Source of the DNA: an uncultured bacterium
Lineage (GTDB): Bacteria > Acidobacteriota > Thermoanaerobaculia > Thermoanaerobaculales > Thermoanaerobaculaceae
Length of the DNA: 64,000 nucleotides
Assembly: GCA_937924755.1 (NCBI GenBank)
Contig: CALEVZ010000031.1
Location: 62,001-126,000 of the forward strand
Direction: 5' to 3'
Part shown: in pieces, positions 1-64,000 of the stretch
How the letters are laid out: the number at the start of each line of letters is the position of its first letter
Numbering within the stretch: position 1 is the first letter of the stretch
Notes under the pieces: model-generated
The model's input: the letters and a program-made list of their open reading frames with translations, nothing else
Database searches by the model: none
What the model was told of the DNA's origin: nothing
Position numbers and translations under genes: made by a program

Positions 1-800
1 CGCCAGATGAGCCCCTGGGGTCGCTCGACGCCGACGGCCACCGAATAGATCTTGGTGGTGGCCAGCGCTTCCTCTTCGGTCAAAGGTGGGAGTATCCCGG
101 GCAGGCGCTGCGCCAGCATCGTCTTGCCGGTACCGGGGGGGCCGAGGAGCAAGAGGTTGTGGCCGCCGCTGGCGGCGATCTCCAGGGCGCGCTTCGCCTG
201 CTCCTGGCCGGCGACATCGGCCAGGTCCAGGTCGCCGAATCGGGGTGGGGAGGGATGGTGGCCATCGCGCCCCACCACCGGGGTGATCAGGCATTCTCCC
301 CGCAGGTGTGCCACCAGCTGGGAGAGCGCGACGATGGGGTACACCCGGGCACCGCGAACGACCACCGCTTCCGACAGGTTGTCGGCCGGAACCACTAGCG
401 CGGCGCCCGTCTTGGTGGCCGCTTCGGCAATCGGCAAGATGCCGCGAACCGGCCGCACCCCGCCGTCGAGGGACAGCTCTCCCACCAACCACAGGCCGGA
501 GGTGGCCTCCTGGGGCAGCAGGCCGGCGGCGGTCAGAACGCCGGCGGCGATGGGTAGGTCGAGGAGAGATCCCTCCTTGCGCTCCTCGGCGGGGGAGAGG
601 TTAACGACAATCGACCGGGCGTCGAGGGTGGCTCCCAGCTGCCGGATGGCGGTGAGCACTCGTTCCCGCGCCTCGCGCACGGCGGTGTCCGGCAAGCCCA
701 CCACAGCCAGAAGTGGAATTCCCTGGTGGGCTTCCACTTCCACTTGAACAGGCAGGGCCTCCACGCCGCGGGGCACGGCCGATGAGACTTTGGCGATCAT
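1..800 (-). CDS. comM: YifB/ComM-type Mg-chelatase-like AAA+ ATPase, C-terminal part outside window
   Basis: The gene reads leftwards from an ATG at 798-800 and runs off the left edge, so about 266 N-terminal residues are visible. The beginning (motifs VEVEAHQGIP, VGLPDTAVREARERV, VNLSPAEERKEGSLLDLPIA) is the N-terminal domain typical of YifB/ComM. It is followed by a Walker A site [11 protein letters not shown] near residue 235 at the start of the AAA+ module. ComM proteins are helicases that help branch migration during natural transformation; YifB members in other bacteria are often of unknown role. Nothing seen here proves competence. The start region has no obvious leaderless -10. The frame is open throughout and family identity is clear; the product name beyond the family is inference. 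Confidence 0.93.
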   Translation of the reverse strand, partial: MIAKVSSAVPRGVEALPVQVEVEAHQGIPLLAVVGLPDTAVREARERVLTAIRQLGATLDARSIVVNLSPAEERKEGSLLDLPIAAGVLTAAGLLPQEATSGLWLVGELSLDGGVRPVRGILPIAEAATKTGAALVVPADNLSEAVVVRGARVYPIVALSQLVAHLRGECLITPVVGRDGHHPSPPRFGDLDLADVAGQEQAKRALEIAASGGHNLLLLGPPGTGKTMLAQRLPGILPPLTEEEALATTKIYSVAVGVERPQGLIW

Positions 801-872
801 GACCGACCTCCCGGGGGGAGGTGGCGGAACGGGATACTTCAAGTATGGGGTGCCCTGCCGCGGTCGTCAAGC

Positions 873-878
873 TATACT
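873..878 (+). promoter_or_regulatory. -10 element TATACT for leaderless small membrane gene
   Basis: TATACT lies 5 bases before the GTG at 884. The spacing puts the transcription start at or next to the start codon. No convincing -35 is visible. Confidence 0.55.
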
Positions 879-883
879 GGGCT

Positions 884-1072
884 GTGAGCGATCGCCCTTC
901 GCCCCCGCCCGGTCAGGTCTCCCCCCAGCCTTCCCTGGACGAACTGAAGGCCATGCTGGAGAGACAGCTGGATCGTCAGCTCGGGCCGCCAAGCCTGGGG
1001 TGCTGGCCGTTGCTAGTTGCTCTGTTGGGGATCGTGTTGGGGTTGGTGTTACTGATGCTACTCCTGCGCTGA
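884..1072 (+). CDS. small single-pass membrane protein, unknown function
   Basis: A 62-residue peptide starting at GTG 884, chosen because TATACT at 873-878 sits directly upstream. An in-frame ATG at 821 lies upstream of that promoter element and is less likely. The N-terminus is Pro/Ser-rich, followed by a short amphipathic helix (ELKAMLERQLDRQL) and a C-terminal hydrophobic segment of about 22 residues ending LMLLLR. The layout fits a tail-anchored or small membrane peptide. I do not recognise a family. Its reality rests on the promoter, the membrane segment and a gap that would otherwise be empty. Confidence 0.5.
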   Translation: MSDRPSPPPGQVSPQPSLDELKAMLERQLDRQLGPPSLGCWPLLVALLGIVLGLVLLMLLLR

Positions 1073-1140
1073 GTCCGCCGGCTGGCGCTCACTCCTGTGC
1101 CGTGCCTACGCCCCGGGCTGCCTACGACGCTGTCACCTCA

Positions 1141-1605
1141 TTAATTGGGGCGCGGGGGGATTACGTTTTCCTGCTGCAACATCAGCACCTGGCGTCCCAC
1201 CTGCTGGAGCCGCTGCGCTCCGCTCGCTGGGGGGGAGTAGCCCCGTTCGCCTGCCAGGGCCAGAAGCAGGGCGGTCAGAGCCAGCGCTGCCCCGCCGGCC
1301 ACGAGCGCGCCGCCAAGGCGGTCGACCCAGCCCAGGCGGATTTTCTCCAGACCGAGACGGAGCCCGCGTCCCGCGATCAGGACCACCACGGCGGCCGACG
1401 CTGCCGCCAGCACCGCACCCCCGGCCTTGGCTCCCGGCGGGGGATCACCGCCGCCGGCCACCAGGGCGGCGGTTGCAGGCCCGGCCCAGCGACCGGCGAA
1501 GCCGGCAGCGGCGAGGGCAAAGATCCAGGCGGCGAGGCGAACGGCCCCCCAGAACCCTCCCGCCAGCGCGCACCCGATCACGACCACGGCGATGAGGATG
1601 TCCAC
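1141..1605 (-). CDS. CvpA-family integral membrane protein
   Basis: A 154-residue protein from GTG 1605 with four predicted membrane segments. The N-terminus (DILIAVVVIGCALAGGFWGAV) has the pattern of the CvpA (colicin V production) family, in which a first helix is followed by a G-rich turn and three more helices. The start is fixed by TACCAT at 1612-1617 on the minus strand, six bases before GTG, with no Shine-Dalgarno sequence. An open frame continues upstream to about 1776 but lies before the promoter. CvpA proteins act in envelope maintenance; the exact role here is unknown. Confidence 0.75.
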   Translation of the reverse strand: MDILIAVVVIGCALAGGFWGAVRLAAWIFALAAAGFAGRWAGPATAALVAGGGDPPPGAKAGGAVLAAASAAVVVLIAGRGLRLGLEKIRLGWVDRLGGALVAGGAALALTALLLALAGERGYSPPASGAQRLQQVGRQVLMLQQENVIPPRPN

Positions 1606-1611
1606 CAAGCA

Positions 1612-1617
1612 ATGGTA
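1612..1617 (-). promoter_or_regulatory. -10 element TACCAT for leaderless CvpA-like gene
   Basis: TACCAT on the minus strand lies exactly 6 bases upstream of GTG 1605. Confidence 0.55.
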
Positions 1618-1726
1618 ACGCACTGCTATGGCCCACTTGCTCGCTCGGGAAGCAACGGACGAGTGCCCTTGTTGATCGGGCCGGAACGTCGTCCGAGGCC
1701 CTCGCGTTCTCGGTGGAGGTGTTGTC

Positions 1727-2212
1727 ATGTCGGTCCTGCCCGACCCACTGCACCCGGCGGTGGTGCACTTTCCCATCGCTCTGACCTTCGTAGCTCTCCT
1801 TTTCGAAGCGCTGTCGAGGACGGGGCGCTGGCGGAGCCTCGAGGGCGCCGCTGTGTTCCTCGTGGTACTGGCGGCGATGGGCTCCGTGCCGGCGTTCGTA
1901 ACTGGGAAGCTGGCCCACGAAGAGGCGGTGGTGTCCCCCGAGGTGCGGCAGCTGCTGGAGCAACACGAGTCCCTCGGGGTGTCGGTGATGGTTGGGTTGC
2001 TACTGCTCGCCGGGGCGCGACTCGTGTTGGCCTGGGCCGATCGACACCACGGCTGGCCGGCGTGGTTATACCTGGGGGTCCTGGCGCTGGCGGCGGCGCT
2101 GGTCGCCTACCAGGCCCACCTGGGAGGTCGGCTGGTGTACGACCACGGCGTCGGCACGGCGCCGTCGTTCTCCGTGCCGCTTCCGCCGCCCCCCGGTCCC
2201 CACCCGTCGTAG
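1727..2212 (+). CDS. DUF2231-like four-helix membrane protein
   Basis: A 161-residue membrane protein starting at ATG 1727. The opening motif HPAVVHFPIAL near residues 8-18, with two histidines just before the first membrane helix, is characteristic of the DUF2231 family, whose members may bind haem or metal. Four hydrophobic segments follow, separated by short loops with further histidines (HESLG, HLGG). The C-terminus is Pro-rich. It stands alone between a divergent CvpA-like gene and the sulfatase-like gene. Function unknown; the family call is by motif and topology. Confidence 0.7.
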   Translation: MSVLPDPLHPAVVHFPIALTFVALLFEALSRTGRWRSLEGAAVFLVVLAAMGSVPAFVTGKLAHEEAVVSPEVRQLLEQHESLGVSVMVGLLLLAGARLVLAWADRHHGWPAWLYLGVLALAAALVAYQAHLGGRLVYDHGVGTAPSFSVPLPPPPGPHPS

Positions 2213-2308
2213 CCGGGTAAACGCCGGAGCGTCAACCCCTCCTTTTGGGAGCGGTGCGCCGGCGCACAAACTGGTCGTCATGGCCAGGGTTGCAGGGCAT
2301 GCCCATGC

Positions 2309-2314
2309 TAGCAT
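2309..2314 (+). promoter_or_regulatory. -10 element TAGCAT for leaderless transferase gene
   Basis: TAGCAT lies 8 bases before ATG 2323; no Shine-Dalgarno sequence lies between. Confidence 0.5.
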
Positions 2315-2322
2315 CCGCCCGC

Positions 2323-4740
2323 ATGGGGAAGCGAGCCCGTCTCAAAAGCGTCCTTGCCGCGGGCTTGCTCCTTGCGGCGGCCAGGCCCGGTGGCACGGCC
2401 GATGGGGGCCTGCGTTGGGAAATCGTTGAGATCTCCACGCCGCGCTACATTTGGGCGGGGGAAGAGACCCGGGTGCGCGCGGTGATTCGCAACGTTGGCA
2501 GTGAGGTGTGGTCATCGCCCGATTTCGCCGATCATTTTGGGTATCACTGGCTGTCGCCCGACGGGCGCATGGTGCAACGCGACGGGATGCGGACAGCCTA
2601 CCCCCACCCGGTGCACCCCGGCGAGGTGGTTGAGCTGCAGGCGCGGCTGGGACCGCCTCCTGCCCCGGGGAAGTGGCTGGTGGAGTGGGAGCCCGTGCGA
2701 GAAAGTGTGCGTTGGCTGGGACCGCCGGCCAACTCGGCGCGGGTGGTGCATCGAACCCGGACGGTGGAGCGCATCGCCGTCTACCAGTCCGCCTTCTTCG
2801 GTCTCACCGTTGTGCTGGTCGTCGTCGGGCTGCTGTTGCGCCGTCGCCCTACCTGGGCATGGTGGTTCCTGCTGGGGGTGCCGGTGGTCTCGTGCGTCCT
2901 GGGTGTGGTCGTTCAGGCCCAGGGTTTCTTGCTGCGGGCAGGGTTCGGAGTTTTGCGGGAGACGATGACCCTGGAGCTGGCCGCTGCCGCCATGCTGGCT
3001 CTGCCCGTGGCGCTGGTGCCGGTGCGCTGGCGCCGCTGGCTGGCTGCGGGGCTGGTGATGTTCGCCGCCCTCACCGCCTACGCTGACGTGGTCTACTTTC
3101 GCTACTTCGGGTCGCTGGTGCCACTGACGGCGCTCCACGCCGCCCGGCAGACCGGGCAGGTGGCGGACTCGGTGCGCGCCCTCACCCGTTCGGCCGATGG
3201 CTGGTTCGCCCTGGGGGGCGCAGCGGCGCTGCTGTTCGCGCTGGCCCTGTGGCCCGGCAGGCCTTCGCCCCCGGCCGCGCGCCTGGCTCGCTGGCGCGGG
3301 GTTGGTGCGGTAGCCCTGGCCACCGGACTGGCGGCCTGGCCGGCCGTGGGTTCGCTTCGCGAGGCCTTGGCGCCCGGCGGGCTCGCCTCGCAAGTCTTCT
3401 CCCACGACCAGATGCTGCGCCACTGGGGAGTTGGCCTGACGCACCTGGTGGACGTGGTGCGGACGGGCCGCGAACAGATGGCCAGGCGGCGCCCCGACCC
3501 AGCGACGCGGGAGAAGGTCCTTGCCTTCTTCCGAGCCCGCCAGGAGGTGTCGCTGCCTGCCTCTCCTTGCAGCGCCGTGGCGGCGGGCAAGAACTTGATC
3601 CTAATCCAAGTGGAGTCGTTGCAACAGTGGGTGGTGGGGGCGCGGGTGGAAGGCAAGGAGGTCACCCCCTTCCTCAATCGGTTGCGGGATCAGGCCCTGT
3701 ACTTCCCCTTCGTCTTTGACCAGAGCGACCAGGGACGCAGCTCCGACGGCGAGTTCATCGCCCTCAACTCCCTCCATGCGTTGGACCGCGGGGCGGTGGC
3801 TTTCCGCCGCGCCCGTAACCACTTCCACGCCCTCCCCGCGGTGCTGGTCGAGGCGGGCTACACCACGGTGTCAGCGCACGCCTTCGACCGCGGCTTTTGG
3901 AACCGCGCCACCTTGCACCCCCGCTACGGCTTCCAGACCTCGTTTTTCAGGCGCGAGCTCGGCCCGGGCGAGGAGATCGGTTGGGGGCTGGCGGATCACG
4001 TTTTCTTCGAGCGCATGGTACCCCGACTGGCGGCTCAGCCGCAGCCGTTCATGGCTCTCCTCATCACCCTCGGCTTGCACCACCCCTTTGAGGGCTTCCC
4101 GGCCAGCTATCGGGAACTCCAGGTGGGCGAGCTGGAGGGCAAGCCCCTGGGCAACTACCTGCACTCCATGCGCTTCGTGGACCGTGCCCTGGCACGGTTT
4201 GTGGATCAGCTGGCACGGGCGGGTCTGGGGGAAAACACCGTGATCGCCGTCTACGGCGACCACGATGCCGGTTTCGACCCGGAGGAGAGGCTGCTGGCGC
4301 TGGCCGGCTGGCCCCCGCGCAGCGAATCCACCTGGCCGCGTATCGATCGCGTACCCTTTTTCGTGCTTCTCCCTAAAGCCAGGGAGGAGTGCCGCGGGCA
4401 ACAGAGCAGGGAAGGAGGGCATCTGGATATCGCTCCGACCCTGCTGGACGTGCTGGGGGTAACCCCGCCGCCGGCATTTCTCGGCTCCTCGCTGCTGCGC
4501 GAGCGGCGCTGGCCGGTGGCTGGCCCCTACGGCACGGCGGCGATGAACGGAGCCGTTCTGGCGCTGGGCGGCCACGGCCTGGTGAGCCAGACCGGTTGTT
4601 GGGAACTGGAAAGTGGCCGCGAGCTGCCCCTAGAGGGGTGCCAACCGCTGCTGCAGCCGGCGCGGGAGGAACGGGCCATCTCCAACCTGGTGCTCCTTTA
4701 CGACATGGTAGCAGACATCAATGGGAGCTTGCGGCGATGA
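2323..4740 (+). CDS. LTA-synthase-like membrane phosphoglycerol/phosphoethanolamine transferase (sulfatase fold) with N-terminal Ig-like domain
   Basis: An 805-residue protein with three parts. Residues 1-27 look like a signal peptide. Residues about 30-150 form a beta-rich Ig-like domain (RNVGSEVW, HPGEVVELQ, PGKWLVEWEP) on the outer face. Residues 155-345 hold five or so membrane helices, and 422-700 the sulfatase-type catalytic domain. Metal and catalytic motifs of the LtaS family are present: VES near 430 and YGDHDAGF near 645. The nucleophile motif reads GRSSDGEF, with Ser about 473 where LtaS has Thr. The product should modify an exported lipid or glycan. The start is placed at 2323 from the -10 element; upstream in-frame starts lie before it. 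The stop overlaps menG (ATGA). Confidence 0.82.
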   Translation: MGKRARLKSVLAAGLLLAAARPGGTADGGLRWEIVEISTPRYIWAGEETRVRAVIRNVGSEVWSSPDFADHFGYHWLSPDGRMVQRDGMRTAYPHPVHPGEVVELQARLGPPPAPGKWLVEWEPVRESVRWLGPPANSARVVHRTRTVERIAVYQSAFFGLTVVLVVVGLLLRRRPTWAWWFLLGVPVVSCVLGVVVQAQGFLLRAGFGVLRETMTLELAAAAMLALPVALVPVRWRRWLAAGLVMFAALTAYADVVYFRYFGSLVPLTALHAARQTGQVADSVRALTRSADGWFALGGAAALLFALALWPGRPSPPAARLARWRGVGAVALATGLAAWPAVGSLREALAPGGLASQVFSHDQMLRHWGVGLTHLVDVVRTGREQMARRRPDPATREKVLAFFRARQEVSLPASPCSAVAAGKNLILIQVESLQQWVVGARVEGKEVTPFLNRLRDQALYFPFVFDQSDQGRSSDGEFIALNSLHALDRGAVAFRRARNHFHALPAVLVEAGYTTVSAHAFDRGFWNRATLHPRYGFQTSFFRRELGPGEEIGWGLADHVFFERMVPRLAAQPQPFMALLITLGLHHPFEGFPASYRELQVGELEGKPLGNYLHSMRFVDRALARFVDQLARAGLGENTVIAVYGDHDAGFDPEERLLALAGWPPRSESTWPRIDRVPFFVLLPKAREECRGQQSREGGHLDIAPTLLDVLGVTPPPAFLGSSLLRERRWPVAGPYGTAAMNGAVLALGGHGLVSQTGCWELESGRELPLEGCQPLLQPAREERAISNLVLLYDMVADINGSLRR

Positions 4741-5462
4741 GGCCGCCTTCACCGTCACTGGACTACGGGGACCGACTGGCCCGCGATCCGCGCGCCATCC
4801 GCGCCATGTTCTCCTCCGTGGCGCGCCGCTATGACCTGCTCAACCGCCTTCTCTCCCTGGGCCAGGATGTGGGCTGGCGGCGGCATCTGGTGGCGGCGTT
4901 GGCCAAGGCGCCGCCGGGCCCGGTTTTAGATCTCGCCTGCGGCACCGGCGACGTGGCGCTGGCAGTCAGGGATCGCCGGGCCGTGGGAGCGGATTTCTGC
5001 CTGGACATGCTGGTGCTGGCCCGCCGCAAAGGGCGCCGACGGCGCCATGGGGCCGCCTGGGTGGCTGCCGACGCCCTCGCTCTGCCCTTCCGCACCGGCG
5101 CTTTTGCGGCGGTGACGGTCGCTTTCGGGGTACGCAATTTCGCTGACCTGGATAAGGGCCTGAGCGAAATCGCGCGGGTGCTGCGGCCGAAGGGCATCCT
5201 GGGGGCGCTGGAGTTTCACCAGCCGCGTCGGGTCATCGTCGCGCGGCTGGCGGCGCTGTGGAACCGCTGGGTGGTGACGCCGGTGGGGGGGTTGATCTCC
5301 GATGACGGGGCGGCCTACGCGTATCTGCCGGCCTCGGTGGGAAGTTTCGCCGACGCTTCCGGTTTTGCTGCCGCCTGCCGGCGCGCCGGTTTTCCGCTTC
5401 CGGAGCAGCGGCACCTGTCGGGAGGTATCGCGGTGTTGACGGTGGCGAGAAAGGGAGGGTGA
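4737..5462 (+). CDS. menG: demethylmenaquinone/ubiquinone methyltransferase
   Basis: A 241-residue SAM-dependent methyltransferase of the UbiE/MenG family. It carries the family signatures ([14 protein letters not shown] near residue 28, [12 protein letters not shown] near 64, [12 protein letters not shown] near 127) and ends with GGIAVLTV. It performs the last C-methylation of the quinone ring; with the quinone type unknown, menG versus ubiE is open. The ATG overlaps the sulfatase stop by four bases, so the two are translationally coupled. It is followed closely by folD and coaE. Confidence 0.95.
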
Positions 5463-5464
5463 GG

Positions 5465-6388
5465 ATGAGTGCCAGGGTCATGGATGGAGCGGCCGTGGCG
5501 GCGCGGATTCGCGGCGCCGTGGCGGAAGACGTCGCCCGGTTGTCGGGGCATGGCGTCGTGCCCCGGCTGGAGGTGGTGTTGGTGGGAGACGACCCCGCCT
5601 CGCGGGTGTACGTGGCAGCCAAGGGCAAAGCGGCGCATGAAGTGGGGATACGAGCGGCGACCCACGCCCTGCCCGCCGCCACCACGGCGGAGGAACTGCG
5701 CGAGCTAATCGTCCAGCTCAACTGCAACGGGGATGTGGACGGCATTCTGCTGCAGCTTCCCCTCCCTTCCCACCTCAACAGCCGGGCATTTCTGGACCTG
5801 GTGGATCCGGCCAAGGACGTGGACGGCTTTCACCCGCTGAACGTGGGGCTGTTGCACCAGGGCAGGCCCTCGTTTGTGCCGTGTACTCCGGCCGGGATCA
5901 TGGAGTTGCTGGACGCCGAGGGGGTGGGTCTGAGCGGCCGGCGCGCGGTCGTCCTGGGGCGCTCCGAGATCGTGGGCAAACCCATGGCGGCACTCCTGCT
6001 GGCCCGCCACGCCACGGTCACGGTCTGCCACTCGCGCACCGCCGATCTGGCCGGAGTCTGTCGCCAGGCGGATGTGCTGGTGGCGGCGATCGGCAAGGCG
6101 GCGCTGGTGAGCGCCGAGTTCGTCAAGCCCGGGGCAGTCGTGGTCGATGTGGGCATCAACCGGGTGGAGGACCCTGGTTTGGTGGCGCGTTTGTACCCGG
6201 GCGACGAAGGCAGGCGGGGGCAGGTCGCCAAGCGCGGGTACACCCTGGTGGGGGACGTGGACTTCACGGCGGTGCGGGAGGTGGCGGCGGCCATCACGCC
6301 GGTTCCTGGCGGGGTCGGGCCGTTGACCATCGCCGGGCTGCTGCGCAACACGGTGCGCGCCGCGCGGCGCCGGCGCGGGATGGAGTGA
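5465..6388 (+). CDS. folD: methylenetetrahydrofolate dehydrogenase/cyclohydrolase
   Basis: A 307-residue bifunctional FolD that interconverts 5,10-methylene-, 5,10-methenyl- and 10-formyl-tetrahydrofolate in the cytosol. It shows the substrate-site [14 protein letters not shown] region near 48, [10 protein letters not shown] near 96, the NADP-binding [13 protein letters not shown] near 162, and the C-terminal [15 protein letters not shown] 5465 is chosen over the overlapping GTG at 5459 because GGGAGGG at 5453-5459 is then correctly spaced. The gene runs directly into coaE. Confidence 0.96.
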
Positions 6389-6389
6389 G

Positions 6390-7037
6390 GTGCTGCGGGT
6401 AGGGCTGACGGGCGGGGTGGCGAGCGGCAAGAGCACCGTCGCTGGCCTTCTCATGGCGCTGGGCGCGGCGGTCCTCGACGCCGACGAGGTGGTGGAGGCC
6501 GCGTACCGACCTGGCGGCGCCGGCGCCATCGCGGTGGAACGCGAGTTCGGCTGTGGCGTTCTGGGCCCCGATGGGGCGGTGAACCGGCGGGCGCTGGCGG
6601 AGAGGGTGCTGTCCGACCCCCAGGCCCGCCGCCGGCTGGAGGCGCTCATCCACCCCCTGGTGCAGGGCGAGGTGGCCAACTGGCTCCACGTTCAGGCTGC
6701 AACCCCGACGCCGGTGGCCGTGGTGGAAGCGGCTTTATTGGTGGAGACCGGGAGCTGGCGGCACTATCACCGGCTGGTGGTGGTGGAGGCGCCCTTGCAC
6801 CTGCGTCGGCGGCGGGCCCTGGCGGCGGGGTGGAGCGAGGCTGCCTTCACGGCGGTGGTGGCGGCGCAGCTCGATGATGCGGCCCGTCGGGCGGTGGCCA
6901 GCTACGTGCTGCGCAACGACGGCGACGAGACCATCCTGAGGGCGCGGGTCGTCCGGCTGTGGCAGCTGCTGCTGGCGGATCGCCAGCGGTGCGCCGCCGG
7001 GCTGCCGCTGCCCCGGGAGGTCATGGTGGTGGAGTGA
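6390..7037 (+). CDS. coaE: dephospho-CoA kinase
   Basis: A 215-residue P-loop kinase that phosphorylates the 3'-OH of dephospho-CoA, the last step of CoA synthesis. It begins LRVGLTGGVASGKST, the CoaE Walker A signature, followed by DADEVVEAAY and HPLVQ (CoaE usually HP..). The GTG start follows the folD stop by one base. Its last 17 bases overlap the end of convergent rdgB. Confidence 0.95.
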   Translation: MLRVGLTGGVASGKSTVAGLLMALGAAVLDADEVVEAAYRPGGAGAIAVEREFGCGVLGPDGAVNRRALAERVLSDPQARRRLEALIHPLVQGEVANWLHVQAATPTPVAVVEAALLVETGSWRHYHRLVVVEAPLHLRRRRALAAGWSEAAFTAVVAAQLDDAARRAVASYVLRNDGDETILRARVVRLWQLLLADRQRCAAGLPLPREVMVVE

Positions 7038-7596
7038 GGCACTCCGCGGGAAGCTGTTGAGCGAGGCTGTGAAAGGCCAGGGCGCGGTGGGAGCGGGCGT
7101 TTTTCTCGTCGGGGCTCATCTCCGCGTAAGTTCTGCCATCGCCCCACGTCGGCGCGAACACCACGTCCCAGCCGAACCCCGAGGTGCCGCGGGGGACCTT
7201 GACGATGCTCCCCTCCACGCTCCCCTCGCCGATCCATTCGCGACTGCCATCGAACAGCAGCGCGACGCAGCGGGCGGTGGCGTGGCGGTCCTGGTAGCCG
7301 TCCAGGATTCTCGCCAGGGATTCGGGACCGGCGGCGTCCAGCAGCCAACGCACCAGTGGTCCGGGAAAACCGCCCAGGGCCCGCAGTTCCAGGGAAGTGT
7401 CCTCGACCAGCACCGCCTGGTGCAGCATAAGGTGGGCAAGCCGCGCCTTTCTCCTCGCCACCTCGAGGACGTTCAAGCTCTGCGGCTCGACGAGATCGAG
7501 GTGCTGTCGAGTGAGGGGAATCCCCAGGATTGCCTCCGCCTCCCGATGCTTGGGGGCGCTGGAGGTGACAAAGATGACCCGCGTCAGGGCCGTCAC
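7021..7596 (-). CDS. rdgB: XTP/dITP pyrophosphatase (HAM1 family)
   Basis: A 191-residue inosine/xanthosine triphosphate pyrophosphatase that removes non-canonical purine nucleotides. Motifs include FVTSSAPKHREAEAIL at the N-terminus (family T.N..K..E), VEDTSLELRALGGFPGPL near 70, and GFGWDVVFAPTWGDGRTYAEM with DEKNARSHR near the C-terminus. The GTG start overlaps the stop of the upstream cyclase gene (GTGA), so it is translationally coupled to it. The 3' end overlaps coaE on the other strand by 17 bases. Confidence 0.93.
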   Translation of the reverse strand: MTALTRVIFVTSSAPKHREAEAILGIPLTRQHLDLVEPQSLNVLEVARRKARLAHLMLHQAVLVEDTSLELRALGGFPGPLVRWLLDAAGPESLARILDGYQDRHATARCVALLFDGSREWIGEGSVEGSIVKVPRGTSGFGWDVVFAPTWGDGRTYAEMSPDEKNARSHRALAFHSLAQQLPAECLTPPP

Positions 7597-9170
7597 TCGC
7601 CCGCTCCGGTGAGCTCCTCGGTGAGAACGCGGAACACCGGCAGCTTGGCCTTTAGGCCGCGCAACTCGATGTTGCCCAGATGCTCGGTGGGGAAAATGTG
7701 GGCCACCGCTTTCTGCGTCGCCGCACCCAGCACCACCTGGCCCGGCTTGGCGACGGCGTCCTCGATGCGCGCCGCGACGTTGACCGTGTTCCCCAGCACC
7801 GTGTAGTCCACGCGCGTGGCGGAGCCAATGTCGCCCACCACCACCAACCCTGAGTTGATGGCCACCCGCACCTCGACGGCGTCCAGCCCGGCCAGCAGGC
7901 GCTCCCGGTTCCACCTTTTCAAGCGTCGGCGGATGGCCAGGCCGGCCAGCACCGCCCGCTCGGCGTGGTCGGGCTGCGCCAGGGGCGCCCCGAAGAAGGC
8001 CATGATGGCGTCGCCGATGAACTTGTCCACGGTGCCTCCGAACTCGAACACCGAGTCGGTGGCCAAAGAGAAGAACTGCGTCAGGAAGGCCGCTACTTCC
8101 GTAGGTTCCATCCCCTCGCAGCGCTGGGTGAAGCCGACAATGTCCGCGAACAACACCGACACTTCGCGCGTTTCGTGGCGGTCCGGACTGGAGCCCGAGC
8201 GGTGGTGGCCGACGATGGCCTCCACCACGGCCGGGGAGTGGTAGCGCTCCAGGCGCTCGCGAATGCGCTTCTGCTCGCGGATGGAGTCGTTGAGCTTGGC
8301 GCGCTCGATGGCGACGGCGGCGTAATTGGCGAGAGCTGTCAGCAAGTCCAAGTGCTCGGCGTGAAAACACCCGCTGGCCAAAGGGGTGTCCACGTAGAGC
8401 ACGCCAATGACCGCGTCCCGGTACCACAGCGGCGCGCACATGGCGGAGCGGATCTGGTGCATGCGCACCGACAGGCCGGCGGCAAAGCGCTCGTCCACCT
8501 GCGCATCCGAGGTCAAAATGGCCACCTTCTGGCGAGTCACCAGCTCCAGCATGGTCTGGGAAACCGGCGCCTTGGTGAGGGGCTTGCCGCCGCGGGAGCG
8601 GGCCATCCGCAGCTCGCTGCGGTCGGGGCCGGTAATCAGCAACAGGTAGGCGCGGTCGGCCGGCAGCTGGGCGAAGACGGCCTCCATCACCTTTTCCAGC
8701 ACCGGCTCCAGCTCCTCCACCTCCAGCAGCGTGCGGGCCACGCGGGCCAACGCCTCCAGCACGCGCTCGCGGGCGGAGGCGGCGGCTGGCGCGGCCGACG
8801 GTTCCACCTCCAGGGGGAAACTCTCGCAGAACTCGTCGATGGAGCGGATGAGGGTGGACGAAACCACCGACTCCCTCTCGGCCGAGTCTGCGCTGTGGAA
8901 TACGATGGTGAAATTGCCCACCTGGATGCGGTCGCCGTCGGACAGGGGGGCTTCCGGCTGGTATCGGCCGTTGATTTTGACGCCGTTGGTGGAGCCCAGG
9001 TCCACTACCCACCAAGAGGAACCTCGACGTTCCACCCGGGCATGGTGGCGGGACACCGAGAAGTCCTTCATGACGATGTCGTTGTCCGATGCGCGGCCGA
9101 TCCCGACGGGCTCGCCTTCCAGACGGAGCGACCGCAGCTCCTCTCCGGCACGCCACCGCAATTCCGGCAT
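7593..9170 (-). CDS. FHA-GAF class III adenylate/guanylate cyclase
   Basis: A 525-residue cytosolic signalling protein. An FHA domain spans about residues 20-95 (GRASDNDI, SVSRHHA, STNG), which binds phosphothreonine. A GAF domain spans about 135-290, a short coiled linker 290-315, and a class III cyclase 335-510. The cyclase keeps both metal aspartates (D343 in FADIVGF, D387 in FIGDAIM), the substrate lysine (K383) and the NxxxR pair (N464, R468), so it should be active. cAMP versus cGMP is not decided. The ATG start follows TACAAT by six bases. rdgB is coupled downstream. A PknB-like kinase encoded near 18 kb could supply the phosphothreonine partner (inference). Confidence 0.92.
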   Translation of the reverse strand: MPELRWRAGEELRSLRLEGEPVGIGRASDNDIVMKDFSVSRHHARVERRGSSWWVVDLGSTNGVKINGRYQPEAPLSDGDRIQVGNFTIVFHSADSAERESVVSSTLIRSIDEFCESFPLEVEPSAAPAAASARERVLEALARVARTLLEVEELEPVLEKVMEAVFAQLPADRAYLLLITGPDRSELRMARSRGGKPLTKAPVSQTMLELVTRQKVAILTSDAQVDERFAAGLSVRMHQIRSAMCAPLWYRDAVIGVLYVDTPLASGCFHAEHLDLLTALANYAAVAIERAKLNDSIREQKRIRERLERYHSPAVVEAIVGHHRSGSSPDRHETREVSVLFADIVGFTQRCEGMEPTEVAAFLTQFFSLATDSVFEFGGTVDKFIGDAIMAFFGAPLAQPDHAERAVLAGLAIRRRLKRWNRERLLAGLDAVEVRVAINSGLVVVGDIGSATRVDYTVLGNTVNVAARIEDAVAKPGQVVLGAATQKAVAHIFPTEHLGNIELRGLKAKLPVFRVLTEELTGAGE

Positions 9171-9176
9171 GGGGGA

Positions 9177-9182
9177 ATTGTA
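9177..9182 (-). promoter_or_regulatory. -10 element TACAAT for leaderless cyclase gene
   Basis: TACAAT on the minus strand, exactly 6 bases before ATG 9170, with no Shine-Dalgarno sequence. Confidence 0.6.
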
Positions 9183-9197
9183 GCGCGTTTTCCACGT

Positions 9198-12100
9198 TTA
9201 CAGCGGTTCTGTCGCCGCTGTTGGCGCTGGTAGCAGGTCGCACAGCGCCGCCGCGTCGCCGGCTGCGTCCTGTTCCAGGGAGGGAAGGCGCAGCACCCCC
9301 TGGGGGGAGAGGGTGGCGCCGGCCACGCGGCGCAGCAGAGACAGCGCCACGCCGTGAGCCGCCGGGTGCGCGGCATCGAGGGTGAGCTCGAGACCGAGCT
9401 GGTTGCGGCGGATCCGCGTCACCCCGGCAGCTTCGCTGCGCCGTCTCAAAGATTGGTGCAGGATCAGGTTGGCGAGCTGGGGTGGGGGGTGGCCGAAGCG
9501 GTCGACCAGCTCGGCGCGCAAATCAGCGAGGTCGGCGTCGTCCCTCGCCGAGGCGATGCGGCGGTAGGTGGCGAGGCGGAGGGCCTCGTCCGGGAGGTAC
9601 GCCTCGGGGAGCTTGAGGTCCAGGCCCAGGCGCAGCTCGACGGCGTGGACCGGCGCCGCTGCCTCCTCCCCCTTGAGCTCGTGCACCACCTCCTCCAGCA
9701 GGCGGCAATAGGTCTCGTACCCCACCGCGCGAAGGTGGCCATGCTGCTCGGCGCCCAGGAGGTTGCCCGCGCCGCGGATTTCCAGGTCGCGGGCGGCAAT
9801 GCGAAAACCCGAGCCCAGCTCGGCAAACTCCACGAGGGCGGCCAGGCGGGCCCGCGCCTCCTCGGACAGAGACGTCTCGGGCGGTACCAGGAAGTAGGCG
9901 AAGGCCAGGCGGTCGGAGCGCCCGACCCGGCCGCGCAGCTGGTACAGCTGCGCCAGGCCGAAACGCTCGGCGCGGTTGACGATGAGGGTGTTGGCGTTGG
10001 GGATGTCGAGGCCGTTCTCAATGATGGAGGTGGCCAACAGCACGTCGGCGTGGCCATCCACGAAGGCGCTCATCGCCCGGTCCAGCTGACGTTCCGGCAT
10101 CTGGCCGTGCGCCACCACCAGGCGAGCCTCCGGGACGGTGTCGCGCAGGAAGGTGGCGAGTCCGCCGATGGAGGCGACGCGGTTGTGGACGAAGAACGTC
10201 TGCCCGCCGCGCGCCATCTCGGTGATGATGGCTTCGCGCAGCAACTCCCGGGAGAACGGCAACACGTGGGTCTGCACCGCCAGGCGGTCGCGGGGGGGGG
10301 TCTCGATGATCGACACGTCCCGCAACCCCAGCAGGCCGAGGTTTAAGGTGCGCGGGATGGGGGTCGCGGACAGCGACAGGACGTCGACACCGGCAACCAG
10401 CTGCTTGAGTCGCTCTTTCTGCGCTACGCCGAAACGCTGCTCTTCGTCGATCACCACCAGCCCCAGATCGCGGAAGCGGACGTCGGCGGCCAGCAGCCGA
10501 TGGGTGCCGATGACCACGTCCACCGTTCCGTCGGCCAGTCCGGCGAGGGTGGCGCGCTGCTCGTCGGCGGACAGGAAGCGGGAAAGGCCCCGCAGCTCCA
10601 CTGGAAAGCCGGCGAAACGCCGGGTGAAGGTGCGCAGGTGCTGGGCGGCGAGCACCGTGGTGGGGGCCAGCACCGCCACCTGCTTGCCGTCCAGCACCGC
10701 CTTGAAGGCGGCCCGCATCGCCACCTCCGTCTTGCCGTAGCCGACGTCGCCGACCAGCAGCCGCTCCATGGGGCGGGCAGACTCCATGTCCCGCTTGACC
10801 TCCCGGACCGCCGCCTCCTGATCGGGTGTCAACTCGTACTCGAACGCCGCCTCGAACTCCCGCTGCCACGGCGAGTCCTTGGAAAACGCGAAGCCTCGGG
10901 ACAGCTCGCGGGCGGCGTGGGTGCGCAGGAGCTCCCCGGCCAGATCCTTAAGAGAGTTCTTGACCCGCGCTTTGGTGCGCGCCCACGTGCCTCCGCCCAG
11001 ACGATCCAGCTTTGGAGCCGTGCCCTCGCTCGCCGCGGCGTACTTCTCCAGCACGTCGGCGCGGTCCAGGGGCACCAGCAACTTACCGCGGCCGGCGTAC
11101 TCCAGTTCGACGCACTCGTGGGTCCCCCCATCGTGGAGAATGGTGCGGAACCCCAAAAATTTGCCGATGCCGTGGTCGGCGTGGACGACGAAATCCCCCA
11201 CCCGGAGGTCGCGCATCTCGGCGAGCACCACGGCCAGGGAGCGCCGCTGCCGGCCAGGGGGCGGCAGGGTGGTAAGATCGCCGCGACCGTAGACGACGAG
11301 GTTCGCCTCACGCCAGAGGAACCCGCGCGGCAGGGTGCCCGCCTGGATGCCAATCTCCCCTTCGCCCGGCCAGCCGCGAGAAAGGCGCAGCTCCGCACTG
11401 GCGAGCAGATGCTCCAGTCGCTGCTCCTCGCCCGTGGAGGCGGCGAGCAGGATCTGCCGGCGACGCTCGGCGACGCCACGGCGCAGCTCCTCCAGCAGCA
11501 GGCGGGGTTGGCTGGCGTGGGAGGGGGCCGGGGCGGTATGGATCGTCACGGTCGGTGCGGCTTGGGTAAGCGCCAGCTCGACCACGCGATCGGCGTCGGC
11601 CAGGGCATCGGCGCAGACCTGGCGGTCGAAGAGCACCCTGTCGGGAGGGGGCAAGGCGTGCCCGCGGAGCGCCAGGGTGGACCAGCTGTGCTGCGCCGCC
11701 TTAATCGCTCGTTCGATCTCGCCCAAAACGTCGGCGGGCTCGCACACCACCACGCGGTCCACCATGGACCACAGCGGTTGGCACTCGTGAACCAGGGGGA
11801 GCATCCCCTCCCAGACCTCGCGGTGCTGCTCCTCTCGTACCAACGCCGCCACCTGGCCGAAGCCGTCCGACTGCAGGCGGGCGGCGAGGCGATGCCGAGC
11901 GGCTGCGTCGGTCGGAAAGAGCCGTAAGGGGGACACCGTGAACTCGGCCAGGGGTCGTGAGTCCGACCGCTGGGTGGCGGGGTCGAAGGTGCGCAGGGAA
12001 TCGATGCGGTCGACATCGAGGACCAGCCGGACGCCGCCCTCGAGGGTGCAGACGTCGCAAATCTCGCCGCGCACCGCCACCTCTCCGGCTTCCACCGCCA

Positions 12101-12548
12101 CCGCCACCCGGCGGTAGCCTTCGGCCACAAGGCGGGCGGTGAAATCGTCCCTGCTCAGTCGACTTCCCTGGCGCAGCACGATGGTGCGTTCCGCCATGAG
12201 GTGGGGCGGTGGGAGGGGGTGCAGCAGCAAACGGGCCGGGGCAATGAGGAGCTGAAGCTGGCGCCGGGCCAGGCGAGCCAGGTCGATGGCGGCGGCAGCG
12301 CTGGCGCCTAGGGAAAGGGGCCGCGTCCCGTAGGCTTCTGCCGCGTCCGCGGCCAGGCACGCCGCCGGGAGTTGCGGCGCCACGAAGGCGAGGCCGGCGT
12401 GCAGAGCTTCCGCGTCGGCGAGGCTGGGCACCACCACCAGCAGCGACTGCTCGACACTGGCCAGGGCGGCCACGGGAATGGGGCGGGCGGCGGCGCACAC
12501 CCCGGCGATGATTCGAGGCGGCGAATGCGCGGCCAACGTGCCGCGCAA
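9198..12548 (-). CDS. mfd: transcription-repair coupling factor
   Basis: A protein of about 1116 residues that removes stalled RNA polymerase and recruits UvrA. The layout is complete: a UvrB-like N-terminal region, the RNA-polymerase-interacting domain (VGDFVVHADHGIGKFLG, about residue 440), RecG-like helicase motifs (GDVGYGKTEVAMRAAF Walker A, VIDEEQRFGV motif II, GRVGRSDR motif VI) and the C-terminal TRCF domain. The 5' end is uncertain. TTG 12548 is the first standard start in frame but lacks a Shine-Dalgarno site. Coding-like sequence extends upstream to near 12590, behind GGAGG and a TACACT -10 element (minus strand, 12606-12611). Confidence 0.95.
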   Translation of the reverse strand: MRGTLAAHSPPRIIAGVCAAARPIPVAALASVEQSLLVVVPSLADAEALHAGLAFVAPQLPAACLAADAAEAYGTRPLSLGASAAAAIDLARLARRQLQLLIAPARLLLHPLPPPHLMAERTIVLRQGSRLSRDDFTARLVAEGYRRVAVAVEAGEVAVRGEICDVCTLEGGVRLVLDVDRIDSLRTFDPATQRSDSRPLAEFTVSPLRLFPTDAAARHRLAARLQSDGFGQVAALVREEQHREVWEGMLPLVHECQPLWSMVDRVVVCEPADVLGEIERAIKAAQHSWSTLALRGHALPPPDRVLFDRQVCADALADADRVVELALTQAAPTVTIHTAPAPSHASQPRLLLEELRRGVAERRRQILLAASTGEEQRLEHLLASAELRLSRGWPGEGEIGIQAGTLPRGFLWREANLVVYGRGDLTTLPPPGRQRRSLAVVLAEMRDLRVGDFVVHADHGIGKFLGFRTILHDGGTHECVELEYAGRGKLLVPLDRADVLEKYAAASEGTAPKLDRLGGGTWARTKARVKNSLKDLAGELLRTHAARELSRGFAFSKDSPWQREFEAAFEYELTPDQEAAVREVKRDMESARPMERLLVGDVGYGKTEVAMRAAFKAVLDGKQVAVLAPTTVLAAQHLRTFTRRFAGFPVELRGLSRFLSADEQRATLAGLADGTVDVVIGTHRLLAADVRFRDLGLVVIDEEQRFGVAQKERLKQLVAGVDVLSLSATPIPRTLNLGLLGLRDVSIIETPPRDRLAVQTHVLPFSRELLREAIITEMARGGQTFFVHNRVASIGGLATFLRDTVPEARLVVAHGQMPERQLDRAMSAFVDGHADVLLATSIIENGLDIPNANTLIVNRAERFGLAQLYQLRGRVGRSDRLAFAYFLVPPETSLSEEARARLAALVEFAELGSGFRIAARDLEIRGAGNLLGAEQHGHLRAVGYETYCRLLEEVVHELKGEEAAAPVHAVELRLGLDLKLPEAYLPDEALRLATYRRIASARDDADLADLRAELVDRFGHPPPQLANLILHQSLRRRSEAAGVTRIRRNQLGLELTLDAAHPAAHGVALSLLRRVAGATLSPQGVLRLPSLEQDAAGDAAALCDLLPAPTAATEPL

Positions 12549-12605
12549 CGCGTCAAGTGCCTGGGTCAGTGAGGTTGGCGTGAGCGTATCTCGTCCTCCG
12601 CGCCC

Positions 12606-12611
12606 AGTGTA
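12606..12611 (-). promoter_or_regulatory. probable -10 element TACACT of mfd
   Basis: TACACT on the minus strand, followed after six bases by GGAGG and then the mfd reading frame. It implies a start codon further upstream than TTG 12548. Confidence 0.4.
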
Positions 12612-12626
12612 GTGCCCGTCAGCGGC

Positions 12627-13772
12627 TCACCGGCGGTGCAGCCTGGCCAGGGCGGCGCGCACCAGTTCGGCCGCCTTCTCCACCTCCGCGGCGGTCGTCG
12701 GCCGACCAAGGGAGAAGCGGAGGGAGGCCTGAGCCTCGCGAGAGGTCCGTCCCATGGCGAGGAGGACGTGGGAGGGGGCGGGATCCGCGGAGGTGCACGC
12801 CGAGCCCGAGGAGATGGCCAAGGCCGGCAAGCTGGCCAGCAAGGCGTTGCCCTCCACGTCGCGAAAGGTGAGGTTCAAGGTGTTGGGCAGTCGATGTTGC
12901 GGGTCGCCGTTCTCCTCCACCCCGGGGATGCTGTTGAGAAGGAGGCGGCGCAGCTCGTCGCGCAGAGCAGCGAGACGAGACCCCTCGCATTCCAGGTCGG
13001 AGCAGCACAGCTCCAGGGCGCGCTGCAAGCCGACGATCAGCGGCACGGCCAGGGTGCCGGAGCGCAGCCCCTGCTCGTGCCCGCCCCCGTCGAGGAGGGG
13101 AACCAGGGGCACTCCGCGCCGCCGCCACAGGGCACCGATCCCTTTTGGGCCATAGAACTTGTGAGCGGAGAGGGAGAGCAGATCCACCCCCAGTTCGTGA
13201 ACGTTCACCGGAATCTTTCCCACCGCCTGGGTGGCGTCGGTGTGCAGCAGTACGCCGCGCTGCCGGCAGATTTGTGCCACCTCGGGGAGTGGATGCAGGG
13301 TGCCCGTCTCGTTGTTGGCCAGCATCAGGGATACCAGCGCGGTGTCCGGTCGCAGCGCCTTATGGACCTGCTGTGGGTCGATCCTGCCACAGCGGTCCAC
13401 CGGCAGAATAGTAAGTTCGACCTCACCATCCCGAGCCAGACGTCGGCATGGGTCTAGCACCGCCTTGTGCTCGGTGGCGCAGGTGATCACGTGGCAGGTC
13501 TTTCCTGTCCTGCCCCAAACCACCCCCTTGATGGCCAGGTTGTTGGCCTCGGTGGCGCCGGCGGTGAAGATGAACTCATCCGGGTTGCCCCCCAGCAGCG
13601 AAGCCAGTGAGGCGCGGGCCTTCTCCACCAGACGGGCTGCCGCCCAGCCGTAGGGGTGGGTGCGGGAGGCAGGATTGCCGAAGTGCTCTTCGAAGGCGGG
13701 CCGCATCGCCTCCACCACCCGCGGGTCTACCGGGGTGGTGGCGTTGTAGTCCATGTAGATGGGCATGGCCAT
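12627..13772 (-). CDS. iscS: cysteine desulfurase (NifS/IscS type)
   Basis: A 381-residue PLP enzyme that moves sulfur from cysteine to a persulfide for Fe-S clusters or thio-modification of tRNA. It shows MDYNATTPVDPRV at the N-terminus, the PLP lysine K205 in SAHKFYGPKG, and the catalytic cysteine C326 in the long loop SSGSACTSAD, which makes it class I (IscS/NifS). No iscU or iscR is adjacent. The ATG at 13772 follows GGAGGGG at a good distance; a second ATG lies two codons on. It is 18 bases downstream of the CAP-domain gene and probably cotranscribed with it. Confidence 0.94.
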   Translation of the reverse strand: MAMPIYMDYNATTPVDPRVVEAMRPAFEEHFGNPASRTHPYGWAAARLVEKARASLASLLGGNPDEFIFTAGATEANNLAIKGVVWGRTGKTCHVITCATEHKAVLDPCRRLARDGEVELTILPVDRCGRIDPQQVHKALRPDTALVSLMLANNETGTLHPLPEVAQICRQRGVLLHTDATQAVGKIPVNVHELGVDLLSLSAHKFYGPKGIGALWRRRGVPLVPLLDGGGHEQGLRSGTLAVPLIVGLQRALELCCSDLECEGSRLAALRDELRRLLLNSIPGVEENGDPQHRLPNTLNLTFRDVEGNALLASLPALAISSGSACTSADPAPSHVLLAMGRTSREAQASLRFSLGRPTTAAEVEKAAELVRAALARLHRR

Positions 13773-13790
13773 GGGGCTCCCCTCCGCGAT

Positions 13791-14762
13791 CTAGAATGGA
13801 TCTCTGCCCACGCCGCGCAGCTCCACCCAACGGCCCAGTTCCGGGGGCAGGGTTCCATCCCGGGTGACCACCACGGCAGCGGCAGCCACGGCGGTGAGTT
13901 CTCGGCGAACGGCGGTGCTGGCCCAGACGAGAAGGATTTCCACTCCCTCCTGGACACCGGTAATCCAGAGGAAAGAGAGTCTCCCACGCCCGTCTATCGA
14001 CCAGCTGACGCCGGTCAGGGGGGGCGATCCGGTTGCCAGAACGCCCCGCCGCTCCCGCTGTAGGAAGGCGATGTCTCGACGCGCGGGGTAACTATAGGAG
14101 GAAATGGCATTGGCCTGAGCCGCGGTGAGCGGAGCGGGAAGGGCTTCCCAGAGAAGTTCCACCGCCTGAGCCCGCCAGGGAGGAGGGAACTCGGCACTGT
14201 AGCGAACCGCCGTTCTCGGCGCTGCCACCACCGGTGGCAGCGAGACGTTCTGCACCAGGTGAGCGGCCACTTCGTGGGTGGAGACCAGCCAGCCGCCTTG
14301 CGCTGCGATGCCGATGCCGATATGGGTGGAGGTGGGGTCCAACAGGGTGGCCCGATGACCGTCGTCAGGTGGCTGCTCCGCCAGCATGCGGTCGACGCTG
14401 GCCAGCAACGCCTCGAGGATATCCGGCTCCGCCAGCGACGCAGACGATACCAGCGCCGCCACGTTCTGGCGGTGGTAGCCGGTGCCGCCGGCCAACAGGT
14501 AGCGCAGGTACGGTGGTGTGCCGCTTGAGGAGTAATGACCCAGCACCCCGTCACCGATCAGGTCGTGACCGTGCCGGTCGCCGAGACGAGCCAGCAGCTC
14601 GTGGTGGGCCAGAGGCGCCACTCCGTGGGCGGTGCGAGCAGCGTTGATGCGGGCGAGCACCAAGGCGCGCATTCTCTGCCAAGGGTCGCCAGAGGGCCCC
14701 GGCCAGGGGCTGCCAAAGGCGCTGGGGGAACTGGCCGACCCCAACGCCAGGACGGCGGCCAT
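13791..14762 (-). CDS. secreted CAP (SCP/PR1-like) domain protein
   Basis: About 323 residues. A hydrophobic N-terminus (MAAVLALGSAS) serves as signal peptide. A CAP/SCP domain follows at about 35-160, with the ARINAARTAHGVAPLAHHELLARLGDRHGHDL helix (family motif LN..R...G..PL..D..L...A..HA.DM) and HRATLLDPTSTHIGIGIA. The last 150 residues have no recognisable domain. Bacterial CAP proteins are secreted and of mostly unknown function. ATG 14762 is chosen; GTC/CTG codons a few positions upstream would be non-standard. It is transcribed divergently from the phosphohexomutase with only 42 bases between. Confidence 0.72.
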   Translation of the reverse strand: MAAVLALGSASSPSAFGSPWPGPSGDPWQRMRALVLARINAARTAHGVAPLAHHELLARLGDRHGHDLIGDGVLGHYSSSGTPPYLRYLLAGGTGYHRQNVAALVSSASLAEPDILEALLASVDRMLAEQPPDDGHRATLLDPTSTHIGIGIAAQGGWLVSTHEVAAHLVQNVSLPPVVAAPRTAVRYSAEFPPPWRAQAVELLWEALPAPLTAAQANAISSYSYPARRDIAFLQRERRGVLATGSPPLTGVSWSIDGRGRLSFLWITGVQEGVEILLVWASTAVRRELTAVAAAAVVVTRDGTLPPELGRWVELRGVGRDPF

Positions 14763-14804
14763 ACTCAGGGCGACGAGGGTGTGGTAGCCTCGGGGGCGAC
14801 GGCG

Positions 14805-17807
<3,003 letters not shown>

Positions 17808-17816
17808 GGGGGGGCG

Positions 17817-19706
17817 ATGGAGCGTCCGACTCACCCCCCGAAACTGGGTCGCTACATCATCGAACGCGTCCTCGGCAAGGGCGCCATGGGAGTGGTGTAC
17901 TTGGCCCGGGATCCGGTGATCGGCCGGCAGGTGGCGCTGAAGACCTTGTCGGTGCCTTCCGACGCCGAGGAGGCGGAGGAGTTTCGCCAGCGCTTCCTGC
18001 GCGAGGCCCAGGCCGCCGGGATCCTCACCCATCCCGGCATCGTCACCGTGCACGACGCCGGCGTCGATGGGGAGAGCGGGCTTTCCTTCATTGCCATGGA
18101 GTTCATCGAAGGTCGAAGTCTCAAAGACGTCATGCGCAGCGGCCGACCGTTCACCTACTCCGAGGTGGCGGCGGTGGGAGGGGCCCTGGCCGGGGCCCTG
18201 GCCTACGCCCACTCCAAGGGGGTGGTGCACCGGGACATCAAGCCGGCCAACATCATCATCACCACCCAGGGGTTGGTGAAGATCACCGATTTCGGGGTGG
18301 CGCGATTGGAGAGCTCCAACCTCACCACCACCGGCCAGTTCATTGGTACCCCCAACTACATGTCCCCGGAGCAAGTCACCGGAGCGCCGGTGGATGGTCG
18401 CAGCGACCTTTTTTCCCTGGGCGTTGTCCTTTTCGAGCTGCTCACCGGCCAGCGCCCCTTCGCGGGCGGCTCGCTCTCCGAGGTGGCCTACCGCATCGTC
18501 CACGAGCGGCCCGCCATTCCTTCGCAGCTGCGCAGTGGGCTGCCGGCGGCGTTCAACCCGATCGTTCTCAAACTTTTGGAGAAGGACCCGGAGCGCCGGT
18601 ACCAGCGCGGCGAGGATGTGGCGCGGGCGCTGGAGGCGTTGCGACGAGTGCTCACCGGTGCCAGCGCCGAAGTCCCACGGGCCAGCGAGCCGGCGCCGGC
18701 GCCGACGCCGCCCGCGGACCTGGAGGCGTCCCAGTCCGTCTCCTCTGCACAAACCGTCACTCGGGCCACCTCGCTGGAACGGCCGCCGCGGCCACGGCCA
18801 GTGCTGCCGCCAGTGTTTCGGCTGCCCATCAACCCCCGCTGGGTTGCCGTTTTGCTGGCCATCCTGGTGCTGCCGCTGGCCGCTACCCTGGGGGTTCTGT
18901 CAAGAAAGATCGACCGCGGGCCGTTCCCCGGGGTACCGGCGGGGGAGGCCGAGCGCCGCCACCGCGTTGCCGCCGCCCAGCGCGCCGCGGCGGAAGCGGT
19001 GCAGCGGGGCGATCCGGTCGCTGCCCTGCGTCACCTGGAACTGGTGTGGGACCAGGCGCCCCACTCGGAGGTGGCGCGGGCACTGGCGGCGCAGGCGCGG
19101 GAGCTGGAGGCGACCCAGCGGGAGCTGCTGTCCCGCCGCGAGCGGGCCCAGAGATTGCGGGAGGAAGGTCGTGAATCGCTTCGCCAGGGCCGGTGGCGGC
19201 AGGCCCAGGCCCGCTTCGAGGCGGCGCTGGAACTGGAAGATGATCCTTTGTCCCGGGAGTATCTGGAGCTGGCCCGCGACCGGGTGCGCGCTGCCGAGCA
19301 GCGGGGAAGCTGGACGAGGCCCGTCCCGAGCCCCGTGGAACCTACCCCCACGCCGGTCACCGGCGTTGCCCGCCTGGAGGTCTACTTCAACTCGCCCCTC
19401 TCCTCCGGCGCCGTCGAGCTGGAGGTGGACGGCGAGAGGTTGGGCCGGAAGCCCTTTGATTTCTCCCAGAAGGGCTTTTTGGGAATCGGCCGCAAGAAGG
19501 GGGCGGGCGTGTTCCGGGATTCGTTCACTGTGCGCGCTGGGTCGCGCACCGTCACCGTCCGGCTGTGGGGAGAAGGCGGCGCGGCGTTGGCGGAACAGAC
19601 CATCCCGGCCTGGTTTGCCACCGACTCCCGGCACGTGCTAAAGATCGAGATGGAGAGCGACAGCGCGGTGCCGCGCTTTACCCTCACCGCCCTGGGCGGA
19701 CGTTAA
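17817..19706 (+). CDS. membrane Ser/Thr protein kinase, PknB-like, with coiled-coil extracytoplasmic part
   Basis: A 629-residue kinase. The catalytic domain covers about 11-280 with the glycine loop LGKGAMG, lysine K42, HRD at 138-140, DFG at 158-160 and GTPNYMSPEQ at 177-186, so it should be active. A Pro-rich linker is followed by one membrane helix (341-361), a long charged coiled coil (about 380-490), and a beta-rich C-terminal domain (about 515-629) that I cannot assign (possibly PEGA-like). There are no PASTA repeats. It lies nine bases after the FtsB-like gene. Targets are unknown; the FHA cyclase is one candidate. Confidence 0.9.
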   Translation: MERPTHPPKLGRYIIERVLGKGAMGVVYLARDPVIGRQVALKTLSVPSDAEEAEEFRQRFLREAQAAGILTHPGIVTVHDAGVDGESGLSFIAMEFIEGRSLKDVMRSGRPFTYSEVAAVGGALAGALAYAHSKGVVHRDIKPANIIITTQGLVKITDFGVARLESSNLTTTGQFIGTPNYMSPEQVTGAPVDGRSDLFSLGVVLFELLTGQRPFAGGSLSEVAYRIVHERPAIPSQLRSGLPAAFNPIVLKLLEKDPERRYQRGEDVARALEALRRVLTGASAEVPRASEPAPAPTPPADLEASQSVSSAQTVTRATSLERPPRPRPVLPPVFRLPINPRWVAVLLAILVLPLAATLGVLSRKIDRGPFPGVPAGEAERRHRVAAAQRAAAEAVQRGDPVAALRHLELVWDQAPHSEVARALAAQARELEATQRELLSRRERAQRLREEGRESLRQGRWRQAQARFEAALELEDDPLSREYLELARDRVRAAEQRGSWTRPVPSPVEPTPTPVTGVARLEVYFNSPLSSGAVELEVDGERLGRKPFDFSQKGFLGIGRKKGAGVFRDSFTVRAGSRTVTVRLWGEGGAALAEQTIPAWFATDSRHVLKIEMESDSAVPRFTLTALGGR

Positions 19707-19724
19707 ATTAAGGAGGTTGCAGTG

Positions 19725-20297
19725 ATGGTCCCGATGATCGTCGCGGCGATGGTGTTGACCCTGAGTACCCCTGCGCAGCCGACCAAGGGAGCTCCGCGGG
19801 TGCGCCTGGAGACCTCCAAAGGGATCATCGTGGTGGAGCTGGAGGCGGAGAAGGCGCCCAAAACGGTGGCCAATTTCCTTCATTACGTGCGCACCGGCTT
19901 TTACAACGGAACGATCTTCCACCGGGTCATCCCCACCTTCATGATCCAGGGCGGCGGCATGACCGCCGATTTGATGCGCAAGCCCACCAACCCGCCGGTG
20001 GTCAACGAGGCCGCCAACGGCTTGAAGAATCTGCGGGGCACGGTGGCCATGGCGCGCACCGCCGAGGTGGACTCGGCGACATCGCAGTTCTTCATCAACC
20101 TCAAGGACAATCCACACCTGGATCACCGCGGCCCGACGCCGAGGGAGTTCGGCTACTGCGTCTTCGGTCGGGTGGTGGAGGGCATGGAGGTGGTGGACGC
20201 CATTGCCGCCATCCCCACCGCGGCGCAGGGGCCGTTCCCTGCGGATGTGCCCACGGAGACAGTGACCATCCTCAAGGCGGTATTACTGGCGCCCTGA
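19725..20297 (+). CDS. secreted cyclophilin-type peptidyl-prolyl isomerase
   Basis: About 190 residues with a signal peptide (MVPMIVAAMVLTLSTPAQP) and a cyclophilin domain: GIIVVELEAEKAPKTVANF, FHRVIPTFMIQGG with the catalytic Arg, and SQFFINL. It assists protein folding, probably in the periplasm. AGGAGG at 19711-19716 serves either ATG 19725 (8-base spacer) or the GTG just before it. The last 26 bases overlap the convergent secreted-protein gene. Confidence 0.93.
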   Translation: MVPMIVAAMVLTLSTPAQPTKGAPRVRLETSKGIIVVELEAEKAPKTVANFLHYVRTGFYNGTIFHRVIPTFMIQGGGMTADLMRKPTNPPVVNEAANGLKNLRGTVAMARTAEVDSATSQFFINLKDNPHLDHRGPTPREFGYCVFGRVVEGMEVVDAIAAIPTAAQGPFPADVPTETVTILKAVLLAP

Positions 20298-21552
20298 GTG
20301 GGGGGCGGGGCGAGGTCGCTGCCGGGGCGACGGGCCAGCGTACTCGCAGCTCCAGTGTGGAGCCGCCGGCCACCCACACCAGCGGGGGGCCGTCCGCCTC
20401 CTCACCGTCAAGGGCAATCAGGCGCGGCACTGCTCGCTGCAGGACCCGCTCCAGGGCTCGCCGGCCCGCCACGGTCCGCCCGCGGATCACCCAGGCGAGG
20501 GCCCAGCGGCCGGGATCGGCGGTGTTTTCCACGAGCTTAAGACGGTCCCCATCCCATTCCCGGGCGAGCCGAGCGGCTTCTTCTTTGGGCAGCGTCTGGC
20601 CAAGCCAGAACTGCAGCGCCCACTCCCCCACTGTGTCGGTGAGCACCTCGGCCCAGCCCGCCGGGGTGACGGGCAGCTGCTCGTCGCCCATTGGCCGTGG
20701 CCGGCGCCGGGGGTCGCGCAGCGCCGCCGTGGACTCCGGGGGTGAGGCCAGCAGGCGGTCCACGGCCGCCCAGCCGCCGGCGCGGTAGGCGTCCAGCACT
20801 GTCTGCAGCCCCCGGGTGTAGGGAAACAGCAGATCCGCCACAAAAAACTCGGGAACCCCCGCAGCCGCCGGAATCGGCACGCCGGTGCCGCTGGCCATGC
20901 GCTGCGCCGCCGCCAAGGCCGCCGGTTCTTCGCCGGGGGGGACGCTGAGCAGGAGCATCACCAACATGGCGTCTCCCTCGGCGATGGCCGAGGCGGCCCG
21001 CTGCCGATCGCTGTTGGAACGCACAGCCAGCAGGCGGCTGGGCAGGGAAAAACGCTTCTCCTGGGCCGCGTGGGCGAGCTCGTGGGCCCACAGGAGGGAG
21101 GCCTGGGCGTCTCGTGCCGCCGGCGTGTCCACCAGCACCATCTCATCGGTGAACGGCTCATAAAAGCCGAGGACCTGGCCGGTGTAGAAATCCAAAAGAC
21201 GCCCGTACATGACTTGCGGATCGCCAGTGGCGAAGCCCAGCCGCACCAGGACCTGGAGGTACTTCTCCGGCGGCAGGGGCAGGTCCCGCCGCAGCTTGCG
21301 ATCCAGTTCGGCGCGCAGCATCGTCGGCGAGATCATCCGGCAAGCGGGGGACAAGCCGCCGGGCACGGCTCGCAGCTGGGCGACGGCCCGGGCGGTGTCC
21401 ACCAGGGCAGCGGGGCAGGGGGTGCCGCCGGCGGCGGGCCAAGCGCCGGCCACCAGGGCTGCGGCGAGGCACCATGCCGCCCGGACCAGGACCCGCCGGC
21501 CACCGTCCCTCCCCCGGGGCGCTGAGTGCGTCCTGCTATACTGCGTCGACAT
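20272..21552 (-). CDS. secreted HExxH (gluzincin-like) putative metallopeptidase, unknown family
   Basis: About 426 residues with an N-terminal hydrophobic stretch (AAWCLAAALVAGAWPAAG) that looks like a signal peptide. A zinc-peptidase motif HELAHAAQ is present near residue 187, with EGDA about 35 residues on as a possible third ligand, and GFYEPFTDEMVLVD before it. I do not recognise the family; it resembles proteins annotated only as hypothetical. The 5' end is uncertain. ATG 21552 lies within the start of the divergent RsbW-like gene (shared CATG), whereas TATAGC at 21535-21540 on this strand would place the start inside, with no standard codon there. Confidence 0.65.
   Translation of the reverse strand: MSTQYSRTHSAPRGRDGGRRVLVRAAWCLAAALVAGAWPAAGGTPCPAALVDTARAVAQLRAVPGGLSPACRMISPTMLRAELDRKLRRDLPLPPEKYLQVLVRLGFATGDPQVMYGRLLDFYTGQVLGFYEPFTDEMVLVDTPAARDAQASLLWAHELAHAAQEKRFSLPSRLLAVRSNSDRQRAASAIAEGDAMLVMLLLSVPPGEEPAALAAAQRMASGTGVPIPAAAGVPEFFVADLLFPYTRGLQTVLDAYRAGGWAAVDRLLASPPESTAALRDPRRRPRPMGDEQLPVTPAGWAEVLTDTVGEWALQFWLGQTLPKEEAARLAREWDGDRLKLVENTADPGRWALAWVIRGRTVAGRRALERVLQRAVPRLIALDGEEADGPPLVWVAGGSTLELRVRWPVAPAATSPRPPLRAPVIPP
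21537..21542 (+). promoter_or_regulatory. -10 element TATACT for leaderless RsbW-like gene
   Basis: TATACT lies 8 bases before ATG 21551; no Shine-Dalgarno sequence is present. Confidence 0.55.
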
Positions 21553-22003
21553 GGTGCGGCAGGCCCAAATGCAGCTGTTGTCGTCGTTCGAGAATATCGA
21601 GATCGCCGATGGCATGCTGCAGGAGCTGTGTTCCACCGCCGGCGTGGAGGAAGAGACCACCTACTGGGTAGGCATGGCCCTGCGGGAAGCTCTGGCAAAC
21701 GCCATCAAGCACGGAAACAAGCTTAACCCGGAAAAGCGGGTCCACGTCCTGGTACGGGTCGATCCCGGCCGTGAGCTGTGTATCGAGGTGGAAGACGAAG
21801 GCGAGGGGTTCGCCCCGGCGGATGTCGTCGATCCCACCAGCCCGGAGAACCTGTTGCGCGACAGCGGGCGGGGGATCTTCTACATTCGCCATTTCATGGA
21901 CACCGTCCATTTCTCCCCCGGCGAGCGGGGGGGAACGCGGGTCGAGCTGATCAAGCGGTTGGACAAGGCGGGACAAGGAGGCTTTGATGAAGAGCGCGAT
22001 TAG
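21551..22003 (+). CDS. RsbW/SpoIIAB-type anti-sigma factor kinase-like ATPase
   Basis: A 150-residue GHKL ATPase domain protein of the anti-sigma kinase type. It shows the N box MALREALANAIKHGN near 38 (Glu-Asn), the G1 box VEDEGEGFAP near 82 and the G2 box SGRGIFYIR near 112. Such proteins phosphorylate STAS antagonists and bind sigma factors. The STAS gene follows and overlaps it, so they form a partner-switch pair. The sigma factor target is not in the window. It is probably leaderless. Confidence 0.9.
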   Translation: MVRQAQMQLLSSFENIEIADGMLQELCSTAGVEEETTYWVGMALREALANAIKHGNKLNPEKRVHVLVRVDPGRELCIEVEDEGEGFAPADVVDPTSPENLLRDSGRGIFYIRHFMDTVHFSPGERGGTRVELIKRLDKAGQGGFDEERD

Positions 22004-22328
22004 AGAAGTACAAGATGTGCGAGTTTTGGATCTCGAGGGCAAGATCACCATTGGCAGCGGCGATGTCCAGCTGCGTCAGCTGGTGGAGGAGTCGCTGCAG
22101 AGCGGTCGCACGAAGATTCTCCTGAACCTCAAGGGAGTTACCCACATTGACTCGTCGGGCATCGGTGAAATGGTGGGTTGCTACACCACCGTGGCGCGCC
22201 GCGGAGGGGCCATGAAGCTGCTCAACCTGCCACCCAAGATCAACGATCTGCTGCAGGTGACCCAGCTCATCACGGTGTTCGACGTCTTCGACAATGAGGG
22301 CGAGGCCGTCGCCAGTTTCAACGCCTGA
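21987..22328 (+). CDS. STAS-domain anti-sigma factor antagonist
   Basis: A 113-residue SpoIIAA/RsbV-like protein. The phosphorylatable serine is in the motif THIDSSGIGEMVG near residue 55, the normal place for the family. AAGGAGG at 21975-21981 is well placed for ATG 21987; an adjacent TTG at 21984 is the alternative. It overlaps the kinase gene by 17 bases and is itself overlapped by the prenyl synthase gene. Confidence 0.92.
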   Translation: MKSAIREVQDVRVLDLEGKITIGSGDVQLRQLVEESLQSGRTKILLNLKGVTHIDSSGIGEMVGCYTTVARRGGAMKLLNLPPKINDLLQVTQLITVFDVFDNEGEAVASFNA

Positions 22329-23208
22329 CAGCAGCCTGGCAGCGGCGCTTGCCCGACTGGCGGGAAAGGTCGAGCAGCGGCTGGACGCCTTGATGGCCTG
22401 CGATAGGCAGGATCCCTTGGCGCTGGCGATGCAGCAGGCGGTCTGTGGCGGTGGCAAGCGAATGCGCCCGGTGTTCGTGCTGCTCGTCCACGAGGTCCTG
22501 GGGCGGACCGGACGCCAGCCGGTGGACGTGGCCTGCGCGGTGGAGATGATTCACGCCGCCTCGCTGGTGCTGGATGACCTGCCGTGCATGGACGACGCGG
22601 CGATCCGGCGGGGGCGGCCGACACTGCACCGCGTTTGGGGGGAAGCCACGGCCATCCTGGCAGCCTTCGCGCTGCTGGCCCGCGCCGGCGAGGTGCTGCG
22701 CTCTGGACTGGTGGCGGCGGGAGTGGCCCCGGCCCACCGCGACGCGCTCACCGCTCGCCTGGCCCAGGTAGTGGAGACGCTCTGCCGCGGTCAGCTGCTC
22801 GATTTGGGCCTGGTCGAACAGAGCTGCGATCTCGACCGGCTAGAGGCGGTCCACGCCCAGAAAACCGGGGCGCTGTTCGCCTTTGCCGCCGAGCTGGGGG
22901 CCGCCTGCGCCGGCGTCTGGGGCGAAGAGCGCGAGGCGCTGCTGGCCTATGCTCGCAACCTGGGGTTGGCGTTTCAGGTGAAGGATGATCTTCTGGATGT
23001 CACGGCTTCCCAGCAGCAGACCGGCAAGGCTCAAGGCCGGGACGCCGCCCTGGGGCGCACCACCTTTGTCAGCGTCTTCGGGGTGGAGGGGGCACAGGCG
23101 TTGTGCGATGAGCTCATTGCCACCGCCCGGGACGCCATCGCCCCGCTGGGGGGAGCGGTGGCGCTACTGACGGAATTCGCCGACTATGTCCGAACCCGCG
23201 CGGCCTAG
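22294..23208 (+). CDS. ispA: polyprenyl diphosphate synthase (FPP/GGPP type)
   Basis: A 304-residue trans-isoprenyl diphosphate synthase. It has the first Asp-rich motif DDLPCMDD near 89-96, GGGKRMRP near 50 for diphosphate binding, and the second Asp-rich motif KDDLLD near 230. It makes C15 or C20 diphosphate from IPP and DMAPP. Product length cannot be read reliably. The ATG at 22294 overlaps the STAS gene by 35 bases and has no Shine-Dalgarno site. No dxs or xseB is adjacent, unlike in many bacteria. Confidence 0.9.
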   Translation: MRARPSPVSTPDSSLAAALARLAGKVEQRLDALMACDRQDPLALAMQQAVCGGGKRMRPVFVLLVHEVLGRTGRQPVDVACAVEMIHAASLVLDDLPCMDDAAIRRGRPTLHRVWGEATAILAAFALLARAGEVLRSGLVAAGVAPAHRDALTARLAQVVETLCRGQLLDLGLVEQSCDLDRLEAVHAQKTGALFAFAAELGAACAGVWGEEREALLAYARNLGLAFQVKDDLLDVTASQQQTGKAQGRDAALGRTTFVSVFGVEGAQALCDELIATARDAIAPLGGAVALLTEFADYVRTRAA

Positions 23209-24874
23209 CGCGGATCTGCTCTCGGCGCGCCGACAGCTGGAGCGCAAGGGCTATCTCCGGGGGGGGCTGCCTCCCTCGCCGCCCGGACCGTGGCGGCGGG
23301 CCGTCGACGGGGCGCTGTGGTGGGCGGCCGCCACGGCGACCTTGGTGGGTGGAGTGCTGGCCGGCAGCGGCGCCAGCTGGTCCGATGTCGCTGCGTTGGC
23401 GCTGGCTGTGGCTCCGGTGGTCGGGTTGGCGATACTCGCCGCCGCCGGGGCGGGTCGGCGGCTGGCGGCCTGGTGGGTGGGCTGGGGGGGCTCGCCCCAG
23501 GGGGTGGCGGCGGCCCTCGGTGGGGTGGCGGTGCTGGCGGCCGCGCTGGGTTTGGGTGCCGGCGTGTGGTTCGGTGAAATCGCTTCTGATCACGTCAGAC
23601 TGCTGGCGGGACTCAATGGGATCATCTGCGCCGGTATCGCCGGGCTGGCGGCGCGGCGGGGTTTGCAACGCGCGCTGGGTGTCACGGCTGCGAGCGTCAG
23701 CTCAGTCCGCACCCGCAGCTGCGAAGTGATCGCTCTGCTCGCCGTGAGCGCCGCAGGAACCGGGCTGGCCATGGCGCCGCCGGTTCGACCTTCCCTCTTC
23801 CCGACTCCCGCGGGGTTTGCTGCCCCTCCCGCCAGCGGCCGCGTCGCCGTGGTCGGCGTGGACGGTCTGGGCCGGGGGGACCTCGAAGCGCTGGCGACGC
23901 TTTTTCCCGGCGAAGGATGGGAGCAGGTCGCCGGGTGGGGCTGGGTCGAGGTGGAGGGGGTGGCGGCCCCGCTGGCGGCGGTGACCTGGACGTCCATCGC
24001 GTGCGGAGCCCCACCGCGTCAACACGGCGTGTCGGTCCTGGAGGAGGTGCAGCTGTTTGGCCGTTCTTCAGGGGTGGGACTGCCGGCCCTGCTGCGGGGG
24101 CCGGTGGTTGCCTTGTGGTCGCCCTTGTCGCTGGCCAGGGTGGTGGCTCGCCCGGCTCTCGACCGGCGTCTGCCCACCCTTTGGGAAATGGCCTCGCGGG
24201 CGGGGTGTCCGGTGCTGGTGGGGGGGTGGTGGGGGAGCTGGCCGGTGCGACAGGTGCTGGGCGAGGTAGTGAGCGAACGGGCCTGGCTGGGCGGGGCCAC
24301 CGGTGTCGACGCGGTGACCCCGGCGCTGGCCGAGGTGGTGCAGGCGGCCTGGGAGCGAGGGCGGCAGGCGCCGGCGGCTACCGATCTGCTGGCCGCCGAG
24401 CTGGTGCGGCGCGCGGTGGCTGCGCAGGGTCCTGCTCTGGTCGTGCTGTGGCTGCCGGGCCTGGATCTTTCGGCGCGGTTGCCGGGGGACACCGGCCCGC
24501 TGGCGGTGGCCGCCCGGCTGCATCCCCACCTGCAGGTGCTGCGCGGGCTGCTGGAGCGGCTGGCGGAGGCCGGGTACACCCTCTGGCTGGTGGCGCGGCC
24601 ACTGGGTTCGGGGGCCCCCTTTGCCGCTTCGGCTTCGGTCAGTGACCGCGGGCGGCGCCGCGCCAGCAGCGCTGATCTGGTGGCCACGTGGCTGAACCAG
24701 CTCGGGTTGCCGCCTCCCGTCGGAGGCACGCCGCTGTCGTGCAATCAGGGCGGCGAAGGCGAGACGCTGAAAACGGCGGACTATGGCCCGCCACCGCCGC
24801 CGGTGGAGCGCCCCTCGGTTGCCAGTGCCACGGTGCAGCGCGAGGTGCTCAGAAACCTTGGCTATCTTCGTTAG
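23186..24874 (+). CDS. membrane-anchored alkaline-phosphatase-superfamily protein, probably degenerate
   Basis: A 562-residue protein. Residues 40-200 hold about four membrane helices. Residues 218-470 resemble the phosphodiesterase/nucleotide pyrophosphatase branch of the alkaline phosphatase superfamily: metal Asp D226 in VVGVDGLGRGD, nucleophile Thr269 in VTWTSIACG, then RQHGV. The later metal sites are not found. The expected D..H pair appears as LDLSARL, and the expected DHG site as VARPLGSG. It may therefore bind without catalysing. The start overlaps ispA by 23 bases. The C-terminus is Pro-rich, then ends REVLRNLGYLR, a tail seen in related family members. Confidence 0.7.
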   Translation: MSEPARPSADLLSARRQLERKGYLRGGLPPSPPGPWRRAVDGALWWAAATATLVGGVLAGSGASWSDVAALALAVAPVVGLAILAAAGAGRRLAAWWVGWGGSPQGVAAALGGVAVLAAALGLGAGVWFGEIASDHVRLLAGLNGIICAGIAGLAARRGLQRALGVTAASVSSVRTRSCEVIALLAVSAAGTGLAMAPPVRPSLFPTPAGFAAPPASGRVAVVGVDGLGRGDLEALATLFPGEGWEQVAGWGWVEVEGVAAPLAAVTWTSIACGAPPRQHGVSVLEEVQLFGRSSGVGLPALLRGPVVALWSPLSLARVVARPALDRRLPTLWEMASRAGCPVLVGGWWGSWPVRQVLGEVVSERAWLGGATGVDAVTPALAEVVQAAWERGRQAPAATDLLAAELVRRAVAAQGPALVVLWLPGLDLSARLPGDTGPLAVAARLHPHLQVLRGLLERLAEAGYTLWLVARPLGSGAPFAASASVSDRGRRRASSADLVATWLNQLGLPPPVGGTPLSCNQGGEGETLKTADYGPPPPPVERPSVASATVQREVLRNLGYLR

Positions 24875-24878
24875 GTGA

Positions 24879-24884
24879 TACAAT
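24879..24884 (+). promoter_or_regulatory. -10 element TACAAT for leaderless receiver gene
   Basis: TACAAT lies exactly 6 bases before GTG 24891. TTGGCT at 24858-24863 is a weak -35 candidate with a 15-base spacer. Confidence 0.6.
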
Positions 24885-24890
24885 ATTATC

Positions 24891-25277
24891 GTGGAGTGTC
24901 AGATGCGTGTTCTGGTAGCCGACGACAGCCGGGTGTTTCGGGCGCTGGTGGCGGAAATCCTGCGCGAGCGAGGTCACGATGTGCTCGAGGCGGGTAACGG
25001 TCGAGAGGCGCTGGAGATGGCATTGGCAGCGCGGCCTGCCCTGCTGGTTCTGGACGCTCTCATGCCGCTGCTGTCGGGGTTCGACGTACTCGCCAAGCTT
25101 CGGGAGAAGCTCCCCACCTATCGTCCTAAAGTCTTCATGGTGACCGCGGTGTACAAGAGCCGGCGGTGGGAGTCGGAAGCGCGCAACCAATTTGAAGTAG
25201 AGGAGTATATGGAAAAGCCGCTGGAACCGCAGACGCTCCTCGCCGCGCTGGAAAAACACTTCCCCGAGTCGACCTAG
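24891..25277 (+). CDS. single-domain response regulator receiver protein
   Basis: A 128-residue stand-alone receiver. It has the acidic pair in VADDSR (residues 9-14), phospho-acceptor D55 in LLVLDALMP, Thr in MVTAVY and Lys in YMEKPLEP. There is no output domain, so it acts through protein contact or phosphotransfer. No histidine kinase is adjacent. GTG 24891 is chosen because it follows TACAAT by six bases; ATG four codons later is the alternative. Confidence 0.93.
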   Translation: MECQMRVLVADDSRVFRALVAEILRERGHDVLEAGNGREALEMALAARPALLVLDALMPLLSGFDVLAKLREKLPTYRPKVFMVTAVYKSRRWESEARNQFEVEEYMEKPLEPQTLLAALEKHFPEST

Positions 25278-25292
25278 GCTCGCTGCGCGTTT

Positions 25293-25307
25293 CCTGAGAC
25301 CCTCAGG
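25293..25307. terminator. possible bidirectional terminator hairpin between convergent genes
   Basis: CCTGAG, loop ACC, CTCAGG forms a perfect 6-bp stem between the receiver gene and the convergent aminotransferase-like gene. It overlaps the latter's stop codon. No long T-run follows on either strand, so the call is weak. Confidence 0.3.
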
Positions 25308-26559
25308 CCTCGTCTTCCCGCTGCATCTTTTTCAGCGCCCCCTCGATGGTGCTCAGGGCCTGCTCGATGTCCTTCACGCCGTGGGCGTGGGAGAGGAAGC
25401 AGGCCTGCGGGGAGCGCGCCGGCAGCAGCACCCCCGCCTCGCGCACGGAACGCACGAGGCGGCTCCAGGAGTCCTGGTCGACGCGGGCGAAGCTGCCGCC
25501 GTCGGTCACCCGCTGACGGGCGAAGGCGAGGGAGAAGATCGACCCCACGCGGTTGCAGCGCAACGGGCGCGAGAAGCGCTCGGCCAGCGCCTCGATGCCG
25601 TTGGCCAGCTGCGCGCCGCGCTCCTCGAGGCGCTGGTGAACGGCGTCGTTGCGCAGCACCGAGAGGGTCGCCAGGGCGGCGACCAAGGCCAGGGGCGGCG
25701 GTGGTGGCGGCAGATCGTCGGGGGGCAGCGCGCCCAGGGACCTGTGCCAGGCCACCGCGCCCATGGGTGACACGCCTCCACCGAGGGCACCCCCGTAGAC
25801 GCACACATCGGGCTGCAGGCCGAACACCTCGGCAGCCCCGCCACGGGCGAGGCGCAGCCCGGAGACCGTTTCGTCCAGCACCAACCGCGCGCCCGCAGCC
25901 CTGCAGCCGTCGACTACCGACTGCAGGAACTGCGGCGACGGGGGGATGACGCCGTACTGCAGGGCCAGGGGGTCCAGGATGACAGCGGCGGTGTCCACGC
26001 CCACCTCGGTCAACACGGCGGCGAAGGTGTCCCCATCGCCCCAGGGCACCACCCGGACCAGGCGAGCCAGCTCCGCCGGCGCGCCCGCCACCAGGGACTG
26101 GGAGATGCCCAGCGGTCCGGTGGCCACCACGTTGAAGGCCTCCAGCGCCCCACGGCGGTTGCCGTCGAAGACGATGACGCGCTGGCGGCCGGTGTCGCGC
26201 CGGCACCAACGCAACGCCAGCTCCCAGGCCTCGGTCTCGGACGAGGTCAGAACCCAGGGTGCCAGCGACGGGATGATCTCGCCCAGTTCCTCGGCGAGTT
26301 CCACCTCCGCGGCAACGTGGAGGCCGGTGACCAGTCCCAGCCCGGCGGCGCGCCGGACGGCGTCCAGCACGTACTGGTTGGCGTACCCTAAAAGGTTGCC
26401 GCCGTCACCGCCGACCAGGTCGAGGAAGGCGACGTTGTCGGCATCGAAGACGCGGCATCCCGAGGCCTTGGCAAGCAGGAGAGTCTCCTCCCCTCGGCGT
26501 GCCGCCAGCGGCAGCCGTCGCCGGGCCTGCGCAAGGATCTCTTCACCGCGCTGTCCCAC
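25303..26559 (-). CDS. class III aminotransferase homologue lacking the PLP lysine (glutamate-1-semialdehyde aminomutase-like)
   Basis: A 418-residue fold type I protein closest by motif order to glutamate-1-semialdehyde aminomutase. The cofactor-contacting LDETVSGLR (D229) is kept. The Schiff-base site that reads GKxxGGGxPxGA in active enzymes here reads GGALGGGVSPMGA, with Gly257 in place of Lys. The phosphate-loop Thr region (GTxxGNP) is replaced by a run of prolines near 290. Catalysis by the usual mechanism is therefore unlikely. The frame is intact and codon use is like its neighbours, so it looks like a kept gene, not decay. A GTG start after TACAAT (26589-26594) and GGGAGG is assumed. 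Confidence 0.8.
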   Translation of the reverse strand: MGQRGEEILAQARRRLPLAARRGEETLLLAKASGCRVFDADNVAFLDLVGGDGGNLLGYANQYVLDAVRRAAGLGLVTGLHVAAEVELAEELGEIIPSLAPWVLTSSETEAWELALRWCRRDTGRQRVIVFDGNRRGALEAFNVVATGPLGISQSLVAGAPAELARLVRVVPWGDGDTFAAVLTEVGVDTAAVILDPLALQYGVIPPSPQFLQSVVDGCRAAGARLVLDETVSGLRLARGGAAEVFGLQPDVCVYGGALGGGVSPMGAVAWHRSLGALPPDDLPPPPPPLALVAALATLSVLRNDAVHQRLEERGAQLANGIEALAERFSRPLRCNRVGSIFSLAFARQRVTDGGSFARVDQDSWSRLVRSVREAGVLLPARSPQACFLSHAHGVKDIEQALSTIEGALKKMQREDEA

Positions 26560-26588
26560 CTGTCGCTCGTGCCTCCCAGGGGCGGGTA

Positions 26589-26594
26589 TTGTAG
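26589..26594 (-). promoter_or_regulatory. -10 element TACAAT upstream of aminotransferase-like gene
   Basis: TACAAT on the minus strand is 29 bases from GTG 26559, with GGGAGG between them. This would give an ordinary short leader. Confidence 0.4.
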
Positions 26595-26612
26595 AGAATG
26601 CTCACGATCTTC

Positions 26613-26819
26613 TCAACCCTCGCCGTCGTTGTCCTCTTCCTCGTCGAGTTCGCCGTGGAAGAAGTGCTCACCGCAGCGGGCGGAACAGAACAGACGCCCG
26701 TACGCCTGATAAGCGCAGCGGTGGCATATGCTTGTCGCGCACATCGGGCAGGTGGTCATCGCCCACCCGGCCACCTCGCGCCCGCACCGTGGGCAGACCA
26801 GGGCTTTCGGGTTCAGCAT
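26613..26819 (-). CDS. small multi-cysteine zinc-ribbon protein
   Basis: A 68-residue protein with four cysteine pairs: C9/C12, C24/C27, C32/C35 and C45/C49, enough for two zinc sites. A histidine-containing stretch and an acidic tail (DEEEDNDGEG) follow. No family name can be given; zinc binding is inferred from spacing. ATG 26819 is preferred to the overlapping GTG because CATACT (26826-26831, minus strand) lies exactly six bases before it. It lies between the aminotransferase-like gene and the divergent tRNA gene. Confidence 0.7.
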   Translation of the reverse strand: MLNPKALVCPRCGREVAGWAMTTCPMCATSICHRCAYQAYGRLFCSARCGEHFFHGELDEEEDNDGEG

Positions 26820-26901
26820 CACAGCAGTATGGTCTCTGGCGCCACCGGGCGCAAGCGCCCTGGCCGGATGCGGGTGACTTTCCAGAGGGCATCGCAGAGT
26901 C

Positions 26902-26907
26902 TAAAAT
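26902..26907 (+). promoter_or_regulatory. -10 element TAAAAT before tRNA(CAU)-tilS
   Basis: TAAAAT lies 16 bases before the tRNA 5' end. A -35 at standard spacing is not evident. Confidence 0.45.
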
Positions 26908-26923
26908 ACCCCCTGCCTGGGGT

Positions 26924-26995
26924 GCCGGCGTAGCTCAGAGGCAGAGCAGGGGTCTCATAAGCCCCGTGTCGGTGGTTCGAGTCCACCCGCCGGCA
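26924..26995 (+). tRNA. tRNA with anticodon CAU (Met elongator or Ile2)
   Basis: A complete 72-nt cloverleaf. Acceptor GCCGGCG/CGCCGGC, D stem GCTC/GAGC with a 7-base loop, anticodon stem GGGGT/GCCCC with loop CTCATAA, variable loop GTGTC, T stem GGTGG/CCACC with TTCGAGT, discriminator A at 26995. CCA is not encoded. G1-C72 pairing excludes the usual initiator, which lacks a 1-72 pair. CAU elongators are either Met or, after TilS modification, Ile (AUA). The T arm looks like common Met elongators, but acceptor pairs 4-69 and 5-68 match neither textbook set. The discriminator is also the A of the tilS ATG. Confidence 0.93.
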
Positions 26996-28332
26996 TGACC
27001 ACGATGACACCGTCTCGCTTTGCGGTCGACTTCCGAGCCCGCTTCCCGGATCTGCAGGGCTCGCGAGCGTTGGTAGCTCTTTCCGGCGGAGCAGATTCGG
27101 TGGCCCTGCTCCTTCTCCTTCACCACGCCGCGCCCGAGCTGTCACTCTCCCTTCGTGCCGCCCACGTCCATCACCACCTGCGCGGCGAGGAGGCCGACGA
27201 GGATGCCCGGTGGTGTACGCGGTTGTGTGAGGAACTTAAGATTCCCTTCGAGGTGCTGCACCTCGGCGAGCCGATGCCGCCTCGCGGGGTGTCGCCGGAG
27301 TCGTGGTGGCGGCGAGAGCGCTACCGTCTGCTCGCCGCCGAGGCGGCTCGAGCAGGCTGCGCCGCGGTACTCACCGCCCATACCCTGGACGATCAGGCCG
27401 AAACCGTGCTGCTCAAACTCCTCACCGGAGCGGGACCGCGGGGGGTGGCCGGCATTCGGCCCCGTGCGGGTGTGGTGGTCCGGCCGCTGCTGGAGGTGCG
27501 CCGGGCCGAACTGCGGGCATTTCTGGCGGCTGCCGGCAGGGCCTGGCGGGAGGACGCCACCAACCAGGATACCCGGCGGCCGCGCGCCTGGGTTCGGCAC
27601 CGGCTGTTACCCCTGCTGGAGGCGCGCTTTCCCCGCGCCAGCGAGCACCTCTCCGGGCTGGCCGGGGATGTGGCACGGGACGAGGAGCTGCTGGGGGAGC
27701 TGCTCGGCCGCCAGGCGCCGTGGCTACAGCCGGGTGAGAGCGTTCCATCAACGCAGCTTCGCCAGCTGCCGGAAGCCTTGCTGGCGCGCTGGACACTGCA
27801 GATCGCCAGCGGTTTGCCGTTGCGGGAGCCACCCTCCAGGAGGCAACTGAAGCTGGTGGCAGCGATGATTCACGGCGGCAGACCGGCGGCGGTGGACCTG
27901 GGGCGCCGTTGGGTGCTGCGTCGCCACGGCGACCGGGTCTCGCTGCTGCCGCCTCCCTGCCCGCCGTTCGAGTCCCAACCGGCCGGCGGTCGGGTAACCT
28001 TGCCCGGTGGGTGGCGGGCGACGCTGGGCGAGGCGCCGGAGCCGCAGGCCACCTACCGGGTGTGGTTGGACCCACGGATTCTTGCCGCCTCTCCGGTGTG
28101 GCGCTCCCTCCGCAAGGGCGAGGGGTGGCAGGAGGCAGGATGCAAAAGTCTGGCGCGGCGGCTGGCGGCGGCCGGGGTGCCGGGGCCGTGGCGGGCTGCG
28201 TGGCCAGTTCTGGAGGCGGGTGGTAGGATTGTTTGGGTTCCCGCGGTGGGGGTGGCGGTGGCGTGGGCAGGGACGGGGGAGGCGGGAGTCGCGGCAACGC
28301 TGGAGGAGCCATGGCAACGCCGGTGGAAATAG
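26995..28332 (+). CDS. tilS: tRNA(Ile)-lysidine synthase
   Basis: A 445-residue N-type ATP pyrophosphatase that converts C34 of tRNA-Ile(CAU) to lysidine so that it reads AUA. The P-loop SGGADSV is at 30-36, HVHHHLRGEEADEDA near 56, and HTLDDQAETVLLKLLTG near 125, with GVAGIRP and R/D loops of the catalytic core. The C-terminal substrate-binding domain follows. ATG 26995 begins on the last base of the tRNA(CAU) gene; ATG 27004 is the alternative. The end overlaps hpt by 22 bases. Confidence 0.93.
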   Translation: MTTMTPSRFAVDFRARFPDLQGSRALVALSGGADSVALLLLLHHAAPELSLSLRAAHVHHHLRGEEADEDARWCTRLCEELKIPFEVLHLGEPMPPRGVSPESWWRRERYRLLAAEAARAGCAAVLTAHTLDDQAETVLLKLLTGAGPRGVAGIRPRAGVVVRPLLEVRRAELRAFLAAAGRAWREDATNQDTRRPRAWVRHRLLPLLEARFPRASEHLSGLAGDVARDEELLGELLGRQAPWLQPGESVPSTQLRQLPEALLARWTLQIASGLPLREPPSRRQLKLVAAMIHGGRPAAVDLGRRWVLRRHGDRVSLLPPPCPPFESQPAGGRVTLPGGWRATLGEAPEPQATYRVWLDPRILAASPVWRSLRKGEGWQEAGCKSLARRLAAAGVPGPWRAAWPVLEAGGRIVWVPAVGVAVAWAGTGEAGVAATLEEPWQRRWK

Positions 28333-28829
28333 TGCCACCCGAGGTCATCGCGGCGAGGATCAAGGAAGTGGGTGAGCGCATCACCCGCGACTTCCCCGAT
28401 CACGATCTGGTGTTGGTGGGCATGTTGAAGGGGGCGGCGGTGTTCCTGGCGGATCTGCTGCGGGCAATTTCCCGCCAGGTGCGCCTCGAACTAGTGACGG
28501 TGGCGCGGCAAGGGGCCCCCCGCGGGGAAATCATCGAGCTCGCCTACGCCACCCAGGTGAACATCCAGGGGGCGCACGCCATCATCCTCAAGGACATCTG
28601 CCATTCGGGGGTGACCGAGAACTACCTCCTCACTCACCTGGCCCAGCAGGACCCGCGCACCTTGGAGGTGGCGGCGCTGGTCAATCGCCCGATGCTGCGG
28701 CGCGTGGCGCTGCAGCCGCGCTACGTGGTTCTGGACGACCTCCCCAATGGGCGACTGGTTGGTTACGGCATGGAGTTTCAGGGTCGGTGGGGGAATCTTC
28801 CCGGAGTGCACCTGCTTGAGGGTGGCTAG
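28311..28829 (+). CDS. hpt: hypoxanthine phosphoribosyltransferase-like protein with altered PRPP loop
   Basis: A 172-residue protein with the HPRT order of motifs: GMLKGAAVFLADLL near 37, the PRPP loop near 93, and VGYGMEFQGRWGNLPGV at the C-terminus. In active enzymes the loop reads EDIxDTGxT. Here it is KDICHSGVT, with the ribose-binding Glu changed to Lys and the catalytic Asp to His. The SY loop is also lost (ARQG). The position after tilS and before ftsH matches the tilS-hpt-ftsH order of many bacteria. GGAGG is well placed for ATG 28311. Purine salvage activity is therefore doubtful. Confidence 0.85.
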   Translation: MATPVEIVPPEVIAARIKEVGERITRDFPDHDLVLVGMLKGAAVFLADLLRAISRQVRLELVTVARQGAPRGEIIELAYATQVNIQGAHAIILKDICHSGVTENYLLTHLAQQDPRTLEVAALVNRPMLRRVALQPRYVVLDDLPNGRLVGYGMEFQGRWGNLPGVHLLEGG

Positions 28830-28862
28830 GAGGCGGCCCGGTCGCCGCCGAACGGAGCCGCA

Positions 28863-30740
28863 GTGAATCAGAACGTCAAGAATGCGCTGCTCTTCATCGT
28901 AGTCGTGGTATCGGTGGTGATTCTGTGGAACTGGATCACCACGTCCCGCACGGGGACGCAGGAGATCGCCTTCTCCGAGTTTCTCGACCGCGTCGAGCAG
29001 GGCAAGGTGGGCGAGGTGCTCATCCGGGGCAACGAGATTCTGGGGCGCGGTGATGTTGCCGATCCCCGTGTGCCGGCCACCCGACCGTACGAATTCATGA
29101 CCTATTCGCCGGGTTACGAGGGGCTGGTCCCGCGGCTGCGGGAGAAGGGGGTCCGCATCAAGGCCGAGGAGCCGGCCCAGGGTTCGGTGTGGACCGTGCT
29201 GCTGGGTTGGCTGCCCTTCGTCGCCCTGATCGCTCTGTGGTTCTTCTTCTACCGGCAGATGCAGGTGGGGGGCAACAAGGCGATGTCGTTCGGCAAGTCG
29301 CGCGCCCGCATGCTCACCGCCAGTCAGAAACGTGTCACCTTCAAGGAGGTGGCCGGGGTCGAGGAGGCCAAGGAGGAACTCAAGGAAATCATCGAGTTCC
29401 TGCGCGATCCGCAGAAGTTCCAGAAGTTGGGAGGCAAGATCCCCAAAGGGGTGCTGCTCATGGGGCCGCCGGGCACCGGCAAGACGCTACTGGCGCGCGC
29501 CGTGGCGGGAGAGGCGGAAGTACCCTTCTTTTCCATCTCAGGGTCGGATTTTGTAGAGATGTTCGTGGGCGTGGGAGCGTCGCGGGTGCGCGACCTCTTC
29601 GAGCAGGGCAAGAAGAACGCCCCCTGCATCATCTTCATCGATGAGATCGACGCCGTCGGCCGCCACCGGGGAGCCGGGCTGGGCGGGGGGCACGATGAGC
29701 GGGAGCAGACCCTCAATGCCCTGCTGGTGGAAATGGACGGGTTCGAATCCACCGAGGGGGTGATTCTCATCGCCGCCACCAACCGCCCCGACGTATTGGA
29801 CCCGGCGCTGCTGCGGCCGGGGCGGTTCGACCGCCGGATCGTGGTGAATCGGCCGGACGTCAATGGACGGATGGAGATTCTCACCGTCCACACCCAGAAG
29901 ATCAAGCTGAAAGAGGACGTGGATCTGTCGGTGGTGGCGCGCTCCACCCCGGGGTTTTCAGGGGCGGATCTGGCCAACCTGGTCAACGAGGCGGCGTTGC
30001 GCGCCGCCCGCTACGACAAGTCGGCCGTCGACATGGACGACTTCGAGTTCGCCAAGGACAAGGTGATGATGGGGTCCGAGCGGCGCTCGCTGGCCATGTC
30101 GGAGGAGGAGAAGCGCATCGTCGCCTTCCACGAGGGCGGCCACGCTTTGGTGGCCGCTGTGTTGCCCAACGCCGACCCGTTGCACAAGGTGACCATCATC
30201 CCCCGCGGCCTGGCGCTGGGCCTCACCCAGCAGCTGCCCGAGGAGGATCGTTTCCTTTACGGCAAGAAGTACCTGGAGGACGAACTCGCGGTGCTGATGG
30301 GCGGGCGCCTGGCGGAGCAGATCGTCTTCGGCGACGAGAGCATCACCACGGGCGCTGGCAACGACTTGGAGCGGGCCACCGAGCTGGCGCGCAAGATGGT
30401 GTGTGAGTGGGGGATGTCGCGCCTCGGGCCGCTCACTTTCGGCAGGAAGGAGGGGGAGATCTTCCTGGGCAAGGAGTTCGCCCGCCACCAGGACTACTCG
30501 GAAGCCACTGCCGTGGAGATCGACACCGAGATCAAGCGCCTGATCCAGGAGGCCCACGACCGCTGCCGCACCATCCTGATGGACCACCGGCCGGTGCTGG
30601 ACCGCATCGCCGAGGCGCTGCTGGATCGGGAGGTGCTGGACGGGGAAGAGGTTTACCTCATGGTCTCGGAGCACTCGGGGGTGCCGGTGGAAAGGCTGCG
30701 CGGCTCTCGCTCCAAGCGCCTTGCCGTGGAGTCAGCGTAA
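28863..30740 (+). CDS. ftsH: ATP-dependent zinc metalloprotease FtsH
   Basis: A 625-residue membrane AAA+ protease that degrades misfolded membrane proteins and short-lived regulators. Two membrane helices (about 5-24 and 112-131) flank a periplasmic domain. Walker A GPPGTGKT is at 201-208, [13 protein letters not shown] follows, then SRH, and the zinc site HEGGH near 425 (HEAGH in most members, still HExxH). The C-terminal acidic ligand region is intact. GTG 28863 is the start. The EVE-domain gene begins on the base after the stop. Confidence 0.97.
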
Positions 30741-31148
30741 ATGGCCGGCTGGCTCCTCAAGAGCGATCCGGACGACTACTCTTTCGCCGATTTGCGGCGC
30801 CAGCGGCGCACGGTCTGGGATGGGGTGTCGAACCCACTGGCCCGCAAGTACCTCCGTGCCATGTGTCGGGGCGACGAGGCGCTCATCTATCACACCGGCA
30901 GCGAGCGGGCCATCGTTGGCATCGCCCGGGTGATCAGCGACCCTTATACCGTCATCGGAGATCGGGGCGAGGCCGCACCGGTGGTCGAGCTGGAGGCGCT
31001 GCGCCCGCTGGCGCGGCCGGTGACCCTGGCGGAGATCAAGGGGAGCGCCGCCTTCGCCGACTTCGAGCTGGTGCGCCTGCCACGCCTGTCGGTGATGCCG
31101 GTGCCGCCGCAGCTCTGGCAGGCCATCCTGGATCTGGCGGGGCGGTAG
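30741..31148 (+). CDS. EVE-domain protein
   Basis: A 135-residue single EVE domain (PUA-like fold): WLLKSDPDDYSFADL at the N-terminus, W-D-G-V-SNPLARKYLRAM, GDEALIYHTGSE and VGIARV. EVE domains bind modified bases in DNA or RNA; the family includes thymocyte nuclear protein 1. The modified substrate here is not known. The ATG follows the ftsH stop with no gap, so it is cotranslated. Confidence 0.92.
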   Translation: MAGWLLKSDPDDYSFADLRRQRRTVWDGVSNPLARKYLRAMCRGDEALIYHTGSERAIVGIARVISDPYTVIGDRGEAAPVVELEALRPLARPVTLAEIKGSAAFADFELVRLPRLSVMPVPPQLWQAILDLAGR

Positions 31149-31165
31149 GGCGGCTGGCCGTCGGG

Positions 31166-31171
31166 TACAAT
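31166..31171 (+). promoter_or_regulatory. -10 element TACAAT for leaderless plsC-like gene
   Basis: TACAAT lies exactly 6 bases before GTG 31178 and 17 bases after the EVE gene stop. Confidence 0.6.
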
Positions 31172-31177
31172 CCGCCC

Positions 31178-31912
31178 GTGCTGGTTCTGCGCTTCCTAAT
31201 CACCGCCTTTGCCGCCCTGATCACCACCGTCGACACGGTGATCCTGGGGTCCTACGGTACTCTGGTGGGGTTGGTGCCGCCGCGCGGCGACTGGACCCGA
31301 AAAGGGGCCCGCCTGTGGGCGCGGATCATCCTGTGGTCGGCCCTGGTGCGCCTGAGGGTGGAGGGGGCGTCGCGGGTTGGGGCGGGCCCCGTGGTGTTCA
31401 TGGCCAACCACGAGTCGTGGCTGGATATCCCGGCGTTGCTGGTGGCCATTCCGGGTCAGGTGCGCTTTTTGGCGAAGCGAAGCCTGTTTGGCATCCCGTT
31501 TCTGGGCTGGGCGATGCGCGCCATGGGGTTCATCCCGGTGGACCGGGAGAACCGGCGCACGGCCATCAAGTCCTTCGATGAGGCGGCAGCGAGAATCCGC
31601 GCCGGCCGCTCGGTGTTGGTGTTTCCGGAGGAAACCCGCACTCCGGATGGGTCGTTGTTGCCGTTCCAGCGCGGCGGCTTTCTCATCGCGCTGAAGGCTG
31701 GCCTGCCCATCGTCCCGGTGGGGATCGAGGGGGCGCGGCGGGTGCTCGCGAAGGGCTCGTACCTCGTCCGGCCGGGCAGGATCGTGGTCCGCTTCGGGGA
31801 GCCCCTCCCCACCGCAGGGTTGGGGGTCACCTCCAAAGGCGAGCTGATGGAGCGGGTTCGGGCGGCCATCCTCGAGCTGCGCGGAGGACCGGCGGCCCAG
31901 CCGGCGATGTGA
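31178..31912 (+). CDS. plsC: 1-acyl-sn-glycerol-3-phosphate acyltransferase
   Basis: A 244-residue PlsC-type acyltransferase that makes phosphatidic acid from lysophosphatidic acid. N-terminal membrane helix (about 3-25), catalytic NHESWLD (HX4D) near 75, VDRENRRTA, FPEETRTPDG near 147, and PIVPVGIEGA. GTG 31178 is set by the -10 element; an open frame continues far upstream through ftsH but is only a shadow. Confidence 0.93.
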   Translation: MLVLRFLITAFAALITTVDTVILGSYGTLVGLVPPRGDWTRKGARLWARIILWSALVRLRVEGASRVGAGPVVFMANHESWLDIPALLVAIPGQVRFLAKRSLFGIPFLGWAMRAMGFIPVDRENRRTAIKSFDEAAARIRAGRSVLVFPEETRTPDGSLLPFQRGGFLIALKAGLPIVPVGIEGARRVLAKGSYLVRPGRIVVRFGEPLPTAGLGVTSKGELMERVRAAILELRGGPAAQPAM

Positions 31913-31951
31913 AGAGGCCCGCGAGCGCGGGTGAGGGGAGGACAGGCTGGT

Positions 31952-32257
31952 ATGGTCACGGAGCAGGAGGTGTGGCGGGCGCTGGAGCGGGTGATGGACC
32001 CCGAGGTGCCCTTTTCCGTGGTGGAACTGGGGCTGGTGTACGGGGTGGAGGTGGATGCCGGTGGTGCCGTGCGGGTGTACCTGACGCTCACCACCCGCGG
32101 CTGTCCACTGGTGCACCGCATCACCAAGGATGCCGAAGAGGCAATCCGAATGGCCACCGGCGCCCCTTCGGTGAGCGTCCAGGTGGTGTGGGATCCGCCG
32201 TGGAATCCGGGGATGGCGTCCGAGACGGTGCAACGCCACTTCGGCTGGGGGCAGTGA
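31952..32257 (+). CDS. DUF59/MIP18-family Fe-S assembly protein
   Basis: A 101-residue single-domain protein: VMDPEVPFSVVELGLVYGVEVD at the N-terminus and TTRGCPLVHRI with the conserved cysteine near 55. This family (SufT/PaaD-like) takes part in Fe-S cluster maturation. The next gene is mrp, which itself starts with a DUF59-like domain, so the pair likely works together. ATG 31952 follows GGGGAGG; a GTG upstream at 31931 is possible. Confidence 0.88.
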   Translation: MVTEQEVWRALERVMDPEVPFSVVELGLVYGVEVDAGGAVRVYLTLTTRGCPLVHRITKDAEEAIRMATGAPSVSVQVVWDPPWNPGMASETVQRHFGWGQ

Positions 32258-32321
32258 GGCAAACGCCGTTCCCGCCCCGGCGGGGACAACGCCGACGATG
32301 GGCAATCTCGAGGAGGTCAGA

Positions 32322-33365
32322 GTGGCGCTGACGCAGGAGCAGGTTCGTGAGGCGTTGAAGCAGGTGAAATTCCCGGGTCTGAGCCGGGACATCGTGTCCT
32401 TCGGTTTCGTCAAGGGAATTTCGGTGAGCGGTGGCGAGGTGCAGGTGGAGATCTCCTTCGCCAGCGCCAACCCGGAGGCCGGGCCGCGCATCGAGGCCGA
32501 CGCCCGGCGGGCGGTGGAGGCGCTCCCCGGGGTCACCAAGGTGGAGGTCCAACTGAGCGTTCAGGCCCCCCAGGAGGCCATCCCTCGGCGCCGGCTGCTG
32601 GCGGGGGTGAAACTGAAGGTGGCGGTGGCCTCGGGCAAGGGCGGCGTGGGCAAGTCCACCGTGGCCGCCAATCTGGCGCTGGCCCTGCAGCAGCAGGGAC
32701 TCACGGTCGGCCTCCTGGATGCCGACATTTACGGTCCCTCCCAGCAGATGATGATGGGGGCCAGCGAACCGCCGCGGGTCACCGCCGAGGGGCGGGTGTT
32801 GCCGGTGGAGGTGGCGGGGATCAGGGTGATGTCGTTGGGGTTTCTGATGGACCCCGACACTCCGGTGATCTGGCGCGGCCCGATGGTGATGAAGGCGATA
32901 CAGCAATTTCTGGAGGACGTGGAATGGGGCGAGCTGGACTGCCTGGTGGTGGACCTTCCCCCCGGCACCGGCGATGCCCAGCTTACCCTCACCCAGCAGG
33001 TGCCGCTGGACGGCGCGGTGATTGTCACCACCCCCCAGGACGTGGCGCTGATCGACGCGCGCAAGGGCCTCAACATGTTTCGCAAGGTCAACGTGCCGGT
33101 GCTGGGGGTGGTGGAGAACATGTCGGTGTTTGTCTGCCCGGCCTGCGGCCATCGCAGCGAGATCTTCAAAAAGGACGGCGGACGGCGCACCGCGGAGCAG
33201 CTCGAGGCGCCGTTTTTGGGCGCCGTGCCCATCGACCCCGAGATCGTCGTCGCCAGCGACGCCGGGGTGCCTATCGTCCTGTCGCGGCCCGACTCCCAGG
33301 CGGCCCGGGCCTTTCAGGAGATCGCCCAGGCGGTCCTGCGTCAGCTGGGGTCAGGGCGCAGCTAA
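32322..33365 (+). CDS. apbC: Mrp/NBP35-type Fe-S cluster carrier ATPase
   Basis: A 347-residue protein with an N-terminal DUF59 domain (about 1-85) and a deviant Walker A ASGKGGVGKST near 105. VDLPPGTGDAQ follows, then the C-terminal CPACG (CxxC) that binds the bridging Fe-S cluster. It carries clusters to apo-proteins. GTG 32322 is chosen because GAGGAGG lies five bases before it; an ATG eight codons upstream lacks such a site. Confidence 0.94.
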   Translation: MALTQEQVREALKQVKFPGLSRDIVSFGFVKGISVSGGEVQVEISFASANPEAGPRIEADARRAVEALPGVTKVEVQLSVQAPQEAIPRRRLLAGVKLKVAVASGKGGVGKSTVAANLALALQQQGLTVGLLDADIYGPSQQMMMGASEPPRVTAEGRVLPVEVAGIRVMSLGFLMDPDTPVIWRGPMVMKAIQQFLEDVEWGELDCLVVDLPPGTGDAQLTLTQQVPLDGAVIVTTPQDVALIDARKGLNMFRKVNVPVLGVVENMSVFVCPACGHRSEIFKKDGGRRTAEQLEAPFLGAVPIDPEIVVASDAGVPIVLSRPDSQAARAFQEIAQAVLRQLGSGRS

Positions 33366-33370
33366 ACCAT

Positions 33371-34495
33371 TTATCGGCGGAACCCCGCTGCCGCCTTTTC
33401 GGGGATGCCACCGGCGGCCAGAATCGCGTTCAATCGCGCCACTGCGCTCTCCGGGTCCGAGAGGTTGATCATTTCCCCGTTGACGAAGTAGGTGGGCGTT
33501 CCCATCACCCCCATGCGCTGGGCCAGCCCCATCTGCGCGTGGACCCTGTCGATGGCCGGGTCCTTGAGGTAGCAGGCGCGGAACGCCGCCTCGTTCAACC
33601 CTCGCTGGGCGGCGAAGGCGAAGGCGGCGTCGTCCACGGTGGAAGGGGTGAGGGTGCTCTGCAGGCGGTACATCTCCTCCTTGAGGGCGAGCACCAGCGC
33701 CTCGTCCTGCTGACCTACGCACACGCCGGCCACGGCGGCGCGAAAAGCCCAGGGGTGGCCGCTGACCAGGGGGTAATTGACCAGCCCGTGGCGGACCTTG
33801 TCCCCCATTCGTTCCAGCACCATCTTGACGTCGGCCCACCCCCGCTTGCAGGCCGGGCACTGGTAGTCGGAAAACTCCACCAGCTGCAGGGGCGCCGAGG
33901 GGGACCCGGGGCTCCACTGGATCGGCGCGTTCTCAAGCATCTCGCGGCGCACCGCGCGGGGGTCGCGGTCTAGCGGCCAGGTGGGTCCGAGCACCAGCAC
34001 CCGGGCGTCGGCGCTCAAAGCAAGAGGCACCGGGGCGTTGCCGTAACCGGTGGACATCTGGGCGAGGAGGGATACCACCCCGGACGGGCGCATGGGAATG
34101 GCCGGCCAGGCCACCCGCAGCCGGGTGCCCAGCATCTGCTGGAGCACGCTTGGCAACACCTGTTCGGCAAAGGCGGGGAGGGTCGCCGGGGTGACGGGCG
34201 GGTCGGGGGCGTTGAGGGGGAAGGCGAAACCGACGCTCACCAGCCGCGTCTCGGGGTCGAAGAGAAGACTCAGTTGCTCCTTCTGCCCCCCTGGCGTCGA
34301 GCGGTTGGCCGTCAGGGCCACGTACCCCTTGCCCGGCTCGGTAGCGCGGCGATCCACCCGCAACTCCACCGACGCCCCGGGCGATTGGCTCGTGTAGGCC
34401 AACACGAAGCGCCGCAGGGCGGCCTCCTCTGGCACCTGCGCCAGCGCCGTGGTCGCCACAAGCAAACCCGCCGCTATCCCCGATCGACGTGTCAT
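33371..34495 (-). CDS. secreted DsbA-like thioredoxin-fold protein with extra N-terminal domain
   Basis: A 374-residue protein with a signal peptide (MTRRSGIAAGLLVATTALAQ). A region of about 160 residues without recognisable domain follows. The DsbA/DsbG-like thioredoxin fold then covers about 200-374: LVEFSDYQCPACKRG with C213 and C216, and the cis-Pro loop GTPTYFVNG near 345. It should make or shuffle disulfides in the periplasm. GGGAGGG precedes ATG 34495, and TATCCT (minus, 34522-34527) is a likely -10, giving a normal short leader. Confidence 0.88.
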   Translation of the reverse strand: MTRRSGIAAGLLVATTALAQVPEEAALRRFVLAYTSQSPGASVELRVDRRATEPGKGYVALTANRSTPGGQKEQLSLLFDPETRLVSVGFAFPLNAPDPPVTPATLPAFAEQVLPSVLQQMLGTRLRVAWPAIPMRPSGVVSLLAQMSTGYGNAPVPLALSADARVLVLGPTWPLDRDPRAVRREMLENAPIQWSPGSPSAPLQLVEFSDYQCPACKRGWADVKMVLERMGDKVRHGLVNYPLVSGHPWAFRAAVAGVCVGQQDEALVLALKEEMYRLQSTLTPSTVDDAAFAFAAQRGLNEAAFRACYLKDPAIDRVHAQMGLAQRMGVMGTPTYFVNGEMINLSDPESAVARLNAILAAGGIPEKAAAGFRR

Positions 34496-34642
34496 CGCAG
34501 GACCCTCCCCCGTGACCTGGGCAGGATAGCAAACACCTGCCGGCCGCTGAAGGAATCGTCTTTCCCCCCTTACTTTTTGCTGCAGCCGAGCTTGCCCCTG
34601 GCCCTTCAGCCGGTCTGCTTGGCTGACCCGTCCCGTCTTTAG

Positions 34643-34648
34643 TAAAGT
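34643..34648 (+). promoter_or_regulatory. -10 element TAAAGT for leaderless folP operon
   Basis: TAAAGT lies exactly 6 bases before ATG 34655. It is the only promoter-like element seen for the folP-cdaA-cdaR-glmM run. Confidence 0.55.
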
Positions 34649-34654
34649 GCACCT

Positions 34655-35488
34655 ATGCTGGAAGAACGACTGGCCCGCCTGTGGCGGCGACGCCGGCCGG
34701 CGGTGATGGGGATCGTCAACGTGACCCCGGACTCGTTCTACGATGGCGGTCGTCTGTCCAGCGTGGAGGCAGCCGCTGCCTTTGGCCTCGCCCTGCGCGA
34801 CCAGGGCGCCGATGTGCTGGACGTGGGGGGGCAATCCACCCGGCCCGGGGCCGAGGAGGTGGACGCCGAGGTGGAGCTGGCCCGGGTGGTGCCGGTGATC
34901 GGGGAGCTGCGCCGGCGGGACGGGGAGATGCTGCTGTCGGTCGATACCTCCAAGCCGGAGGTGGCTGCCGCTGCGCTGGCGGCTGGGGCCGACCTGATCA
35001 ACGACGTCACCGCCGGCGCCGCCCCAGGGATGCTGGACCTGGTCGCCCATGGCGGGGCTGGGATCGTGCTCATGCACATGCGCGGCACGCCGGCCACCAT
35101 GCAGCGGGACACCCGCTACGCCGACGTGGTGGCGGAGGTTCACGCCTATCTCGCCGGGCGCGCCGCCGCCGCGCTGGCGGCCGGGGTCTCGCCGCAGTGC
35201 GTGTTCCTCGACCCAGGGATCGGCTTCGGCAAGGATGTCGACGGCAACCTGCGTCTCCTCAGCGCCGTGGGTGATTTGGCGTCCCTCGGCCACCCCGTGG
35301 TGGTGGGGGCCTCGCGCAAAAGCTTCATCGGCGCCCTCGCCGGTGCCGACGTCAACGGCCGGCTGCCGGGCTCCCTGGCGGCGCTGGTGCCCGCCGCTGC
35401 CTGCCCGCGGGTGATGGTGCGGGTGCACGATGTGGCGGCCACGGTGCAGTTTCTGACCGTCCTCGCGGCGCTGGAGGAGGCGTCGTGA
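34655..35488 (+). CDS. folP: dihydropteroate synthase
   Basis: A 277-residue TIM-barrel enzyme that joins p-aminobenzoate to the pterin in folate synthesis. Signatures: MGIVNVTPDSFYDGG near 20, DVGGQSTRPGAEEV near 52, SVDTSKPEV near 90, INDVTAG, and GASRKSF near 230. First gene of a run coupled by overlapping stops and starts (folP, cdaA, cdaR, glmM). It should be translated from a leaderless mRNA. Confidence 0.96.
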   Translation: MLEERLARLWRRRRPAVMGIVNVTPDSFYDGGRLSSVEAAAAFGLALRDQGADVLDVGGQSTRPGAEEVDAEVELARVVPVIGELRRRDGEMLLSVDTSKPEVAAAALAAGADLINDVTAGAAPGMLDLVAHGGAGIVLMHMRGTPATMQRDTRYADVVAEVHAYLAGRAAAALAAGVSPQCVFLDPGIGFGKDVDGNLRLLSAVGDLASLGHPVVVGASRKSFIGALAGADVNGRLPGSLAALVPAAACPRVMVRVHDVAATVQFLTVLAALEEAS

Positions 35489-36285
35489 GGGCTGTCCTCG
35501 AGTTCTTGGGCGACCTCACCCAGGTCGAGGTGGGCGTGCGAGATCTGGTCGACATCGCCCTGGTGGCCATCGTCTTCTACCTGCTGTTGGCGGTGGTCAA
35601 GGGAACCCGTGCGGTGTCGATGTTGTGGGGCATCCTGGTGCTGGCCGGAGCGTACTTGGGGGCGCTGGCGCTGGGCTTCATCACCCTCGCCACCATCCTG
35701 CGCGAGGTGCTGTTCTACCTGCCGTTCGTCATCGTCGTGGTGTTCCAGCAGGAGATCCGCCACATCCTGGCCGCCCTGGGAAGGACACCGCTGCTGCGCT
35801 GGACCTCGACCCTCTCCCCCCGCCAGGTGTTGATCAACGACGTGGTGCTGGCGTGCGACACGCTGGTGGCGCGCCGCTACGGCGCCCTCATCGTCATCGA
35901 GCGGGACGAGGGGTTGCGTACCTACGTGGATACCGGCATTCCCCTGGATGCCCAGCTCTCCTACGACCTGCTGGTCAACCTCTTCACCCCCGGAACTCCG
36001 TTGCACGACGGCGCTACGGTAGTGCGGGGCAACAGAATTGTGGCCGCTGGGTGTTTCTTGCCGCTGTCGACGCGATCGGACCTGTCCTCGGATTTCGGCT
36101 CGCGGCATCGCGCCGCGCTGGGCATTTCCGAGGAAACCGACGCGGTGGCAGTGGTGGTTTCCGAGGAACGCGGTGCCATGGCGGTGGCGGTGGGCGGGGT
36201 CCTGCACACCGAGCTGGACCGACGTGGCCTGCGCGATCTGCTGGTGGAACTGGTGGTGCTGGGGGAGGGAGGAACGCCCCGGTGA
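35485..36285 (+). CDS. cdaA: membrane diadenylate cyclase
   Basis: A 266-residue CdaA that makes c-di-AMP from two ATP. Three N-terminal membrane helices (about 22-95), then the DAC domain with DGA at 175-177 and RHR at 207-209, both intact. GTG 35485 overlaps the folP stop. The regulator gene cdaR and glmM follow, the conserved arrangement in which CdaR and GlmM interact with CdaA in Firmicutes; the same is inferred here. Confidence 0.95.
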   Translation: MRAVLEFLGDLTQVEVGVRDLVDIALVAIVFYLLLAVVKGTRAVSMLWGILVLAGAYLGALALGFITLATILREVLFYLPFVIVVVFQQEIRHILAALGRTPLLRWTSTLSPRQVLINDVVLACDTLVARRYGALIVIERDEGLRTYVDTGIPLDAQLSYDLLVNLFTPGTPLHDGATVVRGNRIVAAGCFLPLSTRSDLSSDFGSRHRAALGISEETDAVAVVVSEERGAMAVAVGGVLHTELDRRGLRDLLVELVVLGEGGTPR

Positions 36286-36958
36286 GATTGCTGCCCCGTT
36301 ACCCGTGGATGCTGCTGCTGGCGTTGGGGCTGGCCTGCCTGATGTGGTACGGCACCGCCTACCAGCGCCGCGAGCGCATCTCCGAAAAGCAGGTGGAGGC
36401 GTCGCTGACCCTGGTCAACGTGCCGCAGGACCTGGTGATCACCTCCGACGTTCCACCGTCGCTGTCACTGCGGGTGCGCGGGGCCTTAAGCCGGTTGCGC
36501 TCTCTGGAATCCTCGCAGACTGGGGTGGTGCTCGACCTCTCGCGGGCGTCGGAGGGAGACCTGGATTTGCCTGTCCTGGCCGAAGATGTGATCGTTCCCA
36601 ACGGTGTTGAGGTGGTGGCCATCTCACCCCTGCAGGTGACCTTGCGGCTGGAGCGGATCGTGCAACAGCGACTGCCCATCCTTCCCCGGGTGACGGGTCA
36701 GCCCGCAGCTGGTTCGGAGGTGGGGGCGGTGTCGGTTCAGCCGCCCACCGCCCTGGTCTCGGGCCCCCGGCAGCAACTGGGCGCCTTGCCCGGGGTGGTG
36801 ACCGATCCAGTGACGGTGGAAGGAGCTGCCACCACCGTTCAGGCCAGCGTGGCGGTGCGCTCCCCCGGCCCCCAGGTGCGCATCGTGCAGCCGGCGACGG
36901 CCAGGGTGGTGGTGGAAATCGTGCCAGCGAACTCTCAGGGAATTGGAGGGGAAAGGCG

Positions 36959-36962
<4 letters not shown>
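36282..36962 (+). CDS. cdaR: YbbR-domain regulator of CdaA
   Basis: A 226-residue protein: short cytoplasmic N-terminus, one membrane helix (about 8-26), and two or so YbbR repeats outside (VPQDLVITSDVPPSLSLRVRG; PTALVSGPRQQLGAL). Other bacteria have up to four repeats, so this is a short form. GTG 36282 overlaps the cdaA stop, and its own stop overlaps glmM. Confidence 0.85.
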
Positions 36963-40617
<3,655 letters not shown>

Positions 40618-40984
40618 GGCTTGCGGCGAGCGGGGCCTCGCGGGCAGGGGGGCTCACTCGATCCCTTGTCATCCGAGCTTTGCTGGCCCTTGGCTGGTTG
40701 CCAACCTTCCGTATGATCCAGCTCCGAACGGGGGCGTTACTCAGCCCGCACCTCGCGACCTCCGGCGTTGGTGAAAAGAGGTAGGGCGAAGGCGAAGCTG
40801 GCGGGGTGGACGAGACTCGCACGCGCGGGGGTTGGGAGGGGGCGCGTCGCGGGCTGGGGCGGGAGGCGGCTGGAGACGTGGGGGTGGGGTGGGGGCTGGG
40901 GAGAGCGGGAGGAGGTGATCGGGCGGTGTTCCCGCACCTCGCGACCTCCGGCGTTGGTGAAAAGAGGTAGGGCGAAGGCGAAGC
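40618..40984. other. non-coding stretch with G-rich tract
   Basis: No credible gene. It holds two copies of a 75-bp repeat (separate entries) and, between them (40820-40930), a purine-biased G-rich tract with many GGG runs on the plus strand. An open frame on the minus strand across the tRNA and repeats is an artefact of the tRNA sequence. Confidence 0.7.
40745..40819 (+). repeat. 75-bp direct repeat, copy 1 (contains tRNA-Asp fragments)
   Basis: Identical over 75 bases to 40931-41005. On the minus strand it contains the 3' end of tRNA-Asp (T-loop to CCA) followed by 46 bases and then an 18-base piece matching the anticodon-stem/variable-loop part of the same tRNA. Confidence 0.85.

Positions 40985-41005
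<21 letters not shown>
40931..41005 (+). repeat. 75-bp direct repeat, copy 2 (overlaps the real tRNA-Asp 3' end)
   Basis: Second copy, offset 186 bases from the first. Its right-hand 21 bases (40985-41005) are the genuine 3' end of the tRNA-Asp gene. The rest lies downstream of that gene. Confidence 0.85.
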
Positions 41006-41061
<56 letters not shown>

Positions 41062-41095
41062 GCTCCGCACTATTGGGCGGCTCGCTCAGCAGCAG

Positions 41096-41170
41096 TGGTG
41101 GGAGGTGGGGGATTCGAACCCACGACCCCCTGCGTGTAAGGCAGGTGCTCTACCGCTGAGCTAACCTCCC
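41096..41170 (-). tRNA. tRNA-Val (UAC)
   Basis: Cloverleaf on the minus strand: acceptor GGGAGGT/ACCTCCC, discriminator A, encoded CCA. D arm GCTC/GAGC, anticodon loop CTTACAC giving UAC, variable loop GGGTC. The T stem GTGGG/CCCCC has one U-C mismatch at 50-64. A TTGACA-17-TAGCAT promoter lies directly upstream. Confidence 0.94.
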
Positions 41171-41197
41171 GGGGATACGACGATCCCAGGGAAGGCG

Positions 41198-41226
41198 ATG
41201 CTACCGGCCGCGCCCGGTCCTGTCAA
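41198..41226 (-). promoter_or_regulatory. sigma70-type promoter of tRNA-Val/tRNA-Asp
   Basis: On the minus strand, TTGACA (41221-41226) and TAGCAT (41198-41203) are separated by exactly 17 bases. The predicted start is about 20 bases before the tRNA-Val 5' end. This is the best consensus promoter in the window. Confidence 0.85.
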
Positions 41227-41256
41227 GCTGTCATTACCCGCACTGCGGGGTGCGTC

Positions 41257-41262
41257 TATACT
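41257..41262 (+). promoter_or_regulatory. -10 element TATACT for leaderless sensor kinase gene
   Basis: TATACT lies exactly 6 bases before GTG 41269; no good -35. Confidence 0.6.
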
Positions 41263-41268
41263 CCGGCC

Positions 41269-42612
41269 GTGCGTTCTGAGGGCCGCATCAACCTTCGCCA
41301 GGTGATCGTTTTCGTTGCCGTGGCCCTGGTGTTGAACGTGCAGTTCACCTGGTGGGTGATGCGCTCCCTGGCGGAGAACGAGGAGCGGCTGGGGTTGCAA
41401 CACGCCGTGGTCGAGCTGCGGGCGCGGGCGGCGGCGCTGCATCTGAAAGCGACCCTGGCGCGGGCGGGCTGGGCCCTGGAGCGCCGGCTGCCGGAACGGG
41501 TCGAAGAGCCGTGGCTGGCCGCCCGCAAATTGTCCACATCGGCGGAGCCGGGGTTTCACCTGGAAGGGGAGGAGGTGAGGTACCGCGCGCCGCTGCCGGG
41601 GGGCGGGCACGTGGAGGCAGTCCTCGACCCGGAGGCTCCCGGACGTTGGCTGGCCGAATTTGATCCCGAGCTGCGTCTGCTGGCCGCCGGGAGCGAAGTG
41701 GGCGCTCCCGCCGCCTCCCTCGCGCCCCCCCTGGAGCGCTGGGTGGTGTCCCTGGAGAAGGCGAAATGGGAGGAGGTCTTGTCCCGTTACCGGCAGCGCA
41801 CCGTGGTTGTCGTCGCCCAGGGGGCTTTATTGGTGACGGCAATGATCGTCGCCATCGTGCTGGTGTGGACGGCGGTGCGACGAGAGGGACAACGAGAGCG
41901 ACAGCATCAGAATTTTGTGTCTGCGGTGACGCACGAGCTCAAGACGCCCCTGGCGGGTATTCGCTTGGCGCTGGAGACGGTGCTCTCGGGTCGGGTGGAC
42001 GAGGAGGGGCGGGAGCGCTTCCTGCGCAACGCCCTGATCGATGCCGAGAGGTTGTCCGGACTGGTGCAGAAGGTGCTCGAGGTGACCCGGTTCGCGGGAG
42101 GGGCGCACCGGCTGGCAGTGGAGTTGGGGGATTTCTCGGAGCTGGTAGCCCAGGAGGTGGCCTCGGCGGCGCGGCGCGCCGAGGCCCGCGAGGTGATGCT
42201 GGAGGCAAAGCTGGAGGAGGGGGTGCAGGCCCCCTTCGACGACGAGGCGATGGCCATCGTGTGCTCCAACCTGCTCGAGAACGCCCTGAAGTACGCCGCC
42301 AGGGGCAACCCGCCGCGGGTGCGGGTGACCCTGTCCCTGGTGCGCGGCGAGGCGGTGCTGGAGGTGAGCGACAACGGTGTGGGGATCGAGGGGAAGGATC
42401 TCGAGGCGATTTTTCGACCGTTTTACCGGGCCAACGACGAGGTCACCCGGCGCACGCCGGGCACCGGCATCGGGCTTTACGTGGCGCGGGAGATCGTGGC
42501 TGCCCACGGGGGCAAGCTGACCGCCAGCAGTCGGGGCAGGGGGCAGGGGGCGACGTTTCGCCTCACCCTACCGGGGGCGAGTCGCTATGCGGATGAGGAG
42601 TTCACGGAGTAG
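41269..42612 (+). CDS. membrane sensor histidine kinase
   Basis: A 447-residue kinase. Membrane helices at about 11-30 and 178-203 enclose a periplasmic sensor of about 145 residues with no clear domain. There is no HAMP motif that I can see. The HisKA box has H222 in SAVTHELKTPLAG. The ATPase has N box LLENALKYAA, G1 VSDNGVGIEG, F box IFRPFYR and G2 GTGIGLYV. It should phosphorylate the OmpR-type regulator encoded 27 bases downstream. Signal unknown. Leaderless GTG start. Confidence 0.93.
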   Translation: MRSEGRINLRQVIVFVAVALVLNVQFTWWVMRSLAENEERLGLQHAVVELRARAAALHLKATLARAGWALERRLPERVEEPWLAARKLSTSAEPGFHLEGEEVRYRAPLPGGGHVEAVLDPEAPGRWLAEFDPELRLLAAGSEVGAPAASLAPPLERWVVSLEKAKWEEVLSRYRQRTVVVVAQGALLVTAMIVAIVLVWTAVRREGQRERQHQNFVSAVTHELKTPLAGIRLALETVLSGRVDEEGRERFLRNALIDAERLSGLVQKVLEVTRFAGGAHRLAVELGDFSELVAQEVASAARRAEAREVMLEAKLEEGVQAPFDDEAMAIVCSNLLENALKYAARGNPPRVRVTLSLVRGEAVLEVSDNGVGIEGKDLEAIFRPFYRANDEVTRRTPGTGIGLYVAREIVAAHGGKLTASSRGRGQGATFRLTLPGASRYADEEFTE

Positions 42613-42615
42613 AAT
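42610..42615 (+). promoter_or_regulatory. possible internal -10 element TAGAAT before response regulator
   Basis: TAGAAT includes the sensor kinase stop codon and lies 24 bases before ATG 42640. It could give the regulator its own transcript. Confidence 0.3.
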
Positions 42616-42639
42616 TTCAACAGAAGAGCGAGGTGAAAC

Positions 42640-43344
42640 ATGGGAAGTCGAATCCTGATCGTGGAGGATGAGAAACACTTGGCTGAGGCGCTGGCCCATA
42701 ACCTGAAGTTTGAAGGCTACACCCCGGTGGTGGCCGGAGATGGCGAGACGGCGCTCGAAAAGCTGGCCGGCGAGGAGTTCGATCTGGTCGTCCTCGACGT
42801 CATGCTCCCCGGGCTGTCCGGTTTCGAGGTGTGTGATCGCATCCGTGAGGCGGGCAACCGCGTGCCGGTGCTGTTTTTGACCGCCCGCAACACCGACGCG
42901 GATCGGCTGGCGGGGTTGCGCCACGGCGGCGATGACTACATGACCAAGCCGTTCCTGCTGGAAGAGCTGGTGTTGCGGATCCGTGGCATCCTCCGGCGGC
43001 AGGAGTGGTACCAGACGCCGGTGGCCGAGCGGGGCATTTTCAAGTTCGGGGACAACGAGGTCAACTTCCGCACTTTTAAGGCCAAGGGGCCGCGTGGCGA
43101 GGTGCAGCTCACCGAGAAGGAGTGCATGCTCATCAAGCTGCTGGTGGAGCGGCAGGGGCAGGTGGTGTCGCGGGAGCTCATCCTGGAGCGGGTGTGGGGG
43201 TACAAGTACGGCTCCTCCTCGCGCACCATCGATAACTTCATCGTGCGCCTGCGCCGCTACTTTGAACAGGACCCTCGCAACCCCAAGTTCATCCACTCAG
43301 TGCGCGGCGTGGGGTATCGCTTCACCCCCGAGGGTGAGGAGTAG
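42640..43344 (+). CDS. OmpR/PhoB-family response regulator
   Basis: A 234-residue regulator. The receiver has DE at 10-11, phospho-acceptor D53 in VVLDVMLPG and Lys in MTKPF near 107. The C-terminal winged helix (about 135-232) has TEKECMLIKLLVERQGQVVSRELI and RTIDNFIVRLRRYFE, typical of the family. Partner of the preceding sensor kinase. GCGAGGTG is the ribosome site. Confidence 0.96.
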   Translation: MGSRILIVEDEKHLAEALAHNLKFEGYTPVVAGDGETALEKLAGEEFDLVVLDVMLPGLSGFEVCDRIREAGNRVPVLFLTARNTDADRLAGLRHGGDDYMTKPFLLEELVLRIRGILRRQEWYQTPVAERGIFKFGDNEVNFRTFKAKGPRGEVQLTEKECMLIKLLVERQGQVVSRELILERVWGYKYGSSSRTIDNFIVRLRRYFEQDPRNPKFIHSVRGVGYRFTPEGEE

Positions 43345-43381
43345 CAGACCCTTACCCCGAAGTCCGTGGAAAAGCCCCAGC

Positions 43382-43410
43382 TTGACGTCAGCCGCAGGCA
43401 TCTCTAGCAT
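43382..43410 (+). promoter_or_regulatory. recA promoter
   Basis: TTGACG (43382-43387) and TAGCAT (43405-43410) are 17 bases apart. The leader to ATG 43471 is then about 55 bases. I see no clear LexA-box palindrome of E. coli or Bacillus type. Confidence 0.75.
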
Positions 43411-43470
43411 GGAAGTGTGGCCTCCAGGCCAACCCGTCTGCGCTCGTGCCCCACGAGAGAAGGAGAAGTT

Positions 43471-44493
43471 ATGGCTGAGGTGAGTCAGGACAAGCTGAAG
43501 GCGTTGGATACCGCCATCTCGCAGATCGAGAGGCAGTTCGGCAAGGGCGCCATTATGCGGTTGGGGCAGCAGGAGGCGGTGACGGTCAACGTTATTCCCA
43601 CCGGCTCCCTGGGGCTGGACGCGGCGTTGGGGGTGGGAGGCGTTCCCCGCGGGCGGGTGATCGAGATCTTCGGGCCGGAGTCGTCGGGAAAGACGACACT
43701 GGCGTTGCACGTCATCGCCCAGGCGCAGCAGGCCGGGGGGCTGGCCGCCTTCATCGACGCGGAGCATGCCCTCGATCCCGAGTACTGCGGCAAACTGGGC
43801 GTGGACGTGGAAAATCTGCTGGTCGCCCAGCCGGATAACGGCGAGCAGGCGCTGGAGATCGCCGAGACGCTGATCCGCTCCGCCTCGGTGGACGTGGTGG
43901 TGATCGACTCGGTGGCGGCGCTGGTGCCGCGGGCGGAGCTCGAAGGAGAGATGGGCGACGCCGCGGTGGGGTTGCAGGCGCGGCTGATGTCCCAGGCCAT
44001 GCGCAAGCTCACCGCCATTGTCTCCAAGTCGAAGACCTGCGTCATCTTCATCAATCAGATCCGGGAGAAGATCGGGGTGATGTTTGGCAACCCCGAGACC
44101 ACCACCGGCGGCCGGGCGCTGAAGTTCTACGCCTCGGTGCGGCTGGACATCCGCCGCATCGGTGCCATCAAGTCGGGCGAAGAGGTGGTGGGCAGCCGCA
44201 CCAAGGTGAAGGTGGTCAAGAACAAAGTGGCGGCTCCCTTCCGCGTCGCCGAGTTCGACATCCTCTACGGAGAGGGGATCTCCAAGGCCGGCGAGCTGAT
44301 CGATCTGGGCCTGGAGCATCGGCTCATCACCAAGTCGGGGACGTGGTTCTCCTACGGCGAAACGCGCCTCGGCCAAGGACGCGAGAACGCCCGCGCCTTT
44401 CTCAAGGAAAACCCCGAGCTGGCCGCCGAGCTGGAGGGCAAGCTGCGCGGGATGCTGCCGTCGCTGGTGCGCGTGGCCCCCGGCGACGAGTAG
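43471..44493 (+). CDS. recA: RecA recombinase
   Basis: A 340-residue RecA for homologous recombination and SOS induction. Walker [10 protein letters not shown] at 68-76, [17 protein letters not shown] near 95, [13 protein letters not shown] (Walker B), the L1 loop, [22 protein letters not shown] (L2 region), and an acidic C-terminus shorter than in E. coli. AGGAG sits five bases before ATG. No recX or lexA follows. Confidence 0.98.
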
Positions 44494-44568
44494 GAGGGGA
44501 AAGCTGCTGACGGGGCACTTCGGCGGTAAAGGCCAGCCGGACGGCGGCGAGCCGCTGGGGAGGGGGCG

Positions 44569-45573
44569 TTGAGAGCCTGGCTCGCCACCGCCTACGGGTC
44601 GCCGGAGGTGCTCTCGTTGCGCCAGCTGCCGGCGCCGCGCCCCGGCGCGGGCGAGGTGCTGGTGGCGGTGCGCGCCATTGGCCTCAACTTCGCCGACTGC
44701 GCGGCGCGGCTGGGCGTCTATCCCAACGTGCCGCGCCCGCCGTTTGTGCCGGGTATGGAGGTGAGCGGCGAGGTGACGGCTTTGGGCGAGGGGGTGCTGG
44801 CGCCCGCCGTGGGGACGCCCGTAGCCGCGGTGCCGATCTTTGGCGGCCACGCCGAACTGGTGCGGGTGGCTGCCACCCACGTGCGGCCGCTTCCAACCGG
44901 CATGGGCTTCGTCGAAGGCGCGGCCATGGGCGTGACCGGGCTGACCGCCGACCATGCCCTCTACACCGTCGGGCGGGTGCGGCCGGGGGAACGGGTGGTG
45001 ATCACCGCGGCGGCCGGGGGGGTGGGCACCATGGCGGTGCAGCTGGCCGCCGGCGCCGGCGCCCGGGTGGTGGGGGTGGCCTCCACTGAGGGCAAGCGGC
45101 GTCTAGCGAAGGAGCTGGGAGCCGCCGAGGTTTACGGCTACGACCAGTACCGCGCCGCCGTGCAAGCGGGGGTGGACGTGGTGATGGATTCGGTGGGGGG
45201 AGCGCTGTTCCGGCCCGGTTGGCGGGCGCTTCGACCCGATGGGCGCTACGTACTGTTCGGCTTTGCCGCCGCCATGGGGGCACGGCGGGTTCGCTGGCTG
45301 CACGCCGCGGTGGAGCTCCTCCGCATGGGGGTGGTGCTGCCCCAGGCGCTGGTGGCGCCGTGCCGGACGTTGGCGGGGTTCAACCTCTCACTTGTGCCAC
45401 ATCTGGCGGGTGAACTGCAGGAGCGCTTCGCGCGCCTGGAGCAGCTGTGGGCGGCGGGTCGACTGCGGCCGGTGGTGGGGGAGATCCTGCCCTTTGCCGA
45501 GCTGCCCCACGCCCATGCCCTCTTGCAGGGGCGCCAGAGCGTCGGCAAGGTGGTGGTGACCCTCGGCGAGTGA
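44569..45573 (+). CDS. zinc-free quinone oxidoreductase-like MDR protein
   Basis: A 334-residue medium-chain dehydrogenase/reductase of the NADPH:quinone oxidoreductase type. It shows GEVLVAVRAIGLNFADCAARLGVYP near 28, FVPGMEVSGEV near 62, and the nucleotide-binding AAAGGVGTMAVQLA near 145. The zinc-ligand cysteines of alcohol dehydrogenases are absent. Substrate unknown. TTG 44569 follows GGGGAGG. The gene lies 75 bases after recA with no evident promoter. Confidence 0.88.
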   Translation: MRAWLATAYGSPEVLSLRQLPAPRPGAGEVLVAVRAIGLNFADCAARLGVYPNVPRPPFVPGMEVSGEVTALGEGVLAPAVGTPVAAVPIFGGHAELVRVAATHVRPLPTGMGFVEGAAMGVTGLTADHALYTVGRVRPGERVVITAAAGGVGTMAVQLAAGAGARVVGVASTEGKRRLAKELGAAEVYGYDQYRAAVQAGVDVVMDSVGGALFRPGWRALRPDGRYVLFGFAAAMGARRVRWLHAAVELLRMGVVLPQALVAPCRTLAGFNLSLVPHLAGELQERFARLEQLWAAGRLRPVVGEILPFAELPHAHALLQGRQSVGKVVVTLGE

Positions 45574-45594
45574 CGGCGGTAACCGAAAATCCGA

Positions 45595-45600
45595 TAGACT
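45595..45600 (+). promoter_or_regulatory. -10 element TAGACT for leaderless NtrC-type regulator gene
   Basis: TAGACT lies exactly 6 bases before GTG 45607. Confidence 0.55.
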
Positions 45601-45606
45601 TGCGCG

Positions 45607-46968
45607 GTGCGGGACGCGGGCCGTGTGCTGGTCATCGACGATGACCGGGCCATCCGGGTGGCCATGCGCGCCGTGTTGTCCGGCGCTGGCTACGAGGTCG
45701 TCGAGGCCGCCAACGCCTTCGAGGGGCTCGACCGCATCGATCGGGAGAGGCCCCACGCCGTGCTTTTGGACCTCAAGATGCCCGGCATGGACGGCCTCGC
45801 CCTGCTCGACAATTTGCGCCAGCGCGGCGTCGAGGTGCCGGTGGTGGTGCTCACCGGCCACGGCGACGAGTTTACCGCCGCGCGCTGCCTCGACGCCGGC
45901 GCCGCGGCGTTCCTGCACAAGCCGCCGGAGCGCGCCGAACTGCTGCTGGCGGTGGCCAACGCGGCGGCGCGGGGGCAGCTACAGGAAGAAAACCGCCGCT
46001 TGCGGCAACGGGAGGCCGAACCGCCGCCGCTGCTGGGAGACTCCCAGGAGATGGCCCGCCTGCGTGACGAGGTGGCGCGGGTGGCGCCCTCCCGGGCTAC
46101 AGTCCTGATCACCGGCGAGTCAGGAACCGGCAAGGAGCTGGTAGCGCGCCGGATTCACCTGCTCTCCCCCCGCGCCCGGGCACCGTTTATACGCGTCAAC
46201 TGCGCCGCCATCCCGGAGGAACTCATCGAATCGGAGCTGTTCGGCCATGAGAAGGGCTCCTTCACCGGCGCGGTGCGCCGGCAGCTGGGCAAGTTCGTGC
46301 AGGCCGACGGCGGCACGATTTTCCTCGACGAGGTGGGGGACATGTCCGAACGCACCCAGGCCAAGGTGCTGCGGGTGCTGCAGGACGGCGAGGTGGAGCC
46401 GGTGGGAGCGGGGGCGGTGCGGCACGTGGATGTACGGGTCATCGCCGCCACCAACAAGGACCTTTTGGCTGCGGTGCGCGACGGCAAGTTTCGCGAGGAT
46501 CTCTACTTCCGTCTCTCCGTGGTGGTCTTGCGCACGCCCCCGCTGCGCTCACACCCGGAAGACATCCCGCTGCTCGTCGAGCACTACACCCGCCAGGCGT
46601 GCCAGGAGTACAGCCGGCGCTGCAAGCGCTGGAGCGAGCGGGCGCTACGCCAGCTGGCGGCCTATCCCTTCCCAGGCAACGTCAGAGAGCTGAAGAACAT
46701 CGTCGAGCGGGCGGTGATCATGCAGCTGGAGGACGAGATCACCAGGGTGGATCTGCTCCCTGGAGCGGAGGGAGCCGGCGGCGAGCTCCAGCGGCTCCTG
46801 TCGGCACCGTCGCTGGCCGAGTTCCAGACGGCGGCCGAGCGCCTTTACATCGAGCACCAGCTGGAGCGACACGGGTGGAATGTCACCGCCACCGCACGCG
46901 CCATCAACACGCCGCGCTCGAACCTCTACAAGAAAATCGAGGCCTACGGGCTTCGCCGGGAGGAGTGA
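45607..46968 (+). CDS. NtrC-type sigma54-dependent response regulator
   Basis: A 453-residue activator. Receiver (about 5-120) with phospho-acceptor D55 in LLDLKMPG. AAA+ domain with Walker A GESGTGKE at 170-177, the sigma54-contact loop GSFTGA at 217-222 (a known variant of GAFTGA) and FLDEVGDM (Walker B). A Fis-type helix-turn-helix ends the protein (GWNVTATARAINTPRSNLYKKI). It needs RpoN, which is not in the window. No kinase is adjacent. Its stop overlaps the pyrE start. Confidence 0.95.
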   Translation: MRDAGRVLVIDDDRAIRVAMRAVLSGAGYEVVEAANAFEGLDRIDRERPHAVLLDLKMPGMDGLALLDNLRQRGVEVPVVVLTGHGDEFTAARCLDAGAAAFLHKPPERAELLLAVANAAARGQLQEENRRLRQREAEPPPLLGDSQEMARLRDEVARVAPSRATVLITGESGTGKELVARRIHLLSPRARAPFIRVNCAAIPEELIESELFGHEKGSFTGAVRRQLGKFVQADGGTIFLDEVGDMSERTQAKVLRVLQDGEVEPVGAGAVRHVDVRVIAATNKDLLAAVRDGKFREDLYFRLSVVVLRTPPLRSHPEDIPLLVEHYTRQACQEYSRRCKRWSERALRQLAAYPFPGNVRELKNIVERAVIMQLEDEITRVDLLPGAEGAGGELQRLLSAPSLAEFQTAAERLYIEHQLERHGWNVTATARAINTPRSNLYKKIEAYGLRREE

Positions 46969-47549
46969 TGGGCGGCATCACGATCGAGGACGTGGCCGCG
47001 GCCGGGGCGTTTCTGGAGGGGCATTTTCAGCTCTCCTCCGGCCTGCATTCCCCGCGCTATTTGCAGTGCGCCCTTTACCTGGCCGAGCCGGCGCGCGCCG
47101 AGGCGGCGGGGCGACAGCTGGCGGCGCGCCTGAAGGCCTGCGCCGCCAAGCTGGTGGTGGCGCCGGCGTTGGGGGGCGTCGTCATCGGCCACGAGGTGGC
47201 CCGCGCCCTGGATGTGCCGTTCTTTTTCACCGAACGGGCGGAAGGAGTGATGACCCTGCGGCGGGGGTTCACCATCGAGCCCGGCGCCCGGGTGCTGGTG
47301 GTGGAGGACGTGGTGACCACCGGCAAGTCCACCCGCGAAGTTATTGAGGTGGTGCGGGAGCGGGGTGGCGTGGTGGTGGGGGTGGGTGCGATCGTCAACC
47401 GCTCCGGCGAGGACAACCCCTTTGCACCGCTTCCCTTCACCACCCTCTTGACGGTGTCTATCCCCACCTACCAGCCGGCGGAGTGTCCCTTGTGCAAGCA
47501 GGGGGTGCCGGTCGTCAAGCCGGGTTCGCGGCCGCAGCCGTCGTCGTGA
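46968..47549 (+). CDS. pyrE: orotate phosphoribosyltransferase
   Basis: A 193-residue PRTase of pyrimidine synthesis. FQLSSGLHSPRYLQC near 20 (family F.L.SG..S..Y), the PRPP loop VLVVEDVVTTGKST near 112-125 with intact acidic pair, and a C-terminal YQPAECPLCKQG. The CPLC tail is a feature of one PyrE subgroup. ATG 46968 overlaps the regulator stop (TGATG). Confidence 0.94.
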   Translation: MGGITIEDVAAAGAFLEGHFQLSSGLHSPRYLQCALYLAEPARAEAAGRQLAARLKACAAKLVVAPALGGVVIGHEVARALDVPFFFTERAEGVMTLRRGFTIEPGARVLVVEDVVTTGKSTREVIEVVRERGGVVVGVGAIVNRSGEDNPFAPLPFTTLLTVSIPTYQPAECPLCKQGVPVVKPGSRPQPSS

Positions 47550-47552
47550 GGC

Positions 47553-48974
47553 TCAGCGGCCGTCGGCGGGGTTGGGAAGGAAGACGTCGGGCGTGAAGGT
47601 GCCGCCCTCGGTGACCTGCACGCTGGTGGTCGCCGGGATGTTCAACTCGTACAGCATGGGGTGGTGCTGCCGCAGGAGGGTGGTCACGGCCTGGCGACCG
47701 CCACGCCGGTACATGGGGGCGCCGGCGGCGGCCAGCAGCGAAACCAGGAGGGCGCCCCCAAGCCATGCCGCCGCCACGCGGGGGACGAGTCCGCTCCAGC
47801 GGGTGCGGGCGACGGCTCCTCCCCACAGCACCAGCATCAGGATGACCGTGGGGAGAATGGCAAACCCCTGCCACATCATCGGGGTGGTGGGTGAGGCGGC
47901 GAAGGAGAAGGCGGCAGCGGCAAAGGTGATAACGACGTAGCGGACGAACCACCGGCGGCCCTCGGCGGTGGGCCGGAAGATGCGGAACCTCTTCGCTCTG
48001 CGGAACAGCCAGCGCAGCGACATCAGGGGGAGGGCCAGGGAGGCCAACCCCACCAACCACGCCAGGGCGGTGGCCAGCGGCGCCAGCACGGCGTCGGCGC
48101 CTGGCCCCAGGAGCGCGGTGAAGTCATAGCGCTGCATGCGGGGCGTGATGAGGAGGGACGGGAAGCGCACCCACAACAGCAGGCCCCGCAGCAGTGGCAA
48201 CACCAGCACCAGCCCGCGGAAAGGGAACCCCTTGCCGGCTGGCAGCAGCTGGGGGTTGGCGATCACCTCTTCGACCCAGGGAATGAGGGAAACCCCCGTC
48301 AGTGCCGCTGCGAGGGCGGCTCCGCCCCAGTGCACGCGAACCGTGCGGGTGAGGACCAGGGCCGCTGAAAGGATCACTAGCATGGCGGAGGAGGCGTGGA
48401 TCTGGGCGCCGAGCCCCAGCGCCAGCACGTGCACCAGGGTCACCAGCAGGCGGGGCTGCCGGCGCATGGCGAAGCTGGAGGCCAGATGGATGGCTCCGAA
48501 CAGCGGCATGAGGTTGGCGTTCCAGACGAACCCGGAGTGCAGCAGCCGCCACGGCCCCAGCCAGTAGGCGATGGCGAACAGCCGGCGCTCCATCTCCCCC
48601 AGGTGGCGACCCAGCAGCCGGTCGAGGAGGAGAAAGCCGAGAAGATGGGCCACTACGACCAGCAGGGCCACCGCCCGGTGGTCGGACCACAGCAGCAGCG
48701 GCACCCCCGCCAGCACGGAGAGGGCGCCGCCGGGAGCCTTGCCGTCGGCGGAGGTGGTCATGCCGATGGGCACCCATTCACCCTGGGTGAACAGCCACCC
48801 CCGCGCCAGCATGTTGAGCTGATCGCCGCTGACCTGGCTGCGCAGCGCCAGCGCCACCGAGATGGCGAGCCCCGCCAGCAGAACCGGCCGCACCGGCGGC
48901 AGACACCGCACCGGGATGGCCTGTAGCAGGTCCCGCAAACGACGCACCAGGAAGGGCCAGGGACCCACGCTCAC
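47553..48974 (-). CDS. multi-spanning membrane protein, GT-C glycosyltransferase-like
   Basis: A 473-residue protein with about ten membrane helices. After the first helix comes QVSGDQLNMLARGWLFTQGEW, an acidic loop in the place of the catalytic Asp of GT-C glycosyltransferases. FVWNANLMP and a C-terminal domain of about 70 residues outside the membrane follow. A lipid-linked sugar transferase is the best guess; the motif evidence is thin. The GTG start lies one base past the stop of the DUF2752 gene, so it is coupled to it. Confidence 0.6.
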   Translation of the reverse strand: MSVGPWPFLVRRLRDLLQAIPVRCLPPVRPVLLAGLAISVALALRSQVSGDQLNMLARGWLFTQGEWVPIGMTTSADGKAPGGALSVLAGVPLLLWSDHRAVALLVVVAHLLGFLLLDRLLGRHLGEMERRLFAIAYWLGPWRLLHSGFVWNANLMPLFGAIHLASSFAMRRQPRLLVTLVHVLALGLGAQIHASSAMLVILSAALVLTRTVRVHWGGAALAAALTGVSLIPWVEEVIANPQLLPAGKGFPFRGLVLVLPLLRGLLLWVRFPSLLITPRMQRYDFTALLGPGADAVLAPLATALAWLVGLASLALPLMSLRWLFRRAKRFRIFRPTAEGRRWFVRYVVITFAAAAFSFAASPTTPMMWQGFAILPTVILMLVLWGGAVARTRWSGLVPRVAAAWLGGALLVSLLAAAGAPMYRRGGRQAVTTLLRQHHPMLYELNIPATTSVQVTEGGTFTPDVFLPNPADGR

Positions 48975-48975
48975 C

Positions 48976-49374
48976 CTAGCGGTGGGCGATTACCCACACC
49001 CAGTTGGCGACCAGCAGGGTGAGAATGGCGGCGCGCACCGACCAGGGGAGGCGGCCCGGCAGCGCCGGCAGCGGGCCCCGGGCCCACGCCCAGGCCAGGG
49101 CCACGAGGCCGCCCACGACGAACCCCACCCCCGTCAGGGCTGCCAGGGGGTTGGCGAGCAGGGCGGCGGCGAGGTCTCCGTGCAGGAGGGCCAGCGCGGC
49201 CCGGGTGGTGCCGCAGGTGGGGCAAGGGATGCCGGTGAACGTTCGCATGGGACAGGCCGGGAGCACGGGAATCAGCGCCAGCCACAAGGGTCGCAGGGCT
49301 GCCGTCGCCGCAGCGGCAACGCCCCACAGCAGCGCTAGCTGCCGGGCCTCGCGGCTTGCCGGGACGAACCTCAC
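48976..49374 (-). CDS. DUF2752 membrane protein
   Basis: A 132-residue protein with three membrane helices and the motif GIPCPTCGTTRAALALLHGD near 48, the hallmark (CPxCGxTR) of DUF2752. Function unknown. GTG 49374 overlaps the stop of the Yip1 gene (GTGA). The three membrane genes (Yip1, DUF2752, GT-C-like) form a coupled set. Confidence 0.85.
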   Translation of the reverse strand: MRFVPASREARQLALLWGVAAAATAALRPLWLALIPVLPACPMRTFTGIPCPTCGTTRAALALLHGDLAAALLANPLAALTGVGFVVGGLVALAWAWARGPLPALPGRLPWSVRAAILTLLVANWVWVIAHR

Positions 49375-50102
49375 CGGCTGCCCGCGATGGCGGCCCAGAT
49401 GGCGGCGCCAAAGAAGGCCACGGCCAGGGCGATGCACACGCAGCACAGCATTATGGGCAGCAGCACGGCGAGCGCCGCCTTGCCGTAGCTGGTGCGGTGG
49501 GCGGCGGCCAGGCCGACGATGTACAGCACTAGCGCCCAGAGACCGCCGACGATACCGCCGCACAACGGCACCACCTGGGTGATCTGTACGGTGGAGGTGT
49601 AGCAGACGACTTTTACGGTGGTGGCTAGACTCCCTCCGGCCCCGCCCACCAGCAGCAGGAACAGGTGGAAGATGAGGGACGCGACAAATACCCCGATGAG
49701 AACGAGGATGGGGGCGATGACCATCATCGCCACACTGACCCCGGTAGAAAGCAGGTGGTCTTGGCCGCCGCCGAACCCCGGCAGCATCTTCCACAGCGCG
49801 CCGCGCAGGGCGATCTCGTAGATCTGCGAGGCGATGATGCCGATCCAGCCGAAGATCACGGCGTACAGCAGGGGACGGCCGAGATCGCCACCGGCGCGGA
49901 CACGGCCGAACGCCTCGGCGGGCGAGGTGACGATGAGCTTGGCGGTCTCGTACAGCCCTTCGAGAAAGGGCACGCCCTCCTGCTCGAAGGGGAGGGGGAG
50001 CTCCTCGGCCGGCGCCGACGTGGGAGGCATGGGGGGGAGAGGCGGCGGCTCGTGGGTGGGGGGGCCAGCTGTGGGGTCGAAGGGAGGTGGGGTGGAGGCC
50101 AT
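49371..50102 (-). CDS. Yip1-domain membrane protein
   Basis: A 243-residue protein: Pro-rich N-terminal tail (about 1-40), then LIVTSPAEAFGRVRAGGDLGRPLLYAVIFG and five membrane helices, the Yip1 domain pattern. Function in bacteria unknown. AAGGAG precedes ATG 50102, and TATCAT further upstream (about 50141-50146, minus strand) is a likely -10. Confidence 0.82.
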   Translation of the reverse strand: MASTPPPFDPTAGPPTHEPPPLPPMPPTSAPAEELPLPFEQEGVPFLEGLYETAKLIVTSPAEAFGRVRAGGDLGRPLLYAVIFGWIGIIASQIYEIALRGALWKMLPGFGGGQDHLLSTGVSVAMMVIAPILVLIGVFVASLIFHLFLLLVGGAGGSLATTVKVVCYTSTVQITQVVPLCGGIVGGLWALVLYIVGLAAAHRTSYGKAALAVLLPIMLCCVCIALAVAFFGAAIWAAIAGSR

Positions 50103-50167
50103 GGCGTCTCCTTAATAGGTGTGTGGTCGCTCGCTCGAGATGATAGCGCACGCCGGGACGCGCTGGG

Positions 50168-51520
50168 CTAGAGTTCGGCCTGGAGACGGTGCAAGCTGCG
50201 GCGCAGGAGTTCCAAGCCGTGGCCGATGTCCTCGGCGCAGACATCCAAAAACGGCCGGAAGCGGATGGAGCGGGCGCCGCAGGGCAGCACCAGCAAGCCC
50301 TCCTCGCGCGCCAGCGTCACGGCACGGGTGCGCAGCTCGCTGGAAGGGAGGTCCACGGCGCACATCAGGCCGCGCCCGCGCACCTGGGAGAGCAGGGTGG
50401 GGTACTCCTCCGCGATCTCGTGCAGGCCCGCCAGCAGGACCTCCCCCATGCGCCGGGCGTTGTCCACCAGCTGCTCCTGCTCGATGACCTCCAGGATTCG
50501 GGTGGCGCGCACCATATCGGTGAGGTTGCCCCCCCAGGTGGAGTTGATCCGCGAGGAGACACGGAAGACGTTGTCGGGCACCTCGTCGATGCGGGAGTTG
50601 GCGGCAACCCCCCCGAGCTGCACCTTCTTGCCGAAGGCGAAGAGGTCCGGCTCCACCCCCAGCCCCTGCCACGCCCACATGGAACCGGTCAGCCCCAGCC
50701 CGGTCTGCACCTCGTCGAAAACCAGCAGAAACTCGTGTTGATCAGCCAGCCGGCGCAGGGCTCGCAGGAACTCCGGTCGGAAGTGATTGTCCCCTCCTTC
50801 TGCCTGGATGGGCTCGATGATGAGGCAGGCGATGTCGTGACCCCAGCGACCGATGGCAGCGTCGATCTCCTCCAGCGCCCTGGCCTCCGCCGCCTCCACC
50901 TCGGCGACGTGCTGCTTTAGAGGGAACACGATCTTGGGGTTGGAGATGCGCGGCCAGTCGAACTTGGGAAACAGCTCGGTTTTGCGGGGATCGAAGGTGT
51001 TGGTGAGGGAGAGGGTGTACCCCGAGCGGCCGTGAAACGCCTGGCGGAAGTGTAGCACGCGCGTGCCTACCTCCTCGCCCCGCCCGGCGGTGCGGTTGCG
51101 GCGGATCTTCCAGTCGAAGGCCGCCTTGAGGGCGTTCTCCACTGCCAGGGCGCCGCCCTCGATGAAGAACAGGTGCCCGGCGTGGGAGGGGGGGACGGCG
51201 ATGCGGGCGAAGGTGGCGACGAATTCGGCGTACAGGCAGGTGTAGAGGTCGGCGTTGGCCGGCTTGTGCGTCGCTGCAGCCAGCAACTTTTCCCGGAAGG
51301 TGGGGTCGGCCAGGGCGGGATGGTTCCAGCCTAAGGGTTGCGAGGCGAAGTTGGAGTAGAAGTCCAGGTATGAGCGGCCGTCCCGCTCGTCCACCAGCAC
51401 CGCGCCGTGGGAGCGCGCCAGATCAGGAACGACGTGGTAACCGTCCACCAGGATGTGCTGTGCCAGGATCTTGTGAACCTCGGCGGGGGACACTCCTGCT
51501 CGAACAGTTGTGCAAGCCAT
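50168..51520 (-). CDS. lat: L-lysine 6-transaminase
   Basis: A 450-residue class III aminotransferase close in length and motifs to L-lysine epsilon-aminotransferase. It has SNFASQPLGWNHPAL near 55, VENALKAAFDWK, RQAFHGRSGYTLSLTNT near 163, the cofactor Asp in VFDEVQTGLG, PLP lysine in FGKKVQLGG near 302, and NSTWGGNLTDMVR. It converts lysine to aminoadipate semialdehyde (lysine breakdown or stress response). It lies directly downstream of infC with 27 bases between. Confidence 0.93.
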   Translation of the reverse strand: MACTTVRAGVSPAEVHKILAQHILVDGYHVVPDLARSHGAVLVDERDGRSYLDFYSNFASQPLGWNHPALADPTFREKLLAAATHKPANADLYTCLYAEFVATFARIAVPPSHAGHLFFIEGGALAVENALKAAFDWKIRRNRTAGRGEEVGTRVLHFRQAFHGRSGYTLSLTNTFDPRKTELFPKFDWPRISNPKIVFPLKQHVAEVEAAEARALEEIDAAIGRWGHDIACLIIEPIQAEGGDNHFRPEFLRALRRLADQHEFLLVFDEVQTGLGLTGSMWAWQGLGVEPDLFAFGKKVQLGGVAANSRIDEVPDNVFRVSSRINSTWGGNLTDMVRATRILEVIEQEQLVDNARRMGEVLLAGLHEIAEEYPTLLSQVRGRGLMCAVDLPSSELRTRAVTLAREEGLLVLPCGARSIRFRPFLDVCAEDIGHGLELLRRSLHRLQAEL

Positions 51521-51547
51521 CTGTTGCCCTCGTTTCTTGTCGCGCCG

Positions 51548-52078
51548 TCAGGTACCGCGGCGCAGGGGTGCCAGCACCATGGTGAGGTCGCGGCCCTCCA
51601 GCGCCCCGGCTTCGCGGTCGGCCCTGGCAATTCCCTCGAGCTCCTGGCGGACCCGGGCCAGTACCTCGAAACCGTTCTCCGGGCGGCGCATCTCGCGCCG
51701 GCGGAACATGACCGTGACCTTCACGTGTTTGCCCTGTTCCAAAAAGCGCCGCGCCATCGCCAGCTTGGTCTGGAAGTCGTTCTCCGCAACGCCGGGTCGG
51801 AACTTGACCTCCTTGACCTCGATCTGATGCTCCTTGCGGCGCGCCTCACGCGCTTTTTTCTCCTGTTCGTAGCGGTACTTCCCCCAATCCATGATCTTGC
51901 ACACGATAGGGCGAGCCGTGGGTGCCACTTCCACGAGATCGAGCCCCTTGGCCCGAGCCATCTCCAGCGCCTGCTCGACGGGCACGATACCCACCTGTGT
52001 CCCGTCGGCATCCACAAGGCGAACCGGCGACAGGCGAATGGCCTCGTTGATCCGTGTGCGTTGACGATCTTCGGCGAT
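51548..52078 (-). CDS. infC: translation initiation factor IF-3 (ATC start)
   Basis: A 176-residue IF-3. With the ATC at 52076-52078 as start, the protein opens IAEDRQRTRINEAIR, the normal beginning of the family. It continues GLDLVEVAPTARPIVCKIMDWGKY and ends with the C-terminal domain (MARRFLEQGKHVKVTVMFRRREM). The next standard codon, GTG 52015, would cut 21 conserved residues. AAGGAGG at 52084-52090 is five bases before ATC. Non-AUG starts of infC underlie its autoregulation in E. coli. rpmI and rplT do not follow; lat does. Confidence 0.95.
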   Translation of the reverse strand: MAEDRQRTRINEAIRLSPVRLVDADGTQVGIVPVEQALEMARAKGLDLVEVAPTARPIVCKIMDWGKYRYEQEKKAREARRKEHQIEVKEVKFRPGVAENDFQTKLAMARRFLEQGKHVKVTVMFRRREMRRPENGFEVLARVRQELEGIARADREAGALEGRDLTMVLAPLRRGT

Positions 52079-52150
52079 GACCTCCTCCTTAGCGCCCCAT
52101 CCGCTGACGGCGCGGAGGGCGCCAAGCGACCCGCTATTGACTTGAGTATA
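52079..52150 (-). promoter_or_regulatory. infC promoter and leader
   Basis: TATACT (52145-52150, minus strand) is followed by a leader of about 60 bases holding a hairpin GGCGC-CCTCC-GCGCC (52109-52123) and the Shine-Dalgarno AAGGAGG. The hairpin could matter for IF-3 autoregulation (inference). Confidence 0.55.
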
Positions 52151-52180
52151 GCAAATGGCGATCTGCCGAGAAACCTCTTG

Positions 52181-52627
52181 TCAGCGCTCTTTGCGGCGCA
52201 TGTGCTCGACTTTGAGGCAGCGGTCCTGCACTACCTTGAGGCCGGCGGCCATCGCCCGTGCTGCCGCCCCGTCGTGACGCAACCCGGACTGGAACCACAC
52301 CACCGGTACCGCCCGGACGATGGCATCCTCCACGACGTCGGGCAGGTGCTCGACGCGGCGGAAGACGTCGGCGATGTCCACCGACACGGCGCCGGGGATG
52401 GCGGCAAGGGAGGGGTAGCACGGCTCCCCCAGGACCTCGCTGAGCCCTGGGTTGACCGGCACGATGCGGAAACCGGCCTCCTGCAGGTAGGCGGCGACGC
52501 GGTGGGAGTCGCGCTCCGGCTTGGCCGAGATACCCACCACGGCGATCGTCCGGGAAGCGGAGAGGATGCCGGCGATCTGGTCATCGGAGGCGTTGAGGCA
52601 GAGGTTTGGTTCCATGGCGAAGGCCAT
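52181..52627 (-). CDS. CoA-binding domain protein (YccU type)
   Basis: A 148-residue single CoA_binding_2 domain: RTIAVVGISAKPERDSHRVAAYLQEAGF near 28, VPVNPGLSEVLGE near 62, VDIADVFRRVEHLPDVV, WFQSGLRHDGAA, and a conserved C-terminal CLKVEH. The role is unknown; relatives bind CoA without ligase activity. ATG 52627 begins one base after the MFS stop; a second ATG four codons on is possible. Confidence 0.9.
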   Translation of the reverse strand: MAFAMEPNLCLNASDDQIAGILSASRTIAVVGISAKPERDSHRVAAYLQEAGFRIVPVNPGLSEVLGEPCYPSLAAIPGAVSVDIADVFRRVEHLPDVVEDAIVRAVPVVWFQSGLRHDGAAARAMAAGLKVVQDRCLKVEHMRRKER

Positions 52628-52628
52628 C

Positions 52629-53807
52629 TTAGTCCGGCCGGGAGGGACCCACCGGCGGCAGCGCTGCGGCGATGGCCGCCGCCGCCACCGCGCAGGCCGC
52701 GGCGGTGAGGGCGGGGGCGCCGAGACCCAGGTGGCCAAGGGCCAGCTGGCCCACCATGGGCCCCAGCACCCGCGCCAGCGAGGAGGTGGCCTGGTAGGCG
52801 CCGAGGGTTTCCCCCTGGCGCTCCCCGGGTGCCGTGTGGGAGACCAGCGCCGACAGGGACGGCATGACCATGGCCTGGCCGAAGGCCAGCACCGGCAGGA
52901 CTGCGATCAGCGCCGGGAGCGAGTGCTGGGAGGCGATCAGGAGAAGACCCACGGCGGTCCCGCCCAGGCCCACCAGGAGCAGTCGTCGTTCCCCCAACCG
53001 CCGCGACAGCCGGCCCACCAGGGTCATCTGCATGGCGGCCGCCAGGAGGCCGGCGTAGGCGAAGAGGAAGGCGATATTGCCGGCGTGCAGCCCCCACCGC
53101 CGGTGGACCAGCTGAGCGAAGGTCACCTCGAAGGCGGCAAAGCCGGTCACCACGGCCAGGGCCACGGCCAGCAGGGGCGCCAGCTCCGGGGTGCGCCAAG
53201 CGTGCAGCAGGGCCAGCAGTCCGGCGCGCCGTTGCGATGCCCTCCCCCGGCGAGCGGGAGGCAGCGATTCGGGCAACAGCAGGACCGTCATCACCATGGC
53301 GGTGGCGGAAAAGGCGGCGGCGGCGATGCCCGGGGCGGCGGGGGAGATGCGTACCAGAACCCCGGCCAGCGCCGGACCGGCGATGAACCCCAAGCCGAAC
53401 GCCGCGCCTATCAGTCCCATGCCCCGGGTTCGCTGCTCGGGCGGGGTGAGGTCGGCGATCACCGCCTGGGCGGTGGCGATGTTGGCGCCGGCGACGCCCG
53501 CCACGATCCGCGAGGCCAGCAGCAGCGGGAACGAGTCGGCGACGGCGAAGAGCAAATATCCGACCACCGCTCCAGCCAGCGAGACGAGCAGCACCGGCCG
53601 CCGTCCGACGCGGTCGGACAGGCGCCCCAGGAGGGGGGCGAAGAACAGTTGCATCAGGGAAAAGGAGGCCATCAGCAGGCCGAACTGCAGCGGCGACGGG
53701 TTCATCGTCTCGGCGTAGAGGGGAAGTAGGGGAATGACGATGCCGAAGCCGATGAGGTCGGTGAAAACGATGAGGAAGAGGGTGGCGAGGGAGCCTGGGG
53801 AAGCCAC
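52629..53807 (-). CDS. MFS drug-type efflux transporter
   Basis: A 392-residue twelve-helix transporter. It has the family motif GRLSDRVGRRPVLL between helices 2 and 3 and DLIGFGIVIPLLPLYAE in helix 1, as in the TetA-like drug:H+ antiporter subgroup. Substrate unknown. GTG 53807 is chosen because TACACT (53819-53824, minus strand) lies just upstream. It is divergent from fmt. Confidence 0.9.
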   Translation of the reverse strand: MASPGSLATLFLIVFTDLIGFGIVIPLLPLYAETMNPSPLQFGLLMASFSLMQLFFAPLLGRLSDRVGRRPVLLVSLAGAVVGYLLFAVADSFPLLLASRIVAGVAGANIATAQAVIADLTPPEQRTRGMGLIGAAFGLGFIAGPALAGVLVRISPAAPGIAAAAFSATAMVMTVLLLPESLPPARRGRASQRRAGLLALLHAWRTPELAPLLAVALAVVTGFAAFEVTFAQLVHRRWGLHAGNIAFLFAYAGLLAAAMQMTLVGRLSRRLGERRLLLVGLGGTAVGLLLIASQHSLPALIAVLPVLAFGQAMVMPSLSALVSHTAPGERQGETLGAYQATSSLARVLGPMVGQLALGHLGLGAPALTAAACAVAAAAIAAALPPVGPSRPD

Positions 53808-53861
53808 GTCGAGCCCGCAGTGTACAACCGTGCTGCGGCGGGGGACGATTCCGTCGCCGTG

Positions 53862-53867
53862 TACACT
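53862..53867 (+). promoter_or_regulatory. -10 element TACACT for leaderless fmt
   Basis: TACACT lies exactly 6 bases before ATG 53874. Confidence 0.6.
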
Positions 53868-53873
53868 TCCAGC

Positions 53874-54809
53874 ATGCGTCTGGTGTTTTACGGAACTCCC
53901 GAATTTGCCGTCCCTTCCTTGGAAGCGGTGGTGGCCGCCGGGCACCAGGTCCTGCTGGTCGTCTCCCGCCCCGACCAGCCCTCTGGGCGCCACTTGGAGC
54001 TCACCACGCCACCCATCGTGGAGGCGGCCCGGCGACTGCACCTCCCCCTGGCCCAGCCCAGGAAGGCCGGCGACGCCGAAGGGGTGGCGCGACTACGGGC
54101 GCTGGCACCGGAGGTGGCGGTGGTGGTGGCCTACGGGCGTCTGCTGCCGCCTCCTCTGCTGGCGGTGCCCCAGCATGGGTTCGTGAACCTGCATCCATCT
54201 TTGCTTCCCCGTCATCGGGGTCCCTCCCCCATCCAGTGGGCGATTGCCAGCGGCGACACCGTCACCGGTGTGACCACCATGCTGCTGGACGAGGGGATGG
54301 ATACGGGGCCGCTGCTGCTGCAGCGCGAGACTCCCATCGGCTCCCGAGAGCGCTACCCCGAGCTGGAGGCGAGGCTGGCTCGCCTGGGCGCGGAGCTGCT
54401 GGTAGAGACTTTGGCCGCCCTCGCCGCCGGGCGGCTGCGGCCGCGCCCGCAGGAGCACGCTCTGGCCACGGTCACTCCCAAGCTGGAACGCAAGCTGGGG
54501 CGCATCGACTTTTCCCTCCCCGCCCGAGTGTGGGCGAATCGCTGTCGGGCCTTCGATCCGTGGCCGGGTCTGTACTGCACGCTGCGCGGTGGCAGAGTCA
54601 AAGTACTGGGCCTGGAGGACGCCGGTGCGGTGCCGGGCGATGAGGCCGGCGGTACGGTGCTGGGGTGCTCGACGGCGGGCATCCTGGTGCGCTTCGGGGA
54701 GGGCACCGCCGGCTTGCTGACCGAGCTGCAACGGGAGGGCAGGCGCCGCCTGCCGGCGGATGCGTTCCTCTTGGGGGAGCGTCTTGGGCGAGGCGAGCGC
54801 TTCGGCTGA
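53874..54809 (+). CDS. fmt: methionyl-tRNA formyltransferase
   Basis: A 311-residue enzyme that formylates initiator Met-tRNA using 10-formyl-THF. RLVFYGTPEFAVPSLEAV at the N-terminus, VVAYGRLLP near 88, the catalytic NLHPSLLPRHRGPSPIQWAI near 107-126 and LDEGMDTGP near 141. The C-terminal OB-like domain starts near 205. Leaderless ATG. It overlaps rsmB by 26 bases. Confidence 0.96.
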   Translation: MRLVFYGTPEFAVPSLEAVVAAGHQVLLVVSRPDQPSGRHLELTTPPIVEAARRLHLPLAQPRKAGDAEGVARLRALAPEVAVVVAYGRLLPPPLLAVPQHGFVNLHPSLLPRHRGPSPIQWAIASGDTVTGVTTMLLDEGMDTGPLLLQRETPIGSRERYPELEARLARLGAELLVETLAALAAGRLRPRPQEHALATVTPKLERKLGRIDFSLPARVWANRCRAFDPWPGLYCTLRGGRVKVLGLEDAGAVPGDEAGGTVLGCSTAGILVRFGEGTAGLLTELQREGRRRLPADAFLLGERLGRGERFG

Positions 54810-56049
54810 TCCCCGCCGCCGCGCCGTCCTCACCCTGGCGCGGGTGGAGGCGCGGCGAGCCTACGCCGCGCGCCTGCTGGGCGATGCCTCGCCCTTTCAG
54901 CGCGAGCTCGTGCTGGGTGTCCTGCGCTGGCAACTGGTGCTGGACCGGCTGCTGGAGCCGCACCTGCGGCAGCCCTTCGGCACCCTGGATCCGGAGGTCC
55001 GCGCCGCCCTGCGGGCGGGCCTTTATGAGGCGCTGCGCATGGAGACGCCGGCAGCGGTGGCGGTGGCCGAAGCGGTTCGTGTGACCCGGTTTCTGGTTCC
55101 GGCCGCGGCCGGCCTGGTCAACGCGGTGCTGCGGCGGGCGGTGGCCAGCGGGTGGCTCGACGACGCCCGCGCACCCCTGTGGCTGCGCCACTCCCACCCC
55201 CAGTGGCTGGTGGAGCGGTGGGCCAGCTGGCTGTCCGCCGAGCAGCTCGCGGGCGTCCTCGCCGCCAACCAGCGGCAAGCCCCCATGTACCTGCTGGCCG
55301 CCGTGTCTCCCACCGGGGAGCTGGCGGGGGAGGGGTGCGAGGTCGCTTCCCACCCCTACGTGCCGGGAGTGCTCCACGTGCGTCGCGGCGCCTCGGCGGT
55401 GGCCGCGTGGCTGGGGCGCGGGCAGGGGTACGCCATCGACCCGCACGCCGTCGCGGTGGCCAGGCTCCTGCCCGAGGTGGACGGCGTCGTCGCCGACTGG
55501 GCGGCGGCCCCCGGAGGAAAGAGCCTGGTGCTGGGACGCGAGCGGCCGGGCGCCCGGCGGCTCGCCTTCGACCGCCATCTGGGGCGTCTCCTGGCCATGC
55601 GGGAGGCCCTCCTCCATCATCTCGGCGCTCAGGCCCCCGGGGTGGTGGGAGCCGACGGTACAGCGCCTCCGGTGAGGCCCGCTTCGCTGGCGGCGGTACT
55701 GCTGGATGCACCCTGCTCGGGGACCGGCACCCTGCGCCGCCACCCGGAAATCCGCTGGCGACTCACCCCCGGCGAGCTGGAAGCGCTGGCTTCCCTGCAG
55801 CGGCAGTTGCTCGCTGCCGCCGCCGCCGCGGTGCGCCCTGAAGGCTGGGTGCTGTACGCCACCTGCTCGCTGGAGCCGGAGGAAAACGCCCAGGTGGTGG
55901 CCGGCGCCGCGCTGGAGATCGTGCCGATCAATCCAGCTCGGCTGCTGGGGATCCCCGTGCACCACCTGCCCGGCGGCGGCGTGGTGATCCTCCCCGGGGA
56001 GTGGGGGGACGGGTTCACCGTCCACCTGCTGCGCCGCCCGGCCCGCTAG
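54784..56049 (+). CDS. rsmB: 16S rRNA m5C967 methyltransferase
   Basis: A 421-residue RsmB/Sun-type enzyme. N-terminal NusB-like helical domain (about 10-140) and a C-terminal SAM methyltransferase. The SAM site reads VVADWAAAPGGKS (family LDLCAAPGGKT), then LLDAPCSGTGTLRRHPEIRW and the catalytic ATCSLEPEEN. Both cysteines of the m5C mechanism are present. TTG 54784 follows GGGGGAG inside the end of fmt; the fmt-rsmB pairing is common. Confidence 0.92.
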   Translation: MGEASASADPRRRAVLTLARVEARRAYAARLLGDASPFQRELVLGVLRWQLVLDRLLEPHLRQPFGTLDPEVRAALRAGLYEALRMETPAAVAVAEAVRVTRFLVPAAAGLVNAVLRRAVASGWLDDARAPLWLRHSHPQWLVERWASWLSAEQLAGVLAANQRQAPMYLLAAVSPTGELAGEGCEVASHPYVPGVLHVRRGASAVAAWLGRGQGYAIDPHAVAVARLLPEVDGVVADWAAAPGGKSLVLGRERPGARRLAFDRHLGRLLAMREALLHHLGAQAPGVVGADGTAPPVRPASLAAVLLDAPCSGTGTLRRHPEIRWRLTPGELEALASLQRQLLAAAAAAVRPEGWVLYATCSLEPEENAQVVAGAALEIVPINPARLLGIPVHHLPGGGVVILPGEWGDGFTVHLLRRPAR

Positions 56050-56135
56050 CGACCCCCCAGGGGGCCGAAGGACCGACCCCGGGGCCTTGCGAGGCCGCCG
56101 CGTGTGGCGTACCCTCGCCGCGCAGGGAGTCGGCA

Positions 56136-56414
56136 ATGCCAGGCAAGACCGAGCTGGTTGAGCGCATCGCCTTCGAGACCGGAATGCCCAAAGCGCACGC
56201 CGCGCGGGCCCTGGAGGTGGCCGTCGACGCCATCAACGAGTGGCTGGCGGCGGGCGAGCGGGTGGCCATCCCGGGGCTCGGAAGCTTTTACACCTCCGAG
56301 CGGCCGCAGCGGCGGGTGCGCAACCCCCGCACGGGTGCTATGACCACCGTTGCTCCCTCCCGCGCCGTGCGCTTCCGCCCCGGCAAGGAACTCAAGGACA
56401 GCGTCAAGGGGTGA
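56136..56414 (+). CDS. HU/IHF-family DNA-binding protein
   Basis: A 92-residue nucleoid protein: KTELVERIAFETGMPKAHAARALEVAVDAI helical half, then VAIPGLGSFYTSERPQRRVRNPRTGAMTTV, the DNA-bending beta arm with the Arg-Asn-Pro tip. HU versus IHF cannot be told. TACCCT (56110-56115) is a likely -10 and AGGGAG the ribosome site. Confidence 0.93.
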   Translation: MPGKTELVERIAFETGMPKAHAARALEVAVDAINEWLAAGERVAIPGLGSFYTSERPQRRVRNPRTGAMTTVAPSRAVRFRPGKELKDSVKG

Positions 56415-56469
56415 TCCGGGCAGGGCGGGAGTCTTCGACGGCACGTGCGAAGCGCCGGCCAGTGGTCGG

Positions 56470-58131
56470 TCAGTTGCCGAACGCCGAGCCGCCGATGAAC
56501 TCCCGCAGCAGCGAGGTGTGCGGGACGTCGTCCTGGAAAACCGGCACGAACCAGGCGAGGAACTTGAGTAGACGGTAGGCTTCGGTGTAGGCCGGGTGCT
56601 CCCGCGGCACCTCCAGGAGGAAGCGCTCCGCGAACACCTTGAGCACCGCCGGCTCGTAGACCAGGGCGGAGTTGAACAGCACGTCGGCGCTCTCTTGGAA
56701 GGGGAAAATCCACCGCACCTCCCCTCGCCGGACCCCCGGCCACATCTCCAGGGTCTTGGTGGCGTGGTGATTGCGGAACAGGCGATCACGCACGATGCGG
56801 CGCAGCAGGCGGGCGTCGGAGGTGAAGATACGGTTGTGGTCGTCCAGGGTGAGCTGGGTCAAGGCAGAGATGAACACCTTAAACGTGCTTTCCGGGGGGA
56901 CGGCGGCGGTGAGCTGGGGGTTGAGGGCGTGGATGCCCTCGATGAGCAACACCTGATGGGGAGCCAGGTGCAGGCGAGGCCAGCGATCGCTGGCCAGGCG
57001 CCGGCCGACGGTGAAGTCGTAGCGCGGGATGTGCGTTTCTTCGCCGCGCAGCAGCGCCGCCAGGTGGGCGTTGAACAGCTCCAGATCCAGCGCCAGCAGC
57101 GATTCGTAGTCGGGGTTGCCATCCTCGCCCAGGGGTGTGTGGGCGCGGTCCACGAAGTAGTTGTCGAGAGACAGCCCCACCGGTTGGATGCCGTTCACCC
57201 GCAGCTGGATCCCCAGCCGTTGGATGAAGGTGGTTTTGCCCGATGCCGAGGGACCGGCCACCAGCACCACCCGGACCTGGCCGGCCCGCGCGGCGATGGC
57301 GTCGGCAATCTGGGCGATGCGCTTCTCGTGGAACCCCTCGGCGATCTGGATCACCTGCGCCACCTCCCCCGACAGGCAGGCAGCGTTGAGGGAGCCGACG
57401 TGGGCTACCCCCACCACCTCGTTCCAGGCCCGGGTCTCCCGGTAGGCGGCGAACAGCTTGGGCTGGGGGCGCAGCTCGGGCAGCTCGCCGTCGCGAGGGA
57501 AGCGCAGCAGCAGCCCATCTTCGTACAGAGCCAGGGTGAACCCCTTGACCCGTCCGGTGGAGGGGGCACAGGGGCCGTGGGCGATATCCACCACTTCGCC
57601 GCAGCTCACCACCGGCACGGTGGAGGAGCGGTGGGTGGCGAGCAGCTGCAGGGTGGAGGTGTGCCCGTTGCCGCGGAAGAGCGCCTCCGCCTCCTCCAGA
57701 GTGACGGTGCGGCGGACGATGGGGCGATCCTCCTGGCAAATCTCCTCCATCCGCCGCTGCAGCGAGGCCACCACGTCGGAGGTGAGGGGGGCGTGGCACT
57801 TCCAGGAGTAGAAGTACCCCCCGCCGAGGGACTGGCCCACCACCAGGCGCGCCTCCGGGTAGAGCTCGTGGGCGGCTTCCAGCAGCACCAGCGAGATCGA
57901 CCGCCGGATCACCGCCTGTCCCTCCCGCGAGGCCACCCGCACCGCCTCCACCTCCACCTGGATGCCGCGCAGGGGGAAGTCCAGGGACACCAGGCGGCGG
58001 TTGACCAGGGCCGCCACCACCTCTGGGGGGGCGCCGCCATGGCAGGCCTGCAACAGCTCCATGACCGTTGTGCCGGCGGCCACCTGCCGTCGCTGGCCGG
58101 CGTAGCGCACCGTGACCGAGCCCTGGGGCAC
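56470..58131 (-). CDS. nucleoside (uridine) kinase fused to TGS and ThrRS-like editing domain
   Basis: A 553-residue fusion. Residues 1-65 form a TGS domain ([23 protein letters not shown]). About 70-200 resembles the second additional domain of threonyl-tRNA synthetase ([27 protein letters not shown]). About 280-553 is a phosphoribulokinase/uridine-kinase domain with Walker [13 protein letters not shown] near 290. The usual editing histidines (HxxxH) are not evident. Such fusions are annotated as nucleoside kinases in several phyla. GTG 58131 is set by GGAGG five bases before it; TACAAT upstream (58150-58155, minus strand) is the likely -10. Confidence 0.86.
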
Positions 58132-58182
58132 GTTTACCTCCGCCCCGGGATTGTACCGGAGGGTTCTTCGCCGACGCCCGGG

Positions 58183-58188
58183 TAGAAT
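58183..58188 (+). promoter_or_regulatory. -10 element TAGAAT for cysE
   Basis: TAGAAT lies 41 bases before GTG 58230 and is followed by a leader with GAGGAGG. Confidence 0.4.
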
Positions 58189-58229
58189 GCGGCTTCGCAT
58201 CCTGGGGTTGGCAGGAGAGAGGAGGCGTT

Positions 58230-59171
58230 GTGGCCGTCAACCAGCACAAGGAACGCCTGCTGCGGGCGATCGAGGGGATCACCCGGAGGGTGGAGGAGCG
58301 GGGGGAGCCCCTCTTCCACGGGGGCGAGGAGCCGCTGCCCCAGAAGAAGGAGGTCATCGCCATCCTGCGTGGGCTGCAGGAAGTCATTTACCCAGGCTAC
58401 TTTGGCGATCAGGAGTTGTACCGGGAGTACCTGCGCGCGCATCTGGCGGATCAGCTCTACGCCCTTTCCCGCCGTCTGGAGGGCGAAGTGAGGAAGGGGC
58501 TGGCGGCCCCCTGCCGGTGCCCACGTCGGGAACAGAACCCGTCGGTGCCGGTCGACGCCCGGGAGATCGTCACTCGCTTTTACGAGCGCCTGCCGGAGGT
58601 GATGGATCTGGTGGCGGGGGACGTGCGGGCGGCCTACGAGGGGGACCCCGCCGCCTCCTGCCTGGAGGAGGTGATCCTCGCCTACCCCGGGGTGAAGGCC
58701 ATCTTCACCTACCGCATCGCCCACCTGCTCAAGGAGTTGGGGGTGCCCCTAATCCCCCGCATCATGACCGAGTTCGCCCACAACGAGACGGGGGTGGACA
58801 TCCACCCTGGCGCCCGGATCGGCCGGGAGTTCTTCATCGACCACGGCACCGGGGTGGTGATCGGCGAGACCACGGTGATTGGCGACCGGGTGAAGCTGTA
58901 CCAGGGCGTCACCCTGGGGGCGCTGTCGCTGCCGCGGGATGCCAGCGGGTTACTGGTGCGGGGCGGCAAGCGTCACCCCACCCTCGAAGACGACGTGGTG
59001 GTGTACGCCGGGGCGACGATCCTCGGCGGCGACACGGTGGTGGGGCGGGGGTCGGTGATCGGTGGCAACGTCTGGCTGGTCACCTCGGTGCCGCCCTACT
59101 CCCGTGTCACCCTGTCCCGGGATCAGCTCGCCTACGAGATCACCCAGCGCCCGGGGCCGGCCGTTGATTGA
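58230..59171 (+). CDS. cysE: serine O-acetyltransferase
   Basis: A 313-residue enzyme that makes O-acetylserine for cysteine synthesis. The helical N-terminal half is followed by the left-handed beta helix: [31 protein letters not shown] near 187, then [28 protein letters not shown]. The EpsC-like long form fits. GAGGAGG is the ribosome site. Confidence 0.94.
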
Positions 59172-59191
59172 CCCTGGGGCCGAGCGTTTGC

Positions 59192-59197
59192 TACGGT
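59192..59197 (+). promoter_or_regulatory. -10-like element TACGGT before lolA
   Basis: TACGGT lies 8 bases before ATG 59206 and resembles the other leaderless promoters, but the hexamer is a weaker match. Confidence 0.35.
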
Positions 59198-59205
59198 GCC
59201 CGGCG

Positions 59206-59904
59206 ATGCGAACCGGCACTGCCTCTCTTCTTCTTTTTTTTCTTCTCGCCTCCCCGGTCCGCGCGCAGGACCCCGTGCCGGCGGACCTCAAGGGCACGGA
59301 AAAGGTGGCGGCGGTACTGGCGCGGGTGGCCGAGGCCCAGGCAAAGGTGTCCACCATCACCGCCCGCTTCGATCAGGTGCGGGAAAGTCGGCTGCTGGCA
59401 GCCCCCAGCCACAGCCAGGGGGTGTTCTACTTCGCCGCCCCCGACTCGGCGCGCTGGCAGTATCAGTCGCCCCGACCCATGGAGGTGGTGATCGCCAACG
59501 GTGTGGCCATCACCTATCGCCCTGAGGAGAAGCGCGCCGAGCGGGTGGAAATCGGCCGCATGCAGCGGCGGGTGTTCCGCTTCCTCGGCGCCGCCGAGCC
59601 CCTGGAAACCCTCAAGCGCTACTTCACCTTCACCTTCAGCGACGGCGGGGAAGGGCGCGACTACCGCTTCCTGCTGGAGCCGGCAACCATCCAGCTCAAG
59701 CGGCGACTGCAGCGGGTGGAGGTGGTGATCGAACGCACCCGCTTCGTGCCCGTGGCGGTCTCCTACGTGGAAGCGGACGGCGACCGCACCGCCTACACCT
59801 TCCACGACGTCACCCTCAACCAGCCGGTGGCGGAGGCCATGTTCGCCCTCCAGCTGCCGCGCGACGTCAAGGTGGTGGACATCAAGCTCGCCAGCCGCGA
59901 GTAG
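59206..59904 (+). CDS. lolA: LolA-like outer membrane lipoprotein carrier protein
   Basis: A 232-residue periplasmic protein: signal peptide MRTGTASLLLFFLLASPVRA, then the open beta-barrel pattern of LolA (TITARFDQVRESRLLAAPSHSQGVFYFAAPDSARWQYQSP; ANGVAITYRPEEKRAERVEI). It carries lipoproteins or related lipids across the periplasm, which implies an outer membrane. The tgt start follows its stop by one base. Confidence 0.88.
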   Translation: MRTGTASLLLFFLLASPVRAQDPVPADLKGTEKVAAVLARVAEAQAKVSTITARFDQVRESRLLAAPSHSQGVFYFAAPDSARWQYQSPRPMEVVIANGVAITYRPEEKRAERVEIGRMQRRVFRFLGAAEPLETLKRYFTFTFSDGGEGRDYRFLLEPATIQLKRRLQRVEVVIERTRFVPVAVSYVEADGDRTAYTFHDVTLNQPVAEAMFALQLPRDVKVVDIKLASRE

Positions 59905-59905
59905 C

Positions 59906-61021
59906 GTGATCGGCACCTTCACCGTCGTTGCCAAAGACGCCCACACCGCGGCGCGGGCGGGGGAGCTGACCACCGCCCATGGGGTGGTGCACACCCCGGC
60001 GTTCATGCCGGTGGGCACCGCCGGCAGCGTCAAGGGGCTGGCCCCCTGGGAGCTGGCCCGGCTGGCGCCGGAGATGATTTTGGCCAACACCTACCACCTG
60101 CTGGTGCGCCCCGGGGTGGAGGTCATCGAAAGCGTGGGCGGCCTGCACGCCTTTATGGGCTGGCCCGGGCCAATCCTCACCGATTCGGGCGGGTTCCAGG
60201 TGTACTCCCTGGCGGGGCGGCGGCGCTACGACGAGGACGGGGTGACCTTTCGCTCCCACCTGGACGGGGCCGAGCTCCGCCTCACCCCGGAAACATGCAT
60301 GGAGGCGCAGCGCCGCTTGGGGGTCGATGTCGCCATGGCGCTGGACGTCTGCCCACCGTTGCCCTCACCGGGGACGGAGCTGGAGCGGGCGGTGGCGTTG
60401 ACCTCGGCATGGGCCCGCCGCTGCCGAGCGGCGCTTGCCCGCGGCGGACCCACCCTGCTCTTTGGCATCGTCCAGGGAGGGTTGGAGGTGGAGTTGCGGC
60501 GCCGCGCCCTGGAGGCTCTTCTGCCGCTGGAATTCGATGGCTATGCTTTGGGGGGGTTCTCGGTGGGGGAGGAGCAGCCAGCCCTGTGGGACGGGGTGGC
60601 AGCTGCGGCACCGCTGCTGCCCGCCGAGCGTCCCCGCTATCTGATGGGGGTGGGTACGCCCGCCGATCTGCTGCACGCGGTGGCGTGCGGCATTGACCTG
60701 TTCGACTGCGTCATCCCCACCCGCAACGCCCGCAACGGGCTGCTGCACACCAGCCGGGGCCCGGTGGTGCTCAAGCACACCCGCTGGCGCAGCGATGCCG
60801 GGCCACCCGATCCGGAGTGCTCCTGCCTCACCTGCCAGAGCTGCTCCATGGCCTACCTCCGCCACCTCTACCTGGCCCGGGAGGCCGCCGCCGTGGTCTT
60901 GGCCACGGTGCACAACCTGCATTTCTATCTGGCCTTGATGCGGCGGCTGCGGTGGGCTATTATCAACGGCCGTTTTCTCGACCTGCGGCGCGAGCTGGGG
61001 CTGGCGCGCGGCGAGAGTTGA
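59906..61021 (+). CDS. tgt: tRNA-guanine transglycosylase
   Basis: A 371-residue enzyme inserting preQ1 at position 34 of tRNAs for Asp, Asn, His and Tyr. It has TPAFMPVGTAGSVKGL near 32, DSGGFQVYSL near 95 (general base Asp), FGIVQGG, the nucleophile FDCVIPTRNARNG near 265, and zinc ligands CSCLTC with a downstream His. The order tgt-yajC-secD-secF is conserved in many bacteria. GTG start. Confidence 0.97.
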   Translation: MIGTFTVVAKDAHTAARAGELTTAHGVVHTPAFMPVGTAGSVKGLAPWELARLAPEMILANTYHLLVRPGVEVIESVGGLHAFMGWPGPILTDSGGFQVYSLAGRRRYDEDGVTFRSHLDGAELRLTPETCMEAQRRLGVDVAMALDVCPPLPSPGTELERAVALTSAWARRCRAALARGGPTLLFGIVQGGLEVELRRRALEALLPLEFDGYALGGFSVGEEQPALWDGVAAAAPLLPAERPRYLMGVGTPADLLHAVACGIDLFDCVIPTRNARNGLLHTSRGPVVLKHTRWRSDAGPPDPECSCLTCQSCSMAYLRHLYLAREAAAVVLATVHNLHFYLALMRRLRWAIINGRFLDLRRELGLARGES

Positions 61022-61043
61022 AAACGGCGACGAGGGAGTTCCC

Positions 61044-61346
61044 ATGTCTCAGCAACCCAACGTGTTCATGCAGTTGGCGCCGCTCATCCTGATCTTCGTC
61101 ATTTTCTACCTCGTAATGATCCTGCCCATGCGGCGGCGGCAGAAGCGGCACCAGGAGATGCTCGCCAAGCTCACCCGCGGCGACCGCATCGTCACCACCG
61201 GCGGCATCTTCGGCACGGTGGTGGACGTCCAGGGAGACGTGCTGCAGGTGCGCGTGGCCGACAACGTCAAGCTGCAGGTGGCGCGCTCGGCCGTGGCGGG
61301 GCTGGCCGGGGACGCGGCCAACGTGAACTTCGGCTCCGGTGAGTGA
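61044..61346 (+). CDS. yajC: preprotein translocase accessory subunit YajC
   Basis: A 100-residue protein with one N-terminal membrane helix (about 9-28, LILIFVIFYLVMILPMRRRQK) and the conserved MLAKLTRGDRIVTTGGIFG. It associates with SecDF. GAGGGAG precedes the ATG. Confidence 0.95.
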   Translation: MSQQPNVFMQLAPLILIFVIFYLVMILPMRRRQKRHQEMLAKLTRGDRIVTTGGIFGTVVDVQGDVLQVRVADNVKLQVARSAVAGLAGDAANVNFGSGE

Positions 61347-61358
61347 GGCCCGACGACC

Positions 61359-62918
61359 ATGAAAAAGAACCTCACCTGGCGGTGGCTGCTCATCGGGGCG
61401 GTGACGGTGGCGTCCTTGGTGATGATGTGGCCGCCGAAAGACAGGATCAATCTTGGGCTAGACCTTAAGGGCGGCATCCATTTGGTGCTGCAGGTCAACA
61501 CCGAGGACGCCGTACGCGCCGAGGTGGATGCCGCCATGGAGCGGGTGCGCACTGAGCTCACCAGCAAGGGTGTGACGGTGGCGGGGGCGCAGCGCGCAGA
61601 GGACGGCCAGGGGTTCACCATCAGGCTGAGCCCCGGCGCCGATCCCAAGGTGGTGGACCAGGTCATCGAAGATCGGCTGGTGGACTTCAGGGTCTCCCGC
61701 GGCGTCAACATCGAGGCCGTCCTCAAGCCGGAAGTCATACGCACCATTCGCGATATGGCGGTGCGGCAGGGACTGGAGACGATCCGCAACCGCATCGACC
61801 AGTTCGGCGTCGCCGAGCCGGTGATCCAGCGCCAGGGCATCGAGGGTGACCGCATCGTGGTGCAGCTACCCGGCGTGGACGACCCCGGCCGCGTGAAGGA
61901 TCTCATCCGCGCCACGGCTTTTCTGGAGATCAAGCCGGTGGTCTCGGTAGCCCCGACGCGGGAAGCGCTGCTGGCGCCCCACGGTGGCGTGGTGCCCGAC
62001 GACTGTGAGGTGGTGGTCGGGGACGTGGAGGACCTGGAAGGGCGGGTCACCGGTCGGGAGTACTTCCTCTTGAAGCGGGCCTCGGTGGTCACGGGGCGCG
62101 ACCTGCGCAACGCGCGGCGCTCCCAGGACCGTTACAACCAGCCGGCGGTGAGTTTCACCCTCACCCCCGACGGGGGTAACAAGTTCGAGGAGTACACCCG
62201 CGCCCACATCGGCGAGCGCATGGCCATCGTGCTGGACAACCGGGTGCGCTCGGCGCCGGTGATCCGCGGCCAGATCCGCGACGAGGGGGTCATCGAGGGC
62301 TCCTTCACCGTCCAGCAGGCCGAAGACCTGGCGCTGGTGCTGCGCGCCGGGGCGCTGCCGGCGTCGATCACCTACCTGGAGGAGCGCACGGTGGGACCCA
62401 GCCTGGGGCGCGAGTCGGTCATCCGCGGCCTGCGCGCCGGTCTGGTGGGCATGGCGCTGGTGCTCATCTTCATGCTGCTGTACTACCGCGGCGCCGGCGT
62501 CAACGCCAACCTCGCGCTGGTGCTCAACGCCATCATCCTGCTGGGCGCCATGGCCGCTTTGAAGGCCACCCTCACCCTGCCCGGCATCGCCGGCATCATC
62601 CTCACCATCGGCATGGCGGTGGACGCCAACGTGCTGATTTTCGAGCGCATCCGGGAGGAGCTGGGGCTGGGTAAGACGGTGCGCTCGGCGGTGGAGCTGG
62701 GCTTCTCGCGGGCCTTCGGGACGATCGTCGACTCCAACCTGACCACCCTGATCGCCGCTCTCTTCCTGTTCCAGTTCGGCACCGGCCCCATCAAAGGGTT
62801 CGCCGTCACCCTCTCGCTGGGCATCATGATCTCCATGTTCACCGCGGTGTTCACGTCCCGGACCTTGTTCGAGACCATCCTGGCCCGCAAGGGTCGCGCA
62901 CAGACGTTGTCCATCTAG
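61359..62918 (+). CDS. secD: protein export membrane protein SecD
   Basis: A 519-residue SecD. First helix, then GLDLKGGIHLVLQV near 32, the periplasmic P1 domain (FGVAEPVIQRQG near 148), and five C-terminal helices with GPSLGRESVIRG, GMAVDANVLIFERIREEL near 420. It uses the proton gradient to pull exported proteins out of the SecYEG channel. Confidence 0.97.
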   Translation: MKKNLTWRWLLIGAVTVASLVMMWPPKDRINLGLDLKGGIHLVLQVNTEDAVRAEVDAAMERVRTELTSKGVTVAGAQRAEDGQGFTIRLSPGADPKVVDQVIEDRLVDFRVSRGVNIEAVLKPEVIRTIRDMAVRQGLETIRNRIDQFGVAEPVIQRQGIEGDRIVVQLPGVDDPGRVKDLIRATAFLEIKPVVSVAPTREALLAPHGGVVPDDCEVVVGDVEDLEGRVTGREYFLLKRASVVTGRDLRNARRSQDRYNQPAVSFTLTPDGGNKFEEYTRAHIGERMAIVLDNRVRSAPVIRGQIRDEGVIEGSFTVQQAEDLALVLRAGALPASITYLEERTVGPSLGRESVIRGLRAGLVGMALVLIFMLLYYRGAGVNANLALVLNAIILLGAMAALKATLTLPGIAGIILTIGMAVDANVLIFERIREELGLGKTVRSAVELGFSRAFGTIVDSNLTTLIAALFLFQFGTGPIKGFAVTLSLGIMISMFTAVFTSRTLFETILARKGRAQTLSI

Positions 62919-62936
62919 GCGCCGGGAGTCACGAGT

Positions 62937-64000
62937 ATGCGTTTTCTCGCCAACACCAACTTTCCCTTCATGCGCTACAAGTGGGCGTTCATCGGCGTTT
63001 CGGCGGTGCTGCTGGCGGCCTCGCTGTTCAGCCTTTTCCTGGGCAAAGGGCTGGTTTTGGGGGTCGACTTTGCGGGCGGTACCCAGCTCACCCTGCGCTT
63101 CAACGACGAGCCGGACATTTTGCGGGTGCGGCGCGCCTTGGAGGCCCTCAAGCTGGGGGAGGTGACGATCCAGCGCTTCGACGAGGCGGGCCTTAATGAA
63201 ATCCTGGTGCGCATGCAAAACCCGGAGGCTGAAGGGGATTTCACCAAGGCCATGCTGGACGCCCTGGAGCGGGAGTTTGACGTTCCGGAAGCCGCCGTGC
63301 ATCTCAACCGGGATGGCGCCGACGCCATCCGCGACGCCCTCGTCCAGGCCGATCCGGACGACATCGGAGGCTCGGTGGAGCGGCGCCGGGAGCACTACCA
63401 GCCGATGGCCGATGCCCTCCTGGCGCTGCGCAAGGAGAGGGGAATCCTTAAGGGTGCGGCCGATCTGGAGCGCGTCACGGCGCTCTCCCCGGCGGTGCGG
63501 CGGTTCTTCTCCAGCGACGCAGTCTTCGGAGAGTTCGCCATGCTCGCCGCCGACAACGTCGGGCCGCTGGTGGGCAAGGACTTGCGCAACAAGGCGACCT
63601 TGGCGGTGGTGTTCTCCCTGGCCGGCATGCTGGTCTACATCTGGTTCCGTTTTCAGCTGCCCTACGGCATCGGCGCCCTCGCCGCCCTTTTCCACGACGT
63701 GTTGATCACCCTGGGGGCGCTTTCCTTCACCCAGCGGGAGATGAATCTGCCCACCATCGCTGCCCTTCTCACCCTGGTGGGCTACTCGGTTAACGACACG
63801 GTGGTCATCTTCGACCGCATCCGCGAGCGCCTCAAGCTGGAACGCGGCTCGCCCTTGCCCGCCCTCATGGACAAGGCGTTGAATCAGACCCTCTCCCGGA
63901 CGGTAATCACCTCCGGCTTGACCTTCATCGTCGTGGCGGCGCTGTACCTCTTCGGCGGCGACGTCATCAACACCTTCGCCTTCGTGCTGCTGGTCGGCAT
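62937..64000 (+). CDS. secF: protein export membrane protein SecF, 3' end outside window
   Basis: About 354 residues are visible before the right edge. It shows VLGVDFAGGTQLTLRF near 40, an enlarged periplasmic domain (about 60-200), and the helices with GIGALAALFHDVLITLGAL and GYSVNDTVVIFDRIRERL. The partner of SecD. The periplasmic part is longer than in short SecF proteins. Confidence 0.95.
   Translation, partial: MRFLANTNFPFMRYKWAFIGVSAVLLAASLFSLFLGKGLVLGVDFAGGTQLTLRFNDEPDILRVRRALEALKLGEVTIQRFDEAGLNEILVRMQNPEAEGDFTKAMLDALEREFDVPEAAVHLNRDGADAIRDALVQADPDDIGGSVERRREHYQPMADALLALRKERGILKGAADLERVTALSPAVRRFFSSDAVFGEFAMLAADNVGPLVGKDLRNKATLAVVFSLAGMLVYIWFRFQLPYGIGALAALFHDVLITLGALSFTQREMNLPTIAALLTLVGYSVNDTVVIFDRIRERLKLERGSPLPALMDKALNQTLSRTVITSGLTFIVVAALYLFGGDVINTFAFVLLVG

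Follow-up and report, generated by a model that had tools for sequence, protein, structure and literature searches.

The gene at 25303-26559 of the window (the whole 64,000-nucleotide stretch of DNA that was analysed) encodes a homologue of HemL (glutamate-1-semialdehyde 2,1-aminomutase), hereafter called pseudo-HemL, which has no lysine at the PLP-binding position and is kept by purifying selection. Our preferred reading, in which we place moderate confidence, is that pseudo-HemL is a HemL-derived pseudoenzyme that serves as a non-catalytic binding or scaffold protein together with a small, putatively zinc-binding protein, outside tetrapyrrole synthesis.

A HemL-like protein with a predicted aminotransferase fold

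The gene and its altered sites are the following:

25303..26559, minus strand: pseudo-HemL gene, 418 aa, GTG start; Pfam Aminotran_3, 113 bits
25693..25710, minus strand: proline run P284-P289, replacing GTLSGNP of HemL (partner-subunit phosphate loop); from the alignment
25789..25791, minus strand: Gly257 codon (GGT), at the Schiff-base lysine position; from the alignment
25870..25875, minus strand: cofactor-ring Asp motif (Asp229-Glu230), retained; both residues invariant across 30 aligned orthologues
26227..26244, minus strand: SSETEA (residues 106-111) in place of the phosphate loop NSGTEA, with the Gly of SGT lost

The initial annotation had described a full-length class III aminotransferase homologue, and both points hold. 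The minus-strand frame is intact and stop-free over its 418 codons, the plus-strand translation is broken by stops, and most orthologues start with MGQR. Pfam places the protein in aminotransferase class III. Its nearest NCBI models are those of HemL, at 214-226 bits and below curated cut-offs of 398-527; the HemL equivalog cut-off is missed with 213.9 vs 527.3 bits. HemLs are also the closest relatives of known structure. Structure prediction, a check proposed with that annotation, gave the same answer: an AlphaFold2 model built with the family alignment (pTM 0.82, mean pLDDT 79; poor, with pLDDT < 50, at residues 1-3, 25-62 and 75-80) has HemL crystal structures as its top Foldseek matches, at a TM of about 0.8. 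As judged from this model, pseudo-HemL retains the fold-type-I aminotransferase scaffold.

Loss of the HemL active site

The PLP lysine had been reported as replaced by glycine in a Schiff-base motif that reads VYGGALGGGVSPMGA. The alignment agrees: Gly257 (Gly256-Gly257 being encoded by GGG GGT, with Gly257 at 25791-25789) stands against K265 of E. coli HemL. All 47 HemLs compared (members of the order itself, of further families in the class, and outgroups) have K at this site, and none of the 30 orthologues does; the latter, the window included, carry G (20), A (6), S (3) or R (1). Conservation of the site is therefore confirmed as non-Lys (30/30) and not as glycine itself (20/30 only). Since G, A, S or R occupies the position in 30 orthologues vs K in 47 HemLs, the loss is both ancient and permanent, with the replacing residue free to vary. 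The same 30 orthologues rule out a single-genome mutation or an assembly error. A shifted lysine taking over the role is likewise excluded in the window protein, which has four lysines in all (31, 396, 410 and 411) and none between 32 and 395, so that no substitute is possible; residues 60-330 are lysine-free in this protein and in the orthologues L002 and L003.

Two further claims, of a proline run in place of the GTxxGNP phosphate loop and of a retained cofactor motif LDETVSGLR, are also correct: P284-P289 stands where HemL has GTLSGNP, and the motif is present with D229-E230 in it. Our alignment indicates that the loss of the active site had been understated. In E. coli numbering, the Tyr142-His143 ring-stacking pair, Ser155, Asn209 and Glu399 are gone, as are the SGT phosphate cup, the partner-subunit Thr297 and the GTLSGNP loop, and the N-terminal substrate segment with Ser21 and Arg24 is missing altogether. 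Overall, 37 of the 102 near-invariant HemL columns are retained. Active-site columns, which we named from what is established about the HemL structure, are lost more often (13 out of 14) than other near-invariant columns (52 out of 88; Fisher P-value 0.016, to be read as indicative because the 14 were picked by hand). Their sole survivor is Asp237, which is D229 in the window protein.

Orthologues and selection

Two families of Thermoanaerobaculales (Acidobacteriota) contain orthologues: f1, which includes Thermoanaerobaculaceae and Thermoanaerobaculum, with 59-71% identity to the window protein, and f2, with 38-45%. All pseudo-HemLs form one clade in the tree (support 100). Our profile matched 34 genomes of the order, and the match in G027 is its true HemL, which leaves 33 carriers out of 37 genomes. 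Two non-carriers are incomplete genomes (G016, 74%; G035, 66%), and G027 (88% complete) also lacks the eight-cysteine gene described below, so a missing contig is possible. G026 (94% complete) shows a clean loss; its locus (L206) lacks pseudo-HemL between the eight-cysteine gene and hflX, which makes it a natural empty site. In the carrier G009 the frame is broken, on a low-coverage contig; this may be a sequencing error.

The profile search covered 149 genomes of the class and 396 of the phylum and detected no further pseudo-HemL. The next-best scores outside the order (265-356 bits) belong to HemLs, and those aligned carry Lys; the order's own true HemLs score approximately 220-246 bits with the same profile. 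A scan of a genome collection with two short patterns, which could miss distant forms, returned acidobacterial records only, all consistent with Thermoanaerobaculales, and no viral carriers were found. Matches on plasmids, with 28-31% identity, were either HemLs or unannotated HemL-like stretches and were rejected as members.

In the 14 closest pairs of orthologues dN/dS is 0.05-0.15 (Nei-Gojobori); some dS values are near saturation, but for the pair with the least divergence (dS 0.22) the ratio is 0.11. Pseudo-HemL is under purifying selection. The proposal of a conserved inactive family member is thus upheld by a loss common to two families, by this selection and by the lack of any substitute lysine.

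An older neighbour encoding a putative zinc protein

Around pseudo-HemL lie the following features:

24891..25277, plus strand: convergent gene of a single-domain response regulator, present in f1 only; from Pfam and locus comparison
26613..26822, minus strand: gene of a small eight-cysteine protein (putative two-zinc), 68-69 aa, directly upstream with a 53 nt gap
26923..26996, plus strand: tRNA with CAU anticodon, between the two-gene unit and tilS; ARAGORN tRNA-Met
26995..28332, plus strand: tilS, divergent neighbour, conserved in f1 and f2; from locus comparison

The eight-cysteine gene lies upstream on the same strand, with all eight cysteines kept, in each of the 29 testable pseudo-HemL loci, and f1 loci have 50-53 nt between the two genes, f2 loci 3-30 nt. 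The pair is probably co-transcribed, as far as gene order can tell. The upstream gene has a dN/dS of 0.03-0.21 in four close pairs. Its cysteines follow the pattern C-x2-C ... C-x2-C ... C-x2-C ... FC-x3-C, before an acidic tail, and its predicted fold is small and beta-rich with one C-terminal helix. Four ordered cysteine pairs and a fold of this kind are also found in small zinc proteins of the YacG, FYVE and RING types, and we infer that the protein may bind zinc. Unlike these, it exceeds the cut-off of no Pfam or NCBIfam model; searches of PDB returned no convincing sequence match and no fold match with E under 0.001.

Matches to the eight-cysteine gene are present in 74 of the 149 genomes of the class, usually divergent from tilS, and because of this wide occurrence we take the gene as older than pseudo-HemL. 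It is found without pseudo-HemL across the class and stays in G026 after the loss there. In family f7 hemB comes next after it, and in one genome, of family f4 (L053), the order is eight-cysteine gene, hemB and a Lys-bearing hemL. Because relatives have the eight-cysteine gene followed by hemB and once by hemB-hemL, the hemL part of this synteny coming from L053 only, pseudo-HemL is probably derived from a copy of hemL formerly located behind the eight-cysteine gene. The tree joins pseudo-HemL to the HemL group of f7, f9 and f4 at 90% support but is also compatible with the other group (AU P-value 0.54), and does not by itself decide between them. Synteny suggests that the old copy would have been made redundant by the HemL of a separate hem operon.

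Gene order and a possible link to translation

Divergent tilS-hpt-ftsH flank pseudo-HemL in both families. TilS acts on tRNA-Ile2(CAU), and the CAU-anticodon tRNA that precedes tilS could be its substrate. On the other side, most f1 loci have the convergent response regulator with a STAS gene next. In f2 the same strand runs from pseudo-HemL into hflX and the gene of an FmdB-type zinc ribbon protein in every locus that reaches that far, and in 11 of the 15 loci 0-35 nt separate the pseudo-HemL stop from the first possible start of hflX. HflX is a ribosome-splitting GTPase. Elsewhere in the window, 23186-24874 (plus strand) encodes a 562-aa protein without Pfam match, and 20272-21660 (minus strand) is a 462-aa ORF whose only match, to the putative metallopeptidase family DUF6782, is weak and stays below cut-off.

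In the mechanism that we propose, pseudo-HemL keeps the scaffold, is without the substrate residues and the phosphate cup, and no longer binds PLP covalently. It would be made from a two-gene unit with the upstream zinc-ribbon-like protein and, probably as a dimer, would bind or scaffold either this protein or a target common to both. A translation- or stress-related process seems the most plausible setting, if weakly so, because hflX and the FmdB gene extend the f2 unit and tilS lies divergently beside the locus. That a HemL-fold ligand sensor or scaffold and its two-zinc partner control such a process, with a link to HflX in one family, as a module not described before, is a tentative extension of this reading. 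A more specific form, overlapping with the preferred reading, makes pseudo-HemL a ribosome- or translation-linked factor that works with HflX and zinc ribbon proteins. The f2 gene order, the divergent tilS of both families and prfA near pseudo-HemL in one locus (L045) point to it. However, in f1 hflX has another place in the genome, no hflX was detected in G003 although this genome carries pseudo-HemL, and tilS, hpt and ftsH are a common housekeeping cluster, so that proximity to them is weak evidence; we consider this form rather doubtful.

Possible residual ligand binding

Of the roles that the initial annotation had offered, a sugar-binding protein finds no support, since pseudo-HemL resembles HemL and not the DegT kind of sugar aminotransferase, and an enzyme of new mechanism is unlikely, with nearly all cofactor and substrate residues gone. 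The third, a regulator, fared better: regulators and binding proteins form the most plausible class, although carriers without heme genes contradict a role in regulating heme synthesis. Either catalysis by a new mechanism or non-covalent binding of PLP, PMP or another ligand, as in a sensor, could use a pocket around Asp229-Glu230. Both residues are invariant in the 30 orthologues and might form a remaining ligand site, and G256, G262, R236 and H393 are common to pseudo-HemL and HemL. Nevertheless, the phosphate-loop, ring-stacking, Asn209 and substrate positions are lost and differ between f1 and f2, and the Asp and Glu may be retained for structure, which leaves this alternative improbable.

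Occurrence without heme synthesis genes

HemL is a dimer in which both subunits form the active sites, and a true HemL exists in many genomes of the order. Together with the position of the eight-cysteine gene next to hemB or hemB-hemL in relatives, this could suggest that pseudo-HemL is a regulatory or structural subunit of true HemL or HemA. Yet in the window genome the true HemL lies elsewhere, adjoining HemB (G000:C13) in a separate hem operon, and at least five near-complete genomes keep pseudo-HemL with no HemL over cut-off and no HemA, HemB or HemC detected (G005, G007, G010, G013 and G015; 98, 96, 91, 91 and 94% complete, respectively). The gene is still under selection there, because dN/dS is 0.055 for G007 and G015 (L002/L003) and 0.089 for G010 and G013 (L005/L006). 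Since these five genomes have pseudo-HemL without the four heme genes, they contradict a partnership with HemL, and pseudo-HemL is unlikely in general to serve heme synthesis or to be a subunit of HemL; we give the subunit little credence. HemA, HemB, HemC and true HemL were undetected in seven f1 genomes (G005, G007, G008, G010, G013, G014 and G015), and several f1 members have apparently lost tetrapyrrole synthesis.

That pseudo-HemL is a decaying relic without function, as its loss in G026, the frame break in G009 and the missing catalytic residues could hint, is very improbable given its low dN/dS (0.05-0.15), its presence in 33 of 37 genomes and frames that remain intact over a deep split (38-45% identity between families).

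Comparison with known proteins and implications

Pseudo-HemL has the fold and length of HemL (PDB 5i92, 6w80, 2gsa), approximately 30-38% identity to it, and shares with it the DE-xxGFR motif and the GGG after the lysine position. Unlike HemL, it lacks the Schiff-base Lys, intact phosphate loops and the Tyr-His stacking pair, has its N-terminal NSPVR segment deleted, lies outside the hem operon and far under HemL cut-offs, and occurs without HemA, HemB and HemC (five genomes, 91-98% complete). With residues lost, selection maintained and the fold kept in the prediction, it belongs to the known class of pseudoenzymes, here of PLP fold type I. The nearest PLP-fold precedent is LCB1/SPTLC1 of serine palmitoyltransferase, a fold-type-I paralogue without the PLP lysine that is paired with LCB2 (PMC3794620). 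Both proteins lack this lysine and are kept by selection, and LCB1 is the precedent that favours a subunit role (PMC3794620). However, LCB1 pairs with a catalytic paralogue, whereas G005, G007, G010, G013 and G015 have no HemL over cut-off to pair with. We found no description of the pseudo-HemL family and its eight-cysteine partner in the open-access literature that we searched.

Sequence-based annotation is likely to name pseudo-HemL an aminotransferase or HemL, and would then report a false heme-pathway step in genomes without true HemL. The family cleanly illustrates how a metabolic enzyme can lose catalysis and outlive its pathway, and it offers a comparison between species with the heme pathway and species without it, all of them with pseudo-HemL. 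It also points to a conserved and unannotated gene of a putative zinc protein adjoining tilS.
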